A DNA stretch of 64,000 nt from Amycolatopsis cihanbeyliensis (GTDB lineage: Bacteria > Actinomycetota > Actinomycetes > Mycobacteriales > Pseudonocardiaceae). The stretch spans positions 6,048,001-6,112,000 of the forward strand of contig NZ_VFML01000001.1 in NCBI RefSeq assembly GCF_006715045.1. Direction: 5' to 3'. A program made the translations under genes and the position numbers. Each line of letters begins with the position of its first letter. Within the stretch, counting starts at the first letter, position 1. A model generated the notes under the pieces. It saw only the letters and a list, made by a program, of their open reading frames with translations, was not told the origin of the DNA and made no database searches. Shown here in pieces: positions 1-64,000 of the stretch.

Positions 1-9
1 GGTCGCCAT
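1..9 (-). CDS. 5' end of an off-window gene
   Basis: On the minus strand a perfect Shine-Dalgarno sequence GGAGGT (complement of 17-22) lies seven bases before ATG GCG ACC (9-1), which then leaves the left edge. The spacing and strength of the ribosome site are the only evidence. Three codons do not allow any functional statement. Confidence 0.45.
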
Positions 10-421
10 TCCGCGCACCTCCGTTCGACCGGCCCGGTCTCGCGATCGGCTGGATCTTCGATCGGCACAGCCTCGCACGGGATCTACCTGCGGAAAACGC
101 GCCCGACGCGCAAACCTGTCCCGAATCCCAGACTGCACCCCAGTTCGGTAAGGTTGGCCGCCTGCGAGACCGTGGAGTGGGCCGATGCGGGCGAGCCAGG
201 TGCGGCGGGAGTTGCTGGAGGCCGCGCGGGCTGGCCGGGTTCGGCCTGCCGGACAGGATGGTGGACTGATCGCACGGGTGGCGCTCGGCCGGGCTCCTGT
301 GCCCGCCTGGCGTGGTGCGTGTCGGCCGCTCGCATGAATCCGATGTTGGCGGCGATGAGTCCGGTGGCCTCCGCGGGTCGTACGGGGTGACAAGACCCGC
401 CAACGGATGGGGAGCTGAGCC
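10..421. other. Gene-poor stretch, possible tiny ORF
   Basis: No convincing gene is seen between the left-edge start codon and the NTF2-like gene. The longer frames in both directions are arginine/proline/glycine-rich and have no recognisable domain. A 50-codon frame on the plus strand (185-337, beginning MRASQVRRELLEAAR) has a purine-rich stretch before its ATG and could be a small gene, but nothing else supports it. The last bases carry the ribosome site GGGGAGCTGAG for the gene starting at 422. Confidence 0.3.
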
Positions 422-832
422 ATGACCGTCGACGAGAAGCAGATCCGGACCCTGATCGAGCAATGGGCCGTGGCCGTGCACCGGGGCGACCTGCACGGTG
501 TCCTGACGGACCACGCCGACGACATCGTGATGTTCGACGTCCCGCCGCCCTACGAGGGCGCCCGGGGGATCGACGCCTACCGCGACACGTGGCCGCCCTT
601 CTTCCAGTGGCAGGCGCAGGGCGCCTCGTTCGAGATCGTCTCCCTCGAGGTCACGGCAGGCGAGGACGTCGCGTTCGCGCACGCCCTGCTGCGCTGCGGA
701 ACCCCGCGGGAGCTCGCCGAGCACCCGGAGAACCGGTTACGCCTCACCCTGGGGCTGCGCAAGGAACAGGGCCGGTGGGTCGTGGCGCACGAGCACCATT
801 CCTTCCCCAGCGTCCTTCCCCCGGTGCAATGA
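422..832 (+). CDS. SnoaL/NTF2-like (DUF4440-type) protein
   Basis: The 136-residue product is about the usual size of a single NTF2-fold (SnoaL-like/DUF4440/SgcJ-type) domain. It has the family's pattern: an N-terminal helix with the motif IEQWAVAVHRGD, then LTDHADDIVMFDVPPP, where small acidic and aromatic residues line the cone-shaped pocket, and a final strand W-V-V-A-H-E-H-H-S that closes the sheet. Such proteins act as small isomerases or hydrolases or simply bind ligands, so the substrate cannot be predicted. The ATG at 422 follows GGGGAGCTGAGCC. The gene is convergent with the damaged luciferase-like gene to its right, and no partner gene is evident. Confidence 0.75.
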   Translation: MTVDEKQIRTLIEQWAVAVHRGDLHGVLTDHADDIVMFDVPPPYEGARGIDAYRDTWPPFFQWQAQGASFEIVSLEVTAGEDVAFAHALLRCGTPRELAEHPENRLRLTLGLRKEQGRWVVAHEHHSFPSVLPPVQ

Positions 833-854
833 GTGAGCCGGGGCGCGGTGGAGG

Positions 855-1662
855 TCAGTGGTACGCGGCGCGCACGCGCGCGGCGTACTCGTAGTCGCGC
901 CGCCAGTCGGTCCCGGTCGGGGCGAAGGATCACGCGCTCGGCCCCGGCCTCCTCGTACGCCGCCAGCCGGGCGGCGGCGCGCCGGGGGTCGGGGTCCACC
1001 TCGGGTGCCACCGCGGTCGCCCTGACCGGCGTGCGGTCCCGCTCGGCGAGCCGGTCGATCTCCGCGAGGCCGGCGGCGATCTCCTCGGGCGGCAACCCGA
1101 GGGAGACCCAGCCATCGCCGTACCGCGCGGCCCGGCGCCGCGCCGCGCGCCCGTTGCCCGCCACCACCACCGGAGGCATGGTCGCGCCGGGGGTGAGCGC
1201 CACCTCGACGCCGTCCCCGAGCACGGTCCGCTTCCCTGCCACCAGGCTCGGCAACACCCGCAGCGCCGCGTCGGTGTTTCGACCTCGATCCGGATAGGAC
1301 ATGCCAGCCGCGCGCCACCCGAGATCGCCGTGCGCCGGGTTGCCGGTGCCGACCCCCAACACCAGCCGGTCGCCCGATACATGCTGCAGGGTGCTGATCT
1401 GCTTCGCGGCCCAGGCGACCGGACGCAGGGCCAGCAGCAGCACGTTGAAGCCCACCGTGATCCGCTCCGTCACCGCGGCCGCCGTGGACAGGACCACCGT
1501 GCTGTCCAGTATCGGGGCACTTGCCAGTACATGATCGGTCGACCAGGCCGAGTCGAGCCCGAGCTCCTCGGCGAACCGCGCGCTCGCGCGCACATCACCC
1601 AGGATCGGCCGGGCAGGGTCGGGTGTGGACGTTGGCAGGATGACACCGATATCGATGGCCAT
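855..1662 (-). pseudogene. Luciferase-like flavin/F420 oxidoreductase, frameshifted
   Basis: From MAIDIGVILPTS (ATG at 1662) the frame reads as an LLM-class oxidoreductase: an N-terminal strand, SARFAEELGLDSAWSTDH, a TERITVGFNVLLLALRP segment, GDRLVLGVGTG, and PPVVVAGNG near residue 160. These enzymes use FMN or F420 in a TIM barrel. After ...GAERVIL the frame turns into an arginine-rich tail that continues far into the antisense of the neighbouring gene. In the next frame the expected ending APTGTDWRRDYEYAARVRAAYH followed by TGA (stop at 855-857) is intact. Removing one base near 924-926 restores one continuous protein, so either the gene is damaged close to its C-terminus or the sequence has a one-base error. 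An ATG five codons upstream (1677) is a less likely start. Confidence 0.7.
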
Positions 1663-2179
1663 AACCGGGCTCAACACGTGGTTTCGGGGTGCTATTCCGC
1701 GGTACTCGGCGGTTCACCGCCGGGTGGCTCGGTGGCGACTCGGCGGCGGCGCGCGGTGATGACCCAGGCCCGCGATCGAAGTACACGCCGTCACCGGTGT
1801 CATGCGCGGCACGGAGCCCTCTGCGTGCGCGGTCGCCCGTCTCGATGTCCGTTGTAGATAGTGGATCCCGAGGTTTACCAGGTGGAGTACACGGCGTGGT
1901 CCGGGCCGTAGCAGGCGGGCTCGTGCACCTCGGTGAAGCCGATGTGCGTGAAGCGAGCCGCCGTCCGGATTCCCTGCGCGGTCGCGGGGCGTACCCGGTG
2001 GCTTCCCGGAATCGCTTGTTGCGCGGCCGCGGCTCGACGCCGTTGCTCGTGCGGAGCTGTTCGCCGTTGGACGGACCACCGGGCATGAAGCCACACCGCC
2101 CCGGGTCGAGAATCGGAAATAGCGATGTTCCTGGTAAAGTCCATCGCTATTGTCGATCGTTCGGCCTAGACTGCCGACC
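1663..2179. other. Gene-less stretch with a possible gene relic
   Basis: About 500 bases separate the luciferase-like gene from the LysR gene. No full-length protein can be read. On the minus strand the frame ending at 1875 closes with FTHIGFTEVHEPACYG...AVYSTW, whose short GF-x-E-V stretch with later Tyr residues recalls the last strand of a GNAT acetyltransferase; upstream of it the coding pattern is lost. It may be the tail of a decayed gene once divergent from the LysR gene. This reading is weak and only suggests that a target gene has been lost. Confidence 0.3.
2118..2151. promoter_or_regulatory. Perfect 10-bp inverted repeat before LysR
   Basis: AATAGCGATG (2118-2127) and its exact complement CATCGCTATT (2142-2151) are separated by 14 bases and lie 28 bases before the GTG of the LysR gene. 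LysR-type regulators usually bind such interrupted dyads between themselves and a divergent target, often with autorepression. This is the best candidate binding site for the regulator encoded next to it. Binding itself is inferred. Confidence 0.6.
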
Positions 2180-3076
2180 GTGTCCGACATCGAGCTGCGG
2201 CATCTCGCCGCCATGGCGGCGGTCGCCGAGGAGGGTTCGTTCGGCCGGGCGGCCGCGCGGCTCGGGTACACCCAGTCGACGGTGAGTCAGCAGATCGCGG
2301 CGCTGGAAAGAGCGGTCGGCGGCGCGGTGTTCGACCGGCCGGGCGGGCCGAAACCGGTGCGGATCACCCCGCTCGGCACCGTGGTACTGACGCATGGACT
2401 CGACCTGCTGGCGAAAGCGGAAACACTGGCGGACCAGGTCGACCGGTTCAAGGCCGGTGAGGGCCGGGTCGACATCGGCACGTTCCAGAGCGTGTCCAAC
2501 GTGATCCTTCCGGAGGTCGTGCACCGGTTGCGGCAGGAGTATCCGTACTGCGAGATCAGGCTGTTCGAGGAGGAGACCGGCCGGCCACAGGTCGGCGGAC
2601 TCGATCTGCTGTTCTTCGACGGCCGCGCCGAGGGCGATATCGAACATCTGAAGCTGCTCGACGACCCGTATGTCCTGGTTGCCCGCGAAGGTACCTTCCC
2701 GGAAGGCCCGGTACCGTGGGCCCGGCTGGACGGCGCGCCGATGGTGGCGTACCCGCCACTGTGCGATCAGGCGCGCGTGGAACGGGCACTCGCGGGCGAG
2801 GGCGTCAACCCACGAATCGTCTTCCGCACCGTGGGTAACGAGGCCCTCGTGTCGATGGTCCGGGCCGGAATCGGCTCAGCGGTGCTGCCCCGGCTCGCCG
2901 TGCACGGCGCCACCGTCCGGGCCGAGGCTGTCCTGCACGTCCACGAACTGCACCCGCCACTCCCGCCACGCGAGATCTTCCTGCTGTGGAACGCGGGACG
3001 CACGCACTCCCCGCTCGCCGCCCTGGCCATCGAGATCGCCGTCGATGTCGCGGCCGAGCTGGCCGGGCGCGCCTGA
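2180..3076 (+). CDS. LysR-family transcriptional regulator
   Basis: The 298-residue length is normal for LysR regulators. An N-terminal winged helix-turn-helix (about residues 4-62) contains EEGSFGRAAARLGYTQSTVSQQIAALE, and a two-lobed co-inducer domain fills the rest, including VDIGTFQSVSN at its start and GIGSAVLPRLAV near the end. GTG at 2180 is chosen because SDIELRHLAAM is the normal beginning of the DNA-binding domain; the upstream in-frame extension has no similarity to it and runs through the promoter. The palindrome 28 bases upstream suggests autoregulation. No divergent partner gene survives, so the regulon is unknown. Confidence 0.88.
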   Translation: MSDIELRHLAAMAAVAEEGSFGRAAARLGYTQSTVSQQIAALERAVGGAVFDRPGGPKPVRITPLGTVVLTHGLDLLAKAETLADQVDRFKAGEGRVDIGTFQSVSNVILPEVVHRLRQEYPYCEIRLFEEETGRPQVGGLDLLFFDGRAEGDIEHLKLLDDPYVLVAREGTFPEGPVPWARLDGAPMVAYPPLCDQARVERALAGEGVNPRIVFRTVGNEALVSMVRAGIGSAVLPRLAVHGATVRAEAVLHVHELHPPLPPREIFLLWNAGRTHSPLAALAIEIAVDVAAELAGRA

Positions 3077-3156
3077 CCGGCCGGTACGAACACAGGTCCA
3101 TACCCCGGTCGCGGTTCCTCAACGATCTCTCAGCGGCCGCTCCCTACTCTCGGTGC

Positions 3157-5829
3157 ATGCTCCACGGACGCGACAGGCAGTTGCGTGCTGTCCGGGATTT
3201 GATCGCCCGTGCTCGTACCGGTCGGGGCGGCTCGCTGGTGGTGTGCGGAGAGGCCGGCGCGGGCAAGAGCGCGTTACTGGCGGAGGCGGCAGGGGAAGCG
3301 TCCGGGTTGACCGTGCTGACGTGCACGGGGGTGGAGTCCGAGGGTGAGCTCGCGTTTGCGGGCCTGCATCAGGTGCTGGCCCCGGTCGCGTCGGGGCTGG
3401 ACGCGCTGCCCGCCGACCAGGCCGAGGCGCTGCGTTGCGCGCTGGGCCGGTCGGCCGGATCGGCGTCCGACTACCTGGTGTCGGCCGGGGCGCTTGCGCT
3501 GCTCGGCGTGGCGGCCGTCGACCGGGCTGTGCTGGTCGTGGTAGACGACGCGCAGTGGCTGGACCACGCGTCGATGGGCGCGCTGACATTCGCCGCCCGC
3601 CGGGTGTCGGATGCCGGGATCGCGATGCTGTTCGGGGTGCGCTCGGCCGACGGGCACGCGCTGGGCCGGGCGGGCCTGCCGGAGGTCCGGCTCGGCGGGC
3701 TGGATCCGGACTCGGGTGCGAAGCTGCTGGCCGACCGGGGCTGGCTCCCGCCACCGGCGGTAGGCGCGGCACTGATCACCGCGACCGGCGGCAACCCGCT
3801 CGCTCTGGTGGAGCTGGCGCGTGTCCGGTCGCGGCGCGCACTGGTGGACGAGGCGCTGGTGCAGGGCACCGTTCCGGTCGGCGCTCGGCTGCGCGGGTGG
3901 TTCACCGTCCAGGTGGACCGGCTTCCTCGTCTGAGCCGTAACCTGCTGGTGGTCGCGGCCGCCGAGGAGACCGGATCGCTGGTGACGGTGCTGGGTGCGG
4001 CGGGGCGGCTGGGATTGCCCGCGTCCGCGCTGTCGGCAGCGGAAGCCGAGGGGCTGGTCGACGTGGCGGGCGGGACACTGCGCTTTCGGCACCCGTTGAT
4101 CCGCTCCGCGTCCTACACGGCGTCGTCCTGGCAGTTCAGGACCGCCGCGCACGGCGCGATCGCGGAAGTGCTGGAGGCCGACGGCGCCTGGGAACGCGCG
4201 ACCTGGCACCGGGCATCCGCTGAGCCCGGGCAGGACGAGGGTCTGGCGACGGCTCTGGAGGCCGCGGCCACCACGGCCGGCGGGCGCGGCGGTATCGCGA
4301 CGGCGGCCGTGCTGCTGCGCCGCGCGGCGCGGCTGAGCACTACCGCTGAGGGACGTGCCTCGCGGCTGGCCGCTGCCGCCCACGCGGCGTGGAAGTCGGG
4401 CCAGGTTGACCTGGGCCGCGAACTCCTTTCCGAGGCGCCGGCGAACCCGCCCGGCGCGGCCGGCGTGCTGGTCGCGCGATCCCGGGGCCTGATCGAGATC
4501 GCCGAGGGCGACCCGGCGGCCGCGTTCGCGCAGTTGTCACGCGGTGCGGACCTCGCGGGCGACGACACGAAGCAGGTGGTCGGCCTGCTGTTCATGGCGG
4601 TCTCGGCGGCCTACCACGCGGGCCGGTTCGACGACGCGGTCGGCGCCGCGCGGCGGATCGCGGGGAGTGGGTTCCGCGATCACGGCCGGTGGTTGGAGTC
4701 GGCGCTCGACGGCACGCTCACCCCTGACGACGCCGACCCCTGGCGGATCCTGGACGCGGGTGCTGACCTGCCCGGCGAGCAGGACGCGCACCGGTGGCTA
4801 TGGCCGCTGGTGATCACATGGCTGGGGCCCCGCCCACGGCTGGCACGCGAGTTCGGCGAGCTCGCGCACGAGCGGCTGCGGGCCACCGGCATGCTCACGA
4901 TCCTCACCATGATCTCGCCGTGGCTGGCCGACCTCGCCCACCAACTGGGCCGGTGGCGAGAAGCCGACGAGTTGGCCCGCGAGGGCCTGCGGTTCGCGGT
5001 GGACAACGGGCAGCGGACGATCGAGACGTGCCTTGCCGGAATGCTCGCCCGGTTCGCCGCGCTGCGCGGCGAGCGCCCGGAAACCATGAGCCCCGCGCTG
5101 GGCAATCATGCCGCGGGCGCCGAGCTGACCTGGGCACTGGGACTGTGGGCCCTTGCCGAGGGCGACTACCCACAGTCGGCCGACCGGCTGGCGGCGTTGA
5201 CCGAACCCGGTTCGGCCTGCGAGCACACCTGGACGGTGCGCCGCGCGGCCGCAGACATCGTGGAGGCGCTGGTGCGCGCCGAGCGAACTGGCGAGGCGGA
5301 GGAGGTAGTCGCCACCTTCGCGCCATGGGCCGAGCGCAGCACCCTGCCGTGGGCGCACGCACAACTGCACCGTAGCCGCGCCCTGCTGGCCACGGACGGC
5401 TCCGCGGCGAAACACTTCGACGAGTCCGCGAAGTATCTCGCGGACCTGCCATTCGAGCGTGCCAGGGTGGCGTTGCTGCATGGCGAATGGTTGCGGCGCA
5501 GCCGGCGACAGCGAGAGGCCGCGCGGCACCTGCGGCTCGCCACAGAGCTGTACACCCAGCTCGGCGCGCACCGGTGGGCGATGATCGCCGCGGCACAGCT
5601 GCGCGCCGCCGGCGCGTCGAGCGCCAGGCGTTCCTCGCCCGGCATCCCCGGGCTCACCCCGCAGGAACTACAGATCGTCCGGTTGGCCGGCCAGGGACTG
5701 ACCAACCGGGAGATCGGAACGCGGCTGTTCCTCAGCCCCCGTACGGTCGGCTACCACCTGCACAAACTGTTCCCCAAACTCGGCGTCGCGAACCGCGCAC
5801 AGCTGCGCGACCTCGACCTGTCCGAGTGA
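3157..5829 (+). CDS. LuxR-family ATPase regulator (LAL type)
   Basis: This 890-residue protein has the layout of large ATP-binding LuxR regulators. Residues 31-38 are a Walker A loop (GEAGAGKS), followed by a Walker B strand AVLVVVDDAQW near residue 130, a long helical repeat region, and a C-terminal LuxR DNA-binding domain with LTPQELQIVRLAGQGLTNRE and SPRTVGYHLHKLFPKLGV. Such proteins are STAND-type activators often tied to specialised metabolism or sugar use. ATG at 3157 (MLHGRDRQLRAV) is preferred over an upstream frame that overlaps the end of the LysR gene. The protein converges with a carotenoid oxygenase gene nine bases away. Its target is unknown. Confidence 0.88.
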   Translation: MLHGRDRQLRAVRDLIARARTGRGGSLVVCGEAGAGKSALLAEAAGEASGLTVLTCTGVESEGELAFAGLHQVLAPVASGLDALPADQAEALRCALGRSAGSASDYLVSAGALALLGVAAVDRAVLVVVDDAQWLDHASMGALTFAARRVSDAGIAMLFGVRSADGHALGRAGLPEVRLGGLDPDSGAKLLADRGWLPPPAVGAALITATGGNPLALVELARVRSRRALVDEALVQGTVPVGARLRGWFTVQVDRLPRLSRNLLVVAAAEETGSLVTVLGAAGRLGLPASALSAAEAEGLVDVAGGTLRFRHPLIRSASYTASSWQFRTAAHGAIAEVLEADGAWERATWHRASAEPGQDEGLATALEAAATTAGGRGGIATAAVLLRRAARLSTTAEGRASRLAAAAHAAWKSGQVDLGRELLSEAPANPPGAAGVLVARSRGLIEIAEGDPAAAFAQLSRGADLAGDDTKQVVGLLFMAVSAAYHAGRFDDAVGAARRIAGSGFRDHGRWLESALDGTLTPDDADPWRILDAGADLPGEQDAHRWLWPLVITWLGPRPRLAREFGELAHERLRATGMLTILTMISPWLADLAHQLGRWREADELAREGLRFAVDNGQRTIETCLAGMLARFAALRGERPETMSPALGNHAAGAELTWALGLWALAEGDYPQSADRLAALTEPGSACEHTWTVRRAAADIVEALVRAERTGEAEEVVATFAPWAERSTLPWAHAQLHRSRALLATDGSAAKHFDESAKYLADLPFERARVALLHGEWLRRSRRQREAARHLRLATELYTQLGAHRWAMIAAAQLRAAGASSARRSSPGIPGLTPQELQIVRLAGQGLTNREIGTRLFLSPRTVGYHLHKLFPKLGVANRAQLRDLDLSE

Positions 5830-5838
5830 CCTCGCGGG

Positions 5839-7290
5839 TCATTCGACACCGACCTCGCTGTCGGGAATCCACTCGCCATGGAACCCGTACGGCACCCGGC
5901 GGGGCAGGTGGACAGTGGCGACCGGGCGCCGGGCCGGGGCCGTGGCGTCCAGGATGACCAGGCAGGCGGAACTGCGGGTGAGGTCGTGCACGATGGCCAT
6001 CAACCAGCCGTCGTCTTCATGCCTGCCACAGCGCGCGGGGACGAACACCGCCTCGCCGGCGACTCGGTCGGCGCCGAGATAGTGCGCCGTCCGCCTACCG
6101 GTCCGCGTGTCGTGCTTGACGATTCGGTTGTGCCTGGTGGGCATCAGCGGCGTCGTCGGGCTGTAGACGTACCTGTGCCCCAGTCCCACGCGATCATCGT
6201 TGATGCTCGGGAACTCCGTAGCCATGTCGTCGAGGTGCCGCTCGCCGACTCGGCCGGTGGCCGGGTCCAGAGTCCACCGGTACAGGTGGCCATGTGCGCG
6301 GCCACCGGGAACGCCTTCGAAGATCTTCTGCGTTGCCACCCAGTCCGCCGCGTCTCCGCTGATCGCGTCCACCACGATCCGCCCCGCCCGGTCCTCGTGG
6401 GCATTGCCGACGTGCCACGCCCACCGCGGGTTCACCGTGAACCACCGGATGTCGGCACTGCCACCGTTCTGCGGCATCACACCGATCCTGGGCTCGTGCC
6501 GGTCGCTCCAGTTGGGGAATCCCCGCTCACGTGCGGCGTCATCCCAGACCACCGGCAGGTCGAGCCAGATCACGTGGTTGTCGGTGATCGCGAAGTCATG
6601 CATCATGATCGCTTCGGGCAGGTCGATGGGCACGCTGCGAACCAGCTCCCCGGCCGGAGACAGGCGGTGGTAGGTCGCATACGGCGGCTGCTGCGCATAG
6701 CCGAAGAAATGCATCTCCCCCGTGCCGGGGTGCACCCTCGGGTGGGCGGTCATCGCACTGCGCAGCCGCCCACCGAAGTCCAGCACGCCGACCGTGTCCA
6801 AGTCCGGCGTGAGCTGGTAGGGATAAGCCGTCTCGACCAGCGCCATGATCTTGCCGGCATGATGTTTCACGCTCGTGTTCGCGGGCCCGACCCGTAGGTC
6901 CCGAGTTCCGTCGGGCAGCGTCGGCGGGGCATGCAGTGTGCGCACCCACCGGTTGCGGTACCACTCCGCGCGACCATGGCGCAGCCGCACACCGTGCACC
7001 ATCCCGTCCCCCCGCCACCAGTTGCCGAGGTCGACACCCGGATACGGATTGGGCCCGTTGCGGAAGTACCGCCCCGCCAACTCCGGGGGGATAGCGCCTT
7101 CCACAACAAGGTTCAGGCTGCTGGTCTCGTCGGGTACCGGCGCGAACACCCCGGTCAGGTAGGTCGGGAGTGACCGCGCCGAATCCCGGTTCAGCGTGCG
7201 TGCCGGCGCGGACAGAGCGGTTGACGGCAGCGCGTTCAACGCGGCCAAGCCGCCGACCGCGCCGAGCTTGAGCATTGATCGTCGGTCCAT
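5839..7290 (-). CDS. Carotenoid oxygenase (RPE65/CCD family)
   Basis: The 483-residue protein belongs to the non-haem Fe(II) dioxygenases that cleave carotenoid or stilbene double bonds. The four iron-binding histidines expected in the seven-bladed propeller are visible in context: VKHHAGK, MTAHPRVHPGTGEMHFFGY, MMHDFAITDNHVIW and FHGEWIP at the C-terminus. The N-terminus MDRRSMLKLGAVGGLAALNALP resembles a twin-arginine export signal, so the enzyme may be secreted or cell-surface. ATG at 7290 is chosen because this signal starts there; an extension to 7383 has no such character. No carotenoid biosynthesis genes are present in the window, so the substrate could be an aromatic stilbene or an exogenous carotenoid. 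Confidence 0.85.
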   Translation of the reverse strand: MDRRSMLKLGAVGGLAALNALPSTALSAPARTLNRDSARSLPTYLTGVFAPVPDETSSLNLVVEGAIPPELAGRYFRNGPNPYPGVDLGNWWRGDGMVHGVRLRHGRAEWYRNRWVRTLHAPPTLPDGTRDLRVGPANTSVKHHAGKIMALVETAYPYQLTPDLDTVGVLDFGGRLRSAMTAHPRVHPGTGEMHFFGYAQQPPYATYHRLSPAGELVRSVPIDLPEAIMMHDFAITDNHVIWLDLPVVWDDAARERGFPNWSDRHEPRIGVMPQNGGSADIRWFTVNPRWAWHVGNAHEDRAGRIVVDAISGDAADWVATQKIFEGVPGGRAHGHLYRWTLDPATGRVGERHLDDMATEFPSINDDRVGLGHRYVYSPTTPLMPTRHNRIVKHDTRTGRRTAHYLGADRVAGEAVFVPARCGRHEDDGWLMAIVHDLTRSSACLVILDATAPARRPVATVHLPRRVPYGFHGEWIPDSEVGVE

Positions 7291-7533
7291 GTCCCCAGCC
7301 TGGCCGGTGGCCCGCGGCCACCCATCTGTCACAGTGACCAGTCCGCGCGAACCGGGCCTGTCCCATCCGATCGGCGGCGGCATCGCCGACGGACGGCAAC
7401 TCCTCGGCCAGAGCCTGGCTCGCGGGAGCCCACAGCCGAGACCTGATCAACGCACGTCCACAGTGGAAGGAAACTCCAGCACATCCACGACAAGTGCCGG
7501 CTCCGCTTCCTCGCCCTCGGTCCGCGTCACCGG

Positions 7534-7990
7534 CTACCTCCGCGCGAGCCGATGAGACCTTCGGTCATTCATCCGGTTCGCCCGTTGGAGTCGTGTCGGG
7601 GTATCGATACCGCGGGCCAACCGTGCCGCGGGTGGTAGCGGCGAGGCGGCAGGGGAGGCCTGGAGTGCCTGGATCGCGAGCGCGGCGAAGCGCCGGGAGG
7701 CCGCGAGCCGGGCGGCGGGCGGGGTGGCGCGGATGCCGCTGTTGGCCATGAGGATGAGGATCAGGTCGTCCAGGACGAGGTCGGGGCGTAGGTGGCCCGC
7801 GCCCTTGGCGCGGCGGGCCGGTTCGGCGATCGAGTTCAGCGTGCGTTCGCGGTCCGCGGCGAAGTCGATCGCGTCGGGGTAGGTCGACATGAAGGCCGCC
7901 GTGAAGCCTTGGTCGCGTACCTGCGGTTCACAGACCTTCTCGAGCAGGAGGCAGAAGCCGTGCCACGGATCCGGGTCGGCGAGGCCCTCG
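7534..7990 (-). pseudogene. TetR regulator, C-terminal half only
   Basis: The frame from about 7990 down to 7534 reads as the ligand-binding half of a TetR-type repressor: PWHGFCLLLEKVCEPQVRDQGF, DRERTLNSIAEPARRAKGAGHLR, DDLILILMANSG and AARLAASRRFAALAIQAL. The N-terminal DNA-binding helix-turn-helix is missing. The frame continues upstream only as antisense of a quinone reductase fragment. Without its DNA-binding domain the product could not act as a repressor, so this is a broken gene. It pairs with the next entry as one half of a deletion scar. Confidence 0.7.
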
Positions 7991-7999
7991 TCGGCCACG

Positions 8000-8421
8000 A
8001 CGTAACATGCGCGGAGCTGGTCGCTCTCCCGGCGACCCTGTCGGCCGTCGACGCGGTGACGCTCGGGATCTCGGGAATGGTGGCCCACTTCGGCCTTCGC
8101 CATGCCCGCTTCGCTCCCGGCGAGTCCGTGCTGGTGCGCGGCGCGGCGGGCGGCATCGGGGTCATGGCGGTCCAGCTCGCGGACTTCGCCATGGCGATGG
8201 TATCGGCCTTCCGGAAGTCGATGTCGTTCGCGACCTTCAGCGCGGACACCGTGCCCGAACCCGACCGGCACACCGTGACCGCCGAACTGCTCGCCGCCAC
8301 GAGCCGCGGCGAGCTACACGCCGTCGTGCACGAGGTGCTGCCCCTGGAACACGCCGTACTGGCGCACCACAACCAAGATCAACAAACTGCCGCTTGGCAA
8401 GCAAAATCATGGGGTGTCTAA
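8000..8421 (+). pseudogene. Zinc-type quinone oxidoreductase fragment
   Basis: From about 8000 the plus strand reads the middle and end of an MDR-family NADPH:quinone oxidoreductase: ELVALPATLSAVDAVTLG, FAPGESVLVRGAAGGIGVMAVQLA (the Rossmann glycine motif), then directly FAMAMVSAFRKSMSFATFSADTVPE and HAVVHEVLPLEHAVLAHH. The N-terminal GroES-like half is absent. Roughly 80 residues that normally separate the glycine motif from the SFATFSADTV segment are missing in frame, and the C-terminal tail is replaced by an unrelated ending. It cannot be a functional enzyme. The fragment begins where the TetR remnant on the opposite strand ends. Confidence 0.7.
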
Positions 8422-8547
8422 CGTGGCACAACCCGAACTCTTTGGTCCTCGTCCACGGACCGAAGATTGTGATCCGGCCGGTCCGGACTCGTCGTGTCAT
8501 TCGGTGCCCGGTGGGTGACTGAGCCGGTACGCAGCCTGGGACGTGCA

Positions 8548-9330
8548 TTAGGTCAGTCCGCCGTCGACGCGGATGTTCTGGCCGGTGATCCAGCGGCTGT
8601 CGGGATGCGCGAGTAGCGCGACGACGTCGGCGATGTCCTTCGGTTGGCCGATGCGACCGAGCGCGGTCATCGCCGCGGCGCCGTCGACCGCCTCGGGCGA
8701 TGCGGCCGCGCGGAGCAGGTCTGTATCGGTGGGGCCGGGTGAGACGGTATTGACGGTGATGCCCCGGCTGCCGAGTTCCCGGGATGCGACGCGGCTGATC
8801 TGTTCGACGGCGGCTTTGCTCGCTGCGTAGAGCGTTTCGCCCGGGCTAGGCCACGCGGTACCGATGGTGGAGACGGTGATGACACGTCCACCGTTACGCA
8901 TGCGGCGGGCAGCGTGCTGCAGGGTGAAGAAGCAGCCTCTGGCGTTGACCTCGAACACCCGGTCCCAGTCGTCTCCGTCGACTTCGTCGATCGGACCGTG
9001 TGCCGCTATACCTGCGTTGGCCACGAGGATGTCCAACCCGGGTGCTCCCGCTTCGGCGAGCGCACGGTCAACATGGGTGAACACACCCTCAAGTTGTTCA
9101 AGCTTACCGAGATCGCACGGCAGCGCGCGTGCCCAACCACCCGAGGCGGTGATATCGGCGATGAGATCGTCAGCGGCATCGGAGCGAGTCGCGTAGGTGA
9201 ACACGACGGCCGCGCCGGCGGCGGCCAATTTGCTGGCGACTGCCCTGCCGATGCCGCGGGAGCCGCCGGTCACGAGCGCTCCCCGCCCCTGTAGTGGTCG
9301 GGCGGAGACTGACAGTGTCGAAGTGGTCAT
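8548..9330 (-). CDS. SDR-family oxidoreductase
   Basis: The 260-residue product is a classical short-chain dehydrogenase/reductase with the cofactor motif TGGSRGIG near residue 20, NAG in ILVANAGIA, the catalytic Ser in VITVSTIGTAW and the Tyr-x3-Lys pair in LYAASKAAVEQ, and ends with the usual ITGQNIRVDGG. These enzymes reduce or oxidise a carbonyl or hydroxyl with NAD(P)H; the substrate is unknown. ATG at 9330 (MTTSTLSVSAR) gives the standard length. It is divergent from a WYL regulator with a 61-base gap that holds a near-perfect palindrome, so the WYL protein probably controls it. Confidence 0.87.
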   Translation of the reverse strand: MTTSTLSVSARPLQGRGALVTGGSRGIGRAVASKLAAAGAAVVFTYATRSDAADDLIADITASGGWARALPCDLGKLEQLEGVFTHVDRALAEAGAPGLDILVANAGIAAHGPIDEVDGDDWDRVFEVNARGCFFTLQHAARRMRNGGRVITVSTIGTAWPSPGETLYAASKAAVEQISRVASRELGSRGITVNTVSPGPTDTDLLRAAASPEAVDGAAAMTALGRIGQPKDIADVVALLAHPDSRWITGQNIRVDGGLT

Positions 9331-9342
9331 GACCGCAGCCTG

Positions 9343-9379
9343 GCAGCTATCGCGGAAGCAACGTTTCCGCGATAGCTGC
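9343..9379. promoter_or_regulatory. 15-bp palindrome between SDR and WYL genes
   Basis: GCAGCTATCGCGGAA (9343-9357) and TTCCGCGATAGCTGC (9365-9379) are exact reverse complements with a seven-base spacer, centred in the 61-base gap between the divergent SDR and WYL-regulator genes. The position covers both promoters. The WYL regulator made next door is the obvious candidate to bind it. Confidence 0.75.
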
Positions 9380-9391
9380 GAAGATGGTGAC

Positions 9392-10369
9392 ATGCTCGAC
9401 ACCGCCGCGCGACTACTGCGGTTGCTGTCCCTGCTCCAGGCACACCAGCAGCTCTCCGGTACCGCCCTGGCCGACCGGCTCGGCGTCAGCAACCGGACGG
9501 TCCGCGCCGACATAGACCGGCTCCGCACGCTCGGCTACGACATCGACGCCACCCCGGGAGTCTCCGGCGGCTATCGCCTCGGGGCGGGAAGTGCCCTGCC
9601 TCCACTGCTGCTCGACGACAACGAAGCCCTCGCCGTGGCGATCGGATTGCGTACCGCCGCAGGATCCGGCGTGGCGGAAATCGGCGAGCATGCCCACAGC
9701 GCAGCCACGAAACTCGAAAGGCTACTGCCCGCACGCCTCCGGCACCGGCTGGCCACGCTCAGCACCGTCGCGGAAACCGTCCCGTCCCAGCGGGACCCCA
9801 TTCCTGCCGACACCCTTCACACCATCGCCGCAGTGTGCCGCACGTGCGAGCAACTGCGGTTCGACTATCGCGATCATCATCGCGAGCCGAGCGTACGCCG
9901 GGTGGAGCCGCACCGCCTGGTCCATGTCAGCGGGCGCTGGTACCTCGTTGCCTACGACCTCGACCGCGACGACTGGCGCAGCTTCCGTGTCGACCGCATT
10001 CATCCCCGCACCCCGACCGGGCCCCGTTTCGCACCCCGCGAACTCCCCGGACCGGACTTACCCACCTTCGTCACCCGGGGACGCATGGCCGCGCTCTGGA
10101 ACTATCGAGCGCGTGTGATCGTCACCGCTCCCGCCGAGGCGGTCGCCGCCCGAATCCCCAGCCTCTGGTCAGTAGAACCCCGCACCGAGGAGACCAGCCT
10201 CCTCGACGCCGGCGCGCCCACCCCGGAACTGCTCGCCGCCTACCTCGGTGCCCTCGGCTTCGACTTCCACATCAACCCCGACACTGCTCCCGGACTGGCC
10301 AACGCCAGCGCAACCTTGGCCAAGAGATACGCACACGCCGCCGAACGAGGCGAATCCACCCAAACTTAG
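9392..10369 (+). CDS. HTH/WYL-domain transcriptional regulator (YafY-like)
   Basis: The 325-residue protein starts with a winged helix-turn-helix of the DeoR/HTH_11 type (LLSLLQAHQQLSGTALADRLGVSNRTVRADIDRL, about residues 8-50) and carries a WYL domain with RWYLVAYDLDRDDWRSFRVDRI near residue 190, followed by a WYL C-terminal extension. WYL domains are thought to sense nucleic-acid or nucleotide-like ligands and other small molecules. ATG at 9392 is chosen because the domain starts a few residues later; the upstream frame runs through the palindromic operator. The divergent SDR gene is its likely target. Confidence 0.87.
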   Translation: MLDTAARLLRLLSLLQAHQQLSGTALADRLGVSNRTVRADIDRLRTLGYDIDATPGVSGGYRLGAGSALPPLLLDDNEALAVAIGLRTAAGSGVAEIGEHAHSAATKLERLLPARLRHRLATLSTVAETVPSQRDPIPADTLHTIAAVCRTCEQLRFDYRDHHREPSVRRVEPHRLVHVSGRWYLVAYDLDRDDWRSFRVDRIHPRTPTGPRFAPRELPGPDLPTFVTRGRMAALWNYRARVIVTAPAEAVAARIPSLWSVEPRTEETSLLDAGAPTPELLAAYLGALGFDFHINPDTAPGLANASATLAKRYAHAAERGESTQT

Positions 10370-10432
10370 GCTTCGCGAGTCGACCGACGTCAACTTCAAC
10401 GGCCATGAAAGAGTTCGTGCGCTGACAAGTTG

Positions 10433-10506
10433 TGGGCCCGGTGAGACTCGAACTCACACTGGCATGGACCTAAACCATGTGCCTCTGCCAATTGGGCTAC
10501 GGGCCC
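10433..10506 (-). tRNA. tRNA with UAG anticodon (Leu), class I shape
   Basis: Read on the minus strand, the 74-nt gene folds into a full cloverleaf: acceptor GGGCCCG/CGGGCCC with discriminator A, D-arm GCC...GGC around AATTGGCAGA, anticodon stem CATGG/CCATG with loop TTTAGGT, a five-base variable loop CCAGT, and T-arm GTGAG-TTCGAGT-CTCAC. The anticodon is UAG (10472-10470), which reads the leucine codon CUA, and the loop is the usual tRNA-Leu(UAG) loop. The variable arm is short, whereas normal leucine tRNAs carry a long one. CCA is not encoded. Confidence 0.85.
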
Positions 10507-10636
10507 GCCCCAGAAAGCTTAGCTGCCGTATATGACCGCGTCGTTCGCCTGGCCGATGTCAGCTGCCATCAGGCCGTGTTCTACCGTTGACACCCTGCGA
10601 AGCCAGGCTTGGCGCACGAGAGCACGGGAGGACACG

Positions 10637-10858
10637 TTGGCCCGCGACCCGGACACCATCGAGCGCGAGATCGAGCAGGCTCGGGAGGCGCTGGCCTCCA
10701 CGCTCGACGAGCTCGGTACCAAGGCGAACCCGAAGCGGCTCGCGGACACCGCCAAGACCAGCGTACTGGCCAAGCTCGAGGAGCCCAGGATCAAGTACCC
10801 GCTGATCGGTGCGGGTGCGCTCGTCGGTCTGCTGCTGGTGCGCAAGCTTCTCCGCTAG
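10637..10858 (+). CDS. DUF3618 small membrane protein
   Basis: The 73-residue protein begins with the DUF3618 signature ARDPDTIEREIEQAREALASTLDEL, an amphipathic helix, and ends in one membrane segment (IGAGALVGLLLVRKLL) with a basic tail. DUF3618 proteins are short actinobacterial membrane proteins of unknown function, often near phage-shock or membrane-stress genes. A TTG at 10637 is chosen because GGGAGGA precedes it at good spacing and the domain starts immediately; upstream frame sequence overlaps the tRNA promoter region. It converges with the acidic HicB-like protein gene. Confidence 0.8.
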   Translation: MARDPDTIEREIEQAREALASTLDELGTKANPKRLADTAKTSVLAKLEEPRIKYPLIGAGALVGLLLVRKLLR

Positions 10859-10874
10859 CGACCTGACCGGCCCC

Positions 10875-11435
10875 TCAGTGGCCGGCCGGCTGGGCGTCCT
10901 TCTCCGCGTCCCACCGCGGGTCGGTGGACAGCTCCTTGGTCGGCACGGTCGGCTTGGCCCCGGCGGCCTGCTTGCCTTCCGTGCTGATCTGCTGCGGCAG
11001 CTCCGGCCGGACCTCGGCATCGTCCTGGGAATCCGCCTCGGCGGTCGCCGAGGCGGTGTCCTCGACATCCTCGACATCCTCGGTGTCCTCGACAACCTCG
11101 ATGTCCGCCGCGTCGCCGGTGTCCTCGGTGGTCCCGGTGGTCTCGGTGTCCGTGTCGACCTGCTGCTCGGCCTCCGCGACTTCCTGCTCGGTCGGCGTCC
11201 TGGCCAACCGGGCGGTCATGTACGTCGTGGTGAACTCCAGCGCGCTCCCTTCGAGCAGGTGCACGACCGTGGTGCCCTTGCTGTCCGGGCCGAGTTCCTC
11301 CACCAGCTGGTCCGCTCGGTCGCGGGCCGCGATGATGCCGGGTGCCCGCGCGGCCAGCTCCTTGCCGAGGCCGGAGACCGTGATCGACCAGTCCTCGTCT
11401 TCCTGCACGTAGGTCGCCGTGATCGCTTCTGCCAT
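10875..11435 (-). CDS. Conserved protein, HicB-like N-terminus, acidic tail
   Basis: The 186-residue product starts MAEAITATYVQEDEDWSITV, a short beta-alpha unit resembling the HicB-like fold (a strand with W-x-x-V, then a helix rich in RDRADQLVEEL). From about residue 80 it is a low-complexity acidic tail of Glu/Asp/Thr/Val repeats (EDTEDVEDVEDT), ending in a Lys-containing segment. No HicA partner is seen, so a toxin-antitoxin role is not supported. ATG at 11435 follows a GAGAGGGGTGAG stretch. The frame extends well upstream, but only with composition typical of noncoding DNA. Confidence 0.6.
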   Translation of the reverse strand: MAEAITATYVQEDEDWSITVSGLGKELAARAPGIIAARDRADQLVEELGPDSKGTTVVHLLEGSALEFTTTYMTARLARTPTEQEVAEAEQQVDTDTETTGTTEDTGDAADIEVVEDTEDVEDVEDTASATAEADSQDDAEVRPELPQQISTEGKQAAGAKPTVPTKELSTDPRWDAEKDAQPAGH

Positions 11436-11782
11436 CCGTCTCACCCCTCTCACTTTCGGCCTGTCCACAGTCTTGGACCACGTAACCGTTGTCACATGAC
11501 GCCAAAACGCGAACAACCCGATCGGATGTAGCCGCTTGACGGCGTCGTCGACCTCTGTATCGCACAGATTGAGGTAGCAATACATCAATGTGTCGCGCGT
11601 TACCCTCCGTAGGGCATATTGGGCACGCTCAGTGCTTGCCTGACACGCGCGACACGATCGGCTCGGCGAGGTTCGGACTCCGGCGACCGTCACCTGCGCA
11701 AGGCCATGCGCCTCGCCTCGCCGCCCGTGGGCTTCGCCGAGCGCGCGTTCGTCCACTCGCCGACGGCAAGTGGGCCGCTCGC
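11436..11782. other. Gene-less stretch with an inverted repeat
   Basis: Nothing codes convincingly here. The stretch is less GC-rich than its surroundings just upstream of the HicB-like gene. It contains an 11-bp perfect inverted repeat, GTGTCGCGCGT (11590-11600) and ACGCGCGACAC (11645-11655), enclosing 44 bases in which GGGCA...TGC...GCC elements could also pair. It may form a stem-loop or serve as a regulator site; the strand is not determined. Confidence 0.4.
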
Positions 11783-12406
11783 TCAGGCGCCGGCCCGGTG
11801 TCGCAGCCCGTTCCACACCATGTCCATGGCGTAGTCGGTCGCCAGTTCCGGGGTGACCTCCTCGTGCCGCTCGCACCAGATGGCCATCCGCTCGCACGCG
11901 CCCACGACGAACTCCGCGGATGCCTCCACCTGTAGCCGCGGTGAACTGGCGAAATACCCGCTCATCAGTGCCGCGATGAGGTCGGTCTGCTGCTGCCGGG
12001 TCGCCTCGATCTCGTCCGCGGCCGAGGTGCCGAGCAGGGTCATCTCCTGGCGCAGGAGCGACCACGCCTGCCGGTGTTCGCGAATGAACACGAAATACGC
12101 GTGCAGCCCCCTGCGGATCGCCTCCTCCGCGTCGCCGGCCCCGGTGACCGCATGTTCGGTCACGCTGCGTAGCTCCGCCCGGGAATGCCGGATGCAGGCG
12201 AGCAGCAACCCCTCCTTGGAGTGGAAGTACTCGTAGAGCATCGGCTTGGACACCCCGACGCGCTCGGCGATCTCGTCCATCGACGCCGTCGCGTAACCGA
12301 GTTCGGCGAACACGGCCTCGGCCGTCTCGATCATCTGATGCTCGCGCTCGGCCCTCGGCATGCGCTTGCGCTTCGGCCGGGCCTCGCCTTCCGGGGTGAC
12401 TGTCAC
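11783..12406 (-). CDS. TetR-family regulator
   Basis: The 207-residue repressor has the TetR DNA-binding domain at about residues 20-68 (MIETAEAVFAELGYATASMDEIAERVGVSKPMLYEYFHSKEGLL) followed by an all-helical ligand domain. It is divergent from a Baeyer-Villiger monooxygenase gene with an 80-base gap. That gap contains TAACCTACTATCAGTAAG, an AT-rich stretch that could be its operator, although the dyad is imperfect. Such TetR/monooxygenase pairs usually respond to the monooxygenase substrate. Confidence 0.88.
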   Translation of the reverse strand: MTVTPEGEARPKRKRMPRAEREHQMIETAEAVFAELGYATASMDEIAERVGVSKPMLYEYFHSKEGLLLACIRHSRAELRSVTEHAVTGAGDAEEAIRRGLHAYFVFIREHRQAWSLLRQEMTLLGTSAADEIEATRQQQTDLIAALMSGYFASSPRLQVEASAEFVVGACERMAIWCERHEEVTPELATDYAMDMVWNGLRHRAGA

Positions 12407-12485
12407 GGCATCAACCCTACCGGAAGTAACCTACTATCAGTAAGATGGACTTCGGGTAACAGGAAACGGCATGGAGGACGGGTAG

Positions 12486-14003
12486 ATGGGCAACCGCACC
12501 GAAGCTGGTGTGATCATCGTCGGCACGGGTTTCTCCGGGCTCGGCATGGCGATCCAGCTCCGCAGGGAGGGTCGCGAGGACTTCGTGATCCTGGAGAAAG
12601 CACAGGACGTCGGTGGAACCTGGCGGGACAACACGTATCCCGGCTGCGCCTGTGACATCCAGTCGCATATGTACTCCTTCTCGTTCGAGCAGAACCCGGA
12701 CTGGTCCCGGTCCTTCTCCCCGCAGCAGGAGATCTGGGACTACATGCGCTGGGTGGCGCGTAAGTACGACCTGTACCGCTTCATCCGGTTCGGCCAGGAG
12801 ATGACCGGGGCGCACTGGGACAGCGAGGAGTACCGCTGGCACGTCACCAGCGCGAACGGCGACACCTTCGTCGGCAGCTTCCTGGTCTCCGGCGTCGGCG
12901 CCCTGCATGTCCCGCAGGTCCCGAAGCTGCCGGGAATCGAGCGGTTCGAGGGCAAGGCCTTCCACTCCGCCGAGTGGGACCACGACTACGACCTGCGCGG
13001 CAAGAAGGTCGCGGTGGTCGGCACCGGCGCCAGCGCGGTCCAGTTCGTCCCGCAGATCGCCAAGGACGTCGAGCGGCTGACCCTGTTCCAGCGGACCCCG
13101 CCGTGGATCATGCCCAAGCCCGACCACGCCATGCCACGCTGGGCCAGGACGCTGTTCAACCGGGTGCCAGGGGTTCAGCGGCTCTACCGCAATGCCCTGT
13201 ACTGGATGCTCGAGGTCCGCGCGGTCGGCTTCAACGGCCACCCCAGCCTGATGAAGCTGGGCGAGAAGCTGGCGAAGCGGAACATCGACAAGCACGTCAA
13301 GGACCGCGACCTGCGCCGCAAGCTCACCCCGGACTACACCATGGGCTGCAAGCGGGTGCTCATCTCCAATGATTACTACCCCTCCCTGACCAGGGACAAC
13401 GTCGACGTTATCACCGAAGGTATCAACGAGGTCACCGAGCGCGGCGTCATCGACTCGACCGGTACCGAGCACCAGGTGGACGCGATCATCTTCGGTACGG
13501 GCTTCCACGTCACGGACGCCTTCGACGACCTGGACGTCACCGGGGTCGGCGGCAGGCAGCTCGCCAAGGAATGGGCCGACCACGGCATGCAGACCTACAT
13601 GGGGATCAACGTCGCCGGGTTCCCGAACCTCTTCTTCCTGCTCGGCCCGAACACCGGCCTCGGGCACAACTCGGTGGTGTTCATGATCGAGTCCCAGATC
13701 CGCTACGTCGCCGACGCCATCCGGATGGTGGAGCAGTCCGGGTCGGCCGCCGTGGATGTGCGGCAGGATGCGCAGGAGCGGTTCAACACCGACATCCAGC
13801 GCAAGCTGCACAAGGGCGTGTGGACTCAGGGCGGCTGCACGAGCTGGTACCTGGACGCCATGGGTGTGAACCGGACCGTGTGGCCCGGCTTCACCTGGCG
13901 CTACTGGATGCAGACACGCAAGCTCAAGGCCGAGGACTTCGAGCTGATCGGCCGCACCAGTCCAGCGGGCGGTCCGGCGGCGGCCGAGCGCGTGCCCGCC
14001 TAG
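12486..14003 (+). CDS. Baeyer-Villiger-type flavin monooxygenase
   Basis: The 505-residue enzyme carries an N-terminal FAD motif GTGFSG (residues 13-18), a second Rossmann motif VVGTGASAVQ near residue 175 for NADPH, and between them the Baeyer-Villiger fingerprint F-x-G-x3-H-x3-W as FEGKAFHSAEW (154-164). These enzymes insert oxygen next to ketones or hydroxylate, often in sterol, alkane or cyclic ketone catabolism. The end overlaps the convergent XRE gene by four bases. The divergent TetR gene is the likely regulator. The exact substrate is unknown. Confidence 0.88.
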   Translation: MGNRTEAGVIIVGTGFSGLGMAIQLRREGREDFVILEKAQDVGGTWRDNTYPGCACDIQSHMYSFSFEQNPDWSRSFSPQQEIWDYMRWVARKYDLYRFIRFGQEMTGAHWDSEEYRWHVTSANGDTFVGSFLVSGVGALHVPQVPKLPGIERFEGKAFHSAEWDHDYDLRGKKVAVVGTGASAVQFVPQIAKDVERLTLFQRTPPWIMPKPDHAMPRWARTLFNRVPGVQRLYRNALYWMLEVRAVGFNGHPSLMKLGEKLAKRNIDKHVKDRDLRRKLTPDYTMGCKRVLISNDYYPSLTRDNVDVITEGINEVTERGVIDSTGTEHQVDAIIFGTGFHVTDAFDDLDVTGVGGRQLAKEWADHGMQTYMGINVAGFPNLFFLLGPNTGLGHNSVVFMIESQIRYVADAIRMVEQSGSAAVDVRQDAQERFNTDIQRKLHKGVWTQGGCTSWYLDAMGVNRTVWPGFTWRYWMQTRKLKAEDFELIGRTSPAGGPAAAERVPA

Positions 14004-14470
14004 CCGGTGCCTGCGAGGTTGCGCAGCCGGGCGGCCAGGTCGCCCGGCTCCAACCCGCAGAGCTCGGCCATCCAGGTGATCGCTGCCCGGTCGAGCTGTA
14101 CCTCAGCGACCGTGCCCACGCTCTGGCGCAGCCGGTCCTCGGCCCACCTTCGCATCGGCAGCAGCTCGGGCTCGGCGTTCGCGACCAGAGCGGGCAGGTG
14201 CACCCGCACCCTGCCGGGTTCGTCGGTGAACATCCGCCGGTGCACCCTGCCGATCAGCTCCTGCGGCGGCTCGTCCATCGCCACGCAGAGCTCGACCAGC
14301 CGGACCACCGAGCACTGCCGCGTGCCGAGTTCGTAAGTCGCCAGCGTCTGCAGGGATATCTCACTCTGCAGACGTTCCTTCAGCTCCTTGCGGGTCCAGC
14401 CGCGTCGCTTGCGGAGCTTGCGTAGCTCCTCGCCGAGCGCGCGCTGATATGCCTCCCCGTCGATCCGCAC
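14000..14470 (-). CDS. XRE-family DNA-binding protein
   Basis: The product contains a helix-turn-helix of the XRE/Cro type: ALGEELRKLRKRRGWTRKELKERL and SLQTLATYELGTRQCSVVRLVELC. It is followed by a helical tail with QELIGRVHRRMF and LDRAAITWMAELCGLEPGDLAARL. GTG at 14470 (VRIDGEAYQRAL, 156 aa) is preferred because the domain starts there and AGGGGA precedes it; ATG at 14548 or 14578 would add a basic, low-information leader without a ribosome site. The gene overlaps the monooxygenase gene end to end. Its target is unknown. Confidence 0.75.
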   Translation of the reverse strand: MRIDGEAYQRALGEELRKLRKRRGWTRKELKERLQSEISLQTLATYELGTRQCSVVRLVELCVAMDEPPQELIGRVHRRMFTDEPGRVRVHLPALVANAEPELLPMRRWAEDRLRQSVGTVAEVQLDRAAITWMAELCGLEPGDLAARLRNLAGTG

Positions 14471-14659
14471 TCGTCGTCCCCTGCCTGTACCGCGCGTTGT
14501 ATCGCACTCCCGCGGTAGCTCCACCGGTTGAATGCGAGCCTGGTTCATGGGAGTGAAAGTCCGCAGGGGCGGGTTCATTACGCGGTTTGCCCGACTTATT
14601 GGCCTGAGATCGGAAAGTACGCCGAATGGAGTAACATCGCGGCGGCCGAACGGTGTAGA

Positions 14660-16447
14660 TCAATTCACGCAGATGACGCCGTCGGCGGTGATGGGAGCTT
14701 CCTCCTCGGCCTGCTCCGCCGCGCTCGACTCCTCCTGCTGCCCCGAGGCGGGGGGTGTCTGACCGGTTCCGGACTGTGCCGAGTTCTGCCGCGAGCCGCC
14801 CGCCGCCGCGGAGTCCGGGTAGTCGGTACCGAGCAGGATGGTGGCGTGCCCGGCCGCGATCGAAGGGTCCTCCTGGACCTCGATCGGGCCGCCGCTGTCG
14901 TCCAGGGCGCCGGCCACCTGGTCGCCCATGGCCTGCTCGCCCTCCGGGACCCGCACCACGGTGCCCTGGCGAGCCTCCGCGTTGCCGGTCTGGCCGGCGG
15001 TGAACCCCTGCCCGGACAGCGTCTGGGACACGCCCGCGGCCAGTGAGGTCGTGCCGGCGCCGTTGAACACGTCAACGGTGACCGCGGAGTTCGGCACCCC
15101 GCTGTCCGGCTGGTCCTGCTTGTCCTCCCCGCCGGCGAGATTCCGCACGAAGGTACGGACCTCCCGCGGGTCGACCTGCACCGCGGTGCCGTCGCTCGGG
15201 GTCTCGTACGCGACGTTGGCCACCGGGATGGTCCGGAACTCGATCTGGCCCCCGGTCAGCCCCTTCATCCGCTGGGCGAAACCGAGGATGTCCCAGCCCT
15301 TGTTCAGCACGACCGACTTCTTGATCGCCTCGGTGAGGTCGCTGAGCTTGTCGGGGTCGGCCAGCGTGCCCGCGGACAGGATCTTCCTGGCCAGCCCCGC
15401 CATGAACACCTGCTGCCGCACCACCCGGTCCAGGTCGTTGCGCGGCAGCCCGTGCCGCTGCCGGACGAAGGACAGCGCCTCGATGCCCTCGACCGTGGTC
15501 GGCCCCTTCTCGAACCGGGCGCCGGAGTAGGGGTCGTTGGTGGCCTGCTTGAGGCAGACGTCGACCCCGCCGATCGCCTGGGTGATCTCGTAGAACCCGA
15601 GCAGGTTGATCGAGGCGTAGTTGTCGATGGTCGAGCCGGTGAGCCCCTCCACCGTCTTGATCAACGTCTTGGCCCCGGCCTGGTTGCTGCGGACCTCCAG
15701 TTCCTTGGCGTCGCTGACGCCTTCGGCCTGCAACTCCTCCTTGGCGTCCAGCTTCCCGCGGGCATAGGCTGAGTTGATCTTGTGTTTGCCGTAGCCGCCG
15801 GGGATGTCGACGTAGGAGTCCCGGGGCAGCGACAGCGCCACGGCCTTGCTGCCGTCGTTCGGGATGTGCACGAAGATCAGCGTGTCGGTGTTCAGCTCGC
15901 CGTCGGCGACGCCGGCGTCCAGCTTGGCCAGCATGTCCTCGGGCAGCGGGTTGCCCTGCGCGTCCGTGCGGCTGTCCATCCCGACCAGCAGGATGTCCCT
16001 GGCGCCGTCGGCCGGCAGCTCACCGGTGTCCTTGGACTCGATCACGTCGGCGAAGGTGAGGCCGTCGACGAGACCCTGCATGGCGGCCCAGCCGTAGCCG
16101 GTGGCGCTCAGCACCAGCAGGGACACCACCGACAGCGCGATCTTGGGACCGCGGCCGGGACCGCGCCGGGGGCGGGCAGGCGGCGCCTGCTTGCGTGGCG
16201 CCGGACCCGACCGCTCCCGTGGTGCGCCCTCCGCCGGGCGCCGTTCCGGCGGCCGGGGCCGCTGCTGCCGCCCCGGTGGCGGGGCGGCCCCCCGCCGGGG
16301 CGGCGCCCCGCGGGCGGGTGGTCCCTGGCGGCCGTCGCCTCGCGGGGGCTGTGCCGGTCGTCCTGGTTGCCGTTCGCTGCCGGGTCGTTCCTGCCAGGGC
16401 CGCGCGGGACGCCGGTTCCCGTCCCCGTCCCGTGGCGGATACTCCAC
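14660..16447 (-). CDS. LCP-family cell-wall ligase with LytR_C domain
   Basis: The 595-residue protein has a long Pro/Arg/Gly-rich cytoplasmic tail (1-100), one membrane segment (102-123), an LCP (LytR-CpsA-Psr) domain with DILLVGMDSR, SLPRDSYVDIPGGYGKHKINSAYA and an RQRHGLPRNDLDR segment, and a LytR_C domain starting at VTVDVFNGAGTTSLA. LCP enzymes attach glycopolymers, in actinomycetes arabinogalactan, to peptidoglycan outside the membrane; the catalytic arginines are in the R-x-D/RQR segments. GTG at 16447 follows GAAGGGAG; the longer frame to 16573 adds non-conserved sequence. Two short Pro/Gln-rich stretches precede the end. Confidence 0.85.
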   Translation of the reverse strand: MEYPPRDGDGNRRPARPWQERPGSERQPGRPAQPPRGDGRQGPPARGAPPRRGAAPPPGRQQRPRPPERRPAEGAPRERSGPAPRKQAPPARPRRGPGRGPKIALSVVSLLVLSATGYGWAAMQGLVDGLTFADVIESKDTGELPADGARDILLVGMDSRTDAQGNPLPEDMLAKLDAGVADGELNTDTLIFVHIPNDGSKAVALSLPRDSYVDIPGGYGKHKINSAYARGKLDAKEELQAEGVSDAKELEVRSNQAGAKTLIKTVEGLTGSTIDNYASINLLGFYEITQAIGGVDVCLKQATNDPYSGARFEKGPTTVEGIEALSFVRQRHGLPRNDLDRVVRQQVFMAGLARKILSAGTLADPDKLSDLTEAIKKSVVLNKGWDILGFAQRMKGLTGGQIEFRTIPVANVAYETPSDGTAVQVDPREVRTFVRNLAGGEDKQDQPDSGVPNSAVTVDVFNGAGTTSLAAGVSQTLSGQGFTAGQTGNAEARQGTVVRVPEGEQAMGDQVAGALDDSGGPIEVQEDPSIAAGHATILLGTDYPDSAAAGGSRQNSAQSGTGQTPPASGQQEESSAAEQAEEEAPITADGVICVN

Positions 16448-16612
16448 GCCCGCAGCTCCCTTCCTCCGACGATGAGTTCGTGCCGGTCCCCAGATCCTCA
16501 CGGTTGGACGTCGGTCGGCGTGATCAGGTTGCCGTAGCGTCGCACACGGGTTCGCGGATATGGGCGAGGGCACCCCACTGTGGGCGACGTGGTTACTTTC
16601 AGTGGGCGGAGC

Positions 16613-18799
16613 TCAGTGCCGGGTGATCCCGGATTCGCGCCCGGTCAGCCGGGGAACCAGCAGCGTAGCGGTCGCGGCCACGGCGGCGAACACGGCCGTG
16701 CCGCCATGGATGACGAGCCCGATCGAGCTACCGGCGGCGGAGGTGGTCGCGGACAGTAGCAGCGGGACGCAGGCCAGCGCGCTCACCAGCCAGGTGCCCG
16801 GTGCCGCGCTGGTACCGGTGCGGAGGGTGTCCAGCATGCACACCCCCAGCAAGAGCAGGACGAGGCTCTGGATCGGATCGACCGGCACCCCGAGCAGGTC
16901 GACCCGGCCGGCGTCGCCGGCGAAACTGGTGCGGGCGAAACCGAACACACCGAACATCGCGTAGCCGACGCCAAGGCCTGCCGCCGCCTTGCTGAGCACC
17001 GCGCCCATCCGGTCGTGCGGGTAGCGGGGTGCCAGCGCGGGCAGTGGCGGCCCGCTCACGTGCCGCTCGAACCACCAGAAGACCAGGGCCGCGGGCCCGG
17101 CGAGCAGCGCGAGGGCCATCAGTAGGCGCGGCTGGGCGAGCCAGGCCGGTCCCACGCTCACCCGTTCCGGCAGGTAGACGGCGGAGACCAGGACCAGTAT
17201 CGCGCTGAGAAAGGCGAGGTACAGGCTCATCGGCGCGCGCAGGGCGAACCCGGCCGCGCCGGCCAGCGCGGGCCGCCGGGCGAGGACCGCGAGCGGGCGA
17301 GCCAGCAGGGCGAGCAGCCCGAGGTGGGCAAGGCCGAGCAGGAGCGCGGGAACGATCGGTCCGGCCAGTGCCGGAGGCGTTCCCGGCACGCCGAGCAGCA
17401 GCGGCGGCCACGCCCCGAGCGCGGTGGCCACCACCAGCGTGCCCGCGGACACGGAACCGAGGCCGAGCAACAGGCGGCGCGGCGCGCGGCCGTCCAGGTG
17501 CAGGAAGGCGAGTTGCTGGGCGAGCAGCGCGAGGCCGACCGCGGCCAGGTCCGCCAGCCGCGGCGAGCCGGTCCGCTGTGCGGCAAGGTCGAGCAGCGGA
17601 ACCACGCCGAGCACGGCGAGCAGGACCACCCATGGCCCCCTGCGATGCAACGCCAGCAGCGCCGGGGCGAGCACGATGGTCACCAGGTACGCCCCGAGCA
17701 GCCACAGCGGATGCAGCGCGATTCGCATCACCGCCGAACCGGTGCCGGGTGGGATGGCCAGCAACTCCAGCGCCAGCGGGACCGCGAAGGCCACCACGGC
17801 GAAGATCAGCGCGGGACGCAGCAGCCGGCCCGCCCGGTGCGCCAGGTACTCGCGGTACCCGCCGCCCGCGTCCAGCACCGCACGCCAGCCAGCGGCGTTG
17901 GCATGGCCACCCGCGAAGAAGAACACGAAAGCGAGTTGGGCGAGCCAACTCACCGGCCAGAGCCAGTCCTCGGAAGCACCGGTCCAGCGGGCGAGCGCGA
18001 TACCGGCCTCGCCCAGCACGAGCGCCACCACTCCCGCGACGCCGAGCATTCCCCATCGGCTGCCGTGCCGCGGTACCGTGCCCGCACTCCCGCGCTCCGC
18101 GGAGCGTCGTACCGCGTGCCGCCTGCGCAGCCACCAGCGCAGCCGGAAGGGCAGCAGCAGCCCGATCGCGCCGACGCCGGCGAGCATCGGCCCGATGGGT
18201 TCGCCGATCGGTGGCCCCCAGCGCTGGTGCCAGGAGTTGACCACCAGTCCGGCCGAGTACAGCGAGGCGACGACGCCGCACAGGTCCGCGGAGCCCGCGG
18301 GCTTGATCCCGCACATGGCGTGCATGTCCGCCGACAACCGGTCGTCCAGTGCCTTCCTGGCGTCCTGACCGAGCGGCTGCCCCTTCGCGGCGGCATAACG
18401 GAGCAGGTCGTAACCGAGGTCGTGGGCCCGGCAGGAGGTGCCGTAGTCCCAGCGCGTGTTGTCGTCGCCCCACGGGGTGGAGCAGCCGCCGCCGACGTGG
18501 ATGGCGCGCAGGGTGCCATCCGGCGCCATCTCTCTCGCGGGCGTGACGCCGGTCACCGTGGTGAAGTCGGCGGGCAGTGTGCCGAGCACGTCCGCCCCGG
18601 ATTCCGGCGCGAGGAGCCCGTCGATCGCTTGCCGCGCGGCCGCCACATCGGCCCCGAGCTTTTCCTGCGGGGGTGGGGCTGCGGAGCGGGAGGCCATGAA
18701 GCCGAAGCCGACCACGACCAGTAACAGCAGCAACACCCATGCGGATGTCCACAGCGGACGGCGCACGCGCGGTGGCGGATGCGGCTGCTGCGTGATCAT
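16613..18799 (-). CDS. Phospholipase A2-acyltransferase-like membrane fusion
   Basis: Residues 1-40 hold a short cytoplasmic tail and one membrane segment. The exported stretch 100-180 looks like a prokaryotic phospholipase A2: GGGCSTPWG, then W-x-YGTSCRAHDLGYDLLRY with the Cys123-x2-His126-Asp127 catalytic core. The remaining 500 residues are about ten hydrophobic segments resembling an acyltransferase-3 membrane domain, including WLAQLAFVFFFAGGHANAAGW, where OafA-type proteins have their conserved FF-x-G motif. At 728 residues it is far larger than either family alone. A lipid-hydrolysing head joined to an acyl-transfer channel suggests lipid remodelling at the outer face of the membrane, but this is inference. 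Its ATG at 18799 has no clear ribosome site. A perfect 12-bp dyad lies 30 bases upstream. Confidence 0.72.
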   Translation of the reverse strand: MITQQPHPPPRVRRPLWTSAWVLLLLLVVVGFGFMASRSAAPPPQEKLGADVAAARQAIDGLLAPESGADVLGTLPADFTTVTGVTPAREMAPDGTLRAIHVGGGCSTPWGDDNTRWDYGTSCRAHDLGYDLLRYAAAKGQPLGQDARKALDDRLSADMHAMCGIKPAGSADLCGVVASLYSAGLVVNSWHQRWGPPIGEPIGPMLAGVGAIGLLLPFRLRWWLRRRHAVRRSAERGSAGTVPRHGSRWGMLGVAGVVALVLGEAGIALARWTGASEDWLWPVSWLAQLAFVFFFAGGHANAAGWRAVLDAGGGYREYLAHRAGRLLRPALIFAVVAFAVPLALELLAIPPGTGSAVMRIALHPLWLLGAYLVTIVLAPALLALHRRGPWVVLLAVLGVVPLLDLAAQRTGSPRLADLAAVGLALLAQQLAFLHLDGRAPRRLLLGLGSVSAGTLVVATALGAWPPLLLGVPGTPPALAGPIVPALLLGLAHLGLLALLARPLAVLARRPALAGAAGFALRAPMSLYLAFLSAILVLVSAVYLPERVSVGPAWLAQPRLLMALALLAGPAALVFWWFERHVSGPPLPALAPRYPHDRMGAVLSKAAAGLGVGYAMFGVFGFARTSFAGDAGRVDLLGVPVDPIQSLVLLLLGVCMLDTLRTGTSAAPGTWLVSALACVPLLLSATTSAAGSSIGLVIHGGTAVFAAVAATATLLVPRLTGRESGITRH

Positions 18800-18828
18800 G
18801 TAATCCAGACTGGCAGGAACGGGTGGGG

Positions 18829-18858
18829 GCGAACATCGGGCTATCCCCCGATGTTCGC
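18829..18858. promoter_or_regulatory. 12-bp perfect dyad upstream of the fusion gene
   Basis: GCGAACATCGGG (18829-18840) and CCCGATGTTCGC (18847-18858) are exact complements with a six-base loop. They sit 30 bases before the ATG of the phospholipase-acyltransferase gene (minus strand), where a repressor would block transcription or a leader RNA would form a hairpin. Confidence 0.6.
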
Positions 18859-19225
18859 GATCTTGACGGAATGTGGTCCGATCAGGCTACAAGCCCCCGC
18901 GTGGTCGTCGCTGTAAGTGGCCGGTGTGCCGCGACAGGTGGGGCCGAACGGGTTACGGTTTGCCGGTCGTGCCGTCCGGCGCGCCGCTGTTCGATACGGC
19001 GTGTTCCAGGAAAAGTTCAGTCGAATTGCATTGGCACACCCGTAATGTGGACGCGTCCGGCTGATGATTCGGCTGCGGTGCGGTCGCGACTGGTTCGGTC
19101 GAGGATTTACGTGCACTTCGGGTCGACGCCGAATTTGCCGAGAGGGGGAGAAAATTCGGCCGCCGGGTGCGCTGCCGGTCCGTCGAACATGCCGGTCCGA
19201 GGTAGCGAGCCACGTATCCCCATGA

Positions 19226-19327
19226 GGGTTATTCAGAACGACCCAGCGACCGCGGGCCGCCAGGCCCGTGCGAGCGGTCGTTGCAGCTCACCGCACTGGT
19301 GAGGCGCATTGCAGACCTGAATAACCC
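19226..19327 (+). ncRNA. Candidate structured RNA with three-way junction
   Basis: GGGTTATTCAG (19226-19236) pairs perfectly with CTGAATAACCC (19317-19327). Inside, CGACCGC (19247-19253) pairs with GCGGTCG (19274-19280) and is capped by GGGCC/GGCCC, and CTCACC (19287-19292) pairs with GGTGAG (19298-19303). The result is one closing stem and two hairpins, a three-way junction of 102 nt. An alternative pairing AACGACC/GGTCGTT (19237-19243 with 19276-19282) is mutually exclusive with the first hairpin. A strong hairpin follows 47 bases later on the same strand. The strand is taken as plus because of that hairpin. I recognise no known RNA family. Confidence 0.4.
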
Positions 19328-19373
19328 GACCGCGGAACAAGCCACCAGGTGGTCATCGGCCCGGCACTCAAGG

Positions 19374-19416
19374 GGTGGCAGGGTCACGGACAGGCTGTAT
19401 CCGTGACCCTGCCACC
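19374..19416 (+). terminator. 17-bp hairpin, likely terminator
   Basis: GGTGGCAGGGTCACGGA (19374-19390) and TCCGTGACCCTGCCACC (19400-19416) are perfect complements around a nine-base loop. There is no U-tract, as is common for actinomycete terminators. It lies downstream of the structured-RNA candidate and upstream of the promoter-like sequence of the next gene, so it would separate two transcription units. Confidence 0.65.
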
Positions 19417-19459
19417 GCCCATGGGGCCGAACTCCAGCGCGTTCAAGAATTCAGAATAG

Positions 19460-19488
19460 TTGAACCCGCTGCCGGTACGTTCAGCTAT
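19460..19488 (+). promoter_or_regulatory. Possible sigma-70-type promoter
   Basis: TTGAAC (19460-19465) and AGCTAT (19483-19488) are spaced 17 bases apart, near the optimum for a vegetative promoter, and lie just after the hairpin at 19374-19416. A transcript starting around 19495 would carry the small ORF at 19521 and perhaps the AfsR-type gene at 19876. The -10 match is mediocre. Confidence 0.35.
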
Positions 19489-19520
19489 TATGTTTCCTGT
19501 TGTGTGGGGTGGTGACCCGG

Positions 19521-19721
19521 ATGACGGTCCGGCTCAATGGTGATTCCTCGCCGAGGCGACGAAGATCCAAGACCGATGCCGAGCCGAAGGGGAGGGAATT
19601 GGATCTCGATCAGCCGGTCGATGAATCGGAGGAGGCCGGTGAGGCCCCGAGCCCGGGTCGTGACGTCGCGATCGCGGGCTTCCCGCGGCGGAACGATCAG
19701 GGCTGGTGGCCGATGCGGTAG
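19521..19721 (+). CDS. Possible small acidic protein, unknown
   Basis: A 66-codon frame MTVRLNGDSSPRRRRSKTDA is followed by an acidic middle (LDLDQPVDESEEAGEAP) and an aromatic end NDQGWWPMR. A promoter-like sequence precedes it, and a G-rich stretch (GGGGTGG) lies eight bases before the ATG. Composition differs from the Arg/Pro/Gly-rich noise frames around it. It could be a small regulatory protein or a peptide precursor, but no modifying enzyme gene is nearby and I recognise no family. The AfsR-type regulator starts 154 bases later. Confidence 0.3.
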   Translation: MTVRLNGDSSPRRRRSKTDAEPKGRELDLDQPVDESEEAGEAPSPGRDVAIAGFPRRNDQGWWPMR

Positions 19722-19875
19722 CTACCCGCCTTCCGGGCCGGCATCCGGGTGAAATGGGGTGACGGGTGGCTGGGTAGTCGCAATCATGTCCCTTGCACGA
19801 CGGTGACCGCGTCCCGGGGGTCGGCTGGGGGAGATTCTGCCGACGGCGCGGCGGTATTCGGCGGGGGCGGCTGGC

Positions 19876-22800
19876 ATGGGTGACGACGCGGCTACGTTCG
19901 GCAAGCAACTGCGTGCCCTCCGCATCCGTGCCGGATTGACGCAGCGTGACCTCGCCAGTCGAACCGGGCTCAGTGAACGCGCCGTCCGCTACCTCGAGCA
20001 GGGGCGGATCGCCGGGCCCCGGCGGGAGTCCATGCGGCGGCTCGCCGAGGCGGTCGGGCTGGCGACCGGCGAGGAGACACCCGCGAACGCCATGGTGGAC
20101 GGCGCCGACGATGACCAGTTCCGGATCGGCATCCTCGGCCAGCTCGAAGTGACCAGTGCGGGTGCGCCGCTCGCCCTCGGCCCGATGAAGCGACGTTGCT
20201 TGTTCGGGTTGCTCGCCTTGCGGCCCAACACGGTGGTCACGCACGAGGAGATCATCGGCGTGCTCTGGGGGGAGCATCCACCCGCGAGCTGCCTGAACCT
20301 GGTGCATACGTACGCGTCCGGGCTGCGCAAGGCCATCAGGTCCGTCCGCGACCGGCCCGAGGAGCTGATCGTGTCCACGCACGGTGGGTACACGCTCACC
20401 GTGGGCCCGGCGGAGTTGGACCTGTTGCGCTTCGACGAGTTCGCGGCGAGGGCACGGCGGGTGAGCGACGACGATCCGGATACGGCCGTCGACCTGCTCG
20501 ACCAGGCATTGGGTTGCTGGCGGGCGCCGGTACTCGCCGACCTGCACGCCGGCGTGCGCCGGCATCCGGCCGCGGTAGCGGTGGCCGGGAAGCGGCTCGA
20601 TGTCGCGCTGGCCTATGCCGACCTCGCCTTCGACCGAGGTGCCCACGAAGGTGTCCTGGAACGCTTGCGGCCGCTCGCGCACGAGGAGCCACTGCACGAG
20701 GGCCTGCATGCGCGGTTGATGGCCGCCTTGGCCGGTTGCGGCCAGCAGGCGGCCGCGCTGCGGCTGTTCGACGAGGTCCGGCGCCGGCTCAACGAGGAAC
20801 TCGGTGTCGGGCCGGGGGCCGAGATCCGGTCCGCGCACCTGCGTATCGTGCGCGACGAGTCGCCGGTGGCCACGCCGCGTACGACGAGGACCATGCCGGT
20901 ACCCGCGCAGCTTCCGGTAGCCGTGGCCGGGTTCGTGGGCAGGGAGGAGCACCTGCGGCAGCTCGACGCGTACCTGCGGCCGGGGCACGAGCGGGGCGGG
21001 CCGGAGGCCGCGATCTCGGTGATCACCGGTGCGGCCGGGGTCGGCAAGACCGCGCTCGCCGTGCACTGGGCGCATCGGGTGCGCGCGGATTTCCCCGACG
21101 GCCAGCTGCATGTCGACCTGCGTGGTTATGCGCGGACCACGCCGGTAGGGACCGCGGAGGCACTGACGCCGTTTCTGCGCGCGCTCGGAGTGCCCCCGGA
21201 ACGCGTACCCGTGAACGAGGAGGAAGCCGCGGGCCTTTACCGGACATTGCTGGCCGACCGCCGCGTGCTCGTGCTGCTGGACAACGCCGTGAGTGCCGAT
21301 CAGGTGCGGCCACTGCTTCCCGGCAGCCCGACCTGCGCGGTCGTGATCACCAGCAGGGACCGGCTGTCCGGTCTTGTGGCCAACGAGGGCGCCCGCCACC
21401 TGGCGCTCGACGTGCTCGAACCGGCCGACGCGGAGGCGCTGCTGATGCGGATGCTCGGCGAACAGCGGGCCGGAGCCGAACCGGCCGCCGTCGCGGAACT
21501 CGTCCGCGCCTGCGCCTACCTGCCGCTCGCGCTGCGGATCGCCGGTGCCAACCTCACGGCCATGCCACATGCCACCATCGGCGCGTACACCGCCGAACTC
21601 CGCGACCAGGGCGGGATGTCCGGCCTGGCGGTCGAGGGGGAGTGCGGGGACGCCGTGCGGACCACACTCGACCTCTCCTACGCCAGGCTCGAGCCGGAAA
21701 CCCGCCGGTTGTTCCGGTTCCTCGGTCTGGTCCCCGGCCCGGACTTCACCGCGGACGCCGCGGCGGCACTGGTCGACCGGACCGGGCGAGATGTCCGTAA
21801 AGGACTGCGCTCACTGGTGAACGCCAGCCTGTTGCAGGAGCGGGTGGCGGGACGCTACCGGTTCCACGACCTGCTTCGCGAGTACGCCGCCGAGTGCGCG
21901 GGACAGGAGGACAGCGCCGCTGGGCTACGCGCGGCCCGCGAACGGCTGTTCGACTTCTATGTGTACAACGCCGGCGCGGCGACCAGCGTGCTGTACCCGT
22001 ACGTTCCACAGGAACCGACAGCACGGGAAGTCACTGCGTCGCATATCGTGAGTCTGCCCACCGCCTCCGCGGCGGTCGATTGGTTGGATTCGGAGTTACT
22101 CAACATCGTATCCGCTGCGATCGCCGCGCCCACGCATGGCGCACATTCCTACTCGTGGCGAATGGCAGAAGCTTTGCGGGATTATTTTCGTATTCGAGGA
22201 TACGGAACCGATGGCTTGCGTGTGTGCAAGGCGGCATTAAGCGCGGCGCGCGAACTAGGTGACGAAAATAGCGAAGCTTTGGTCCTCGGTATTCTTGGTC
22301 TGATTTATATAAATCTCAGTGACTACCAGCACGCAATCGCCTTGTACCAAGATGCACTCGTGCTGCATCGGAAGTCGGCGGACCGTATCGCGGAAGCATC
22401 TGCACTGCTGGAAATTGGTCGGTGCTGTTCCTACCTGGGCGAGCCGATGCGGGCCATTGAGAGTTACGAGCGGGCGCTGAACCTGAACCGGGCGGTCGGC
22501 AACTCTCGCGGCGAGGCCAGCGCGCTGAACTACCTCGGTGTGTCCGCCCGCTCGTTGGGAAGGACGGGTCAGGCTTTGATGTATGGCAACGGTGCGCTGA
22601 GGTTGGCTCAACGCCTCGACGCCCGGGACGTCGAGGCTCAGTCGCTGCACAGCATCGGCCTGACGAACTGGGCACGGGGCAGCCTGGACGAAGCACGCGA
22701 GTACCTGTTATCAGCTTTGGAAATCACCCAGCTGATCGGGCACCGGCATGGCGAGGCGGTTACGATCCTGTGTCTTGCCGAGACCAACTGTGACGCCGGT

Positions 22801-23391
22801 CGGTACGCGGAAGCCGAAGCCCAGGCACGCGACGGCATGGAACAAGGCCGGGAACTGGGTGAGCGCAGGCACGAGATCATTGGACTCGACGTGCTCGCGA
22901 AGGTTAACCGGGGACGCGGCCAGCATGCGGACGCCATGCGGCGCTACCGCGTGGCGCTTCGTCTCGCCAGGGAATTTGGTGACCGTTATAACGAGATATC
23001 CGTACTCCACGGACTCGTGGCCACGTGCCGTGGCGGTGGTCAGCCGAGTGAAGCGGTTGCGTATGGTCAGGAGGCGCTCATCAAGATACGTAGCACGGCG
23101 ATCAGGTTGTTCGAAGGGAGCGTGCTGACCGAACTGGCACACACCTATCTGGACATTGGTGACCTGAAGAGAGCCGCTGAGTACGTCGAACGAGGATTCA
23201 CCATCGCGCTGGAACGTGGTCAACGCCTCGCCGCGGCTCGGTCACTGCACGTGTCAGGACTCATTGAGCGGGCCGCCGGGAGGCTCGATATCGCCCGGGA
23301 CCGCTGGCGAGCCGCACTGGAGATCTACGTCTCGGCCGGTGGGGCGGAGTCCGCCGATCTTCAAGCGCTGCTGGACGCGTCGAGTGGCTAG
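19876..23391 (+). CDS. AfsR-type SARP regulator with XRE head, NB-ARC, TPR
   Basis: This 1171-residue protein stacks five parts. Residues 8-62 are an XRE helix-turn-helix (LRIRAGLTQRDLASRTGLSERAVRYLEQG). Residues about 75-170 are an OmpR-like SARP DNA-binding domain, then a BTAD helical domain to about 320, an NB-ARC ATPase with Walker A GAAGVGKT at 385-392, and TPR-type repeats from about 700 to the end. SARPs activate specialised metabolism; the NTPase and TPR parts gate activity. Having two DNA-binding heads is uncommon. From about 22,030 the DNA becomes much richer in A/T (the line 22,261-22,320 has 23 G/C of 60), so the C-terminal repeat block may have a different origin. No biosynthetic gene cluster follows in the window. 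It ends four bases into the convergent cyclase gene. Confidence 0.88.
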   Translation: MGDDAATFGKQLRALRIRAGLTQRDLASRTGLSERAVRYLEQGRIAGPRRESMRRLAEAVGLATGEETPANAMVDGADDDQFRIGILGQLEVTSAGAPLALGPMKRRCLFGLLALRPNTVVTHEEIIGVLWGEHPPASCLNLVHTYASGLRKAIRSVRDRPEELIVSTHGGYTLTVGPAELDLLRFDEFAARARRVSDDDPDTAVDLLDQALGCWRAPVLADLHAGVRRHPAAVAVAGKRLDVALAYADLAFDRGAHEGVLERLRPLAHEEPLHEGLHARLMAALAGCGQQAAALRLFDEVRRRLNEELGVGPGAEIRSAHLRIVRDESPVATPRTTRTMPVPAQLPVAVAGFVGREEHLRQLDAYLRPGHERGGPEAAISVITGAAGVGKTALAVHWAHRVRADFPDGQLHVDLRGYARTTPVGTAEALTPFLRALGVPPERVPVNEEEAAGLYRTLLADRRVLVLLDNAVSADQVRPLLPGSPTCAVVITSRDRLSGLVANEGARHLALDVLEPADAEALLMRMLGEQRAGAEPAAVAELVRACAYLPLALRIAGANLTAMPHATIGAYTAELRDQGGMSGLAVEGECGDAVRTTLDLSYARLEPETRRLFRFLGLVPGPDFTADAAAALVDRTGRDVRKGLRSLVNASLLQERVAGRYRFHDLLREYAAECAGQEDSAAGLRAARERLFDFYVYNAGAATSVLYPYVPQEPTAREVTASHIVSLPTASAAVDWLDSELLNIVSAAIAAPTHGAHSYSWRMAEALRDYFRIRGYGTDGLRVCKAALSAARELGDENSEALVLGILGLIYINLSDYQHAIALYQDALVLHRKSADRIAEASALLEIGRCCSYLGEPMRAIESYERALNLNRAVGNSRGEASALNYLGVSARSLGRTGQALMYGNGALRLAQRLDARDVEAQSLHSIGLTNWARGSLDEAREYLLSALEITQLIGHRHGEAVTILCLAETNCDAGRYAEAEAQARDGMEQGRELGERRHEIIGLDVLAKVNRGRGQHADAMRRYRVALRLAREFGDRYNEISVLHGLVATCRGGGQPSEAVAYGQEALIKIRSTAIRLFEGSVLTELAHTYLDIGDLKRAAEYVERGFTIALERGQRLAAARSLHVSGLIERAAGRLDIARDRWRAALEIYVSAGGAESADLQALLDASSG

Positions 23392-24857
23392 CGTGAGGTG
23401 GTGCCCCGGTGCTCGGTCGGGTTTGTGCTTTTCCGGCCGTCCGCGGCGAGGCTCACCCGGTTGCGGCCCGCTTCCTTGGCCACGTACACGGCCCGATCGG
23501 CGGCGTGCATCAACGAATCCAGCGTGTCCGCGTGATCCGGGTACACGGCGACACCGATCGAGGCGGTTCTCCCGGTGATGACGGTCTGACTGCCCCGCTT
23601 GTCCGTCGTGTTGATCGCCAGCTCGCCGATGGCCTGACGGACGCGTTCCGCTGCGGTGATCACCGTGTCCTGGTCGGTGTCCGGGAGAAGCACGAGAAAT
23701 TCCTCGCCACCGAACCGGCCTATGACGTCGGATGGTCGAGTCACTTCACCGAGTGCCTGGGCGACCATGATCAGCACGTCGTCGCCTGCGGGGTGACCGA
23801 ACGTGTCGTTGATCCACTTGAAGTGATCGAGGTCCAGCATCAGCAAGGCGACGCTGTTGCCCGAGCGACCGGCCCGTGCCAGCGCTCGTTCGGCGCGCTC
23901 GGACCAGCCCCGCATGTTGTACACGCCGGTCTTGGAGTCCGTCCGCACGTCGTTCTGCAGTTGGTCGATCTCCGCCAGGCGATTGAACACGACGGTTACC
24001 ACGGCCATGATCCCGACTGCCGGGGGCACGGTGACCACCAGGATCGCGGTCACCGCACCCAGACCGATCGTCACGGCCTCGAGCAGGTTGTCCGCCTTGC
24101 TGCCGAGTACGTTACGTACGGTTGGGGCCGAGGCGGCACCGAGCGCGAGGATCCCGCCGATATAGGCGACCTGGACCGCCTCGTACACCAACCCGGCGAC
24201 GATGAAGGCGAGGAACTCCCACAGTGCGTCGATTCCGATTGTCGCGCTTCCCGACGGCGAGCCGAGCGCACCGAAGGTGAGATGCGCCAGTGCCGCGGCC
24301 GCGCCGTGCGTAACCGAGGAGAAGACGAAGTTGTGCGCCGGCCTGCGCGCGATGAACCACCGCTGGACCCTGACCAGGCCGACCACGAGCAGTGCCAACG
24401 GGATCGGCAGGATGATCGCGGCCGGGAACACCCAGACGGCGGTGAGGTCGATGAGCACGGTACGGGTACGATTCCGGCGTCGCTCTTCCTGCCGGTGGGT
24501 CAGCTGGATATGAATTGTCGCTCCGCCGGCGAGTATCGCACATCGGAGCCAGTCGGCGACGTTCGGAGGTGGAGCGTTCGCGATCGCGGCGCCCAAACCG
24601 ACCAGCGTCACGAGTTCCATGGCGAGCAGAAAGGCGACCGTCCTCTTCGGCCGCTGCCACAGCGCCCAGCCTCGGGGGTGGAAGGAAGGGCGGCTGCGTG
24701 CCGGTTCCAATTCGTCACGCTGGGTGTCAGAATGTTCGGGCCTGGTACGGGCGGCCGGGCTCACGGTCGGACCTTGATCACCAGTCCCGGTCTTCCCGTG
24801 CTGTTCTGAGTCATGTTCTACTGTCTGCCGTGATTGTTCGTGTGATGACGCTGTCAC
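23388..24857 (-). CDS. Membrane diguanylate cyclase (GGDEF)
   Basis: The 489-residue protein has a hydrophilic N-terminal tail, about six to seven membrane segments (between residues 70 and 290) and a C-terminal GGDEF domain. The active-site loop is GGEEF (residues 383-387). Five residues before it sits R-P-S-D, the RxxD inhibitory site at which c-di-GMP feeds back, so it should be an active, product-inhibited cyclase making c-di-GMP. The start is GTG at 24857 behind GAGGAGGTG. No EAL or HD-GYP partner is in the window. In actinomycetes c-di-GMP controls development through BldD; that link is not shown here. Confidence 0.88.
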   Translation of the reverse strand: MTASSHEQSRQTVEHDSEQHGKTGTGDQGPTVSPAARTRPEHSDTQRDELEPARSRPSFHPRGWALWQRPKRTVAFLLAMELVTLVGLGAAIANAPPPNVADWLRCAILAGGATIHIQLTHRQEERRRNRTRTVLIDLTAVWVFPAAIILPIPLALLVVGLVRVQRWFIARRPAHNFVFSSVTHGAAAALAHLTFGALGSPSGSATIGIDALWEFLAFIVAGLVYEAVQVAYIGGILALGAASAPTVRNVLGSKADNLLEAVTIGLGAVTAILVVTVPPAVGIMAVVTVVFNRLAEIDQLQNDVRTDSKTGVYNMRGWSERAERALARAGRSGNSVALLMLDLDHFKWINDTFGHPAGDDVLIMVAQALGEVTRPSDVIGRFGGEEFLVLLPDTDQDTVITAAERVRQAIGELAINTTDKRGSQTVITGRTASIGVAVYPDHADTLDSLMHAADRAVYVAKEAGRNRVSLAADGRKSTNPTEHRGTTSR

Positions 24858-25035
24858 TTGTACACCTCCTCTCGCCTGATGCAGCCGACGATCAGGTAAC
24901 TACACTGAGCTTGGAGTGAAATGGGCTCCTGTCCTTTGGCGGGTATCATCTCACCGCATGAGTACCGCTGACCTCGGGCTGTGGTCTTGACCGGCACAAC
25001 CCAATCAACGTGCATGTCGATCGGAGGTGTTTCCG

Positions 25036-25056
25036 TTGGCGGACCGTGACTTCTGA
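25036..25056 (+). CDS. Six-codon ORF, copy 1 (MADRDF)
   Basis: TTG GCG GAC CGT GAC TTC TGA encodes six residues and is preceded by GGAGG (25023-25027) at eight bases, an ideal ribosome site. Seventeen bases (CGGACCGTGACTTCTGA) are identical to the second copy 75 bases downstream. The length fits an attenuator leader or a signal peptide precursor rather than an enzyme. Nothing co-directional follows closely, so its role is open. Confidence 0.4.
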   Translation: MADRDF

Positions 25057-25110
25057 TATTCGACTGCGTCACATGCTTCGTCTTTTCTAGCGCGCTGGAG
25101 GTGAGAAACC

Positions 25111-25131
25111 ATGTCGGACCGTGACTTCTGA
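25111..25131 (+). CDS. Six-codon ORF, copy 2 (MSDRDF)
   Basis: ATG TCG GAC CGT GAC TTC TGA is preceded by GGAGG (25097-25101) at nine bases. The last five codons and the stop are identical to the upstream copy, and both have an equally good ribosome site although the bases between site and start differ. Conservation of site, reading frame and stop but not spacer suggests selection for translation of the short peptide. Confidence 0.4.
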   Translation: MSDRDF

Positions 25132-25149
25132 GTCCGTTCGTGGGACGTG

Positions 25150-25314
25150 ATGGCGGTGCACGTGGTTCCGTGGGTCGTCGTGAATACCTGCCGCGGATGC
25201 CAGCGTCTGTGCTATGCGAAACCCGGTAACGGTAGCTCCCGGAAGAGAGCATGGTCGGTTGCTGGATGGCGGCCCTCTTCATGCCGGCTGTCACGTTGGG
25301 TGATTCGCCGGTAG
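25150..25314 (+). CDS. Doubtful 54-residue Cys-containing ORF
   Basis: The frame MAVHVVPWVVVNTCRGCQRL continues to CYAKPGNGSS and ends RLSRWVIRR; it has a C-x2-C-x3-C cluster that could bind a metal. The ribosome site is weak (GGGACG) and the last 24 bases overlap the end of the exporter gene on the other strand. It follows the two mini-ORFs in the same direction and is their only possible downstream partner. I give it little weight. Confidence 0.2.
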   Translation: MAVHVVPWVVVNTCRGCQRLCYAKPGNGSSRKRAWSVAGWRPSSCRLSRWVIRR

Positions 25315-26514
25315 GGCCGAGACCTTCTTCCGCGTACCTGCCCAAGCCACCGCGACGGGAACGGCCACCACCAGGCCGATGACGCCGACAAGCGCCACCG
25401 TGTCGACGGTGGAGCCGAGCCATTCCGCGATCGCGCCGCCGAGTGCCACACCGAGTCCCTGAGCTACCCGTAGCCCGGTGCGATAAACGCCACCCGCGCT
25501 GCCGCGCTTGCTGTTCGGCACCCAGGTGTTGAATGTCGCGCTGACCGTGATGATGTACGCGCCGGCTGCTCCGGCGAGGGCCAGCAGCGCCAGCGCGGTG
25601 AAGAGGCTGGGTTGCGCGGCGAAGCCGATCAGGACGGCGACCGAGGCGGTTGCGAGCGCGCCGACCAGCTTGCGCCGGGTTTCGGCCGAGGCGAACTTGG
25701 ACAGCAAGTAGGCGCCGACGATGAAGCCAAGCGGGTCAGCAGCGAGCAGCCAGCCGACCGCGTGCTCCGGCGCGCCGAGTTGGTGGGCGAGTGGCGCAGC
25801 CAGCCCTTCGGGCACGACGGCGAGCCCGACCAGCCAGGACAGGCCGAGCAGTACCCGGAGTCCTGGCTGAGCGAACACCCAGCGAATCGTGCCGAACCAG
25901 GGCTCGTGCGGGCTACCGGCGGCAGGCCTGTGTCGGACCCACCGTCGCACCACGAACGCGCTGACCAGGAACGTCAGCGCGTTCAGCAGCAACGCCCATG
26001 ACGTCCCGATGAGGGAGATCAGTAGGCCACCGGTAGCCAGCCCGACCAGCATCATGACGTTGGTCGTGATGCCACGAAGATCCTGGCTGCGCAGGTAGAG
26101 ATCGTCGTCGGAGATCACTTCCCTGGTCAGCGCGTTCTGCGCGGCGTTGGCCGGCGCGAGCACCAGCTGCACCACGACCACCAGTGCGCAGAGCAGCCCG
26201 AACGGGACGCCGGGGATCGCCATCAGGCCGACCAGGCAAGCCGAGGTGAACGTGCAGGCGGACAGCAATGAACGTCGCGGGTACCGGTCGGCGAGCTGCG
26301 CGAGACCGAGCCCTCCGGCGAGCGCGGGCAGGAAGGTCAGCGCGTACACCGCGGCGGCCCACAGTGCCGAGCCGGTGCGGCCGTACACCAACAGCGCGAG
26401 CGCGACCTTCGCGAGCTGGTCACCCATCACCGACTGTGCCTCGGCGGCCCACAGTGCCCTGAACTCGACGTCGGCCAGCGGCGCTGTCACTCGCGGCGCT
26501 ACGTTGGTACTCAC
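25291..26514 (-). CDS. MFS transporter (exporter type)
   Basis: The 407-residue protein has twelve membrane segments of the major facilitator superfamily. The loop between segments 2 and 3 carries LAQLADRYPRRSLL, a variant of the family's G-x3-D-R-x-G-R-R signature, and the overall pattern resembles drug or macrolide efflux carriers (MefA/DHA3-like). The start is GTG at 26514, whose first base pairs form a GTGA overlap with the stop of a 33-codon upstream ORF, so translation should be coupled. Exported substrate unknown; no antibiotic pathway is beside it. Confidence 0.82.
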   Translation of the reverse strand: MSTNVAPRVTAPLADVEFRALWAAEAQSVMGDQLAKVALALLVYGRTGSALWAAAVYALTFLPALAGGLGLAQLADRYPRRSLLSACTFTSACLVGLMAIPGVPFGLLCALVVVVQLVLAPANAAQNALTREVISDDDLYLRSQDLRGITTNVMMLVGLATGGLLISLIGTSWALLLNALTFLVSAFVVRRWVRHRPAAGSPHEPWFGTIRWVFAQPGLRVLLGLSWLVGLAVVPEGLAAPLAHQLGAPEHAVGWLLAADPLGFIVGAYLLSKFASAETRRKLVGALATASVAVLIGFAAQPSLFTALALLALAGAAGAYIITVSATFNTWVPNSKRGSAGGVYRTGLRVAQGLGVALGGAIAEWLGSTVDTVALVGVIGLVVAVPVAVAWAGTRKKVSALPANHPT

Positions 26515-26612
26515 CGTCCGATCACCTGTCCCCCTCGAAAGCAGCGCGCCATTCCTGCAGGGCAGTCCTCCTTCGACGGAACGGGTCCCGGTCTCACGGG
26601 TGCGACCTCCAT
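26511..26612 (-). CDS. 33-residue leader ORF coupled to MFS gene
   Basis: The ORF MEVAPVRPGPVPSKEDCPAG continues MARCFRGGQVIGR and stops with TGA overlapping the exporter's GTG. A CATACT hexamer (26628-26623) ends ten bases before the ATG, so the transcript would begin almost at the start codon, that is, leaderless. A second ATG inside (MARCF...) has GGAGGA eleven bases upstream. Coupled short ORFs upstream of efflux genes in actinomycetes can act as ribosome-sensing attenuators; that role here is inference. Confidence 0.45.
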   Translation of the reverse strand: MEVAPVRPGPVPSKEDCPAGMARCFRGGQVIGR

Positions 26613-26937
26613 GACAACTTTAAGTATGCCGTTGGCTACGCGGAGACGAACAGGAAACCACGACCGAATCGGACTAAAGGAGGGACCGGCTCGACCACCT
26701 AGGCACATCCGAAAGTCTGAATGAACACTCCGCGTGTCGGCTCCCGGGTTTACGGCCGCTCGGGTGAGCGACCCGCCGGGCACTATCACGGAGCCGATCA
26801 ACAGTCACTCGTTCGGCGCTTCGCGGGTGCCGTTCGTCGCTGCCCCGCGCATGGAACCCCGGCGGTGGTCAACACTGTGCGTAGAGCCAGTTGCAGCATC
26901 AAGGGCTGTGTCGGGGCTGGCCAGTGGGGAGAGAACG
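26613..26937. other. Intergenic region between exporter and SDR
   Basis: The stretch holds the promoter-like CATACT hexamer of the exporter leader on the minus strand and the ribosome site GGGGAGAGA (26926-26934) of the SDR gene on the plus strand. The long frames over it have no domain similarity. I see no strong inverted repeat. Confidence 0.4.
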
Positions 26938-27822
26938 ATGGACATGCTGGAAGGCAAGGCGGTGGTGGTGACCGGTGCCGGGCGCGGGCTCGGCGAGGCG
27001 TTCGCTATACATCTGGCCCAGGCCGGTGCGGCGGTCGTGGTCAACGATGTGGACGCCGAGTTGGCCGAACGCACCGCGGAGAACATTCGCGCGCACGGCG
27101 GACGCGCCGTGGCGAGCGCGGACACCGTGACCGATCCCGCGCGGGCGCAGGCCATCGTCGACCTGTGCGTGCGGGAATACGGCACGATCAGTGGACTGGT
27201 GAACAACGCGGGGGTGAACTACGAAGCGTCACCGTGGCAGGAGGACCCGGAGCAGATTCGGGACCTGATCGAGGTGAACGTGCTCGGGGTGATCTACACC
27301 GGCACGGCCGCGGCCAGGGCCATGGTCGAGCACGGCGGGGGTGGCTCGATCGTCAACGTGTCCTCCGGTGCCTCCCTGGGGCAGCGCAAGCTCGGCACCT
27401 ACGCGGCGAGCAAGGGCGCGGTGGCCTCGCTGACCTACTCCTGGGCACTGGACCTCGAGGAGGCCGGTATCCGGGTCAACGCGGTGTGCCCACTGGCGCA
27501 CACCAGGATGGTCTGGAAGTCGGAGCGGTCGCTGCGCAACTGCCCGCCGGACCGCACGCCTTCCCGGATCGCACCGCTGGTGCTCTACCTGCTCGCCGAC
27601 AGCTCGGACGGCATCACCGGCCAGCTGATCCGGTGCAACGGGCCGCAACTGCACCTGGTCGGCCAGCCCTACCTCAAGGCGCCGATCCTGGAGCGGCCGG
27701 TATGGGACACCGACAGCATCCGGCAGGCCTTCGACGAGGTGTTCAGCGCGCACCTCGAGCCTTATGGACTGGAGAAGCGGGTGCCGCCCCGGCTACGCAA
27801 GTGGACCGAAGGCGCGGCCTGA
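26938..27822 (+). CDS. SDR-family oxidoreductase
   Basis: The 294-residue protein is a classical SDR: cofactor motif TGAGRGLG (about 12-19), NNAG in GLVNNAGVN, catalytic Ser in IVNVSSGASLG, Y-x3-K in TYAASKGAVASL. The C-terminus is extended by about 60 residues beyond the usual ITGQ segment, as in multifunctional hydroxyacyl-CoA-type or mycobacterial SDRs. ATG at 26938 has a good ribosome site. It converges with a long-chain acyl-CoA ligase gene with a three-base gap and may act on lipid or steroid intermediates; the substrate is inferred from context only. Confidence 0.85.
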   Translation: MDMLEGKAVVVTGAGRGLGEAFAIHLAQAGAAVVVNDVDAELAERTAENIRAHGGRAVASADTVTDPARAQAIVDLCVREYGTISGLVNNAGVNYEASPWQEDPEQIRDLIEVNVLGVIYTGTAAARAMVEHGGGGSIVNVSSGASLGQRKLGTYAASKGAVASLTYSWALDLEEAGIRVNAVCPLAHTRMVWKSERSLRNCPPDRTPSRIAPLVLYLLADSSDGITGQLIRCNGPQLHLVGQPYLKAPILERPVWDTDSIRQAFDEVFSAHLEPYGLEKRVPPRLRKWTEGAA

Positions 27823-27825
27823 GGT

Positions 27826-29667
27826 TCAGGTCTGCGCGGTCTCGTACAGCGACTCGATGTCGGGCCGGTAGCGTTCGGCGATGATCCGGCGCTTGAGCTT
27901 GAGCGTCGGGGTGACCTCGCCGGTCTCCGGGGTCCAGGTCTTCGGCAACAGGTGATACCGCTTCACCTGCTCCACCCTGGCCAGGCGGTCGTTGGCCGCC
28001 CGCACCGCACGGTCGATCTCCTCCCGGATCGACGGATGCTCGGCGAGTGCCGTCACGTCCTGGACCTCGATGCCCCGCGCGGCGGCCCACGCGGGGGCGA
28101 TCTCGTCGTCCAGCACGATCAGCGCCGTCACGTACGGCCGCTCGTCCCCGATGGCGACCGCCTGCCCGATCAGCGGATGCTCCTTCAGCAGTCCCTCGAT
28201 CCGGGTCGGTGCGATGTTCTTGCCGCCGGAGGTGATGATCAGTTCCTTCTTCCGGTCGGTGATCGTGACGTAGCCGTCCTCGTCCACCGTGCCGATGTCG
28301 CCCGTGGCCAACCAGCCCTCGGCATCGGTCGCCTGCTCGACCGTGCCGTCGGCGTCGAGATAGCCCGCGAACACGATGGGACCGCGCACCAGCAGCTCGC
28401 CGTCCTCGCCGGTGCGCACCTCGATATCGGCCAGCGCCTTGCCGACGGTGCCCGCCTTGAACGCGGACGCGGTGTTGCCCGTGGCCGCGCCCGTGGTCTC
28501 GGACAGCCCCCAGACCTCCTGGATCTCGACACCGAGACCGGCGAGGAAGTACAGGACCTCGAGCGGCAACGCGGCGGCGCCGCTCACCGCGACCAGCAAC
28601 TCGTCCAGCCCGAGCAGGTGCCGGACCGGTGCCAGCACCGTGCGGTCGGCCTCCGCGATCCGTTCGGCCAGCTCGGCAGGCACTTCCTTGCGCTCGTCGC
28701 GCAGCCGGTAGCCCTGCTGCAGCAGCTCGTTCGCCGCCTCCAGCGCGGTGCGCCGTTCCTCGGGGGCCTGCGCGAGCATGTTCTTCATGCCCGCGACCAT
28801 CTTCTCCCAGACCCGGGGGACGCCGAAGAAGCTCTGCGGTCGCACCGTGCTGAGCGCGCCGACCACGGCGGTCGGGTCGGCGAGGGTGTGTACGTGCCCA
28901 CCGGTGACGATCGGCAGGTAGATCGACAGCTCCCGCTCGGCGATGTGCGCGAGCGGCAGGTAGGCGATGTTGCGCAGGTGCGGCGGCAGCTCATGCAGCT
29001 GCTGGATGGCGAGCGCCTCGTGGATCGCGTTGCGGTGGGACAGCACCACGCCCTTGGGGTCCCCGGTGGTTCCGGAGGTGTAGATCATCGAGAGGGGGTC
29101 GTCCGGCGCGACGGCCTCGCCTGCCCGTTCGAACACCCCGGGGTCGGCGGCGTGCAGCTCCCGGCCTCGCTCCCGCACGGCGGCGAGACTGACGAACCGG
29201 TCGTCGCCCGGGGGCACGGCGGTCTCCTCCACCAGCACGATCCGGGCAAGGGCCGGCAGCTCGTCCAGTACCGGCAGCCAGCGGTCGAGCTCACCCACGC
29301 CTTCGAGCACCGCGATCGGGGCCGCGCTGTGCCGCGCCACAAAGGAGATCTGCTCACTGCTGAGGGTGGCGTAGGCGGTGCACGGGATGGCGGCCAGCTG
29401 GGTGGCCGCGAGGTCGGCGACGAGATGCTCGGGGCGGCTGCCGGCCATGATCAGCATGCGCTGGCCCGCGCGCAGGCCCAGGTCGGCGAGGCCGCGTGCC
29501 ACGGCGGCGATCTCCTCCCGCAGCTGTGACCAGGTGAGCGTCGGAAGGCCCTCCGCGTCCAGCGAGGTCAGCGCGGGCAGGTCGCCGTACTCCATGGCGT
29601 TGCGGCGCAGCAGGCTGGGGATGGTCTTGCCCTCGGTCCTGCCGGCGACGGACGGCTGACTGGTCAC
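27826..29667 (-). CDS. Long-chain acyl-CoA synthetase (FadD15-like)
   Basis: The 613-residue adenylate-forming enzyme has the AMP-binding motif MIYTSGTTGDPKGVV, VWGLSETTGAATGN in the A5 position, WLATGDIGTVDEDGYVTITDRKKELI (A7-A8) and a final GEVTPTLKLKR with the catalytic lysine region. The length and motif set match FadD15/FACL bacterial long-chain fatty acid CoA ligases that activate fatty acids for beta-oxidation or lipid synthesis. GTG at 29667 follows GGAGG. Next on the same strand lies a thioesterase gene. Confidence 0.9.
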   Translation of the reverse strand: MTSQPSVAGRTEGKTIPSLLRRNAMEYGDLPALTSLDAEGLPTLTWSQLREEIAAVARGLADLGLRAGQRMLIMAGSRPEHLVADLAATQLAAIPCTAYATLSSEQISFVARHSAAPIAVLEGVGELDRWLPVLDELPALARIVLVEETAVPPGDDRFVSLAAVRERGRELHAADPGVFERAGEAVAPDDPLSMIYTSGTTGDPKGVVLSHRNAIHEALAIQQLHELPPHLRNIAYLPLAHIAERELSIYLPIVTGGHVHTLADPTAVVGALSTVRPQSFFGVPRVWEKMVAGMKNMLAQAPEERRTALEAANELLQQGYRLRDERKEVPAELAERIAEADRTVLAPVRHLLGLDELLVAVSGAAALPLEVLYFLAGLGVEIQEVWGLSETTGAATGNTASAFKAGTVGKALADIEVRTGEDGELLVRGPIVFAGYLDADGTVEQATDAEGWLATGDIGTVDEDGYVTITDRKKELIITSGGKNIAPTRIEGLLKEHPLIGQAVAIGDERPYVTALIVLDDEIAPAWAAARGIEVQDVTALAEHPSIREEIDRAVRAANDRLARVEQVKRYHLLPKTWTPETGEVTPTLKLKRRIIAERYRPDIESLYETAQT

Positions 29668-29739
29668 GCATGCCTCCTAGCGTCGGTTTCGGGTAACCTA
29701 CGTCACACCAGGCCAACGAGACAGTGCTTCGTCCGTTAT

Positions 29740-30579
29740 TCAGCTCGCGCTGATCCGGTAGACCACCGTGCCCAGGGCGCGGACCCGTTCCCCGCGGTCC
29801 AGCACGACGACATCGCACCAGGTCATCCACGCGTCTCGGGCGGTGATCCGGGCACGGGCGCGGAGTTCCTCGCCCGGCAGCGGGCCGAGGATCTGGGCGT
29901 GCAGCGCGACGGTGGCGCCGCGCAGCCCCGGGCGCGGGGTGCGCACGGTCCACGGGCAGGTTGCCCCGGCCACGTCGATCAGGGTGAGCGCGGCGCCCTC
30001 GTGCATCCGTCCCTCGGCGTCCAGGTTCCGCTCGATGGCGGGGATCTCGAACTCCACCTGCCCCTCGGCGGCCCCGCTGACCCCGACCGCGCGCCGGCGC
30101 AGGTAGGGCAGCTCGGCGACCGCGGCGTTCAGCCCGGCCGGATCGCCACCCGGTGCCTGCGGGACCGCGCCCGCGACCGCGGCGTCGTCCCCGGTGCCGT
30201 CCCGCTGACCGGATACCGCGGCCGAGGCATGCGCGATGTCCCTGGCGTGCCCGTCGCCGATCCGGGTGTCGAAGAAACCGAGTTCGCGCGCCGCGCGCAC
30301 CCGGCGGGTACTCACCGTGAACGGGCCACTCCGGCCGGCCCGGGTGTAGTTCACGTGCAACGAAACCGTGCTCGCCCGCTCGCCGGTGGTGAGGTGCTGC
30401 CCGGAGAGGGCGGCGAGCGCCGCGATCGCGCCGCCGTGCAGCACGCCCCAGCCCGTCAGCCGTTCGTGGTGGGGGAGCGCGAGCCGGCATTCGTGCTCGT
30501 CGAGGTACCCGGCTCGCACCCCGAGGTCGGTGGCGAACGGGTCCCTGCCGAGCCGATCCCGAAGCTCATCCGTGGACAT
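29740..30579 (-). CDS. Double hotdog-fold thioesterase
   Basis: The 279-residue protein contains two PaaI/4HBT-like hotdog domains. The first has GWGVLHGGAIAALAALSG, the second GRMHEGAALTLIDVAG; both carry the family's HGG-like loop with the conserved helix, although the second has HEG. Such double-hotdog proteins hydrolyse acyl-CoA, and TesB-type dimers are related. The start at 30579 (MSTDELRDRLGRDP) is chosen because the first domain begins within 20 residues; a longer frame overlaps the next gene. It lies upstream of the acyl-CoA ligase gene on the same strand. Confidence 0.78.
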   Translation of the reverse strand: MSTDELRDRLGRDPFATDLGVRAGYLDEHECRLALPHHERLTGWGVLHGGAIAALAALSGQHLTTGERASTVSLHVNYTRAGRSGPFTVSTRRVRAARELGFFDTRIGDGHARDIAHASAAVSGQRDGTGDDAAVAGAVPQAPGGDPAGLNAAVAELPYLRRRAVGVSGAAEGQVEFEIPAIERNLDAEGRMHEGAALTLIDVAGATCPWTVRTPRPGLRGATVALHAQILGPLPGEELRARARITARDAWMTWCDVVVLDRGERVRALGTVVYRISAS

Positions 30580-30630
30580 CCCTGGCTCCCCCCTGGTTCG
30601 CCCCGCGCCGTTGCGGGTACTCAGGCAGTG

Positions 30631-31275
30631 ATGACAAAGGACACCAAGCGCACTGTCAAGCGCCTGCTGGAGGTGGCGGGCAAGACGTATGCGGACGAAG
30701 CGGGAATCCGGCTGGCGGACAAGCCCGCGCCGCTGTATCAGCTGCTCGTGCTTTCCGTCCTGCTCTCCACCCGGATCAAGGCACAGATCGCGGTGGCGGC
30801 GGCGAGGGAGTTGCAGGCGGCCGGGTTCGGCACGCCGCAACGGATGCTGGCGGCGACCTGGCAGCAGCGGGTGGATGCGCTCGGCAGGGGCCACTACGTG
30901 CGTTACGACGAGAGCACGGCCACGGCGCTGGGCGAGGGCGCCCAACTGCTGCGCGAGGAGTACCGCGGCGACCTGCGGCGGATGCGCGAGCGGGCGGGCG
31001 GCGACCCGGCCACCCTGCGCAGGCTGTTGAAGCAGGTACCGAAGTTGGGCCCGGTTGGTGCCGAGATCTTCTGCCGTGAGGCGCAGCGGGTGTGGCCGGA
31101 GCTGCGGCCGTACCTGGACCGCAAGGCCGCCAAGGGGGCCGAGCGGCTCGGCCTGCCCACCGACCCCGATGAGCTGGGCACGCTCGTCGGCGGGGCGGAC
31201 CTGGCCCGGCTGACCGCCGCACTCATCCGGGTGACCCTGGACAAGGGCTTGCCGGAGCGGATCCTCGGCCAGTGA
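30631..31275 (+). CDS. HhH-GPD superfamily DNA glycosylase-like protein
   Basis: The 214-residue protein resembles endonuclease III: an N-terminal six-helix region with LYQLLVLSVLLSTRIKAQIA and a helix-hairpin-helix LLKQVPKLGPVGAEIFCRE. It lacks the C-terminal four-cysteine Fe-S cluster of endonuclease III, and the usual L-P-G-V-G hairpin is V-P-K-L-G-P-V-G. Such short HhH-GPD relatives are common in actinobacteria and their lesion specificity is unproven. ATG at 30631 is chosen; GTG three bases earlier is equally possible. Confidence 0.75.
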   Translation: MTKDTKRTVKRLLEVAGKTYADEAGIRLADKPAPLYQLLVLSVLLSTRIKAQIAVAAARELQAAGFGTPQRMLAATWQQRVDALGRGHYVRYDESTATALGEGAQLLREEYRGDLRRMRERAGGDPATLRRLLKQVPKLGPVGAEIFCREAQRVWPELRPYLDRKAAKGAERLGLPTDPDELGTLVGGADLARLTAALIRVTLDKGLPERILGQ

Positions 31276-31293
31276 AGTTAAGCTAACAATGTA

Positions 31294-31319
31294 GTGCAGA
31301 AACTCCAGATAGACTGCAC
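31294..31319. promoter_or_regulatory. Interrupted dyad upstream of tdh
   Basis: GTGCAG (31294-31299) and CTGCAC (31314-31319) flank 14 bases, giving a LysR-style dyad, 62 bases before the GTG of tdh. The LysR gene three genes downstream (33620) is the natural candidate to bind it. Arms are short. Confidence 0.4.
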
Positions 31320-31381
31320 AGTGGCGAGGGGCCAGACTTGGCGTTCCGGAAGGACGCTGTCACTCGCGACATCGGAGGAAC

Positions 31382-32413
31382 GTGAAGGCTCTGGTCAAGG
31401 CCGCGCCGGGACCCGGCCTGGAACTCACCGACGTACCGGACCCGCGGCCCGGGCCGGGGGACGTCCTGGTCCGGGTGCTGCGCACCGGGATCTGCGGCAC
31501 CGACCTGCACATCGACTCCTGGGACGACTGGGCCGCGCGGACCATCCAGGCGCCACTGACACTCGGCCACGAGTTCGCCGGCGAGGTCGTGCAGGTGGGC
31601 TCCGCGGTCACCAAGGTCAAGGCCGGTGATCTGGTCAGCGGGGAAGGCCACCTGGTGTGCGGCACCTGCCGCAACTGCATGGCTGGCCGCCGCCACCTGT
31701 GCGCGAACACGATCGGGCTGGGCGTGCACACCAACGGTGCCTTCGCCGAGTACGCGGTACTGCCGGAACGCAACACCTGGGTGCACGAGCACGCGGTGGA
31801 CCCGGATGTGGCGGCCATCTTCGACCCGTTCGGCAACGCGGTGCACACCGCCTTGTCCTTCCCGGTGGTGGGGGAGGACGTGCTGATCACCGGCGCCGGC
31901 CCGATCGGGCTGATGGCCGCGGCGGTCGCCCGGCACGCCGGCGCCCGGCACGTGGTGGTCACCGACGTCAGCGCGCACCGGCTCGAGCTCGCCCGCAAGA
32001 TCGGCGTGGACCTCGCACTGGACGTGCGCAGGGCGCGGATCGACGAGGTGTACGCGGAACTGCGCATGTCCGAGGGTTTCGACGTCGGGATGGAGATGTC
32101 CGGTCAGCCCTCCGCGCTGCGCGAGATGATCTCCTGCATGACACACGGCGGCCGGATCGCCATGCTGGGCCTTCCCGCCGAGGAGATCGCCATCGACTGG
32201 AGCGCGGTGGTGCTGAAGATGCTCACCGTCAAGGGCATCTACGGCAGGGAGATGTTCGAGACCTGGTACGCGATGTCCGTGCTGCTGCAGGGCGGGCTCG
32301 ACCTCTCCCCGGTGATCACGCACAAGTTTTCCTACACCGAGCACGAGACCGCGTTCGAGACGGCGCGGGGCAGCAACTGCGGCAAGGTCATCCTGGACTG
32401 GACGGAGCACTGA
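31382..32413 (+). CDS. tdh: L-threonine 3-dehydrogenase
   Basis: The 343-residue zinc alcohol dehydrogenase has the catalytic-zinc Cys38 in [14 protein letters not shown], the GHEFAGEVV motif, the structural-zinc cysteines in [16 protein letters not shown] and the NAD-binding glycines in [13 protein letters not shown]. Length and the [14 protein letters not shown] segment fit threonine 3-dehydrogenase, which oxidises L-threonine to 2-amino-3-oxobutyrate with NAD. The stop TGA overlaps the ATG of kbl (TGATG), so both are translated together. GTG at 31382 follows GGAGGAAC. Confidence 0.93.
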
Positions 32414-33600
32414 TGTTCGGTGCGATGCGCGACAACCTGCGAGCGGAACTCGACGAGATCAGGGACGCCGGGCTGTACAAGGCGGAGCGGGTGATCGGCA
32501 GCCCGCAGAGCGCCCAGGTGCGGGTGGGCTCGGATCAGCCCGCCGTGCTCAACTTCTGCGCGAACAACTACCTCGGCCTCGCCGATCACCCCGTGCTCGT
32601 CGAGGCAGCCAAGGAGGCACTGGACCGCTGGGGCTTCGGGATGGCCTCGGTGCGGTTCATCTGCGGTACCCAGGAGCCACACAAGCGGTTGGAGGCCAGG
32701 CTGTCGGAGTTCCTCGGCACCGCGGACACGATCCTGTACAGCTCCTGCTTCGACGCCAACGGCGGCCTGTTCGAGACCCTGCTCGGCGAGCGGGACGCGG
32801 TGATCTCCGACGAGCTGAACCATGCCTCGATCATCGACGGGATCCGGTTGTGCAAGGCCCGGCGGTCCCGCTACCGCAACCGGGACATGGCCGATCTCGA
32901 GCGCAAGCTGGAGGAGGCGGCGGACGCGCGCTACCGGCTGATCGCCACCGACGGGGTGTTCTCTATGGACGGCTACCTCGCCCCGCTGGACGAGATCTGC
33001 GCGCTGGCCGAGAAGCACGACGCACTGGTCATGGTGGACGATTCGCATGCCGTGGGTTTCATGGGCCCGACCGGCCGCGGCACGCCGGAGTTGTTCGGGG
33101 TGACCGATCGGGTGGACATCAACACCGGCACCCTCGGCAAGGCGCTCGGCGGGGCCAGCGGTGGCTACGTGTCCGGGCGCGCGGAGATCGTCGAGATGCT
33201 CCGCCAGCGTTCCCGCCCGTACCTGTTCTCCAACTCCCTCGCCCCCGCCGTCACGGCGAGCGCGCTGGCCGCCCTTGACCTGCTCGACTCCTCCGGCGAG
33301 CTGCTCGACCGCCTGCGGGCCAACAGCGAACTGTTCCGCAGGCGGATGACCGAGGAGGGCTTCGACCTGCTGCCGGGTGAGCACCCGATCATCCCGGTGA
33401 TGATCGGCGACGCCGCCGAGGCCGCCCGGCTGGCCGAGAAGCTGCTGGAGCAGGGCGTGTACGTGATCGGCTTCTCCTACCCGGTGGTGCCGCACGGCAA
33501 GGCCCGGATCCGCACGCAGATGTCCGCGGCCCACTCCACGGAGGACGTCAACCGCGCGGTCGACGCCTTCGTGGCCGCCCGCAAGAACCTCACCGGCTGA
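32413..33600 (+). CDS. kbl: 2-amino-3-ketobutyrate CoA ligase
   Basis: The 395-residue alpha-oxoamine synthase converts 2-amino-3-oxobutyrate and CoA to glycine and acetyl-CoA, completing threonine breakdown begun by Tdh. The family pattern is clear: [37 protein letters not shown] in [16 protein letters not shown] and the pyridoxal-phosphate lysine in [15 protein letters not shown]. It starts on the TGATG overlap with tdh and ends 19 bases before a LysR gene that probably belongs to the same transcript. Confidence 0.94.
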
Positions 33601-33619
33601 CCTGCGCGAGGATGGCCGG

Positions 33620-34549
33620 GTGATCGACCCGAGACGGCTGAAGGTGCTGCGCGCGCTGGCGGACCATGGCACGGTGACCGCCGCGGGCAACGCGCTGCAC
33701 CTGAGCGCGTCCGCGGTGTCCCAGCAACTGGCCGCGCTGGAAGCGGAGGTCGGCCAGGAACTGTTGCGCCGCAAAGGCAGGCGGGTGTGGCTGACCTCGG
33801 CGGGTGAGTTGCTGGTCGAGCACGCCAACGCGGTGCTCGCCGAGCTGGAACACGCCGAGGCCCGGCTGGCCGCGCATGCCTCGGGTGTGCTGGGTCGGGT
33901 CGAGATCGCCGCGTTCGCCTCGGCCATCACACAGGTGGTCGCCCCGGCGATCGCCGCCCTCCGTGAGTCCACTCCGGACCTCGGGGTGCACGTGCGGGAC
34001 GCCGAGGGGCAGCAGAGCCTGCCCTTGCTGTTGGACGGTGAGATCGACATCGCGGTCACCGTGCAGTACCGGGCCACCCCCGGCGAGCACGACCGCAGGC
34101 TCAGCCGCACCCCGCTGTACGCCGAGCCGTTCTACGCGGTGCTGCCACCCGGCCACCCGGCGATCGCGAGCGGGTCGGTACGGCTGGCCGACCTCGCCGA
34201 GGAGGACTGGATCGTGCCGCTGCCCGGCAACCCGTGCCGCGATCTGGTGCTGCTGTCCTGCGAGGGCGCCGGTTTCGCGCCGCGGATCACGCACACCTCG
34301 GACGACTTCGACGCGGAGGCGGCGCTGGTCGCCGCCGGGGCCGGGGTCGCGCTCATCCCACGCACCGCGCTGGGCGCGATCGACCCGGCGCGGGTGCTGC
34401 CGGTGGCGGGGGAGACGCCGACCCGTCGGGTGTTCGCCGCGGTCCGGCGGGGCCGCGAGGAGCACCCCCTGGTTTCCGCGGTGGGGCTGGCCCTGCGCGC
34501 GGCGGCCGCGGAGGTGCCGAGTCGGCTGCATGGCGCCGGGGTCGGCTGA
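33620..34549 (+). CDS. LysR-family regulator of threonine catabolism (likely)
   Basis: The 309-residue protein begins with a winged helix-turn-helix (IDPRRLKVLRALADHGTVTAAGNALHLSASAVSQQLAALEAEVG) and carries a LysR substrate domain with VEIAAFASAITQVVAP and GVALIPRTALGAI. GTG at 33620 is used. It lies 19 bases after kbl in the same direction, so it probably regulates the tdh-kbl operon, perhaps through the dyad at 31294-31319. A strong bidirectional hairpin follows its stop. Confidence 0.87.
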   Translation: MIDPRRLKVLRALADHGTVTAAGNALHLSASAVSQQLAALEAEVGQELLRRKGRRVWLTSAGELLVEHANAVLAELEHAEARLAAHASGVLGRVEIAAFASAITQVVAPAIAALRESTPDLGVHVRDAEGQQSLPLLLDGEIDIAVTVQYRATPGEHDRRLSRTPLYAEPFYAVLPPGHPAIASGSVRLADLAEEDWIVPLPGNPCRDLVLLSCEGAGFAPRITHTSDDFDAEAALVAAGAGVALIPRTALGAIDPARVLPVAGETPTRRVFAAVRRGREEHPLVSAVGLALRAAAAEVPSRLHGAGVG

Positions 34550-34564
34550 ACGGTGCCTCGGCAG

Positions 34565-34600
34565 GCCTCGCCCCGCCGGTGTGGTCCGGCGGGGCGAGGC
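34565..34600. terminator. Bidirectional terminator hairpin
   Basis: GCCTCGCCCCGCCGG (34565-34579) and CCGGCGGGGCGAGGC (34586-34600) are perfect complements with a six-base loop, located exactly between the convergent LysR and carboxypeptidase genes. No T-tract is present. It should stop transcription from both sides. Confidence 0.85.
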
Positions 34601-34612
34601 GGGATCGGGCCG

Positions 34613-36181
34613 TCAGCAGGGACCGGTGCGCTCCCAGACGCTCGCGACGCCTGGTTCGTCGCCCGGCCAGGCGTACCAGGTGGAGCGCCACTCGGAGCCG
34701 TCGTGGCTGACCACCGAACGCGGGTGGTACAGCTGGCTCGACTGCCACGCGGTGGCCGAGCAGTCCGGCGGGTCACCCGGGTCCGAGCCGCCACCGTAGG
34801 GCGACTTGGCCTTCTTCGCCGCGTACATCAGCGCGGGCCGGACCTTGTTCCAGAAGCCGTCCTGGCAGCCGTAGCGTGGCAGGAACCCGCCGCAGGACCC
34901 GGAGGCCGGGCCGATCTCGAAGGTGAACGAGGCGACGCCGAGCTTGTCGTAGGTCCAGTCGTCGTGGCCACCGGAGGCGGCGTACAGGATCTCCGGCGGC
35001 TGGCCGTAGCGGTAGCCCATCATGTTCGCCATGTCCCTGGCCATCGAGCGCAGGCTGCTGTCGTTGCCGGTGCGCACGTTCGCGTAGGCCCACGGGAACA
35101 GGACCATGTCGCTGTAGCTGTGCATGCTGAGCATGAGGCCCTTGGTGTCCGCGGGCGCGGGCACGCTGGGACCACCGTCCCTGCGGTCCGGGTAGAGCTT
35201 GGTCCACAGGCTCTGCAGCGCGCGGTTCTCGACCTCCGAGTCCGCGTGCGGACCGCGGTAGGTCTCCGCGCACGGGTAGCTGGACGAGCCGGACTCGCCC
35301 CAATGGCTGCCGTTGTTCCGGTTCAGGTCGATGCCGATCTGGGTCCCGGTGCAGTTCCCGTTGCTGGTGTTGGCGTTCTTGCGCTGCAGTAGCGGGGAGT
35401 TGCCGTTCTGCTGGACGATATCCACCCCGTCCGGGTTGCCGATCGGTACGACCCAGATCTCCGTGGTGTCCAAAAGGGACTTGACCTCGGCGTTGCCGGC
35501 GTAGTTGCCGACGAGGTGGTCGATCCAGCGCCAGGACATCACGCCGGTGGTGATCTCTCGCGCGTGCACCTGGCTCATCAGGAAGAACCGTGGCTTCGGA
35601 GCATCGGTGCGTTGCTGGCAGTCCTCGCCCGTGCGTTTGGTGATGCAGATGGCCTTCAGGTCGTAACCACGGCGGTCGCCGTTCGCCTTGCGCCAGGACT
35701 GGCCGTAGGTGACCACGGTCGCCAGGTCCGGATGGTCGGCCGCGACCTTGTCCAGGTGAGCATAGTGCGCGTTCACCGTCGGATAGCCGCCGTAATAGGT
35801 CTCGTCGATGTCCGAGGCACCGCGAGTCTCGTTGCTGTCCCGCTTGCGTGGCGGCTCCCACTGCGGCTCCGGCAACACCGAGTCGACCTCGGCCTGGAAG
35901 CCCGCGGAGTGGAGCTTCCGCTGGGTCGCGGCGTCACCGAGCACGAAGAGATCGTCACCCTGGCGCTGTTCCAGCACGTCGAAACCCCGCCGGAGCAGGT
36001 CCTGGGCACGGTCCGGGCCGTCGATGGGGACGCGGAACACGTAGGTGGTTCCCTCGGTGGTGCCGGTCATCGCCCGCGAGTCGGGTGCCGCCGTCGCCGT
36101 GCCGGTGCGCTCGGGCGTTGCCAGCAGCGCCCCACCGAGGGCGAGCGCCGCGAGCAGCGCGAACAGGGTTCTCTTCGTCAT
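34613..36181 (-). CDS. Secreted M14 zinc carboxypeptidase
   Basis: The 522-residue protein has a Sec signal peptide (1-32, hydrophobic LFALLAALALGGALLA), a propeptide-like region, and an M14 carboxypeptidase domain. Zinc ligands are His206 and Glu209 in SQVHAREITTG, the catalytic Glu lies in SFTFEIGPAS near the end of the domain, and NLNRNNGSHWG is the substrate-binding region. The last 50 residues (PDCSATAWQSSQLYHPRSVVSHDGSEW) form a small carbohydrate-binding module of the chitin-binding CBM5/12 type. It probably digests proteins outside the cell while held near chitin-like polymers. The 5' leader contains a long nested hairpin. Confidence 0.9.
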   Translation of the reverse strand: MTKRTLFALLAALALGGALLATPERTGTATAAPDSRAMTGTTEGTTYVFRVPIDGPDRAQDLLRRGFDVLEQRQGDDLFVLGDAATQRKLHSAGFQAEVDSVLPEPQWEPPRKRDSNETRGASDIDETYYGGYPTVNAHYAHLDKVAADHPDLATVVTYGQSWRKANGDRRGYDLKAICITKRTGEDCQQRTDAPKPRFFLMSQVHAREITTGVMSWRWIDHLVGNYAGNAEVKSLLDTTEIWVVPIGNPDGVDIVQQNGNSPLLQRKNANTSNGNCTGTQIGIDLNRNNGSHWGESGSSSYPCAETYRGPHADSEVENRALQSLWTKLYPDRRDGGPSVPAPADTKGLMLSMHSYSDMVLFPWAYANVRTGNDSSLRSMARDMANMMGYRYGQPPEILYAASGGHDDWTYDKLGVASFTFEIGPASGSCGGFLPRYGCQDGFWNKVRPALMYAAKKAKSPYGGGSDPGDPPDCSATAWQSSQLYHPRSVVSHDGSEWRSTWYAWPGDEPGVASVWERTGPC

Positions 36182-36210
36182 CGGGTACTACTCCTTCGGG
36201 TGCGCAGGGG

Positions 36211-36295
36211 GCCGAGGTGCCGCACGGACACACCGCTGCCAGGGCGGTCGAGGGCGTCCGCCCTGGCAGCGATGAGCCTAAACAGGCACCTCGGC
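36211..36295. promoter_or_regulatory. Nested two-stem structure in divergent gap
   Basis: GCCGAGGTGCC (36211-36221) pairs with GGCACCTCGGC (36285-36295). Inside, CGCTGCCAGGGCG (36234-36246) pairs with CGCCCTGGCAGCG (36259-36271). The two perfect stems are separated by loops of 12 and 13 bases. The element lies 30 bases before the ATG of the carboxypeptidase gene (minus strand), in the gap to the divergent SGNH hydrolase gene. It may be a regulatory leader RNA of the former or a double operator; it matches no riboswitch that I know. Confidence 0.5.
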
Positions 36296-36456
36296 TAGCA
36301 AGCACTATGCGTCATACCCCCCGGAGCCGGGGCATCCCAACGAGCCATAGTCATCGTCTATGAGCGCGAATCGACACGACCGGGTCAATGGGCTTCTGCC
36401 GGACCGGTCCGCGCTGGTAGGCAGGCTGTGGTGGCCGGTTGCGATCGGAGGTCGAT

Positions 36457-37248
36457 GTGCGCGGAGCCCGTGGTCTGCTCGGTGTCCTGGTACTGGTCGC
36501 GGGCGTGGCCGTGGCCCGGCCCGCCGTGGCGGCGCAGACCGTCGAGGAATACGTGGCGCTCGGTGACTCCTACTCCTCCGGCCTCGGCACCGGGGACTAC
36601 GACCGGCCTGGTGGGAGCTGCCATCGAGGGCCACGGGCGTACCCGGCGCTGTGGGCGGCGCGGCATCCGGACGTGGAGTTCCGTTTCCTGGCCTGCTCCG
36701 GGGCGACCACCGTCACCGTCGCCACCCGCCGCATGCTCGAGGCGCTCGGCCCGGAGACCGGGCTGGTTACGCTGACCGTGGGCGGCAATGACGCGGGTTT
36801 CGTCGACGTGATGACCACCTGCGTGCTGTCCGGCGACCGGGACTGTGCGCGCAGGGCCGGCCGGGCGGTGGAGTTCGTGCGCACCGAACTGCCCGGCCGG
36901 CTGGACCGCACCTATGCGGCGATCGCCGCGCGGGCTTCCTCGGCGGAGGTCGTGGTGTTCGGCTATCCCAGGCTGTTCGAGATCGGTGCCTGTCCCGGCG
37001 GGCTGAGCCGGGCGAAGCGGGCAGCGTTGAACGAGGCCGCCGACGCACTCGCGGCGACCACCGAGCAGCGGGCGGGCGCGGCCGGATTCACCTTTGTGGA
37101 CATGCGCGATCGGTTCGCCGGGCACGGTGTCTGCGCGGCCGACCCCTGGATCAACCCACTGACCTCACCGCTGATCGAGTCCTACCACCCCAACCGGCTG
37201 GGCCACGCCCGCGCCTACCTCCCCGCCCTCCTCGCCGCTGCGCGCTGA
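36457..37248 (+). CDS. Secreted SGNH/GDSL hydrolase
   Basis: The 263-residue esterase/lipase carries the GDSL serine in VALGDSYSSG, the GND motif in LTVGGNDAGF and the final Asp/His pair in ESYHPNRLGH, as in secreted SGNH lipases of Streptomyces (SCO type). Six cysteines in pairs (SCHRG, LACSG, TTC/RDC, GACPG, GVCAAD) suggest disulfides outside the cell. GTG at 36457, five bases after GGAGG, gives a signal peptide (GLLGVLVLVAGVAVA); a TTG 18 bases earlier is less suitable. It hydrolyses a lipid or ester; substrate unknown. Confidence 0.88.
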   Translation: MRGARGLLGVLVLVAGVAVARPAVAAQTVEEYVALGDSYSSGLGTGDYDRPGGSCHRGPRAYPALWAARHPDVEFRFLACSGATTVTVATRRMLEALGPETGLVTLTVGGNDAGFVDVMTTCVLSGDRDCARRAGRAVEFVRTELPGRLDRTYAAIAARASSAEVVVFGYPRLFEIGACPGGLSRAKRAALNEAADALAATTEQRAGAAGFTFVDMRDRFAGHGVCAADPWINPLTSPLIESYHPNRLGHARAYLPALLAAAR

Positions 37249-37375
37249 GGAGCGGTACGCGCGAACCCCGCCGCCGGGGCGCACGCGTCCACGAACGCGA
37301 CACGATAGCCGGTGGACAGACGGTGTTTCACCGCAGGAAACCGGGGCCGGATCGCCCGCCGGTATCGTCTCCGCC

Positions 37376-38611
37376 GTGGGAACACTGGCACGACGGCTGG
37401 GTACGGCGGATGCCGTCGTGATCGGGCTCGGTTCGATGATCGGTGCCGGGGTGTTCGCCGTTTTCGCGCCTGCCTCCGCCGCCGCGGGTACCGGCCTGCT
37501 CCTCTCCCTTGCCATCGCCGGTGTGGTCGCCTACTGCAACGCACGCAGCTCGGCCGTGCTCGCCGCCCAGTACCCGGTCTCCGGTGGCACCTACGTGTAC
37601 GGCAGGGAACGGCTCGGCCCCTGGTGGGGCTTCACCGCGGGCTGGGGTTTCGTCATCGGAAAGACCGCGTCCTGCGCGGCGATGGCGCTCACCGTCGCCG
37701 CTTACGTGGCTCCGGAGTTCGCCAGGCCGGTCGCGGCCGCCGCCGTGCTCGCGCTGACCGTGGTCAACTACTTCGGCATCACCAAAACCGCCGGGCTGGC
37801 CAGGGTCCTGCTGGCCGTCGCACTGGTGAGCATCGGCGCGGTGCTGGTGGCCGTGTTCGGTGGTGGCCAGGTGGACGCCGGGAGCCTCGGCGGCGGGTGG
37901 ACCGGTGGGGTCACCGGAGTGTTGCAGGCGGCGGGTCTGCTGTTCTTCGCCTTCGCGGGCTACGCGCGGATCGCCACCATGGGAGAGGAGGTGCGCGATC
38001 CGGGACGGACGATCCCGCGTGCCATCAGCGTGGCGTTGGCGGCGGCGCTGGTCCTCTACGCCGTGGTCGCCGTGGGCCTGCTGCTCGTGCTCGGCCCGGA
38101 GGCGCTGGCGCGTTCACGTGCACCCCTTGCGGATGCGGTACGGGCCGGTGGCATGGACTGGCTCGCACCGGCCGCGCGGATCGGCGCCGCCGTGGCTGGC
38201 CTCGGCGCGCTGCTGGCGCTGATCACCGGAATCGGGCGCACCACGCTGGCCATGGCCCGCAACCACGACCTGCCAGGGTGGATGGCCGGGGTGCATCCGC
38301 GCCGCCAGGTGCCGCACCACGCGGAGTCGGTGCTGGCGGTGGTCGTATGCGTCCTGGTGCTGACGCTCGACCTGCGCGGCGCCATCGGCTTCTCGTCGTT
38401 CGGGGTGCTGGTGTACTACGCCATCGCCAATGCCTCGGCGTTCACCCTGCCCGCCGGCCTGCGCCGAATGCCCCGGTGGCTGCCCGTGCTCGGGCTCGGT
38501 GGTTGCCTGCTACTGGCCGCCACCCTGCCGTGGCAGTCGGTGCTGGCGGGCGTCCTGGTGTTCGCGGTCGGTCTGGGCGGGCGGGCCGTGGTGCGCGCCC
38601 GCCGAGCTTGA
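37376..38611 (+). CDS. APC-family amino acid permease
   Basis: The 411-residue protein has about twelve membrane segments and the amino acid-polyamine-organocation signature at its start: DAVVIGLGSMIGAGVFAVF, where the G-S-M-I-G-A-G loop binds the substrate backbone. A later GYARIATMGEEVRDPGRTIPRA segment is also typical of this family. GTG at 37376 is used. The substrate cannot be told from sequence. It converges with the ESX-type protein gene with a four-base gap. Confidence 0.87.
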   Translation: MGTLARRLGTADAVVIGLGSMIGAGVFAVFAPASAAAGTGLLLSLAIAGVVAYCNARSSAVLAAQYPVSGGTYVYGRERLGPWWGFTAGWGFVIGKTASCAAMALTVAAYVAPEFARPVAAAAVLALTVVNYFGITKTAGLARVLLAVALVSIGAVLVAVFGGGQVDAGSLGGGWTGGVTGVLQAAGLLFFAFAGYARIATMGEEVRDPGRTIPRAISVALAAALVLYAVVAVGLLLVLGPEALARSRAPLADAVRAGGMDWLAPAARIGAAVAGLGALLALITGIGRTTLAMARNHDLPGWMAGVHPRRQVPHHAESVLAVVVCVLVLTLDLRGAIGFSSFGVLVYYAIANASAFTLPAGLRRMPRWLPVLGLGGCLLLAATLPWQSVLAGVLVFAVGLGGRAVVRARRA

Positions 38612-38615
38612 CCGG

Positions 38616-40091
38616 TTACTGCTCCGTGCGCTCGCCGCCGCGGGTCTCGCCGATGACGGGTGGGACGGTCTTACCGACGCCGTCGGTGCCGAAGTACTCG
38701 TTCGGGTCGTCCTCCTGGAGGTACTCGGCCCGCTTGTGGTCCTTGTCCTCCTCCTTGTTGCCACGGCCGCCGCCGGCCGCCCCCATCGGGGCGCCCGCGC
38801 CGCGTGCCCCGGTGCCGCCCTGGCCGCCGCGGGCGAACTCGTTGGCCGAGCGCGCACCCGGCTCACCGGCCCCGGTGCCGCGGCCGGGACCCGCCGGTGT
38901 TCCCGGGGAGCCGCTCCGGGGCGCCGGCATACCACCGCGGGGGGCGCCGGTGCCGCCGGTGACCCTGTTGCCCGCGCTGCCGGAGCCGTAGCCCCCGCCA
39001 CGGCCGGTCGAGCCGAAGCCACGGCCCGGCTTGTCGCGGGTGGTCTCACTGCCGAGCCTGCCGAGGTTGCTGCCGCCACCCGGCGCGACGGCGCCGCCCA
39101 TGCCACCGCCGCCGCTCGCCGCCGGACGGCCCCACTGCCCGCCGGGCTGCGTGGTCGGGTTGTTGCCCTGCGGGTTCGGTCCCGCCCCGCTGCTGGTACC
39201 GGGGCCCGGCGCCACACCCGCCCCGCCGGGCGGTGGCCCGGCGGGGCCACCGCCCATCGGGGCGCCCGGACCACCCGGCGCCGAGATCGGTGGCCCGCCA
39301 CCGAATCCGGAGGTCCGGGTGCTGCTGTCGATCGAGGAGGGGGACGTGGAGTCGCCCGGCTGCGGGGCGGAGGAGAAGGTCGGCTGGGTGGAGCCGGTGC
39401 TGTACAGCGCTTGATCCCGCGCCTGTACCACGGCGGCGGCCCGCTCGTGGGCCTCCTGCCGCAGGCGGGCCTGCCGCTCCATGTTCGCCAGCACGCCGAG
39501 CTGCTTGCCCCAGTCACCGTTCTCGGCGTGCTGGTTGGCCTGCGCGATCGAATCCTCGACCGGCATGCCCGCCGGTTCCGGCATGTTGTTCTTGGCCTGG
39601 ATCAGCGTGGCCGACTGCTGGGAAAGGCGGTTGGAGGTCAGGTGGGACGCGTTGGCGGAGGAGTCGGACCAGTCGGCGAGGGCGCCGAAGAACGCGTGTG
39701 CCTTGGCGGCCCCCTCACCCTGCCACTCGGCCTCCTCCTTGGCGGACGCCCTGCGGAAGGAGTCCGCGAGCTGCTTCTGCGCGTTGCCCAGGTCGTTGGC
39801 GATCATGCCTTGCTCGTCCACGCTGGCCGGGTCGACGGCATCGTTGACGATGGAGATCAGCTGCTCGTGCGGCCGGCTCCGGTAGTCGTGATCGGAAGGA
39901 TCGAGCCCGGAGCGGAACTCCTGGCTGGCCAGCAGCCGCTCGGCTTCGGCGGCCGAGTACCGGCCGGCGACCTGTTGCGCGTTGGCCGGGTCCACCGGCA
40001 CGGCGCCGCGCGCCACACCGGGTGCGCCGTGGTGCGCGGCGTCGGCGTACACCTCACCCTCGTAGGACCGAGGCGTGTATCCCTCCGACAT
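38616..40091 (-). CDS. Gly/Pro-rich ESX-associated PPE-like protein
   Basis: The 491-residue protein has a helical first half (about 1-240), including EWQGEGAAKAHAFFGAL with a WxG-like turn and ANMERQARLRQEAHERAAA, consistent with a WXG100/PPE-like helical hairpin. A long Gly/Pro/Ser/Arg-rich second half ends in EDDPNEYFGTDGVGKTVPPVIGE, a conserved ending in Pseudonocardiaceae ESX proteins. It is probably exported by a type VII secretion system. The ATG at 40091 (MSEGYTPRSYEG) is chosen over one seven codons upstream. It is downstream of a DUF3558 lipoprotein, a helical protein and EspG on the same strand. Confidence 0.75.
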   Translation of the reverse strand: MSEGYTPRSYEGEVYADAAHHGAPGVARGAVPVDPANAQQVAGRYSAAEAERLLASQEFRSGLDPSDHDYRSRPHEQLISIVNDAVDPASVDEQGMIANDLGNAQKQLADSFRRASAKEEAEWQGEGAAKAHAFFGALADWSDSSANASHLTSNRLSQQSATLIQAKNNMPEPAGMPVEDSIAQANQHAENGDWGKQLGVLANMERQARLRQEAHERAAAVVQARDQALYSTGSTQPTFSSAPQPGDSTSPSSIDSSTRTSGFGGGPPISAPGGPGAPMGGGPAGPPPGGAGVAPGPGTSSGAGPNPQGNNPTTQPGGQWGRPAASGGGGMGGAVAPGGGSNLGRLGSETTRDKPGRGFGSTGRGGGYGSGSAGNRVTGGTGAPRGGMPAPRSGSPGTPAGPGRGTGAGEPGARSANEFARGGQGGTGARGAGAPMGAAGGGRGNKEEDKDHKRAEYLQEDDPNEYFGTDGVGKTVPPVIGETRGGERTEQ

Positions 40092-40108
40092 CGCGACTCC
40101 CTCCCTGG

Positions 40109-40651
40109 TCACTGCACCTTCGGAAGCATCGGTTCAAGCTCTTCGGCATATTTCTTGGTGTCCGTACACGCGTCAAAATCCGCGCTGCCAACCGGGCTCA
40201 CACCGACTATCGCGCGGGCGCTCTCGGAAACTTTCATGGCTATATCGCAAAATCCGTCCGAGTCGTGGGATCGTAAGGCTTGGCGACCGTTGATCTTGAT
40301 TTCGACTGAGTCTGGGTCAGTCCGGCGGAACTCTTCTAATCCCTGAACGGGATCCAGGACCACACCTGCGGATCCGTATCGTGTTTTGGTGGCGACGCAC
40401 TCGTTGCGCGCGGTCTTGTTCTCACCTGGCTGGAATCCGTCCCCGGCGACAAGCTCATCGAGAACGCCGCACGCGTTCATGTTAGCGAATACGTTCTGAT
40501 TGCCAACTGACGGTGCAGATGTTGTGCTGGAATCTCGCTCTGCGGGGGTCGCTGTCCCGGCTTCCTTGCCTGAGCAGGCCGAGATTCCTAATGTGCCGAT
40601 CACGATAACGATCGCTGTCAAGTGCTTCCGTCGGATTGCTGATCTTGTCAT
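40109..40651 (-). CDS. DUF3558-family lipoprotein
   Basis: The 180-residue protein begins MTRSAIRRKHLTAIVIVIGT and has a lipobox with Cys26 (GISAC), so it should be a membrane-anchored lipoprotein. The DUF3558 domain follows with NACGVLDELVAGDGF, a Cys-containing mid part and a last CDIAMKVSE...CTDTKKYAEEL. DUF3558 proteins are frequent beside ESX genes in Pseudonocardiaceae; their function is unknown. The DNA is much less GC-rich than neighbours (for example 32 of 60 G/C in 40,261-40,320), hinting at relaxed or foreign origin. Confidence 0.8.
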   Translation of the reverse strand: MTRSAIRRKHLTAIVIVIGTLGISACSGKEAGTATPAERDSSTTSAPSVGNQNVFANMNACGVLDELVAGDGFQPGENKTARNECVATKTRYGSAGVVLDPVQGLEEFRRTDPDSVEIKINGRQALRSHDSDGFCDIAMKVSESARAIVGVSPVGSADFDACTDTKKYAEELEPMLPKVQ

Positions 40652-40658
40652 GTCGATT

Positions 40659-41108
40659 TCAGCTGTCTGTAGCGGTGAGAAATGGGCCAAGCTTTTGGTT
40701 AGCGTCTTCGTCGGCCGCCTTGTAGTTACGTCTGGCTATCTCAAGTGCTTCTCGTGCATGGCCAAGGCCGTCTTTGAAGCTATTGAAAGCTGGGACCAGC
40801 GACCGCTCGTCAGAGTCAAGAGCCATCAGCACGTGTTGCGACACTTGGCGGGCGTACTCGTCGTCTCCCAGCATTGGTTTCCTTGCCAAGTTACGTACGC
40901 GATGATGCAGCCCGCTTACCTGCTGCTCAGCCTCATCGACGGCGGCCAGGAAGGCCTGGCCCATCTCCTCGCTGACCGCCCAGCGGCCCGCCTTGGCCTC
41001 GCCGAGCATGCCCTTGGCGTCGTCGGCGAAAGCCTTGGCCTGCGCCTCACTGTCGGCACCGGCGATGATGCTCTGCAGGAAGCTGTTACCCGCGTCGCCC
41101 TCCGCCAT
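40659..41108 (-). CDS. Small helical ESX-associated protein
   Basis: The 149-residue protein is largely helical: GDAGNSFLQSIIAGADSEAQAKAFADDAKGML, then AGRWAVSEEMGQAFLAAVDEAEQQVSGL and a C-terminal AFNSFKDGLGHAREALEIARRNYKA. This resembles WXG100-like or ESX-1-associated proteins, but no clear WxG motif is present. ATG at 41108 follows GGGAGGGGCAGC. The A/T-richer composition is shared with the DUF3558 gene seven bases downstream. It is probably a partner or chaperone of the secreted protein in this cluster. Confidence 0.6.
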   Translation of the reverse strand: MAEGDAGNSFLQSIIAGADSEAQAKAFADDAKGMLGEAKAGRWAVSEEMGQAFLAAVDEAEQQVSGLHHRVRNLARKPMLGDDEYARQVSQHVLMALDSDERSLVPAFNSFKDGLGHAREALEIARRNYKAADEDANQKLGPFLTATDS

Positions 41109-41171
41109 GCTGCCCCTCCCTGAGCTCAAGGCTTGGTCACCCGATCGCGTACCTAGAGTATCAACGTGGGC

Positions 41172-41987
41172 TCAATCCGTCCCCACTTCGAGGGCGCCAC
41201 TGAGCCGTTCACGCAGCCACTGGGCGATGCGGCGGTTGTCCGCGCCGGTGAAGGTCTGCCGCAGCGCGCCGTCGGGAAGCTGCTCGGTGACCGCGAAAAA
41301 GCGGCCGTCGTCGGTGTCGAACCAGGTCAGCGACCCGAGTTGCTGCTCACGCCCCCGGCGGACGTGGGTGTCCGGCTCGCGGACCGAGCAGGAGATGATC
41401 CCGTAACGCAGCATCGGTGCGGTGAAGAAGTGCTCGATGGCCTTCCGGTTGTTGGCCTGGACGCCCTCGTCCTCGTCGGTGACCGGCAACGCGTCCTCGT
41501 CCTGCTGCCCGGCCCTCGGCGGGGTGAGGATGGTGGCCGGGTTGTGCCGAAGGGCCGGCCATTCGGGCAGGAAGGACACCATCTCCGGCACCACCTGCTC
41601 CGGGCGGAGCCGTTCGAACAGCAGCTTGTCGCCCGACTGCTGGGAGATGAAGCCCAGTTTGCCCCGCCAGCCACCCCGGTACAGGTATCGGACGTCGGTC
41701 GCGGTCACCGTGGCCACCTGGGTCACCAGCACGTGTGGCGACGACCAGGCCCGCAACAGGTCCTCGACCTCCGGATGCAGGCTGTCCCCGATGGCCAGCC
41801 CGTTCTCGCGAAGGCGTGCCCAGGTGCGCGCACGCTGCTCGGTCCGTTCGGTGAACGTGGGGCTCGCGTACGGGATCTCGTACGGGTACACCCAGCGGCC
41901 GAGGCGCAGATCCTCTTCCAGGATGTCCAGTTCTTCCAGGTGCGCGCTGAACGACGCCGCCAACTCCGAACCCCCTACCGCCGACAC
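41172..41987 (-). CDS. EspG-family ESX secretion-associated protein
   Basis: The 271-residue protein fits EspG, the cytosolic chaperone for PE/PPE substrates of ESX type VII secretion. It has LEELDILEEDLRLGRWVYPYEIPYASPT in the N-terminal part and TEQLPDGALRQTFTGADNRRIAQWLRERL at the C-terminus, with a central LGSLTWFDTDDGRFFAV. It heads a co-directional cluster with a helical protein, a DUF3558 lipoprotein and a PPE-like protein, so it may chaperone the latter. The ESX core (EccB-E) is not in the window. The start is GTG at 41987. Confidence 0.78.
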   Translation of the reverse strand: MSAVGGSELAASFSAHLEELDILEEDLRLGRWVYPYEIPYASPTFTERTEQRARTWARLRENGLAIGDSLHPEVEDLLRAWSSPHVLVTQVATVTATDVRYLYRGGWRGKLGFISQQSGDKLLFERLRPEQVVPEMVSFLPEWPALRHNPATILTPPRAGQQDEDALPVTDEDEGVQANNRKAIEHFFTAPMLRYGIISCSVREPDTHVRRGREQQLGSLTWFDTDDGRFFAVTEQLPDGALRQTFTGADNRRIAQWLRERLSGALEVGTD

Positions 41988-42054
41988 GACCGATCACTAC
42001 GGTACGACGGCCAACGGTAGCGCACGGTCGTCAGATGATCACTCGGCTCGCCGT

Positions 42055-42252
42055 TCAGTGACGAAGCTCGCTCACGAACGCGGCCCACGCGGTCCGGTCG
42101 AACGTCAGGGTCGGGCTGGGGGAGCGCCGCTTGCTGTCCCTGACCTGGACAGCGGCCCCGGCAAGCCGAGCCTCGACACAACCGTGGGCGTTGTTGCTGT
42201 AGCTCGACTTGAACCAGTCGGTCTGGTGGATCTTGCGGCGAGGGACCTGCAT
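42055..42252 (-). CDS. DUF397 protein (first copy)
   Basis: The 65-residue protein shows the DUF397 pattern W-F-K-S-S-Y-S-N..., CVEARLAGAAVQVRDSKR and LTFDRTAWAAFV. DUF397 proteins are short partners of XRE/DUF5753 regulators and resemble Streptomyces Scr2/BldB-type proteins; in that system the pair can behave like a toxin-antitoxin-type switch. It follows the XRE gene with a four-base gap and is a homolog of the second copy 960 bases to the right. Confidence 0.87.
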   Translation of the reverse strand: MQVPRRKIHQTDWFKSSYSNNAHGCVEARLAGAAVQVRDSKRRSPSPTLTFDRTAWAAFVSELRH

Positions 42253-42256
42253 CGGG

Positions 42257-43117
42257 TCATTCTAGGTCTTTTGCGGTCTGTTTGATGAGTTCGAGCGAAT
42301 CGACCGGGTTCAACGCCACGTCGGTAGCGCTGGCGTGGGCGATGTCGTACTCCTTCACCTGCACCGGATCTTCGATGAGCTGCATGGATGTCACCATTTC
42401 CACCCACGCGATGCTGGGCAGGTTCGGTTTGGAGAAGCTCAGCACATGGAAGCTGCCGTCCAGCGCATCGTGCCCCGGTGCCGCGAACGGCACGATCAGG
42501 ACGGTCAGCAAGGCCGGATGATCCTCGATCCGCTGGACCAGGTGCAGGAGCTGGCGGCGCAGCACCTCCGGGCCACCGATCTGCTGCCGGAGGGCGGCCT
42601 CGCTCAGCACGGTGATCAGTTTCAGCGGATCGTCGCCGTCCAGCCGCCGTTGGCGGGTTAACCGTGCCTCCACCCGGCGACCCGCTTCGGCGAGCCGGGC
42701 GTTGGGACTGCCCGACTCGATAATCGCCTGCGCGTACTCGCGCGTCTGGAGCAAGCCATGGATGAGGCTGCTGTTGAACGTCAGGATGGTCTCCGCGCCA
42801 TGTTCGAGGCCGAAGAACCGCAGGACCTCGGGGGCGAAGAGGCCGCTGAACTTGGACCACCAGCCGCGGTGGCGGGCGACCTCGCGTAATTCCTCGAGCT
42901 CGGCCGCCTCGTCCTCGTTGAACTCGTAGGCATCCGCGATCTGGCCGAGCTTGGCCTCGGGCACGTTCTTCTTCCCGCTCTCCACATCGCTGAGGAAGGT
43001 GGGGGAGAGGCCGATCAGCTTGGACGCCTTGGTGCCGGCGAGGCCGAGCAGTTCGCGACGTTCGCGTAGCCGCAGGCCCAGGTCCCAGCGCGCGACGACG
43101 GGTGATGACGGTGCCAT
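42257..43117 (-). CDS. XRE regulator with DUF5753 domain (first copy)
   Basis: The 286-residue protein has an XRE helix-turn-helix at residues 14-68 (RLRERRELLGLAGTKASKLIGLSPTFLSDVESGKKNV) and a DUF5753 domain with a ligand-like pocket (LLQTREYAQAIIESGSPN, EARLTRQRRL, FHVLSFSKPN). It is the upstream half of a regulator/DUF397 pair and is the same length as the second copy. These Scr1-like regulators are thought to control sporulation or antibiotic genes in Streptomyces. ATG at 43117 is used. Confidence 0.85.
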   Translation of the reverse strand: MAPSSPVVARWDLGLRLRERRELLGLAGTKASKLIGLSPTFLSDVESGKKNVPEAKLGQIADAYEFNEDEAAELEELREVARHRGWWSKFSGLFAPEVLRFFGLEHGAETILTFNSSLIHGLLQTREYAQAIIESGSPNARLAEAGRRVEARLTRQRRLDGDDPLKLITVLSEAALRQQIGGPEVLRRQLLHLVQRIEDHPALLTVLIVPFAAPGHDALDGSFHVLSFSKPNLPSIAWVEMVTSMQLIEDPVQVKEYDIAHASATDVALNPVDSLELIKQTAKDLE

Positions 43118-43208
43118 GGCGTCCCCTCTGTTGCCGATGCCACCACCAAGTAGTAGTCATCCGGCGCCGGGTTTGCCATCACACGATCGGTGGATAACGC
43201 TAGTGAAT

Positions 43209-43391
43209 TCACCCACGCTGGCTGCGCAGGAAGACCGCCCACGCCGTCCGGTCGAACTCGAGGATCGGGCCGGGGGTGCGGCGCTTGCTGTCCCGGAGTT
43301 GTACCCGGGGACCGGCGAAACGTGCCTCGACGCAGGAGGAGTTGTTCGCACTGAACGACGACTTGAACCAGCCGGTGTGCCTATCCGTCAT
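43209..43391 (-). CDS. DUF397 protein (second copy)
   Basis: The 60-residue protein reads MTDRHTGWFKSSFSANNSSC, then VEARFAGPRVQLRDSKRRTP and LEFDRTAWAVFL, as a DUF397 partner of the XRE protein encoded just upstream. Its ATG overlaps the stop of that gene in an ATGA arrangement, so the two are translationally coupled. It is a close relative of the copy at 42055-42252. Confidence 0.85.
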   Translation of the reverse strand: MTDRHTGWFKSSFSANNSSCVEARFAGPRVQLRDSKRRTPGPILEFDRTAWAVFLRSQRG

Positions 43392-44248
43392 CTCAGCTCC
43401 CTTGCGACCTGGGTGATCAGGTCCACGGTCGCCCTCCGGTCGAGTGCGGTCTTCTCGATCTCCGCGTAGGCCAGGCCGTACTCCCGGACCATCAGCGCGT
43501 CCGCGATGAGCTCGGTGGAGGTGACCGTTTCTTGCCATACCAGGGTAGCGACTTTGCCGGAAGGGAACGTCATCAGGTTGAACGAGGAGCCGCCCATCGC
43601 GTGGTGGCCGGTCGCGGTGTACGGCACGATCCGGACGTCGAGGTTGTCCGGATGGTCCTCGATGAGCCGCAGCAGGCGATCGAGCTGCGCCGCGAGCACG
43701 GCAGGACCGCCGACCTGCTGCCGGATGGTGGACTCGCTCATGATCGCGGTCAGTTGTAGCGGATCCGCGCCGCTCAGCCGCCGTTGCCGGATCATCCGGG
43801 CCTCCACCCGGCGGTCGACCTCGGCCAGCCGGATGTTCGGGCTGCCCGCCTCGATGATCGCGCGGGCGTAGTCCTCGGTCTGTAGCAGTCCGTTCATCAG
43901 GCCGTTGTCGAAGGCGCAGATCGACTCGGCGCCGTGTTCGAAGCCGAACAGGCGCAGCAACTCGTCGCTGAACAGCGCCGTGAACTGGTTCCACCAGCCG
44001 CGCTGCGCGGACGCGTCGCGCAGGGTGCGTAGCTCGGCTGCCTCGTCCTCGGGCACCTCGTAGATCTTGATCAGCGCGTTGAGCTTGTCCACGGGCAGCT
44101 TCTTCCGGCCGTGCTCGGCCGCGCTGAGGAACTGCGCGGACAGCTCGAGCCGCTTGGCCACCGCGGAACCCTTCAGGCCCACCAGTTCACGCTTCTCGCG
44201 TAGTCGTTGCCCAAGGTCCCAGCTGGCCACGGTCGGGGACGAGGGCAA
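43388..44248 (-). CDS. XRE regulator with DUF5753 domain (second copy)
   Basis: The 286-residue protein repeats the layout of the first copy: XRE helix-turn-helix (QRLREKRELVGLKGSAVAKRLELSAQFLSAAEHGRKKL), then LLQTEDYARAIIEAGSPN and EARMIRQRRLSG. A TTG at 44248 (LPSSPTVASWDLGQRL) is chosen because GAAGGAG precedes it and it gives exactly the length of its paralog; the longer frame from 44368 crosses the operator repeat. Two such pairs in tandem suggest a local duplication followed by divergence. A near-perfect 16-bp inverted repeat lies upstream. Confidence 0.83.
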   Translation of the reverse strand: MPSSPTVASWDLGQRLREKRELVGLKGSAVAKRLELSAQFLSAAEHGRKKLPVDKLNALIKIYEVPEDEAAELRTLRDASAQRGWWNQFTALFSDELLRLFGFEHGAESICAFDNGLMNGLLQTEDYARAIIEAGSPNIRLAEVDRRVEARMIRQRRLSGADPLQLTAIMSESTIRQQVGGPAVLAAQLDRLLRLIEDHPDNLDVRIVPYTATGHHAMGGSSFNLMTFPSGKVATLVWQETVTSTELIADALMVREYGLAYAEIEKTALDRRATVDLITQVARELR

Positions 44249-44333
44249 GGCGCTCTCCTTCTCGGTAGCTGCGACGACCCCGCGAATGCTAGCGGTCACT
44301 CGGCGTCGGCAACGGCCCCCGATCGTGTCATTG

Positions 44334-44384
44334 ACTCGGTTAATCAACCGGTCGATGCTACCTGACAAGGTTGATAAACCGAGT
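44334..44384. promoter_or_regulatory. 16-bp inverted repeat (one mismatch)
   Basis: ACTCGGTTAATCAACC (44334-44349) and GGTTGATAAACCGAGT (44369-44384) match with a single T/A mismatch and enclose 19 bases. They lie between the divergent XRE gene and the hypothetical gene at 44397, covering the likely promoters of both. The second-copy XRE protein is the likely ligand. The right arm also contains part of the ribosome region of the 44397 gene. Confidence 0.65.
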
Positions 44385-44396
44385 TGAGGTGAAAAT

Positions 44397-44813
44397 ATGA
44401 TCCATGCGCTACCGGCTACGACGGCTGAGCCGGGGTCGCCTGGTTACCTGTCCGACTGGTATCGCGGGCAAGGCTGGCCGGTCGAGGTCGCCGGGGAGTC
44501 GGTCGCCCTCGCGTCCTCGAATCGGGTGTGCCTGCTCGTGGTCGACTGGCGGCAGGCGCCCGGCCTGATCACGCGGCTGGACGAGGTGCGCAGGCCCGCC
44601 GCGGCCCTGCTGCGCTACGGCGAGCCGGACGAGATCGTCTTCATCGTCGCCCGCACCGGGATCCCCTGCCCGCTTCCCGCGGGACTGCGGCCGGTCGCCG
44701 GGCCGATGCCGTTGCCGCCTGTCCCCGGTGTCCGCTGGGCGGTCGCGCCATGGGACACGCGCGGGCTGTGCCGGGACATCGACGTCGTGCACGCCCTCGG
44801 GCGGTCGCGATGA
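44397..44813 (+). CDS. Hypothetical protein
   Basis: The 138-residue product starts MIHALPATTAEPGSPGYLSD and has GQGWPVEVAGESVALAS and NRVCLLVVDWRQAPGLITRLDEV. It has a good ribosome site (GAGGTGAAAAT) and normal GC-rich codons, so it should be real. No membrane segment or recognised domain is visible. It is divergent from the second XRE regulator and may be its target because of the shared inverted repeat. A secreted-protein gene follows 24 bases later. Confidence 0.55.
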   Translation: MIHALPATTAEPGSPGYLSDWYRGQGWPVEVAGESVALASSNRVCLLVVDWRQAPGLITRLDEVRRPAAALLRYGEPDEIVFIVARTGIPCPLPAGLRPVAGPMPLPPVPGVRWAVAPWDTRGLCRDIDVVHALGRSR

Positions 44814-44837
44814 ACCCATGCCGAACCAGGAGGTTGA

Positions 44838-45377
44838 ATGAAGCGTCGATCGGTCACCAGGGTCTGGCCGTTGCTGCTGCTCGTGCTCGGCGGCGCCGGG
44901 GCGCTCGCCATCGCGCTCGCGCACGCCCTCGCACCGGATCCCGCGCCGGACACCGGGCCGAACTGGCCGATTGCCAGCGGGCTGCTCACTGAACCATCGT
45001 CCACAGTGGTCACAACATCCGCGATGAGCCGCCCCGACGACGAGATCGACCAGGTCAAGAAGCTGGCGGGCGGCCTGCAATCGAACCTCAATTACAAGAA
45101 CCTGAACGGTCTGCTGCTGAGCGCCTGCGAGAGCGGCAAGAAAGGCAACGCGGCCAGGGACGACCTGCTGCGCACCCTGCCGATGCTGGACCCCGCCGAC
45201 CCGAATCAGGCCAGGAAGGCCCACTTCCGGCTCGCCGACCTCACCGCCGACCCGCACGAGGGGTACCACCTGCTGTTCGAGGGCGCCTATGCGGACGGTT
45301 CCGGGCCGGCGCTGACGATCCGGTTCCGGGTCTACGTGGACCAGGGTGTCGCCGCCTGGTGCGGCGTGGGTCACTGA
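44838..45377 (+). CDS. Hypothetical membrane-anchored or secreted protein
   Basis: The 179-residue protein starts MKRRSVTRVWPLLLLVLGGA, a single signal-anchor, and continues outside the membrane with DDEIDQVKKLAGGLQSNLNYKNLNGLLLSACESG. It ends ...YVDQGVAAWCGVGH, with two cysteines. The ribosome site AGGAGGT is strong. No family is recognised. It follows the hypothetical gene at 44397 at 24 bases and ends 38 bases before the metal-transport operon, where the Fur-like box lies; it is probably not part of that operon. Confidence 0.55.
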   Translation: MKRRSVTRVWPLLLLVLGGAGALAIALAHALAPDPAPDTGPNWPIASGLLTEPSSTVVTTSAMSRPDDEIDQVKKLAGGLQSNLNYKNLNGLLLSACESGKKGNAARDDLLRTLPMLDPADPNQARKAHFRLADLTADPHEGYHLLFEGAYADGSGPALTIRFRVYVDQGVAAWCGVGH

Positions 45378-45384
45378 GTATAGA

Positions 45385-45415
45385 CGATAATGATTGTCAT
45401 TTGTATTCTCTTTGC
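45385..45415 (+). promoter_or_regulatory. Fur/Zur-like box over a leaderless promoter
   Basis: AATGATTGTCATT (45389-45401) is a palindrome with AATGA/TCATT arms. The longer GATAATGATTGTCATTTGT matches the E. coli Fur consensus (as I remember it) at 14 of 19 positions and resembles actinobacterial Zur boxes (TGAAAATGATTTTCA) too. A TATTCT hexamer (45404-45409) seven bases before the GTG at 45416 suggests a leaderless transcript. Repression by a Fur-superfamily metal sensor is inferred. Confidence 0.6.
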
Positions 45416-46492
45416 GTGACCCCGCAGCAGAGCCGCGTGCCCGCGCGCCCGTTGCCGTCCCGTCGCGCGCTCACCCTCACCATCGGTGTGCTGTCGGCGA
45501 TCCTGGTGGTGTCGGTGGTCGTCGCGATCACGCTGGGGCCGACGGTGATTCCACTGGCCGACAGCCTGCGCTACCTCGGCGCGGCGCTCACCGGGGGCAG
45601 GATCGACCCCGCCGAGATCACCGGGTACTCGATCATCTGGCAGGTGCGCACCCCGCGCGTGCTGCTGGCCATGGTGGTCGGCGCCGGGTTGAGCGTGATC
45701 GGCGTGGCGGTGCAGGCCATGGTGCGCAACGCGCTGGCGGACCCGTTCATACTGGGCGTCTCCTCCGGCGCCTCGGTCGGGGCGAGCGCGGTGGTGGCCT
45801 TCGGCCTGTTCGCGGGACTCGGGGTGTACGCCCTGTCCGCGGCGGCCTTCCTCGGCGCGCTGCTCGCCTCCGTGCTGGTGTACCTCGCCGCCCGCAGCCG
45901 AGCCGGACTCAGCCCGCTGCGCCTGGTGCTCACCGGCGTCGCGCTCGCCTACGGATTCCAGGCCGTGATGAGTGTGATCGTGTTCTTCGCCCCCTTCGGT
46001 GAGGCGGCGCGCACCGTGTTGTTCTGGCTGCTCGGCAGCCTTGGCGGAGCCACCTGGGGGTCGCTGCCCATCGCGGCGGTCGCCGTCGGGTTGGCCATCG
46101 TGTTGCTGCTGCGCCGGGGCCGGTCGCTGGACGTGCTCGCCATGGGCGACGAGACCGCGGCCAGCCTCGGCGTGGATACCGCCGCCCTGCGCCGTGGCTT
46201 GTTCCTGCTGACCGCGGTGGTGACCGGCGCGCTGGTGGCCGTCAGCGGTGCCATCGGTTTCGTCGGGCTGGTCATGCCGCACCTGGTGCGCATCCTCGTC
46301 GGCGCTGCCCATACCAGGGTGCTGATCATCGCCCCGTTCGCCGGTGCGATCTTCCTGGTGTGGGTGGACCTGGTGTCTCGCACCCTGGTCGCGCCGCGCG
46401 AGCTGCCGCTCGGCGTGATCACCGCGCTGGTCGGCGTCCCGGTGTTCGTCACCTTGATGCGCCGCCGTGGCTACCTGTTCGGAGGCCGTTGA
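45416..46492 (+). CDS. FecCD-family metal-chelate permease
   Basis: The 358-residue protein has about ten membrane segments of the FecCD/BtuC type, with VRTPRVLLAMVVGAGLSVIGVAVQAMVRN, SSGASVGASAVVAFG and AISGA...GFVGLVMPHLVRILVGAAH. It is the membrane part of an importer for iron-siderophore, haem, cobalamin or another metal chelate. GTG at 45416 is chosen because it lies at the predicted transcript start; the frame upstream overlaps the preceding gene. It is the first of seven genes behind a Fur/Zur-like box. Confidence 0.87.
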   Translation: MTPQQSRVPARPLPSRRALTLTIGVLSAILVVSVVVAITLGPTVIPLADSLRYLGAALTGGRIDPAEITGYSIIWQVRTPRVLLAMVVGAGLSVIGVAVQAMVRNALADPFILGVSSGASVGASAVVAFGLFAGLGVYALSAAAFLGALLASVLVYLAARSRAGLSPLRLVLTGVALAYGFQAVMSVIVFFAPFGEAARTVLFWLLGSLGGATWGSLPIAAVAVGLAIVLLLRRGRSLDVLAMGDETAASLGVDTAALRRGLFLLTAVVTGALVAVSGAIGFVGLVMPHLVRILVGAAHTRVLIIAPFAGAIFLVWVDLVSRTLVAPRELPLGVITALVGVPVFVTLMRRRGYLFGGR

Positions 46493-46493
46493 C

Positions 46494-47312
46494 GTGCGCC
46501 TCACCCTGGACGCGGTCTCCGTCGAGATCGCCGGAGCGACCCTGCTGCGCGAGCTGAGCCTGAAGGCGGACAGCGGTGAGATCCTCGGGCTGATCGGACC
46601 CAACGGCAGCGGCAAGTCCACCGCGTTGCGCTGCGTCTACCGCGCGCTGCGACCCACTGCCGGAACCGTGCTGCTGGACGATGTGGACCTGGATACGCGT
46701 TCACTACGGGAAAGCGCCCGCTCGATCGCCGCGCTCACCCAGGAAAGCAACACCGAGCTCGATTTCACCGTCGCGGAAGTGGTGGCGCTGGGGCGTTTCC
46801 CGCATCTGCACGGGGGCAGGGCACTGGACGAGCGGGAGCGGGAGCTGTGCCGCGAAGCCATGCGGCGCACCGATGTCGTCCACCTCGCCGAACGGGGTGT
46901 GCTGTCCCTCTCCGGCGGCGAGCGGCAGCGGGTGCTGATCGCCCGTGCTCTCGTGCAGGAACCGGAGGTACTGGTGCTGGACGAGCCGACCAACCACCTC
47001 GACGTGCGGCACCAGGTGGCCCTGCTGTCCTTCCTGCGCACCTGCGGGCTCACCGTCGTGGTCGCGCTGCACGACCTGAACCTCGCCGCCGCGACCTGCG
47101 ACCGGCTCGCCGTACTCGACGCCGGCTCGCTGGTCGAGGCGGGCCCACCCGCCCAGGTGCTCAGGCCGGACCTGATCCGGCGGGTGTTCGGGGTGACCCC
47201 CTCGGTGGTCACCCACCCGGACACCGGCACCCCGCAACTGCTCTACGAGCTCATCGACCCGTCCCCGACAGAGTCCCCGGCAGAGTCCCCGACAGAGAGG
47301 TCTCACCAGTGA
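46494..47312 (+). CDS. ABC importer ATPase (FecE type)
   Basis: The 272-residue ATPase shows Walker A GPNGSGKS, the signature LSGGERQR, Walker B VLVLDEPTNHLD and the switch His in VALHDLNLAA. It is the energy subunit for the FecCD permease one base upstream. It begins at GTG 46494 right after the permease stop. A short tandem repeat in the last residues (SPTESPAESPTE) is caused by a 12-base repeat in the DNA. Its stop overlaps the GTG of the binding-protein gene. Confidence 0.9.
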   Translation: MRLTLDAVSVEIAGATLLRELSLKADSGEILGLIGPNGSGKSTALRCVYRALRPTAGTVLLDDVDLDTRSLRESARSIAALTQESNTELDFTVAEVVALGRFPHLHGGRALDERERELCREAMRRTDVVHLAERGVLSLSGGERQRVLIARALVQEPEVLVLDEPTNHLDVRHQVALLSFLRTCGLTVVVALHDLNLAAATCDRLAVLDAGSLVEAGPPAQVLRPDLIRRVFGVTPSVVTHPDTGTPQLLYELIDPSPTESPAESPTERSHQ

Positions 47313-48292
47313 AACGCAGTATGCCCATCGTCCTCGCCTGCTCCCTGCTCCTCGCGGGCTGCGGTGCCGATGTCGCGTCGGAGGCCGGAGCGGGGCCGGA
47401 CACGGTGACGATCGAGAACTGCGGCAAGACCATCGACTATCCCGTCCCGCAACGCGCGGTCGCCTACGACATGAGCGCCACCGAACGAATGTTCGCGCTG
47501 GGGCTGGCCGATCGCATGCGCGGCATCGTCATGCCGTCCACCACGGAGGGGCCGGTGTCCCGCTCGCCGTATCGCGCGGACTACGAATCCGTGGAAACCC
47601 TCAGCACCGACGTGCTCAGCAGGGAGGTGGTGATCGGAGCCGAGGCGGACTGGGTGCTGGCGGGCTGGCAGTCAGGTTTCAGCGAGGAACGTGGTGTGAC
47701 CCCCGCGCTGCTGGACCAGGTGGGCATCCAGAGCTACATGTACACCGAGACCTGCTACAACTACGGAACCGACCCGATCACCGTGCCGCCGCTGGAGGCG
47801 CTGTACACCGACCTGGAACAACTCGGGAAGATCTTCCGGGTCGAGGACCGGGCCGAGCGACTGATCGCGGACCTGAAGGCCAGGGCGGCCACCCTGGAGC
47901 GCAACCAGCCCGACGGCGAACCCGCACGGGTGTTCGTCTACGACTCCGGCACGGACAAGCCGTTCACCTCCGGTGCGCAGACCGCGCCGAATGTCATCGT
48001 GTCGCTCGCCGGCGGGCGCAATATCGTCGGTGACCTGGACGAGCGATGGACCACCATCGGCTGGGAGTCCGTTGTGGACGCCGCGCCCGAGGTGATCACC
48101 GTGGTGGACTACGGGGACCAGCCGGTGCAGGACAAGATCGCCTTCCTGAAGTCCTTCCCCCCGCTTGCCGAGTCACCCGCGGTGCGCAATGACCGGTTCT
48201 ACGTGCTGGATTACGGCGAGGCCGTCAGCGGGCCGCGGAACATCGAAGCGGCCGAGAAGTTCGGCGAGTACCTGCGTTCCATCGGACGCTGA
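47309..48292 (+). CDS. Metal-chelate-binding lipoprotein (FecB/BtuF type)
   Basis: The 327-residue protein has a lipoprotein signal (MPIVLACSLLLAGC, Cys18) and a TroA/FecB-type fold: PVPQRAVAYDMSATERMFALGLADRMRGIV, a middle with VTPALLDQVGIQSYMYTETCYNYG and a C-terminal VRNDRFYVLDYGEAVSG. It should capture a metal chelate or vitamin outside the membrane and hand it to the permease. The start GTG overlaps the ATPase stop (GTGA). Ligand class is not certain: siderophore-type iron, zinc chelate or cobalamin are possible. Confidence 0.87.
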   Translation: MKRSMPIVLACSLLLAGCGADVASEAGAGPDTVTIENCGKTIDYPVPQRAVAYDMSATERMFALGLADRMRGIVMPSTTEGPVSRSPYRADYESVETLSTDVLSREVVIGAEADWVLAGWQSGFSEERGVTPALLDQVGIQSYMYTETCYNYGTDPITVPPLEALYTDLEQLGKIFRVEDRAERLIADLKARAATLERNQPDGEPARVFVYDSGTDKPFTSGAQTAPNVIVSLAGGRNIVGDLDERWTTIGWESVVDAAPEVITVVDYGDQPVQDKIAFLKSFPPLAESPAVRNDRFYVLDYGEAVSGPRNIEAAEKFGEYLRSIGR

Positions 48293-48312
48293 CCGAACCC
48301 GCGAAAGGAAGC

Positions 48313-49140
48313 ATGGTGACACTCGACGCACCCGGCACGGTCGGGCAGTTGACGGCCGAGGTCCTGCGCGGCATGGCCGGGCCGCCGCCGGCCGGACTGG
48401 TGGCGACCAGCGTGTTCTGGCTGCACCACGGGACCCGGCTCGCCGGTGGTGACACCACCTACCTCAACCAGTACGTGCTGGTCCGGCTCGGCGGTTCCTT
48501 CGGCGCCTGCGCGTTCGAGGAGGGGGAACTCGGCCCGGAGGTCTGCCGCGAGTTCTCCGGTGCCGCGCTGGACTCGCTGCTGTCCGAGGGACCCACCGCG
48601 CTGCGGATCGCCGCGCTGGACGCCTATCTGGCCGAGCTGCGCCCACACCGCGAGGCGCCGGACGCCGAGCGGGTCGAGCTGCCCGCGGGGCCACCCGAGG
48701 TGCGCGCGCGGGCACGGGACGCCGCCGTTGCCGGTCTGCTGGACATCCGGTCCGGCGCGAGAGTCGGGCTGATCGGTGTGGTCAACCCGTTGGTCGAGGC
48801 CATCCGGCAGCGGGGAGGTGACTGCCTGCCCTGCGATCTCAACCTGCGCAGGACGCAGTGGGGCGATCGGGTCACCGATTCGATGGATGAGGTGCTGGAC
48901 GTCGCCGACTCCGTGGTGGCGACCGGGATGACGCTGAGCAACGGCAGTTTCGACCGGATCCTGCGCCGCTGCCGGGAGCGAGCCCTGCCGCTGATCGTCT
49001 ATGCCCAGACCGGGAGCGCGGTGGCCCGCGCGTTCCTCGGCTCCGGGGTGACCGCGGTCTCCGCGGAGCCGTTCCCGTTCTCCCAGTTCAGCGCCGAACC
49101 CACGGCGCTGTACCGCTACCGCGCGGAGGCCGCGGTATGA
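48313..49140 (+). CDS. DUF4213/DUF364 Rossmann protein, metal-linked
   Basis: The 275-residue protein fits the DUF4213 (N-terminal) plus DUF364 (PF04016, putative heavy-metal chelation) pair. The C-terminal half has a Rossmann-like run: RVGLIGVVNPLVEAIRQRGG, then a loop with DSVVATGMTLSNGSFDRIL at residues about 199-217, where the glycine/threonine loop is typical, and AQTGSAVARAFL. Family members occur beside metal transporters and metallo-enzyme genes; their biochemistry is not settled. It sits 20 bases after the binding-protein gene behind GAAAGGAAGC. Its presence strengthens the metal link of this operon. Confidence 0.75.
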   Translation: MVTLDAPGTVGQLTAEVLRGMAGPPPAGLVATSVFWLHHGTRLAGGDTTYLNQYVLVRLGGSFGACAFEEGELGPEVCREFSGAALDSLLSEGPTALRIAALDAYLAELRPHREAPDAERVELPAGPPEVRARARDAAVAGLLDIRSGARVGLIGVVNPLVEAIRQRGGDCLPCDLNLRRTQWGDRVTDSMDEVLDVADSVVATGMTLSNGSFDRILRRCRERALPLIVYAQTGSAVARAFLGSGVTAVSAEPFPFSQFSAEPTALYRYRAEAAV

Positions 49141-49171
49141 CACCCCTTGTGTCAACTCGCGGCAGTCACGG

Positions 49172-49240
49172 TGACCACAGGGCGCGCCCTCGGCCGGAGG
49201 CCCCGCTGTCGGGGCGGCGGGGCGCGTGCCCCGGTGGTCA
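49172..49240 (+). promoter_or_regulatory. Long stem-loop inside the operon
   Basis: TGACCAC (49172-49178) pairs with GTGGTCA (49234-49240). Inner GC-rich arms (GGGCGCGCCC against GGGGCGCG...CCC, with a bulge) and a CCCCG-CTGT-CGGGG hairpin (49201-49214) extend the structure. It lies in the 169-base gap between the DUF364 and exporter genes, the only sizeable gap in the operon, and may attenuate, stabilise or process the transcript. Confidence 0.4.
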
Positions 49241-49309
49241 TACGCTGGGTCGTGCCGGGCGCCCTGTCGACACGGTCGCGGACGCGCGCGAAGTCGCGAA
49301 GGAGCATGC

Positions 49310-50518
49310 ATGACCGTGGCCGAACCGGTTCCCGGTGACCTGCGGATGATCCGGACGCTGTGGCCGGTGCTGCTCGCCTCGGCCGTCGGGCTGGTTCCGT
49401 TCACCGTGTTCAGCACCTTCCTGGTGCCGATCGCGGGCGAGGCCGGTACCAGCGTGGCGACCATGGGCAGCCTGCGCGGGCTGGGCGGCCTTGCCGCGCT
49501 GCTGGTGGGCACCGCACTCGCCCCGCTGATCGACCGGGTGCCGAGGGAATGGACCGCGGCGGGCGGACTGGTCCTGCTCGGACTGTCCTCGGTGATCGGT
49601 GCGCTGGGCGACCTGCTCGCACTGGCGGCGTTCTGCCTGCTGATCGGCGCGGCGACCGCGGTGCTCAACCCGGCGCTCGGCGCCGCGGCCGCCGACAGGT
49701 ACGGCTCCGGTGCGGCGGCGGGACGCGCGGCCACCCTGGTCACCGCCACGCAGTCGCTTACCGCGATGCTCGCCGCCCCGGTCGTGGCGCTGCCCGCGTT
49801 GCTGTGGGGCTGGCGGGGTGACCTGATCGCCCTCGGTGCGGTCGCGGTGCTGCTCGCGGTGATCCTGCTCGGCAGGCGAGGCGAGGCCGTGGCCGAGTCG
49901 GACCAGCCACGGCTGGGCTACCTCGCCTCCTTCCGCGCGCTGGCCGCGGTGCCCGGCGCGTTGCCGCTGGTGCTGGTGGCCGCGCTGCGCACGAGTGCCT
50001 TCATGGGCTACCTCGCCTACCTGGCCGCGTTCTACGACGAGCGGTTCGCGCTGTCGCCGGAGGTGTTCGCCTTCGTGTGGACGCTGTCCGGGGCCTCCTT
50101 CTTCGTCGGGAACCTGCTGGTGGGCAGGTTCATCAACGCCGCGGGCGCGAGCACCCGGATCGAGGCGGTGCTGGTGGGTGGGCTGGTGGTGGCCCTTGCC
50201 GCGATCATCGGCTTCTACTTCTCGCCGGTGCTGCCGGTCGCGCTGGTGCTCACCGCGGTGCTCGGCCTGGCCCACGCGACCGTGGCGGCCTGCGTGGTGA
50301 GCCTGCTGGTGCATCGCAGTGGCTCGCTACGCGGATCGGCGCTGAGCATCAACGCGGCCGGGATGAGCCTCGGCGTGTTCGCGGGTGCCGGCCTCGGTGG
50401 TATCGGGCTGGGCCTCGGTGGCTATCCCGGTACCGCCGCGGTGTTCGGTGGGCTCACACTGGTGGCGTTGCTGGCGGGGGCGATGGTACTGCGCGGCCGA
50501 TCCACCGGACCCGCATGA
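49310..50518 (+). CDS. MFS exporter in the metal operon
   Basis: The 402-residue protein has twelve membrane segments of the major facilitator superfamily, e.g. PVLLASAVGLVPFTVFSTFLV, SLRGLGGLAALLVGTALAPLIDRV and a second half starting near LPLVLVAALRTSAF. In metal-ligand loci such a carrier exports the newly made ligand. ATG at 49310 has AAGGAG at five bases. It ends with TGA overlapping the ATG of the kinase gene, so both are translationally coupled. The transported compound is unknown. Confidence 0.8.
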   Translation: MTVAEPVPGDLRMIRTLWPVLLASAVGLVPFTVFSTFLVPIAGEAGTSVATMGSLRGLGGLAALLVGTALAPLIDRVPREWTAAGGLVLLGLSSVIGALGDLLALAAFCLLIGAATAVLNPALGAAAADRYGSGAAAGRAATLVTATQSLTAMLAAPVVALPALLWGWRGDLIALGAVAVLLAVILLGRRGEAVAESDQPRLGYLASFRALAAVPGALPLVLVAALRTSAFMGYLAYLAAFYDERFALSPEVFAFVWTLSGASFFVGNLLVGRFINAAGASTRIEAVLVGGLVVALAAIIGFYFSPVLPVALVLTAVLGLAHATVAACVVSLLVHRSGSLRGSALSINAAGMSLGVFAGAGLGGIGLGLGGYPGTAAVFGGLTLVALLAGAMVLRGRSTGPA

Positions 50519-51498
50519 GGGGCACGGGGTACGCGCCCTGCCATCATGGCGAGATCCTGCAGGGCGCCTTCCGGGAGGCCGACGGATCGGTGTGCCGCGG
50601 CCTGGTCACCCTGCCGATGCGCACCCTCGGCACCAGGGCCGAGTTCGTCCGGTTGCCCGGCACGACATCGGACGAACTCGAGGTCCTGCCCGCGGACCGC
50701 ACCAAGGCCGCCAAGGCGGCCAGGCTCGCCGTGGCCGAGTGCGCCCGGCACCGACCGTGTGGCGGGCGGCTGCGGCTGCACAGCGAGGTGCCGATCGGGT
50801 TGGGAATGGGGTCCTCGACCAGCGACATCATCGCGGCCGTGCACGCGGTCGCGGCCAGTTTCGGTACCCGGCTACGGCCGGCCGACGTGGCCAGGTTGGC
50901 CGTGCGCGCGGAATGCGCGAGCGACCCGCTGATGCTGGAGCATCGACCGCTGCTGTTCGCGCAGCGGGAGGCGCGGGTACTCGAGATCCTCGGTGAGGCG
51001 CTGCCTCGTGCCCTGGTGGTCGGGTGCATCACCGGCGGCGGCAGGCCGGTCGACACGCTGGCTCTCTCCGCCACGTACGGCCCGGCGGAGGTCGAGGCCT
51101 TCGAAGGGCTCAGGACCGCGCTGCGCAAGGCGATCGCGAGCGCCGATCTCGCGCTGCTTGGTCAGGTCAGCACGGAGAGCGCGCGGCACAACCAGCGGGT
51201 GCTCGCCAAGGAGGAGTTCCCTGTGCTGGCGGAGGTCGCCGCCACCAGCGGTGCCGCCGGGGTGCAGATCGCGCACAGCGGCAATGTCGCTGGCCTGCTC
51301 TTCGACCCGGACGCCCCGAGGCTGTGGCCACGGGTGCGCGGGTGCGTGCGCGCGTTGCGGGCCAACGGCATCACCGTCACCAGGGTGTTCAGCAGTTCGG
51401 GAGGACGGGAATGCACGAGCACATCGCCGACGCGATCGCCGAGCCGGAACTGGTGCACGCCGGAGACGGCCTGGTCTGCCTGCGGTTCGAGACGATGA
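50515..51498 (+). CDS. GHMP kinase, PduX (L-threonine kinase)-like
   Basis: The 327-residue kinase has the PduX-style start MRGTGYAPCHHGEILQG and the ATP loop PIGLGMGSSTSDI (93-105), where PduX-type enzymes have G-x-G-M-x-S-S-T-A-D. PduX makes L-threonine O-phosphate; a serine or a related amino acid could be the substrate here. The ATG overlaps the exporter stop. The frame has no stop before 51498, so the last 28 residues overlap the next gene in another frame and look arginine/serine-rich, not kinase-like. The true functional end is probably near residue 299. Confidence 0.78.
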   Translation: MRGTGYAPCHHGEILQGAFREADGSVCRGLVTLPMRTLGTRAEFVRLPGTTSDELEVLPADRTKAAKAARLAVAECARHRPCGGRLRLHSEVPIGLGMGSSTSDIIAAVHAVAASFGTRLRPADVARLAVRAECASDPLMLEHRPLLFAQREARVLEILGEALPRALVVGCITGGGRPVDTLALSATYGPAEVEAFEGLRTALRKAIASADLALLGQVSTESARHNQRVLAKEEFPVLAEVAATSGAAGVQIAHSGNVAGLLFDPDAPRLWPRVRGCVRALRANGITVTRVFSSSGGRECTSTSPTRSPSRNWCTPETAWSACGSRR

Positions 51499-52424
51499 AG
51501 GTGGTCTCCGCGCTCGCTGCGGTCCGGCACCTGCTCGCCGAGGGCACCGTGCGGCCGGGGGACACCCTGCTGGACAGCTCCAGCGGCATCTACGCCTACG
51601 CGCTCGCGCTGGCCGCGCATCGGTTCGGGCTGCGCTGCCATATCGTCGGGTCGACCACGGTCGATCACACCCTGCGCACCCAGCTCGCCGTGCTCGGGGC
51701 GCGGCTGGAGCAGATGGAGCCCTCCAGCGACCTCAAGCTGGACCAGGACCGCAGGGTACGGCGGGTCCGCGAACTGTTGCGGGAGAACCCGGACTACCAC
51801 TGGATGCGGCAGTATCACGACGACATCCACTATCGTGGCTACCTGGCCACCGCGGAGCTGATCGAGCGGGAACTCGACCTCGACCGGCTCACCGTGGTCG
51901 GCGGGGTCGGGTCCGGGGCCTCCACCGGCGCGCTGGCCCGGTTCCTGCGGGAACGGTCGTCCTCGGTCGAGCTGGCCGGGGTGCAGCCGTTCGGCAGCAT
52001 CACCTTCGGCTGCGAGCACGTGCACGACCCGGAGATCATCATCGCCGGGATCGGCAGCTCGATCCCGTTCGGCAACGTCTCGCACGAGCTCTACGACGCC
52101 ATCCACTGGATCGGCTTCGAGGCGGCGCTCGCCGGGAGCGTCGACCTGCTGCGCAGGCACGCCGTGTTCGCCGGGCTGTCCACCGGGGCGGGTTACCTCG
52201 CCGCGCGCTGGGAACGCGACCGCGAACCGGATCGGACCGTGCTGTTCATCGCCGCGGACACCGGACACCGGTACGTGGACTCCGTTTTCGCCAGGCACGA
52301 CGAGGCGCGTCGGGTCGAGGACTTCGATCCACACGACGTGTCCACAATGGAGGAACTGGCGTTGCCGTGGTCCCGGATGCACTGGGGAAGGGCCTCGGCG
52401 CCCCCGGCGGCGATCTTCACCTGA
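51411..52424 (+). CDS. Divergent cysteine-synthase-fold PLP enzyme
   Basis: The 337-residue protein belongs to the fold-type II PLP enzymes (cysteine synthase/SbnA-like). The pyridoxal lysine is Lys30 in RFETMKVVSALAAVRHLL, the phosphate loop is replaced by LDSSSGIYAYALALAA (residues 54-69), and GGVGSGASTGALARFL lies near residue 165. It is far from housekeeping CysK: the usual K-x-E-x-x-N-P-x-x-S-x-K-D-R core is R-F-E-T-M-K-V-V-S-A. Such enzymes form C-N or C-S bonds by beta-substitution on O-acetyl- or O-phosphoserine, as SbnA in staphyloferrin B. ATG at 51411 has GGGAGGA. Beside the kinase, an O-phospho-amino acid is a plausible substrate. Confidence 0.77.
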   Translation: MHEHIADAIAEPELVHAGDGLVCLRFETMKVVSALAAVRHLLAEGTVRPGDTLLDSSSGIYAYALALAAHRFGLRCHIVGSTTVDHTLRTQLAVLGARLEQMEPSSDLKLDQDRRVRRVRELLRENPDYHWMRQYHDDIHYRGYLATAELIERELDLDRLTVVGGVGSGASTGALARFLRERSSSVELAGVQPFGSITFGCEHVHDPEIIIAGIGSSIPFGNVSHELYDAIHWIGFEAALAGSVDLLRRHAVFAGLSTGAGYLAARWERDREPDRTVLFIAADTGHRYVDSVFARHDEARRVEDFDPHDVSTMEELALPWSRMHWGRASAPPAAIFT

Positions 52425-52501
52425 TCGGCAGAGTTACGGCATCCGGCCGCGGGCGGCCCGGCGGACAGTGCCTTCGGCTCCTGACCGGTCCACTCGGATA
52501 C

Positions 52502-52606
52502 GGGAACGGCGAACTCGCGCGCGTGGGGGGCAAACTCGGGTACGTGGGGGGCAAACTCGGGTACGTGGGGGGCAAACACGCGTGCGTGGGCGGCAAACAC
52601 GCCGGG
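52502..52606. repeat. 21-bp tandem repeat, five units
   Basis: Units GTGGGGGGCAAACTCGGGTAC follow each other at 52523, 52544 and 52565 (the third reading GTGGGGGGCAAACACGCGTGC), with a more diverged copy upstream (52502-52522) and another downstream (52586-52606, GTGGGCGGCAAACACGCCGGG). The array sits between the convergent PLP-enzyme and EEP genes. Both strands keep reading frames open because 21 is a multiple of three, but no start or domain suggests translation. Confidence 0.85.
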
Positions 52607-52616
52607 GGACCTGGGG

Positions 52617-54164
52617 TCAGGTGACCTGGAAGGTGGTGAGCACCGCCGCGTGGTCGGAGGTCCACTCGTTGTCCTCGTGGTTCGGGGCGGGCTCGGGGTC
52701 ACCGGCCACCACGGCGCGGGATTCGGTGACCGCCAGCTCGCCCGCGAAGTGCACGAAGTCGATCCGGTCCTGCGGTTCCGGCTCGCCCTTGTGCTCGTCG
52801 TACCCGTATCCACCCTGGAAGGTGGGGAAGATCGGCGACCAGGTGGTCCCGGGTTCGGCCACCGGGTCCGGGTTGGCGACCCGGAACGAATCCCGCAGCC
52901 CCGCCCGCCGCGGCAACACCGAGGTGGGCCAGTCGACCGAGGAGTAGCCGCACCGCCGGGTGCCCGGGGTCCAGTCCAGGTGCGAGGGGGCGTTGAAGTC
53001 GCCGGTCAGCAGTACCGGTGTCGCGTCGGACTCCGCGAGCTCCGGCCGCATCGCGGCCAGCACCTCGGTGATCTGCCCGGTCCGGCCGGACCGCTGCTCG
53101 TTGGCCAGCAGTTCCTCCCGGCTCATCCCGCCGAAACAGGCGTCGTAGGGGCCATAGGGCGTGTAACCGAGATGGACGTTCCACAGCACGACGTCCTGCC
53201 CGCGCTGCTCGTCGATCCGGATCCGCGCGCTCATCCCGGCCAGCCCGGACTCCGCGGGCGACTCGCCGCGGCCGACGATCGGGTACCTGCTGATCACGGC
53301 CAGGTCGTGGCCTGCCTGGTAGTAGTCCCAGCCGAGTGCCTCGGCGAGCACCCTGCCCGAGGCCGAGGAGGTCTCCTGCATCCCGACCGCGTCCACATCG
53401 GATTCCAGTAGGAAGCGAAGTTGCTTCTCCCGTGCCCCGTTCACCTGGCTGCCGCCGTGCCAGAGGTTCCAGCTCAGCACCTTCAGCTCCGGCACCAACC
53501 TGGCTCCCGGCGGCCGGACCTCGATCCTGGCCTTCGCGGTGTCCTTCTCGCCGCGGCCGTTCCGTGCCTCGACCCGGAGCGTCGAGGTCTTCGCCGAGTA
53601 GGCGGGGTGCGGCGTCCCGGACACCGTGCCGTCCGCGGCGACGGTGACCCATCCCGGCCCGGACAGCTTGCGGAACCGCAGACCCTGGGTGTCCCCGCGG
53701 ACCAGCCCGCGCACCGTCGCCCGGTACGGGGCCTTCGCGCGCGCGTTGCGCAGGTCGAACTCGCCGGTCACGAACCGCGGTGGCGCGGCACTGGTCAGCC
53801 GCAGGCGCACCGGCTCGGCCAGCCACCGGTACCCGTCCTCGGCCAGCCCGTACACGATGTAGTCGCCCGGCTCGAGCCCTTCGGTCGGCAGGGTCGCGGT
53901 GCCCTCCGCGTCCGGGATGTACACCCAGCGCAGCGAGGGACCGACGTAGGTCTCGTCCACCGGCCCGTTGCCCGGCTCGGTGTAGAGGCCGAGCCAGTTC
54001 TTCGGGTGCGGGCGTGGGGTCGTGTACTCCACGGTGATCGGCTGCCCTGCGCGCACGGTGTCCCGCGCCAGGGTCAGCGTGCCGTCCGGCGCGGCGGCGG
54101 CCGGCGCCGCGACCACCCCGAGCATGGTCAGCACCGCCAGCAGCAACGTGCTCAGCCTGCGCAC
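52617..54164 (-). CDS. Secreted EEP-family phosphodiesterase/nuclease
   Basis: The 515-residue protein has a Sec signal (RRLSTLLLAVLTMLGVVAAPAAA), an N-terminal Ig-like region (about 30-130) and middle beta repeats, then an endonuclease/exonuclease/phosphatase domain from about residue 235: LKVLSWNLWHGG, GMQETSSASGR, WNVHLG, LLTGDFNAPSHLDW, IDFVHF and a last TSDHAAVLTTFQ. These motifs (N, E, D-x-N, SDH) match Mg-dependent phosphodiesterases such as sphingomyelinase- or DNase I-like enzymes. The substrate may be nucleic acid or lipid phosphate. GTG at 54164 has GAGGAGG. Confidence 0.88.
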   Translation of the reverse strand: MRRLSTLLLAVLTMLGVVAAPAAAAPDGTLTLARDTVRAGQPITVEYTTPRPHPKNWLGLYTEPGNGPVDETYVGPSLRWVYIPDAEGTATLPTEGLEPGDYIVYGLAEDGYRWLAEPVRLRLTSAAPPRFVTGEFDLRNARAKAPYRATVRGLVRGDTQGLRFRKLSGPGWVTVAADGTVSGTPHPAYSAKTSTLRVEARNGRGEKDTAKARIEVRPPGARLVPELKVLSWNLWHGGSQVNGAREKQLRFLLESDVDAVGMQETSSASGRVLAEALGWDYYQAGHDLAVISRYPIVGRGESPAESGLAGMSARIRIDEQRGQDVVLWNVHLGYTPYGPYDACFGGMSREELLANEQRSGRTGQITEVLAAMRPELAESDATPVLLTGDFNAPSHLDWTPGTRRCGYSSVDWPTSVLPRRAGLRDSFRVANPDPVAEPGTTWSPIFPTFQGGYGYDEHKGEPEPQDRIDFVHFAGELAVTESRAVVAGDPEPAPNHEDNEWTSDHAAVLTTFQVT

Positions 54165-54242
54165 CCTAACCTCCTCGAATCGGGGAGACCCCATCGTGAG
54201 CCGGACCCGTGATCGGAATGTGGACCACAGGTAACGTCCGCC

Positions 54243-55535
54243 CTACCCCGACCGCAACCTTCGTTGGTCGGGAGTGCGGCCGAGCGTGCCCGCGGCGGTG
54301 GTGACGATCGAGCGGAGCTGCGCGGTGATGTCCCGCTGGTTCCGCTCGAACACCGGGTCGGTCAGCTCACCGGTGTTGCCGGGCCCGAACTCGAGGATCG
54401 GCGTGTGTACGTGCCCGCCGGGGACGTCCAGCCCCAGCGCGTCGCGCAGCAGGGTCGCCCGGTAGGCGATCTCGTTGGAGAGGTAACTTCCCCCGCCGCC
54501 CGCCCGCGCGGTCGACCCCGGCGTCGGGCCGTCCGGCCGGAACACCGGCTCCGTGCCGCCGGGCGGGATCTCCAGCACGCCGGTGTTGTCGTAGACCGGG
54601 AAGCGGCCGGTGTCCGCCCGCACGATGTCCTCGTACGGCAGGGTGGTCGGGACGAACTCGGGCGCGGGTTCGACGGTCGGAACGTCCGCCGGGATCGGCA
54701 CCGTGGAGCCGGGGCGCAGCTCGTTGTTGTTGTCCGTGCCCTCGTGCCAGCGCCCGTTGAACCGCTCGATGTCGAACCGGCCCTGCCGCCCCTGGCTGAG
54801 GGTGGCGAACAGGTCCACCTCGGGCAGGTGCAGCAGCAGGGTGCGCTCCACCGTGCCCTCCTCGAACGGCCGCCACAGCACCGGGAACAGGACGGCCTCG
54901 ATGCGCGCGGGTCCCGACCTCGTCCGAACGGTCGTGCCGTCCAAGGCGAGTGCCGCCGCGCCGGAGGGATTGCTGCGACGAATGTCCCCGTCCAGCCGGA
55001 ACGGGTCGAACCCGCTGACCAGGATCCGCCGGACCCCGGTGGGGTAGCGCACCGCGTCCCGGCCCCGGGAGGAGGTCTCCAGCGTGTCGATCAGCCGCGC
55101 CCGCTCCGCCTCGTCCAGGCCGAACCGGGGCGTCCACTGCCGCAGCAGGCCGCTCAACCGCAGCCTGGCCCAGTACAGCGGCCGGTCGTCGGAGGCGGGT
55201 AGCCCGCCCGGACCGGCCGTGCCCCGCGCCCGGTGCACCGCCGCGCGCCAGAGGCGCTTCGCCTGGGAGGAGACCGCGATCCTGGCGACCACCCGGTCCG
55301 GGGCGGCGCACAGCAACCTGGCGAGGTGGGTCTCGAACCGGTCGAACCCGCTGCGGCGCAGGATCTCCCGGGGCACCGGGAGGGCCGAACGTTGCTCCTC
55401 GACGGTCAGCGGTGCCGCCGCGTCGAAACATGAGCGATCGATGCCGGGGTCGGCCAGTGCGGTCTGGGCGCTCGCCACGAACACGGCGGCAAGCCCGAAC
55501 GCGACCACCGAAGCCCGGCGGGACAACGATGACAT
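54243..55535 (-). CDS. Secreted pyroglutamyl-peptidase-like protein, Ser variant
   Basis: The 430-residue protein has a signal peptide (SLSRRASVVAFGLAAVFVASAQTALA), a helical front part and a C15-like domain from about residue 168: RRILVSGFDPFRLDG, RRSNPSGAAALALDG, then LFATLSQGRQGRFDIERFNGR and GGGSYLSNEIAYRATLL. In pyrrolidone-carboxylate peptidases the last motif is Y-x-C-N with the nucleophile Cys; here it is Ser353. His375/377 in GGHVHTPI fits the catalytic His. It follows PxpC by 13 bases in the same operon. Release of N-terminal 5-oxoproline outside the cell is plausible but the Cys-to-Ser change makes activity uncertain. Confidence 0.75.
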   Translation of the reverse strand: MSSLSRRASVVAFGLAAVFVASAQTALADPGIDRSCFDAAAPLTVEEQRSALPVPREILRRSGFDRFETHLARLLCAAPDRVVARIAVSSQAKRLWRAAVHRARGTAGPGGLPASDDRPLYWARLRLSGLLRQWTPRFGLDEAERARLIDTLETSSRGRDAVRYPTGVRRILVSGFDPFRLDGDIRRSNPSGAAALALDGTTVRTRSGPARIEAVLFPVLWRPFEEGTVERTLLLHLPEVDLFATLSQGRQGRFDIERFNGRWHEGTDNNNELRPGSTVPIPADVPTVEPAPEFVPTTLPYEDIVRADTGRFPVYDNTGVLEIPPGGTEPVFRPDGPTPGSTARAGGGGSYLSNEIAYRATLLRDALGLDVPGGHVHTPILEFGPGNTGELTDPVFERNQRDITAQLRSIVTTAAGTLGRTPDQRRLRSG

Positions 55536-55548
55536 TTCCGTGTGCCTC

Positions 55549-56427
55549 CTACTTTTTTCCACGTGTCCCACCGGCCGCTCGGAACCGCAGGGACATACCC
55601 GGACGAGCCTGTGCCGCCTTGTCCACATCGGAATGAACCACCACGGCGATGACCGGGTAGCCGCCGGTGACGGGATGGTCGGCGAGGAACAGGGTCGGCC
55701 GGCCGGACGGCGGTACCTGGATCGCACCCGCGACCAGGCCCTCGCTCGGTAGCTCCTCGTGCCGGGAACGGGGCAGTTCCGGCCCGTCCAGCCGGATGCC
55801 CACCCGGTTGCTCTCCGTAGCGACCACGTAGGACTCCCGCAACAGGGTGTCCAGCGCGCACGGCAGGAACCAGTCCGCGCGTGGCCCGGGAACCACGGTG
55901 AGAGCCAGCGTGCCGGCTGCCGGATGGGGAACCGGAGCCTGCTCGACGGTGGGGAACCCGGCCGGAGGCGGGCCGACCGGCAACTCCATCCCCGGCCGCA
56001 GCACCGGGGGCCCGGACCCGGCGAGCAGGTCGGTGGCTCGGGACCCCAGCACCTCGTCGGCCGCGATCCCGCCCCGCACCGCGAGGTAGGCGCGCAGGCC
56101 GCGATCCGCGGTGCCCAGCCGGAGCACCGCCCCGGCGGGAACGCGCAGGACGGTGTTCACCGCCTGCCGCCTGCCGCCCACGGTGACCGGGCACGGCGCA
56201 CCGGTCACCGCGACGGTGAGCGGGCCGCTCACCCGGGCGGCGAGGCCGCCCACGGTGATCTCGATGGCCGCCGCGCCCTCCTCGTTGCCGACCAGCCGGT
56301 TCGCCAGGCGCAGCGATCCCCGGTCGGCCGCTCCGGAGGTGCCGACGCCGATATGCGCGAGTCCGGGCCTGCCGAGGTCCTGCACGGTGGCCAGCGGTCC
56401 GGTCTCGAGCACCTCCAGCGCCTTCAC
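55549..56427 (-). CDS. pxpC: 5-oxoprolinase subunit PxpC
   Basis: The 292-residue protein is the carboxyltransferase/KipA-type subunit. It has VLETGPLATVQDLGRPGLAHIGVGTSGAADRGSLRLANRLVGN at the start and VTGAPCPVTVGG, RHEELPSEGLVAGAIQVPPSGRPTLFLADHPVTGGYPVIA later, the standard motifs of PxpC. With PxpA and PxpB it hydrolyses ATP and 5-oxoproline to glutamate. GTG at 56427 overlaps the PxpB stop in a GTGA arrangement. The downstream gene is the pyroglutamyl-peptidase-like protein. Confidence 0.92.
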   Translation of the reverse strand: MKALEVLETGPLATVQDLGRPGLAHIGVGTSGAADRGSLRLANRLVGNEEGAAAIEITVGGLAARVSGPLTVAVTGAPCPVTVGGRRQAVNTVLRVPAGAVLRLGTADRGLRAYLAVRGGIAADEVLGSRATDLLAGSGPPVLRPGMELPVGPPPAGFPTVEQAPVPHPAAGTLALTVVPGPRADWFLPCALDTLLRESYVVATESNRVGIRLDGPELPRSRHEELPSEGLVAGAIQVPPSGRPTLFLADHPVTGGYPVIAVVVHSDVDKAAQARPGMSLRFRAAGGTRGKK

Positions 56428-57038
56428 CGGCCGACCTCCTCGAACCGCACCCGCACGCCCGGACGCAGCAGCGCGGGCGGGTCGCGGTCGGTACGCCACA
56501 TCTCCAGCTCGGTGCGTCCGATCAGCTGCCACCCACCGGGGGACTCCCGCGGATAGACACCGCTGAACGTCCCGGCCAGCGCGACCGCGCCGGCGGGCAC
56601 CCTGGTACGTGACTCGGCCCGCCTCGGCACCTCCAACCGCGCCGAACCACCCGCGAGGTAGCCGAAACCCGGTGCGAAGCCACCGAACGCGACCGTCCAC
56701 TCCGTACCGGTGTGCTCCGCCACCACCTGGCTCTCGGTCAACCCGGTGACCCTGGCCACCTCGGCGAGGTCGTGCCCGTCGTACACCACAGGGACCCGCA
56801 ACAGTCCCTCGTCGCGACGGTCGCCCGCCGTGCGCGGGGCGGCGCGCACGGCCCGCTCGACCTCGGCAAGCTCGGCCCGGCCCGGATCGACCCGCAGCAA
56901 CAGGGTCCTGGCGGCCGGGACGAGGTCGGTCACCCCGGGCGGGACGGCCGCGGACAGCGCGGCATACAGCGCCCGCACCGCGTCGAGGTCGTTCAGCTCG
57001 ACCAGCAGCCCGGAATCGGCGCACCGGAGGATCCGCAT
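56424..57038 (-). CDS. pxpB: 5-oxoprolinase subunit PxpB
   Basis: The 204-residue protein is the allophanate hydrolase subunit 1/KipI-type component: [39 protein letters not shown], and the signature AFGGFAPGFGYLAG with AGTFSGVYPRESPGGWQLIGRTEL. It forms a complex with PxpC. The ATG overlaps the stop of pxpA and its own stop overlaps pxpC, so the three are translated as a unit. Gene order A-B-C is conserved in bacteria that use this route to recycle 5-oxoproline. Confidence 0.93.
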   Translation of the reverse strand: MRILRCADSGLLVELNDLDAVRALYAALSAAVPPGVTDLVPAARTLLLRVDPGRAELAEVERAVRAAPRTAGDRRDEGLLRVPVVYDGHDLAEVARVTGLTESQVVAEHTGTEWTVAFGGFAPGFGYLAGGSARLEVPRRAESRTRVPAGAVALAGTFSGVYPRESPGGWQLIGRTELEMWRTDRDPPALLRPGVRVRFEEVGR

Positions 57039-57808
57039 CACCGGTCGCTGCCCGCGAACGCGCCCAACCGGACGCCCGCGGCGAGCAGCGCCTCCCGCAC
57101 GGCCGCGGCGATGGCCGGTGCCCCCGGACTGTCCCCGTGCACGCAGATGGAGTCGGCCCGCACGGTGATCGGGCTGCCGTCGATCGCCGCGATCGGCTCG
57201 CCGGACGCGATCCGGACGCACCGGCGGGCGATCAGCTCGGGGTCGGTGAGCACCGCTCCCGGCTCGCGCCGGGAGACCAGCGTGCCCTCCGGGGTGTAGG
57301 CGCGGTCGGCGAAGGCCTCCCGGAACCCGCGCAGCCCGGCGTCCTCGGCGAGGCGCAGCCAGACCGAGTCGGGCAGGCCGAGCACGGCGAGCCGCGGGTC
57401 GTACTGCCGGACCGCCTCCACCACGGCACCCGCCTGCTCCCGGTGCCGCACGATCGCGTTGTACAGGGCGCCGTGTGGCTTCACATAGCGGACCTCGGTG
57501 CCCGCGATCCGCGCGAATCCCGCCAGCGCCCCGATCTGGTAGATCACCTCGTCGGTCAGCTCCCCGGCGGGCATGTCGATGAATCGCCTGCCGAACCCGG
57601 CCAGGTCGCGGTAACCGACCTGCGCGCCGACGGCCACCCCCTGCTTGGCCGCCTCGACGCAGGCCTGCCGGATCACTCCGGGGTCACCGGCGTGGAAGCC
57701 GCAGGCCACATTGGCGCTGCTGACGATCCGCAGCAGGGCGGCGTCGTCCCCGAGCGTCCAGCGCCCGAAACTCTCCGCGAGGTCGACGTTGAGGTCCACT
57801 GTGGTCAT
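57038..57808 (-). CDS. pxpA: 5-oxoprolinase subunit PxpA
   Basis: The 256-residue LamB/YcsF-family protein begins [20 protein letters not shown] and includes [43 protein letters not shown] and [11 protein letters not shown], all standard for PxpA. It provides the catalytic ring-opening part of the 5-oxoprolinase complex. ATG at 57808. It lies 13 bases after the NRAMP-related transporter gene, as in the Bacillus ycsF-ycsG arrangement. Confidence 0.93.
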
Positions 57809-57821
57809 GTCGTGGTCGTTC

Positions 57822-59042
57822 CTAGTTCCAGAGGTCCGCGATGCCGCCGAGCGAGTTCGCGCCGAGGTACACGGTGAGCAACCAGGCCGCGACGCCGATG
57901 GCGAGCAGCCAGCGCGGGTAGCGGTAACCGCCGAGCAGGTCACCGCGGCGCAGCGCGACCCAGAGCAGCACCCCGAAGCCGACAGGCAGGATCAGGCCGT
58001 TCAGCGCGCCGGCCAGTACCAGCAGCGTGGTCGGCGCCTGGTTCAGGATCAGGAACAGCACCCCGGACACCAGCACGAAGCCCACCACCAGCCAGTTGCG
58101 GCGGCGCTGGAACGCGGGCGTGAAGGTGACCAGGAAGGACACCGAGGTGTACGAGGCGCCGATGACCGAGGTGATTCCGGCCGCCCAGAGGATGATCCCG
58201 AACAGCCGCAGCCCCACCTCGCCCCCGGCATGCTGGAAGGCGTCGGCGGTCGGGTTGGCCTCCCCGAGTACGTACCCGCCTGCGATCACGCCGAGGATGG
58301 CCAGGAACAGCACCCACCGCATGACCCCGGTCAGCAGCAGGGCGCCGACCGAGCCACGGCTGACCCTCGCCACCCGCTCCGGGCCGGTGATCCCGGCGTC
58401 CACCAGCCGGTGCGCCCCGGCGTAGGTGATGTACCCGCCGACCGTGCCGCCGATCAGTGTGGTGATCGCGAGGAAGTCGATGTCCTCCGGCAGCACGGAC
58501 TGGCGCAACGCCTCGCCCACCGGTGGGCCGGAGACGATCGTGGCGTAGACCGTCATGCCGATCATCAGCACACCGAGGGCGACCACGACCCGGTCCATGG
58601 CGACCCCCGCGCGCCTGCTGAGGAAGATCCCGATCGCGACCAGCGCGGAGATCCCGCCGCCGATCTTGACCTCCAGCCCGAACAGCGCGTCCAGCCCGAG
58701 CGAGGTGCCCGCGATGTTGCCGACGTTGAACACCAGCCCGCCGAACACCACCAGCGCCGCGATCACGTAGCCGAGGCCCGGCAGTACCCGGTTGCCGAGG
58801 TCCTGCGCGCGCAGGCCGGAGACCCCGATGACCCGCCACACGTTCAGCTGCACCGCGATGTCCACCAGGATCGAGATCAGGATCGCGAAGGCGAAGGCCG
58901 CGCCGAGTTGCACGGTGAACTCGGTGGTCTGCGTGATGAAGCCGGGTCCGATGGCGCTGGTGGCCATCAGGAACACGGCGCCGAGCAGCGCGCCGCGTTT
59001 GACCTTGTCCGATCCGGTTGCCGTGCCGCTCTCGGTTGCCAT
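57822..59042 (-). CDS. NRAMP-related transporter (YcsG-like)
   Basis: The 406-residue protein has about eleven membrane segments and NRAMP-family layout, but the first-helix metal motif D-P-G-N is absent. The segment reads [15 protein letters not shown] (30-43), with the usual GPGF kept and the DPGN region lost, and the sixth-helix M-P-H motif is also replaced ([16 protein letters not shown]). Such NRAMP-related carriers sit next to pxpA in Bacillus (YcsG) and elsewhere, so import of 5-oxoproline or another organic substrate is more likely than a metal. It heads the operon to pxpA-B-C. ATG at 59042. Confidence 0.82.
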
Positions 59043-59122
59043 GACGATCTCCGTCCTACGCGAAGCCGGCAGGGAGTCCCATGCGGGTGAGGGTGGGTTC
59101 GAGCAGTTCGACCACGGTAAGG

Positions 59123-59144
59123 ATTGTTGAACAATATTGCAATA
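59123..59144. promoter_or_regulatory. Two adjoining palindromes, GntR operator candidate
   Basis: ATTGTTGAACAAT (59123-59135) is a perfect odd palindrome and TATTGCAATA (59135-59144) is a perfect even one sharing one base. They lie in the 173-base gap between the NRAMP-related operon and the divergent GntR gene, an A/T-rich island in GC-rich DNA. FadR/GntR-type regulators bind such TTG/CAA dyads; the GntR protein encoded next to it is the probable ligand. Confidence 0.6.
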
Positions 59145-59215
59145 CCCTCGTTGGAAGGGGCGATCGCTAGACTGGGACCCTGTTGGCAGCGTTACGGCCG
59201 AGGATGAGGAGCCCG

Positions 59216-59892
59216 ATGACCGCCACCGACCCGTGGGTGGACCTGCTCGCGGGCAACCGTTCGCAGCTCGACCGCACCAGTACCGCCGAACGGGTGGCGG
59301 ACGTCCTGCGCCAGCACATCATCGAGGGCGCGCTCCCGCCCGGAACCCAGCTCTCCGAGGAGAGCATCGGCAGGGCGCTCGGCGTCTCCCGCAACACCCT
59401 GCGCGAGGCCTTCCGCCTGCTGGTGCACGAGCGGTTGCTGGTACACGAGTTCCACCGCGGGGTGTTCGTCCGGCTGCTGTCCATCGCCGACGTGGTCGAC
59501 CTGTACCGGGTACGGCGGATGCTGGAGACCAGTGCCGTCCGCGGGGCCGCCACGGTGTCGCCGGAGCTCGTCGCCGCGGTGGGCGAGGCGGTGACCGCGG
59601 GGGAGCGGGCGGCCGAGGAACGGCGGTGGGTGGAGGTCGGCACCGCGAATATGCGCTTCCACCAGGCACTCGCGGCGCTGGCGGGCAGCCCGCGGGTGGA
59701 CAGCATGATGAACCAGCTCGCCGCCGAGCTCCGGCTGGCCTTCCACGTGGTGTCCAGACCCCGTGAGCTGCACGAGCCCTATCTCGGGCTGAACCGCGAT
59801 ATCGCCGACCTGCTCGCCGCCGGTGAACCGACCGCGGCCGAGCGCAAGCTGGAGCAGTACTTCGACACCGCCGAAGCCCAACTGGTCGAGGC

Positions 59893-59911
<19 letters not shown>
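59216..59911 (+). CDS. GntR-family (FadR/FCD) regulator
   Basis: The 231-residue protein has a GntR winged helix ([45 protein letters not shown], residues about 25-68) and an FCD ligand domain with [29 protein letters not shown] and [25 protein letters not shown]. The FCD histidines and Asp bind a metal and often a carboxylic acid, so 5-oxoproline or glutamate is a logical effector. ATG at 59216 has GAGGAG. It is divergent from the pxp operon and its stop lies 19 bases inside the convergent oxoprolinase gene. Confidence 0.88.
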
Positions 59912-63534
<3,623 letters not shown>

Positions 63535-63563
63535 GCGCACTCCCTTCGCCCTGCCCGGGAGTA

Positions 63564-64000
63564 TCACATGGCCACGGCGCCGCGCACGATCAGCGCGACC
63601 GAGCTGGCCGCGGCCACCACCAGCACCGCGCCCCGGATCCGCCCGCCGTCCAGGAGCCCGCGGACCGGGCCGGACAGCAGGAAGCCGAGCACCAGGAACG
63701 GCAGCAACCCTGCGGCCAGCAGCAGGTGCCGGGACTCGATCTGCCCGCCGGCGGCCAACCCGGCCGCCGACAGCACCGAGCCGATCGCGAAGCAGGCCGC
63801 CAGCGTGGACCTGATCCGTGGGCCGGGCTCGTGCTGGTAGAGCAGTGCGATCGGGGGACCGCCGATGGAGGCGGCGGTCCCCATCGCGCCGCTGGCGGTT
63901 CCGGCGAGCACCAGCGGGGTGGGCGCGGGCCGTGGCCGCCAGGTGGTGACCGACAGCCCGAGGCAGACCAGCACGGCGGCCCCGACCACCACGGCGAACA
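63564..64000 (-). CDS. TauE/SafE-type permease, start beyond window
   Basis: Only the last 145 residues are inside the window, with five hydrophobic segments. The run [26 protein letters not shown] is the conserved TauE/SafE repeat with its G-x-x-G-P-P turn. Such permeases export sulfite or sulfonates or move other organic anions. It lies upstream of the oxoprolinase gene on the same strand with a 30-base gap, so it may import or export a substrate of that enzyme; this is inference. The start codon is not visible. Confidence 0.8.

Follow-up and report, generated by a model that had tools for sequence, protein, structure and literature searches.

Taken together, the evidence points to the seven-gene operon at 45416-52424 of the Amycolatopsis cihanbeyliensis DNA analysed here (the window, 64,000 nucleotides) as probably a Zur-controlled zinc-ligand (zincophore) system, which would join phosphoserine with an amine to give an aminopolycarboxylate, with no need for NRPS or NIS genes. 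The proposal builds on the gene content of the operon, on its conserved linkage and, at the level of sequence, on a conserved Zur motif. The initial annotation had called it an undescribed metal-ligand locus; the metal-ligand reading is supported, and literature searches returned no published description of the locus.

Seven co-directional, mostly overlapping genes had been annotated initially; each of the seven reading frames was confirmed at its coordinates on the + strand and has a Pfam match exceeding the gathering cut-off. They encode a FecCD-type ABC permease (45416..46492; PF01032, 283.5 bits), an ABC ATPase (46467..47312; PF00005, ABC_tran, 115.7 bits), a substrate-binding lipoprotein (47309..48292; PF01497, Peripla_BP_2, 62.1 bits) with a signal peptide whose LLAGC motif was recognised by eye, a DUF364 protein (48313..49140), an MFS exporter (49310..50518; PF07690, MFS_1, 83.9 bits), a GHMP kinase (50515..51498; GHMP_kinases_N, 47.2 bits) and a PLP enzyme of the cysteine-synthase fold, hereafter PALP (51411..52424; PALP, 110.5 bits). 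The genes are closely packed: those for permease and ATPase share 26 nt, those for kinase and PALP 88 nt, and the pairs ATPase/lipoprotein and MFS/kinase 4 nt each. The N-terminus of PALP from 51411 is kept in 13 of 14 aligned homologues, the remaining one having a later start; conservation of the kinase tail that overlaps the PALP start was not seen in the homologue alignment. As annotated, the locus lacks the usual assembly machinery: Pfam detects neither an NRPS nor an NIS (IucA/IucC-type synthetase) domain among the seven proteins.

A neighbourhood search for kinase, PLP enzyme, DUF364 and FecCD importer, proposed with the initial annotation, revealed that the linkage is conserved. Counting tblastn matches above 60 bits at any position of the fetched stretch, DUF364, kinase and PALP occur together in 75 of 80 related loci (79 of them distinct), and all three importer genes are added in 69 of the 80, so that the arrangement is not due to chance; as the loci are related by descent, the counts are not independent. 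A wider set of 159 distinct loci comprises the DUF364-type and a sister branch in which an ATP-grasp ligase is encoded instead. DUF364 is found in 105 of these and the ATP-grasp in 48, both together in none and neither in 6, a mutual exclusion that the tree accounts for by two changes. In the sister branch, PALP is paired with an ATP-grasp of the L-amino acid ligase type and often with an MFS protein, DUF364 being absent. PALP of either branch is present in 110 of 297 Pseudonocardiaceae genomes and also in many Streptomyces.

The Zur box, new in this analysis, is CGATAATGATTGTCA at 45385..45399 (+ strand); its end lies 16 nt upstream of the GTG codon that opens the permease gene, and it agrees with the S. 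coelicolor motif tGaNNatSatNNtCa given in PMC5472717 at 10 of the 11 fixed positions. The core motif GANNATSATNNTC has 54 occurrences in the host genome, which makes the window box weak alone, and the case rests on conservation. A motif with at least 9/11 positions lies upstream of 60 of the 69 importer units, as against 1.7% of 1380 dinucleotide shuffles, and upstream of 91 of the 100 scorable distinct DUF364-type loci (no box of that quality was found in the other nine), as against just 3 of the 48 ATP-grasp-type loci; block shuffles gave 1.9% and 1.3%, respectively. Among DUF364-type loci, the box accompanies 76 of 82 with the kinase and 15 of 18 without it. Elsewhere in the host genome, a 10/11 motif stands before a ribosomal operon with L28/S14/S18-like genes, which we take to be a Zur target and which is divergent from a COG0523-like gene (names assigned by eye). 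The upstream regions of the L28-like gene gave an uneven positive control: 24 genomes of the genus were fetched, the gene was not recognised in 3, and in all 21 others the best site sits at a nearly constant distance, with at least 9 matching positions in 8 and 7 or 8 in 13. Two of three ZnuA-like host genes have no box of at least 9 nearby, and the host genome encodes three Fur-family proteins. Judged by sequence only, the operon belongs to a group of conserved loci bearing the Zur motif and is predicted to be Zur-controlled, in line with the zinc-controlled EDDS synthesis to which the locus had been compared initially.

The PLP enzyme had been described as a divergent cysteine synthase relative analogous to SbnA, and SbnA (TIGR03945) is indeed its best NCBIfam match, with a score of 137 bits that is far under the curated cut-off of 349.95. 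The PLP lysine K30 together with R115, Q134 and Y135 aligns with K47, R132, Q151 and Y152 of SbnA; I60 stands where SbnA has Asn77 in its active-site loop. PMC12414870 lists Arg132, Tyr152 and Ser185 as the OPS-binding residues of SbnA, two of which are retained in PALP (R115, Y135), with S185 replaced by G167. Equivalents of the PLP lysine, Arg132 and Tyr152 are invariant in 15 of 15 and in all 8 distant relatives checked, and the Asn77 position is isoleucine in 15 of 15. Plain cysteine synthases score slightly over SbnA in a PDB sequence search (66.8 against 63.9 bits), as does 9k2p in a PDB profile search (79.6 against 77.7). The sequence comparisons support SbnA-like PLP chemistry as the predicted class.

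For the kinase, a serine or threonine substrate appears probable. No NCBIfam match over cut-off was found, and a fold search did not separate GHMP substrates; the annotated label "PduX-like GHMP kinase" is borne out in its GHMP part, PduX deriving only from orthologue names in some sources ("uncharacterized protein involved in propanediol utilization"). The kinase is absent from 19 of the 105 distinct DUF364-type loci, its profile giving no match in those 19 regions and a match in 21 of 21 control regions. The proposed biosynthetic core of kinase and PLP enzyme is supported, with the kinase as a dispensable part. Given this, the donor would more likely be O-phosphoserine or O-acetylserine of ordinary metabolism than O-phosphothreonine.

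The DUF364 protein matches PF04016 with 49.4 bits (gathering cut-off 23), and its whole-protein model, an N-terminal part followed by a Rossmann-like C-terminal domain, is predicted to share the DUF364 fold of solved members; of the annotated pair DUF4213/DUF364, the former has no Pfam match in the protein. To our knowledge, structures of the family have been solved and no function is known. A role in metal handling had been suggested. Since DUF364 tracks PALP and the Zur box and never occurs with the ATP-grasp, we rate a role in biosynthesis, or in some step particular to zinc, no less probable than the handling of metal in general. More tentatively, and with a probability well short of even, DUF364 could be a dedicated zincophore enzyme that replaces the ATP-grasp ligase of the sister branch and performs a second bond-forming (or equivalent) step, yielding a zinc-selective ligand from the PLP product.

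The system is proposed to work as follows. At low zinc, Zn-Zur would dissociate from its site at 45385-45399, allowing transcription of the seven genes. The GHMP kinase would form an O-phospho amino acid (O-phospho-L-serine is the likeliest), which the SbnA-like enzyme would convert into a bound aminoacrylate for addition of an amine, in the simplest case another amino acid. The product would be an N-(2-amino-2-carboxyethyl) amino acid, an ethylenediamine-type aminopolycarboxylate capable of binding zinc, on which DUF364 may carry out a further step specific to the zinc branch. The ligand would exit via the MFS protein and its zinc complex re-enter via the lipoprotein-FecCD-ATPase importer. 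Both transport functions were annotated initially and have their Pfam matches; alongside the importer linkage above, one of two MFS types occurs in 72 of 80 loci (4 and 68) and both in none. In most relatives the place of the window MFS is taken by another, mostly divergently transcribed MFS, and BLAST shows no significant similarity between the two.

An antimetabolite or toxin-like amino acid, exported under zinc stress while the importer serves just zinc or another complex, is an unlikely reading. The combination of PALP, ATP-grasp and MFS also occurs in dipeptide antimetabolite clusters, which the sister branch resembles in its layout, but 69 of 80 loci have a linked importer, and the presence of a methyltransferase tracks importer type (23/30 compared with 2/38, p 5e-10), a pattern that would follow from recognition of the product by the importer. 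An iron siderophore system of the staphyloferrin B kind would accommodate both the FecCD-type importer and the SbnA-like enzyme; we give it a low probability, given that the 19-mer IdeR iron box is unenriched in every group, with best-match scores equal to those of shuffles, whereas the Zur motif is enriched in the DUF364 branch, and that the seven proteins include no NIS or NRPS domain.

A zinc-sparing bypass, such as an alternative cysteine or serine route, would parallel other Zur-induced zinc-free paralogues and agree with a Zur box before a cysteine-synthase-fold enzyme, but is very improbable in leaving the linked exporter and importer unexplained. Yet smaller is the chance of cobalamin/corrinoid or F420-precursor salvage by a PduX-like kinase with a BtuCD/F420-0-like importer. 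Within NCBIfam the importer scores best against putative F420-0 and BtuCD families, and in some sources kinase orthologues carry the propanediol name; however, the three F420-0 ABC transporter families TIGR03868, TIGR03869 (best match of the permease) and TIGR03873 (best match of the ATPase) score 184, 283 and 270 bits under cut-offs of 392, 437 and 372, PALP is of the cysteine synthase type and CobD is another type of PLP enzyme, no Rfam family reaches its gathering score in 44000-53500, and the Zur motif is present.

If the zincophore reading holds, soil actinomycetes would possess a common and very compact pathway to a zinc chelator, with just two or three enzymes encoded in an operon without an NRPS or NIS marker gene. 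DUF364 would be tied to one metal and one pathway, its role being directly testable, and the two-branch family would offer a natural experiment in which ligand chemistry and metal regulation shift together. Should the dedicated role of DUF364 apply as well, it would be the first function for PF04016, within a new NRPS- and NIS-free class of Zur-controlled zincophores. Compared with the PF04016 structures 3l5o and 3npg, the present protein has a fixed place beside a PLP enzyme, usually together with a kinase and preceded by a Zur box, and stands apart from the ATP-grasp ligase across the 159 distinct loci.

We know of few chemical classes of zincophores. In staphyloferrin B biosynthesis, a serine kinase supplies O-phosphoserine to SbnA, and the early steps find likeness here in the best match of PALP, its retained Lys, Arg132, Gln151 and Tyr152 equivalents and the adjoining kinase gene. 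Differences are the score (137 bits against a cut-off of 350), the replaced S185, the GHMP type of the kinase, the Zur-type instead of iron-type box, and the absence from this operon of SbnB, NIS and citrate genes, no SbnB-type dehydrogenase domain being detected by Pfam among the seven proteins. Staphylopine and pseudopaline, opine-like zincophores made without NRPS, share with the proposed system a small zinc ligand, an exporter and an importer, but their nicotianamine-synthase-like and opine dehydrogenase domains are absent from the seven proteins by Pfam. The present operon has DUF364, a GHMP kinase and a FecCD importer linked to them, none of which we know to be part of the aes gene set for EDDS. 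The likeness to [S,S]-EDDS of Amycolatopsis japonica, a Zur-controlled metallophore according to the review PMC6103462, lies in the genus, in Zur control and in the aminopolycarboxylate chemistry that is proposed here.

On the sequence evidence, the plus-strand operon at 45416-52424 is most likely a Zur-controlled zincophore operon. Its seven genes encode, in order, a FecCD permease, an ABC ATPase, a binding lipoprotein, a DUF364 protein (48313..49140), an MFS transporter (49310..50518), a GHMP kinase (50515..51498) and a PLP enzyme of cysteine-synthase fold (PALP; 51411..52424), and all seven proteins pass their Pfam cut-offs. The kinase and the SbnA-like enzyme would together make an aminopolycarboxylate as the zincophore ligand, with DUF364 acting in some step of the zinc branch. 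The 88-nt overlap of the kinase and PALP genes is probably real, because the PALP N-terminus from 51411 aligns as conserved in 13 of 14 homologues; the kinase tail within the overlap is not conserved. The window (C1:6048001-6112000) belongs to a 7.4 Mb genome; in the PALP search, its closest named relative, at 94% identity, is Amycolatopsis aidingensis. Directly 3' of the PALP gene lies a 21-bp tandem repeat of 4.5 copies (52508-52602), its motif GTGGGGGGCAAACNCG occurring seven times in the host genome, three of them here. Outside the operon, two neighbouring reading frames resembling helix-turn-helix regulators were recognised by eye on the minus strand (42257-44368).

The gene neighbourhood described in the initial annotation, kinase, PLP enzyme, DUF364 and FecCD importer, was recovered widely. 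A scan with one genome per species returned 470 stretches encoding a PALP relative; among the best 80 loci retained, counting matches anywhere in stretches of at most 21 kb, some truncated by contig ends, the kinase is matched in 79, DUF364 in 76, the permease in 70, an ATPase in 72 and the binding protein in 70. DUF364, kinase and PALP occur together in 75 of the 80, and with all three importer genes in 69. Identical PALPs in two loci at opposite ends of one contig reduce the 80 to 79 distinct loci; these two (L022 and L024) represent one locus inverted near both ends of the 277-kb Amycolatopsis palatopharyngis contig NZ_PQHZ01000002.1, either a terminal repeat or an assembly artefact. With both PALP branches counted, 110 of 297 genomes and 23 of 46 genera of the host's family have the enzyme (E 1e-60), compared with 6 of 396 genomes, the host included, in an even phylum sample (E 1e-40). 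PALP is also present on eight plasmid records; on a Tsukamurella plasmid, where PALP identity is 52-55%, the genes stand in exactly the order seen in the window.

For Streptomyces coelicolor, the Zur motif is given as tGaNNatSatNNtCa (PMC5472717). A putative Zur box, CGATAATGATTGTCA, lies at 45385-45399, just 5' of the first gene, and agrees with 10 of the 11 fixed positions. Upstream of importer units in relatives, a score of at least 9 is reached at 60 of 69 units and of at least 10 at 22 of 69, against 1.7% and 0.07% of dinucleotide shuffles (n=1380); the IdeR iron box there stays at shuffle level. The case is one of conservation, not of the single site, because by itself the core motif has 54 occurrences in the host genome. 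Another 10/11 site of the host precedes an operon of ribosomal-protein genes that diverges from a COG0523-like gene, a classical Zur target. As positive control, an L28-like gene was recognised in 21 of 24 genus genomes; its best site sits at nearly constant distance, scoring at least 9 in only 8 of 21 and 7 or 8 in the other 13. This unevenness counts against a simple reading of the motif, as does the lack of a site of at least 9 near the two ZnuA-like genes looked at among the host's three.

Adding 78 regions from family genomes, picked mostly by PALP identity near 56-68%, gave 164 loci, 159 of them distinct, whose PALPs fall into two groups according to partner. DUF364 without ATP-grasp marks 105 distinct loci, an L-amino acid ligase-type ATP-grasp without DUF364 marks 48, neither is found in 6, and none of the 159 has both. 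A kinase lies near PALP in 86 of 105 DUF364-type loci versus 6 of 48 ATP-grasp-type loci, and the kinase profile matched nothing in the 19 kinase-less DUF364 regions while detecting 21 of 21 controls. Among scorable DUF364 loci, 91 of 100 have a Zur motif of at least 9 upstream, counting 76 of the 82 that carry a kinase and 15 of the 18 that lack one, versus only 3 of 48 ATP-grasp loci; the shuffle rates are 1.9% and 1.3%, respectively. The Zur box therefore accompanies DUF364, and neither the kinase nor the importer. Both branches share the same types of importer and exporter. The original proposal of a metal-ligand locus is upheld in part and narrowed to zinc. In a FastTree of 165 PALPs, the kinase label needs five changes and the DUF364/ATP-grasp label two; the association, resting on one or two evolutionary events, is therefore a strong marker and weak proof of functional exchange.

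The ATP-grasp-paired branch includes L141, L143, L145, L146, L149-L152, most of L159-L198 and the plasmid loci L103 and L105-L107, often with importer, MFS and a second methyltransferase and without a Zur box. Upstream of 25 of the 48 ATP-grasp loci lies CGGGAACC or the complement of this 8-mer; it may be an ECF -35 element, but no accompanying -10 element was found. In L147, L153, L154, L205, L208, L209 and L213, DUF364 adjoins PALP without kinase or ATP-grasp, possibly a minimal version of the system. Between PALP and DUF364 of L142, a reading frame (9039-9852) with an HxD...H pattern seen by eye resembles a phytanoyl-CoA-dioxygenase-type hydroxylase and may perhaps provide a tailoring step; L144 has an equal-sized gap at this place.

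Transport varies among the 80 loci of the species scan. A homologue of the window's MFS protein lies between DUF364 and kinase in 4, and another MFS type, mostly divergently transcribed, occurs in 68; the two show no significant BLAST similarity (best E 1.7) and never occur together in the 80. Replacement of one by the other suggests that the system needs an exporter. The importer has a close and a distant form (the latter at ~44% identity). A class I methyltransferase gene (NPPA motif by eye; Pfam match below cut-off) lies upstream of DUF364 in 31 of 80 loci, accompanying the close form in 23 of 30 and the distant form in 2 of 38 (Fisher p 5e-10; 68 usable loci, relatedness uncorrected). From this tracking, we infer that the importer may discriminate methylated from unmethylated ligand. 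The window, with the close form and no methyltransferase, is among the exceptions; a search of the host genome, run without positive control, gave no methyltransferase match.

No published description of this system was found in the open-licence PMC literature searched; the cluster types of antiSMASH 7 include aminopolycarboxylic acid and opine-like metallophores (PMC10320115). The predicted DUF364 structure has the fold of 3l5o and 3npg; for 3l5o, its authors suggested a role in condensing or hydrolysing molecules linked to metal chelation (PMC2954201). The kinase is of GHMP fold and shows no substrate signature, and the 19 DUF364 loci lacking a kinase would fit a donor already supplied by primary metabolism, for example O-phosphoserine or O-acetylserine. 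Among NCBIfam models PALP matches SbnA best, at 137 bits well under the cut-off of 350; in PDB searches, plain cysteine synthases (66.8 bits) come slightly above SbnA (63.9) with the single sequence, as does 9k2p (79.6 over 77.7) with the profile. PALP K30, R115, Q134 and Y135 align with SbnA Lys47, Arg132, Gln151 and Tyr152 and are invariant in 15 of 15 homologues and in all 8 distant relatives checked. SbnA is reported to select O-phosphoserine through Arg132, Tyr152 and Ser185 (PMC12414870). Because PALP keeps the equivalents of Arg132 and Tyr152, whereas Ser185 is replaced by G167 and, in 15 of 15 homologues, Asn77 of the active-site loop is replaced by Ile, O-phosphoserine is the favoured candidate donor.
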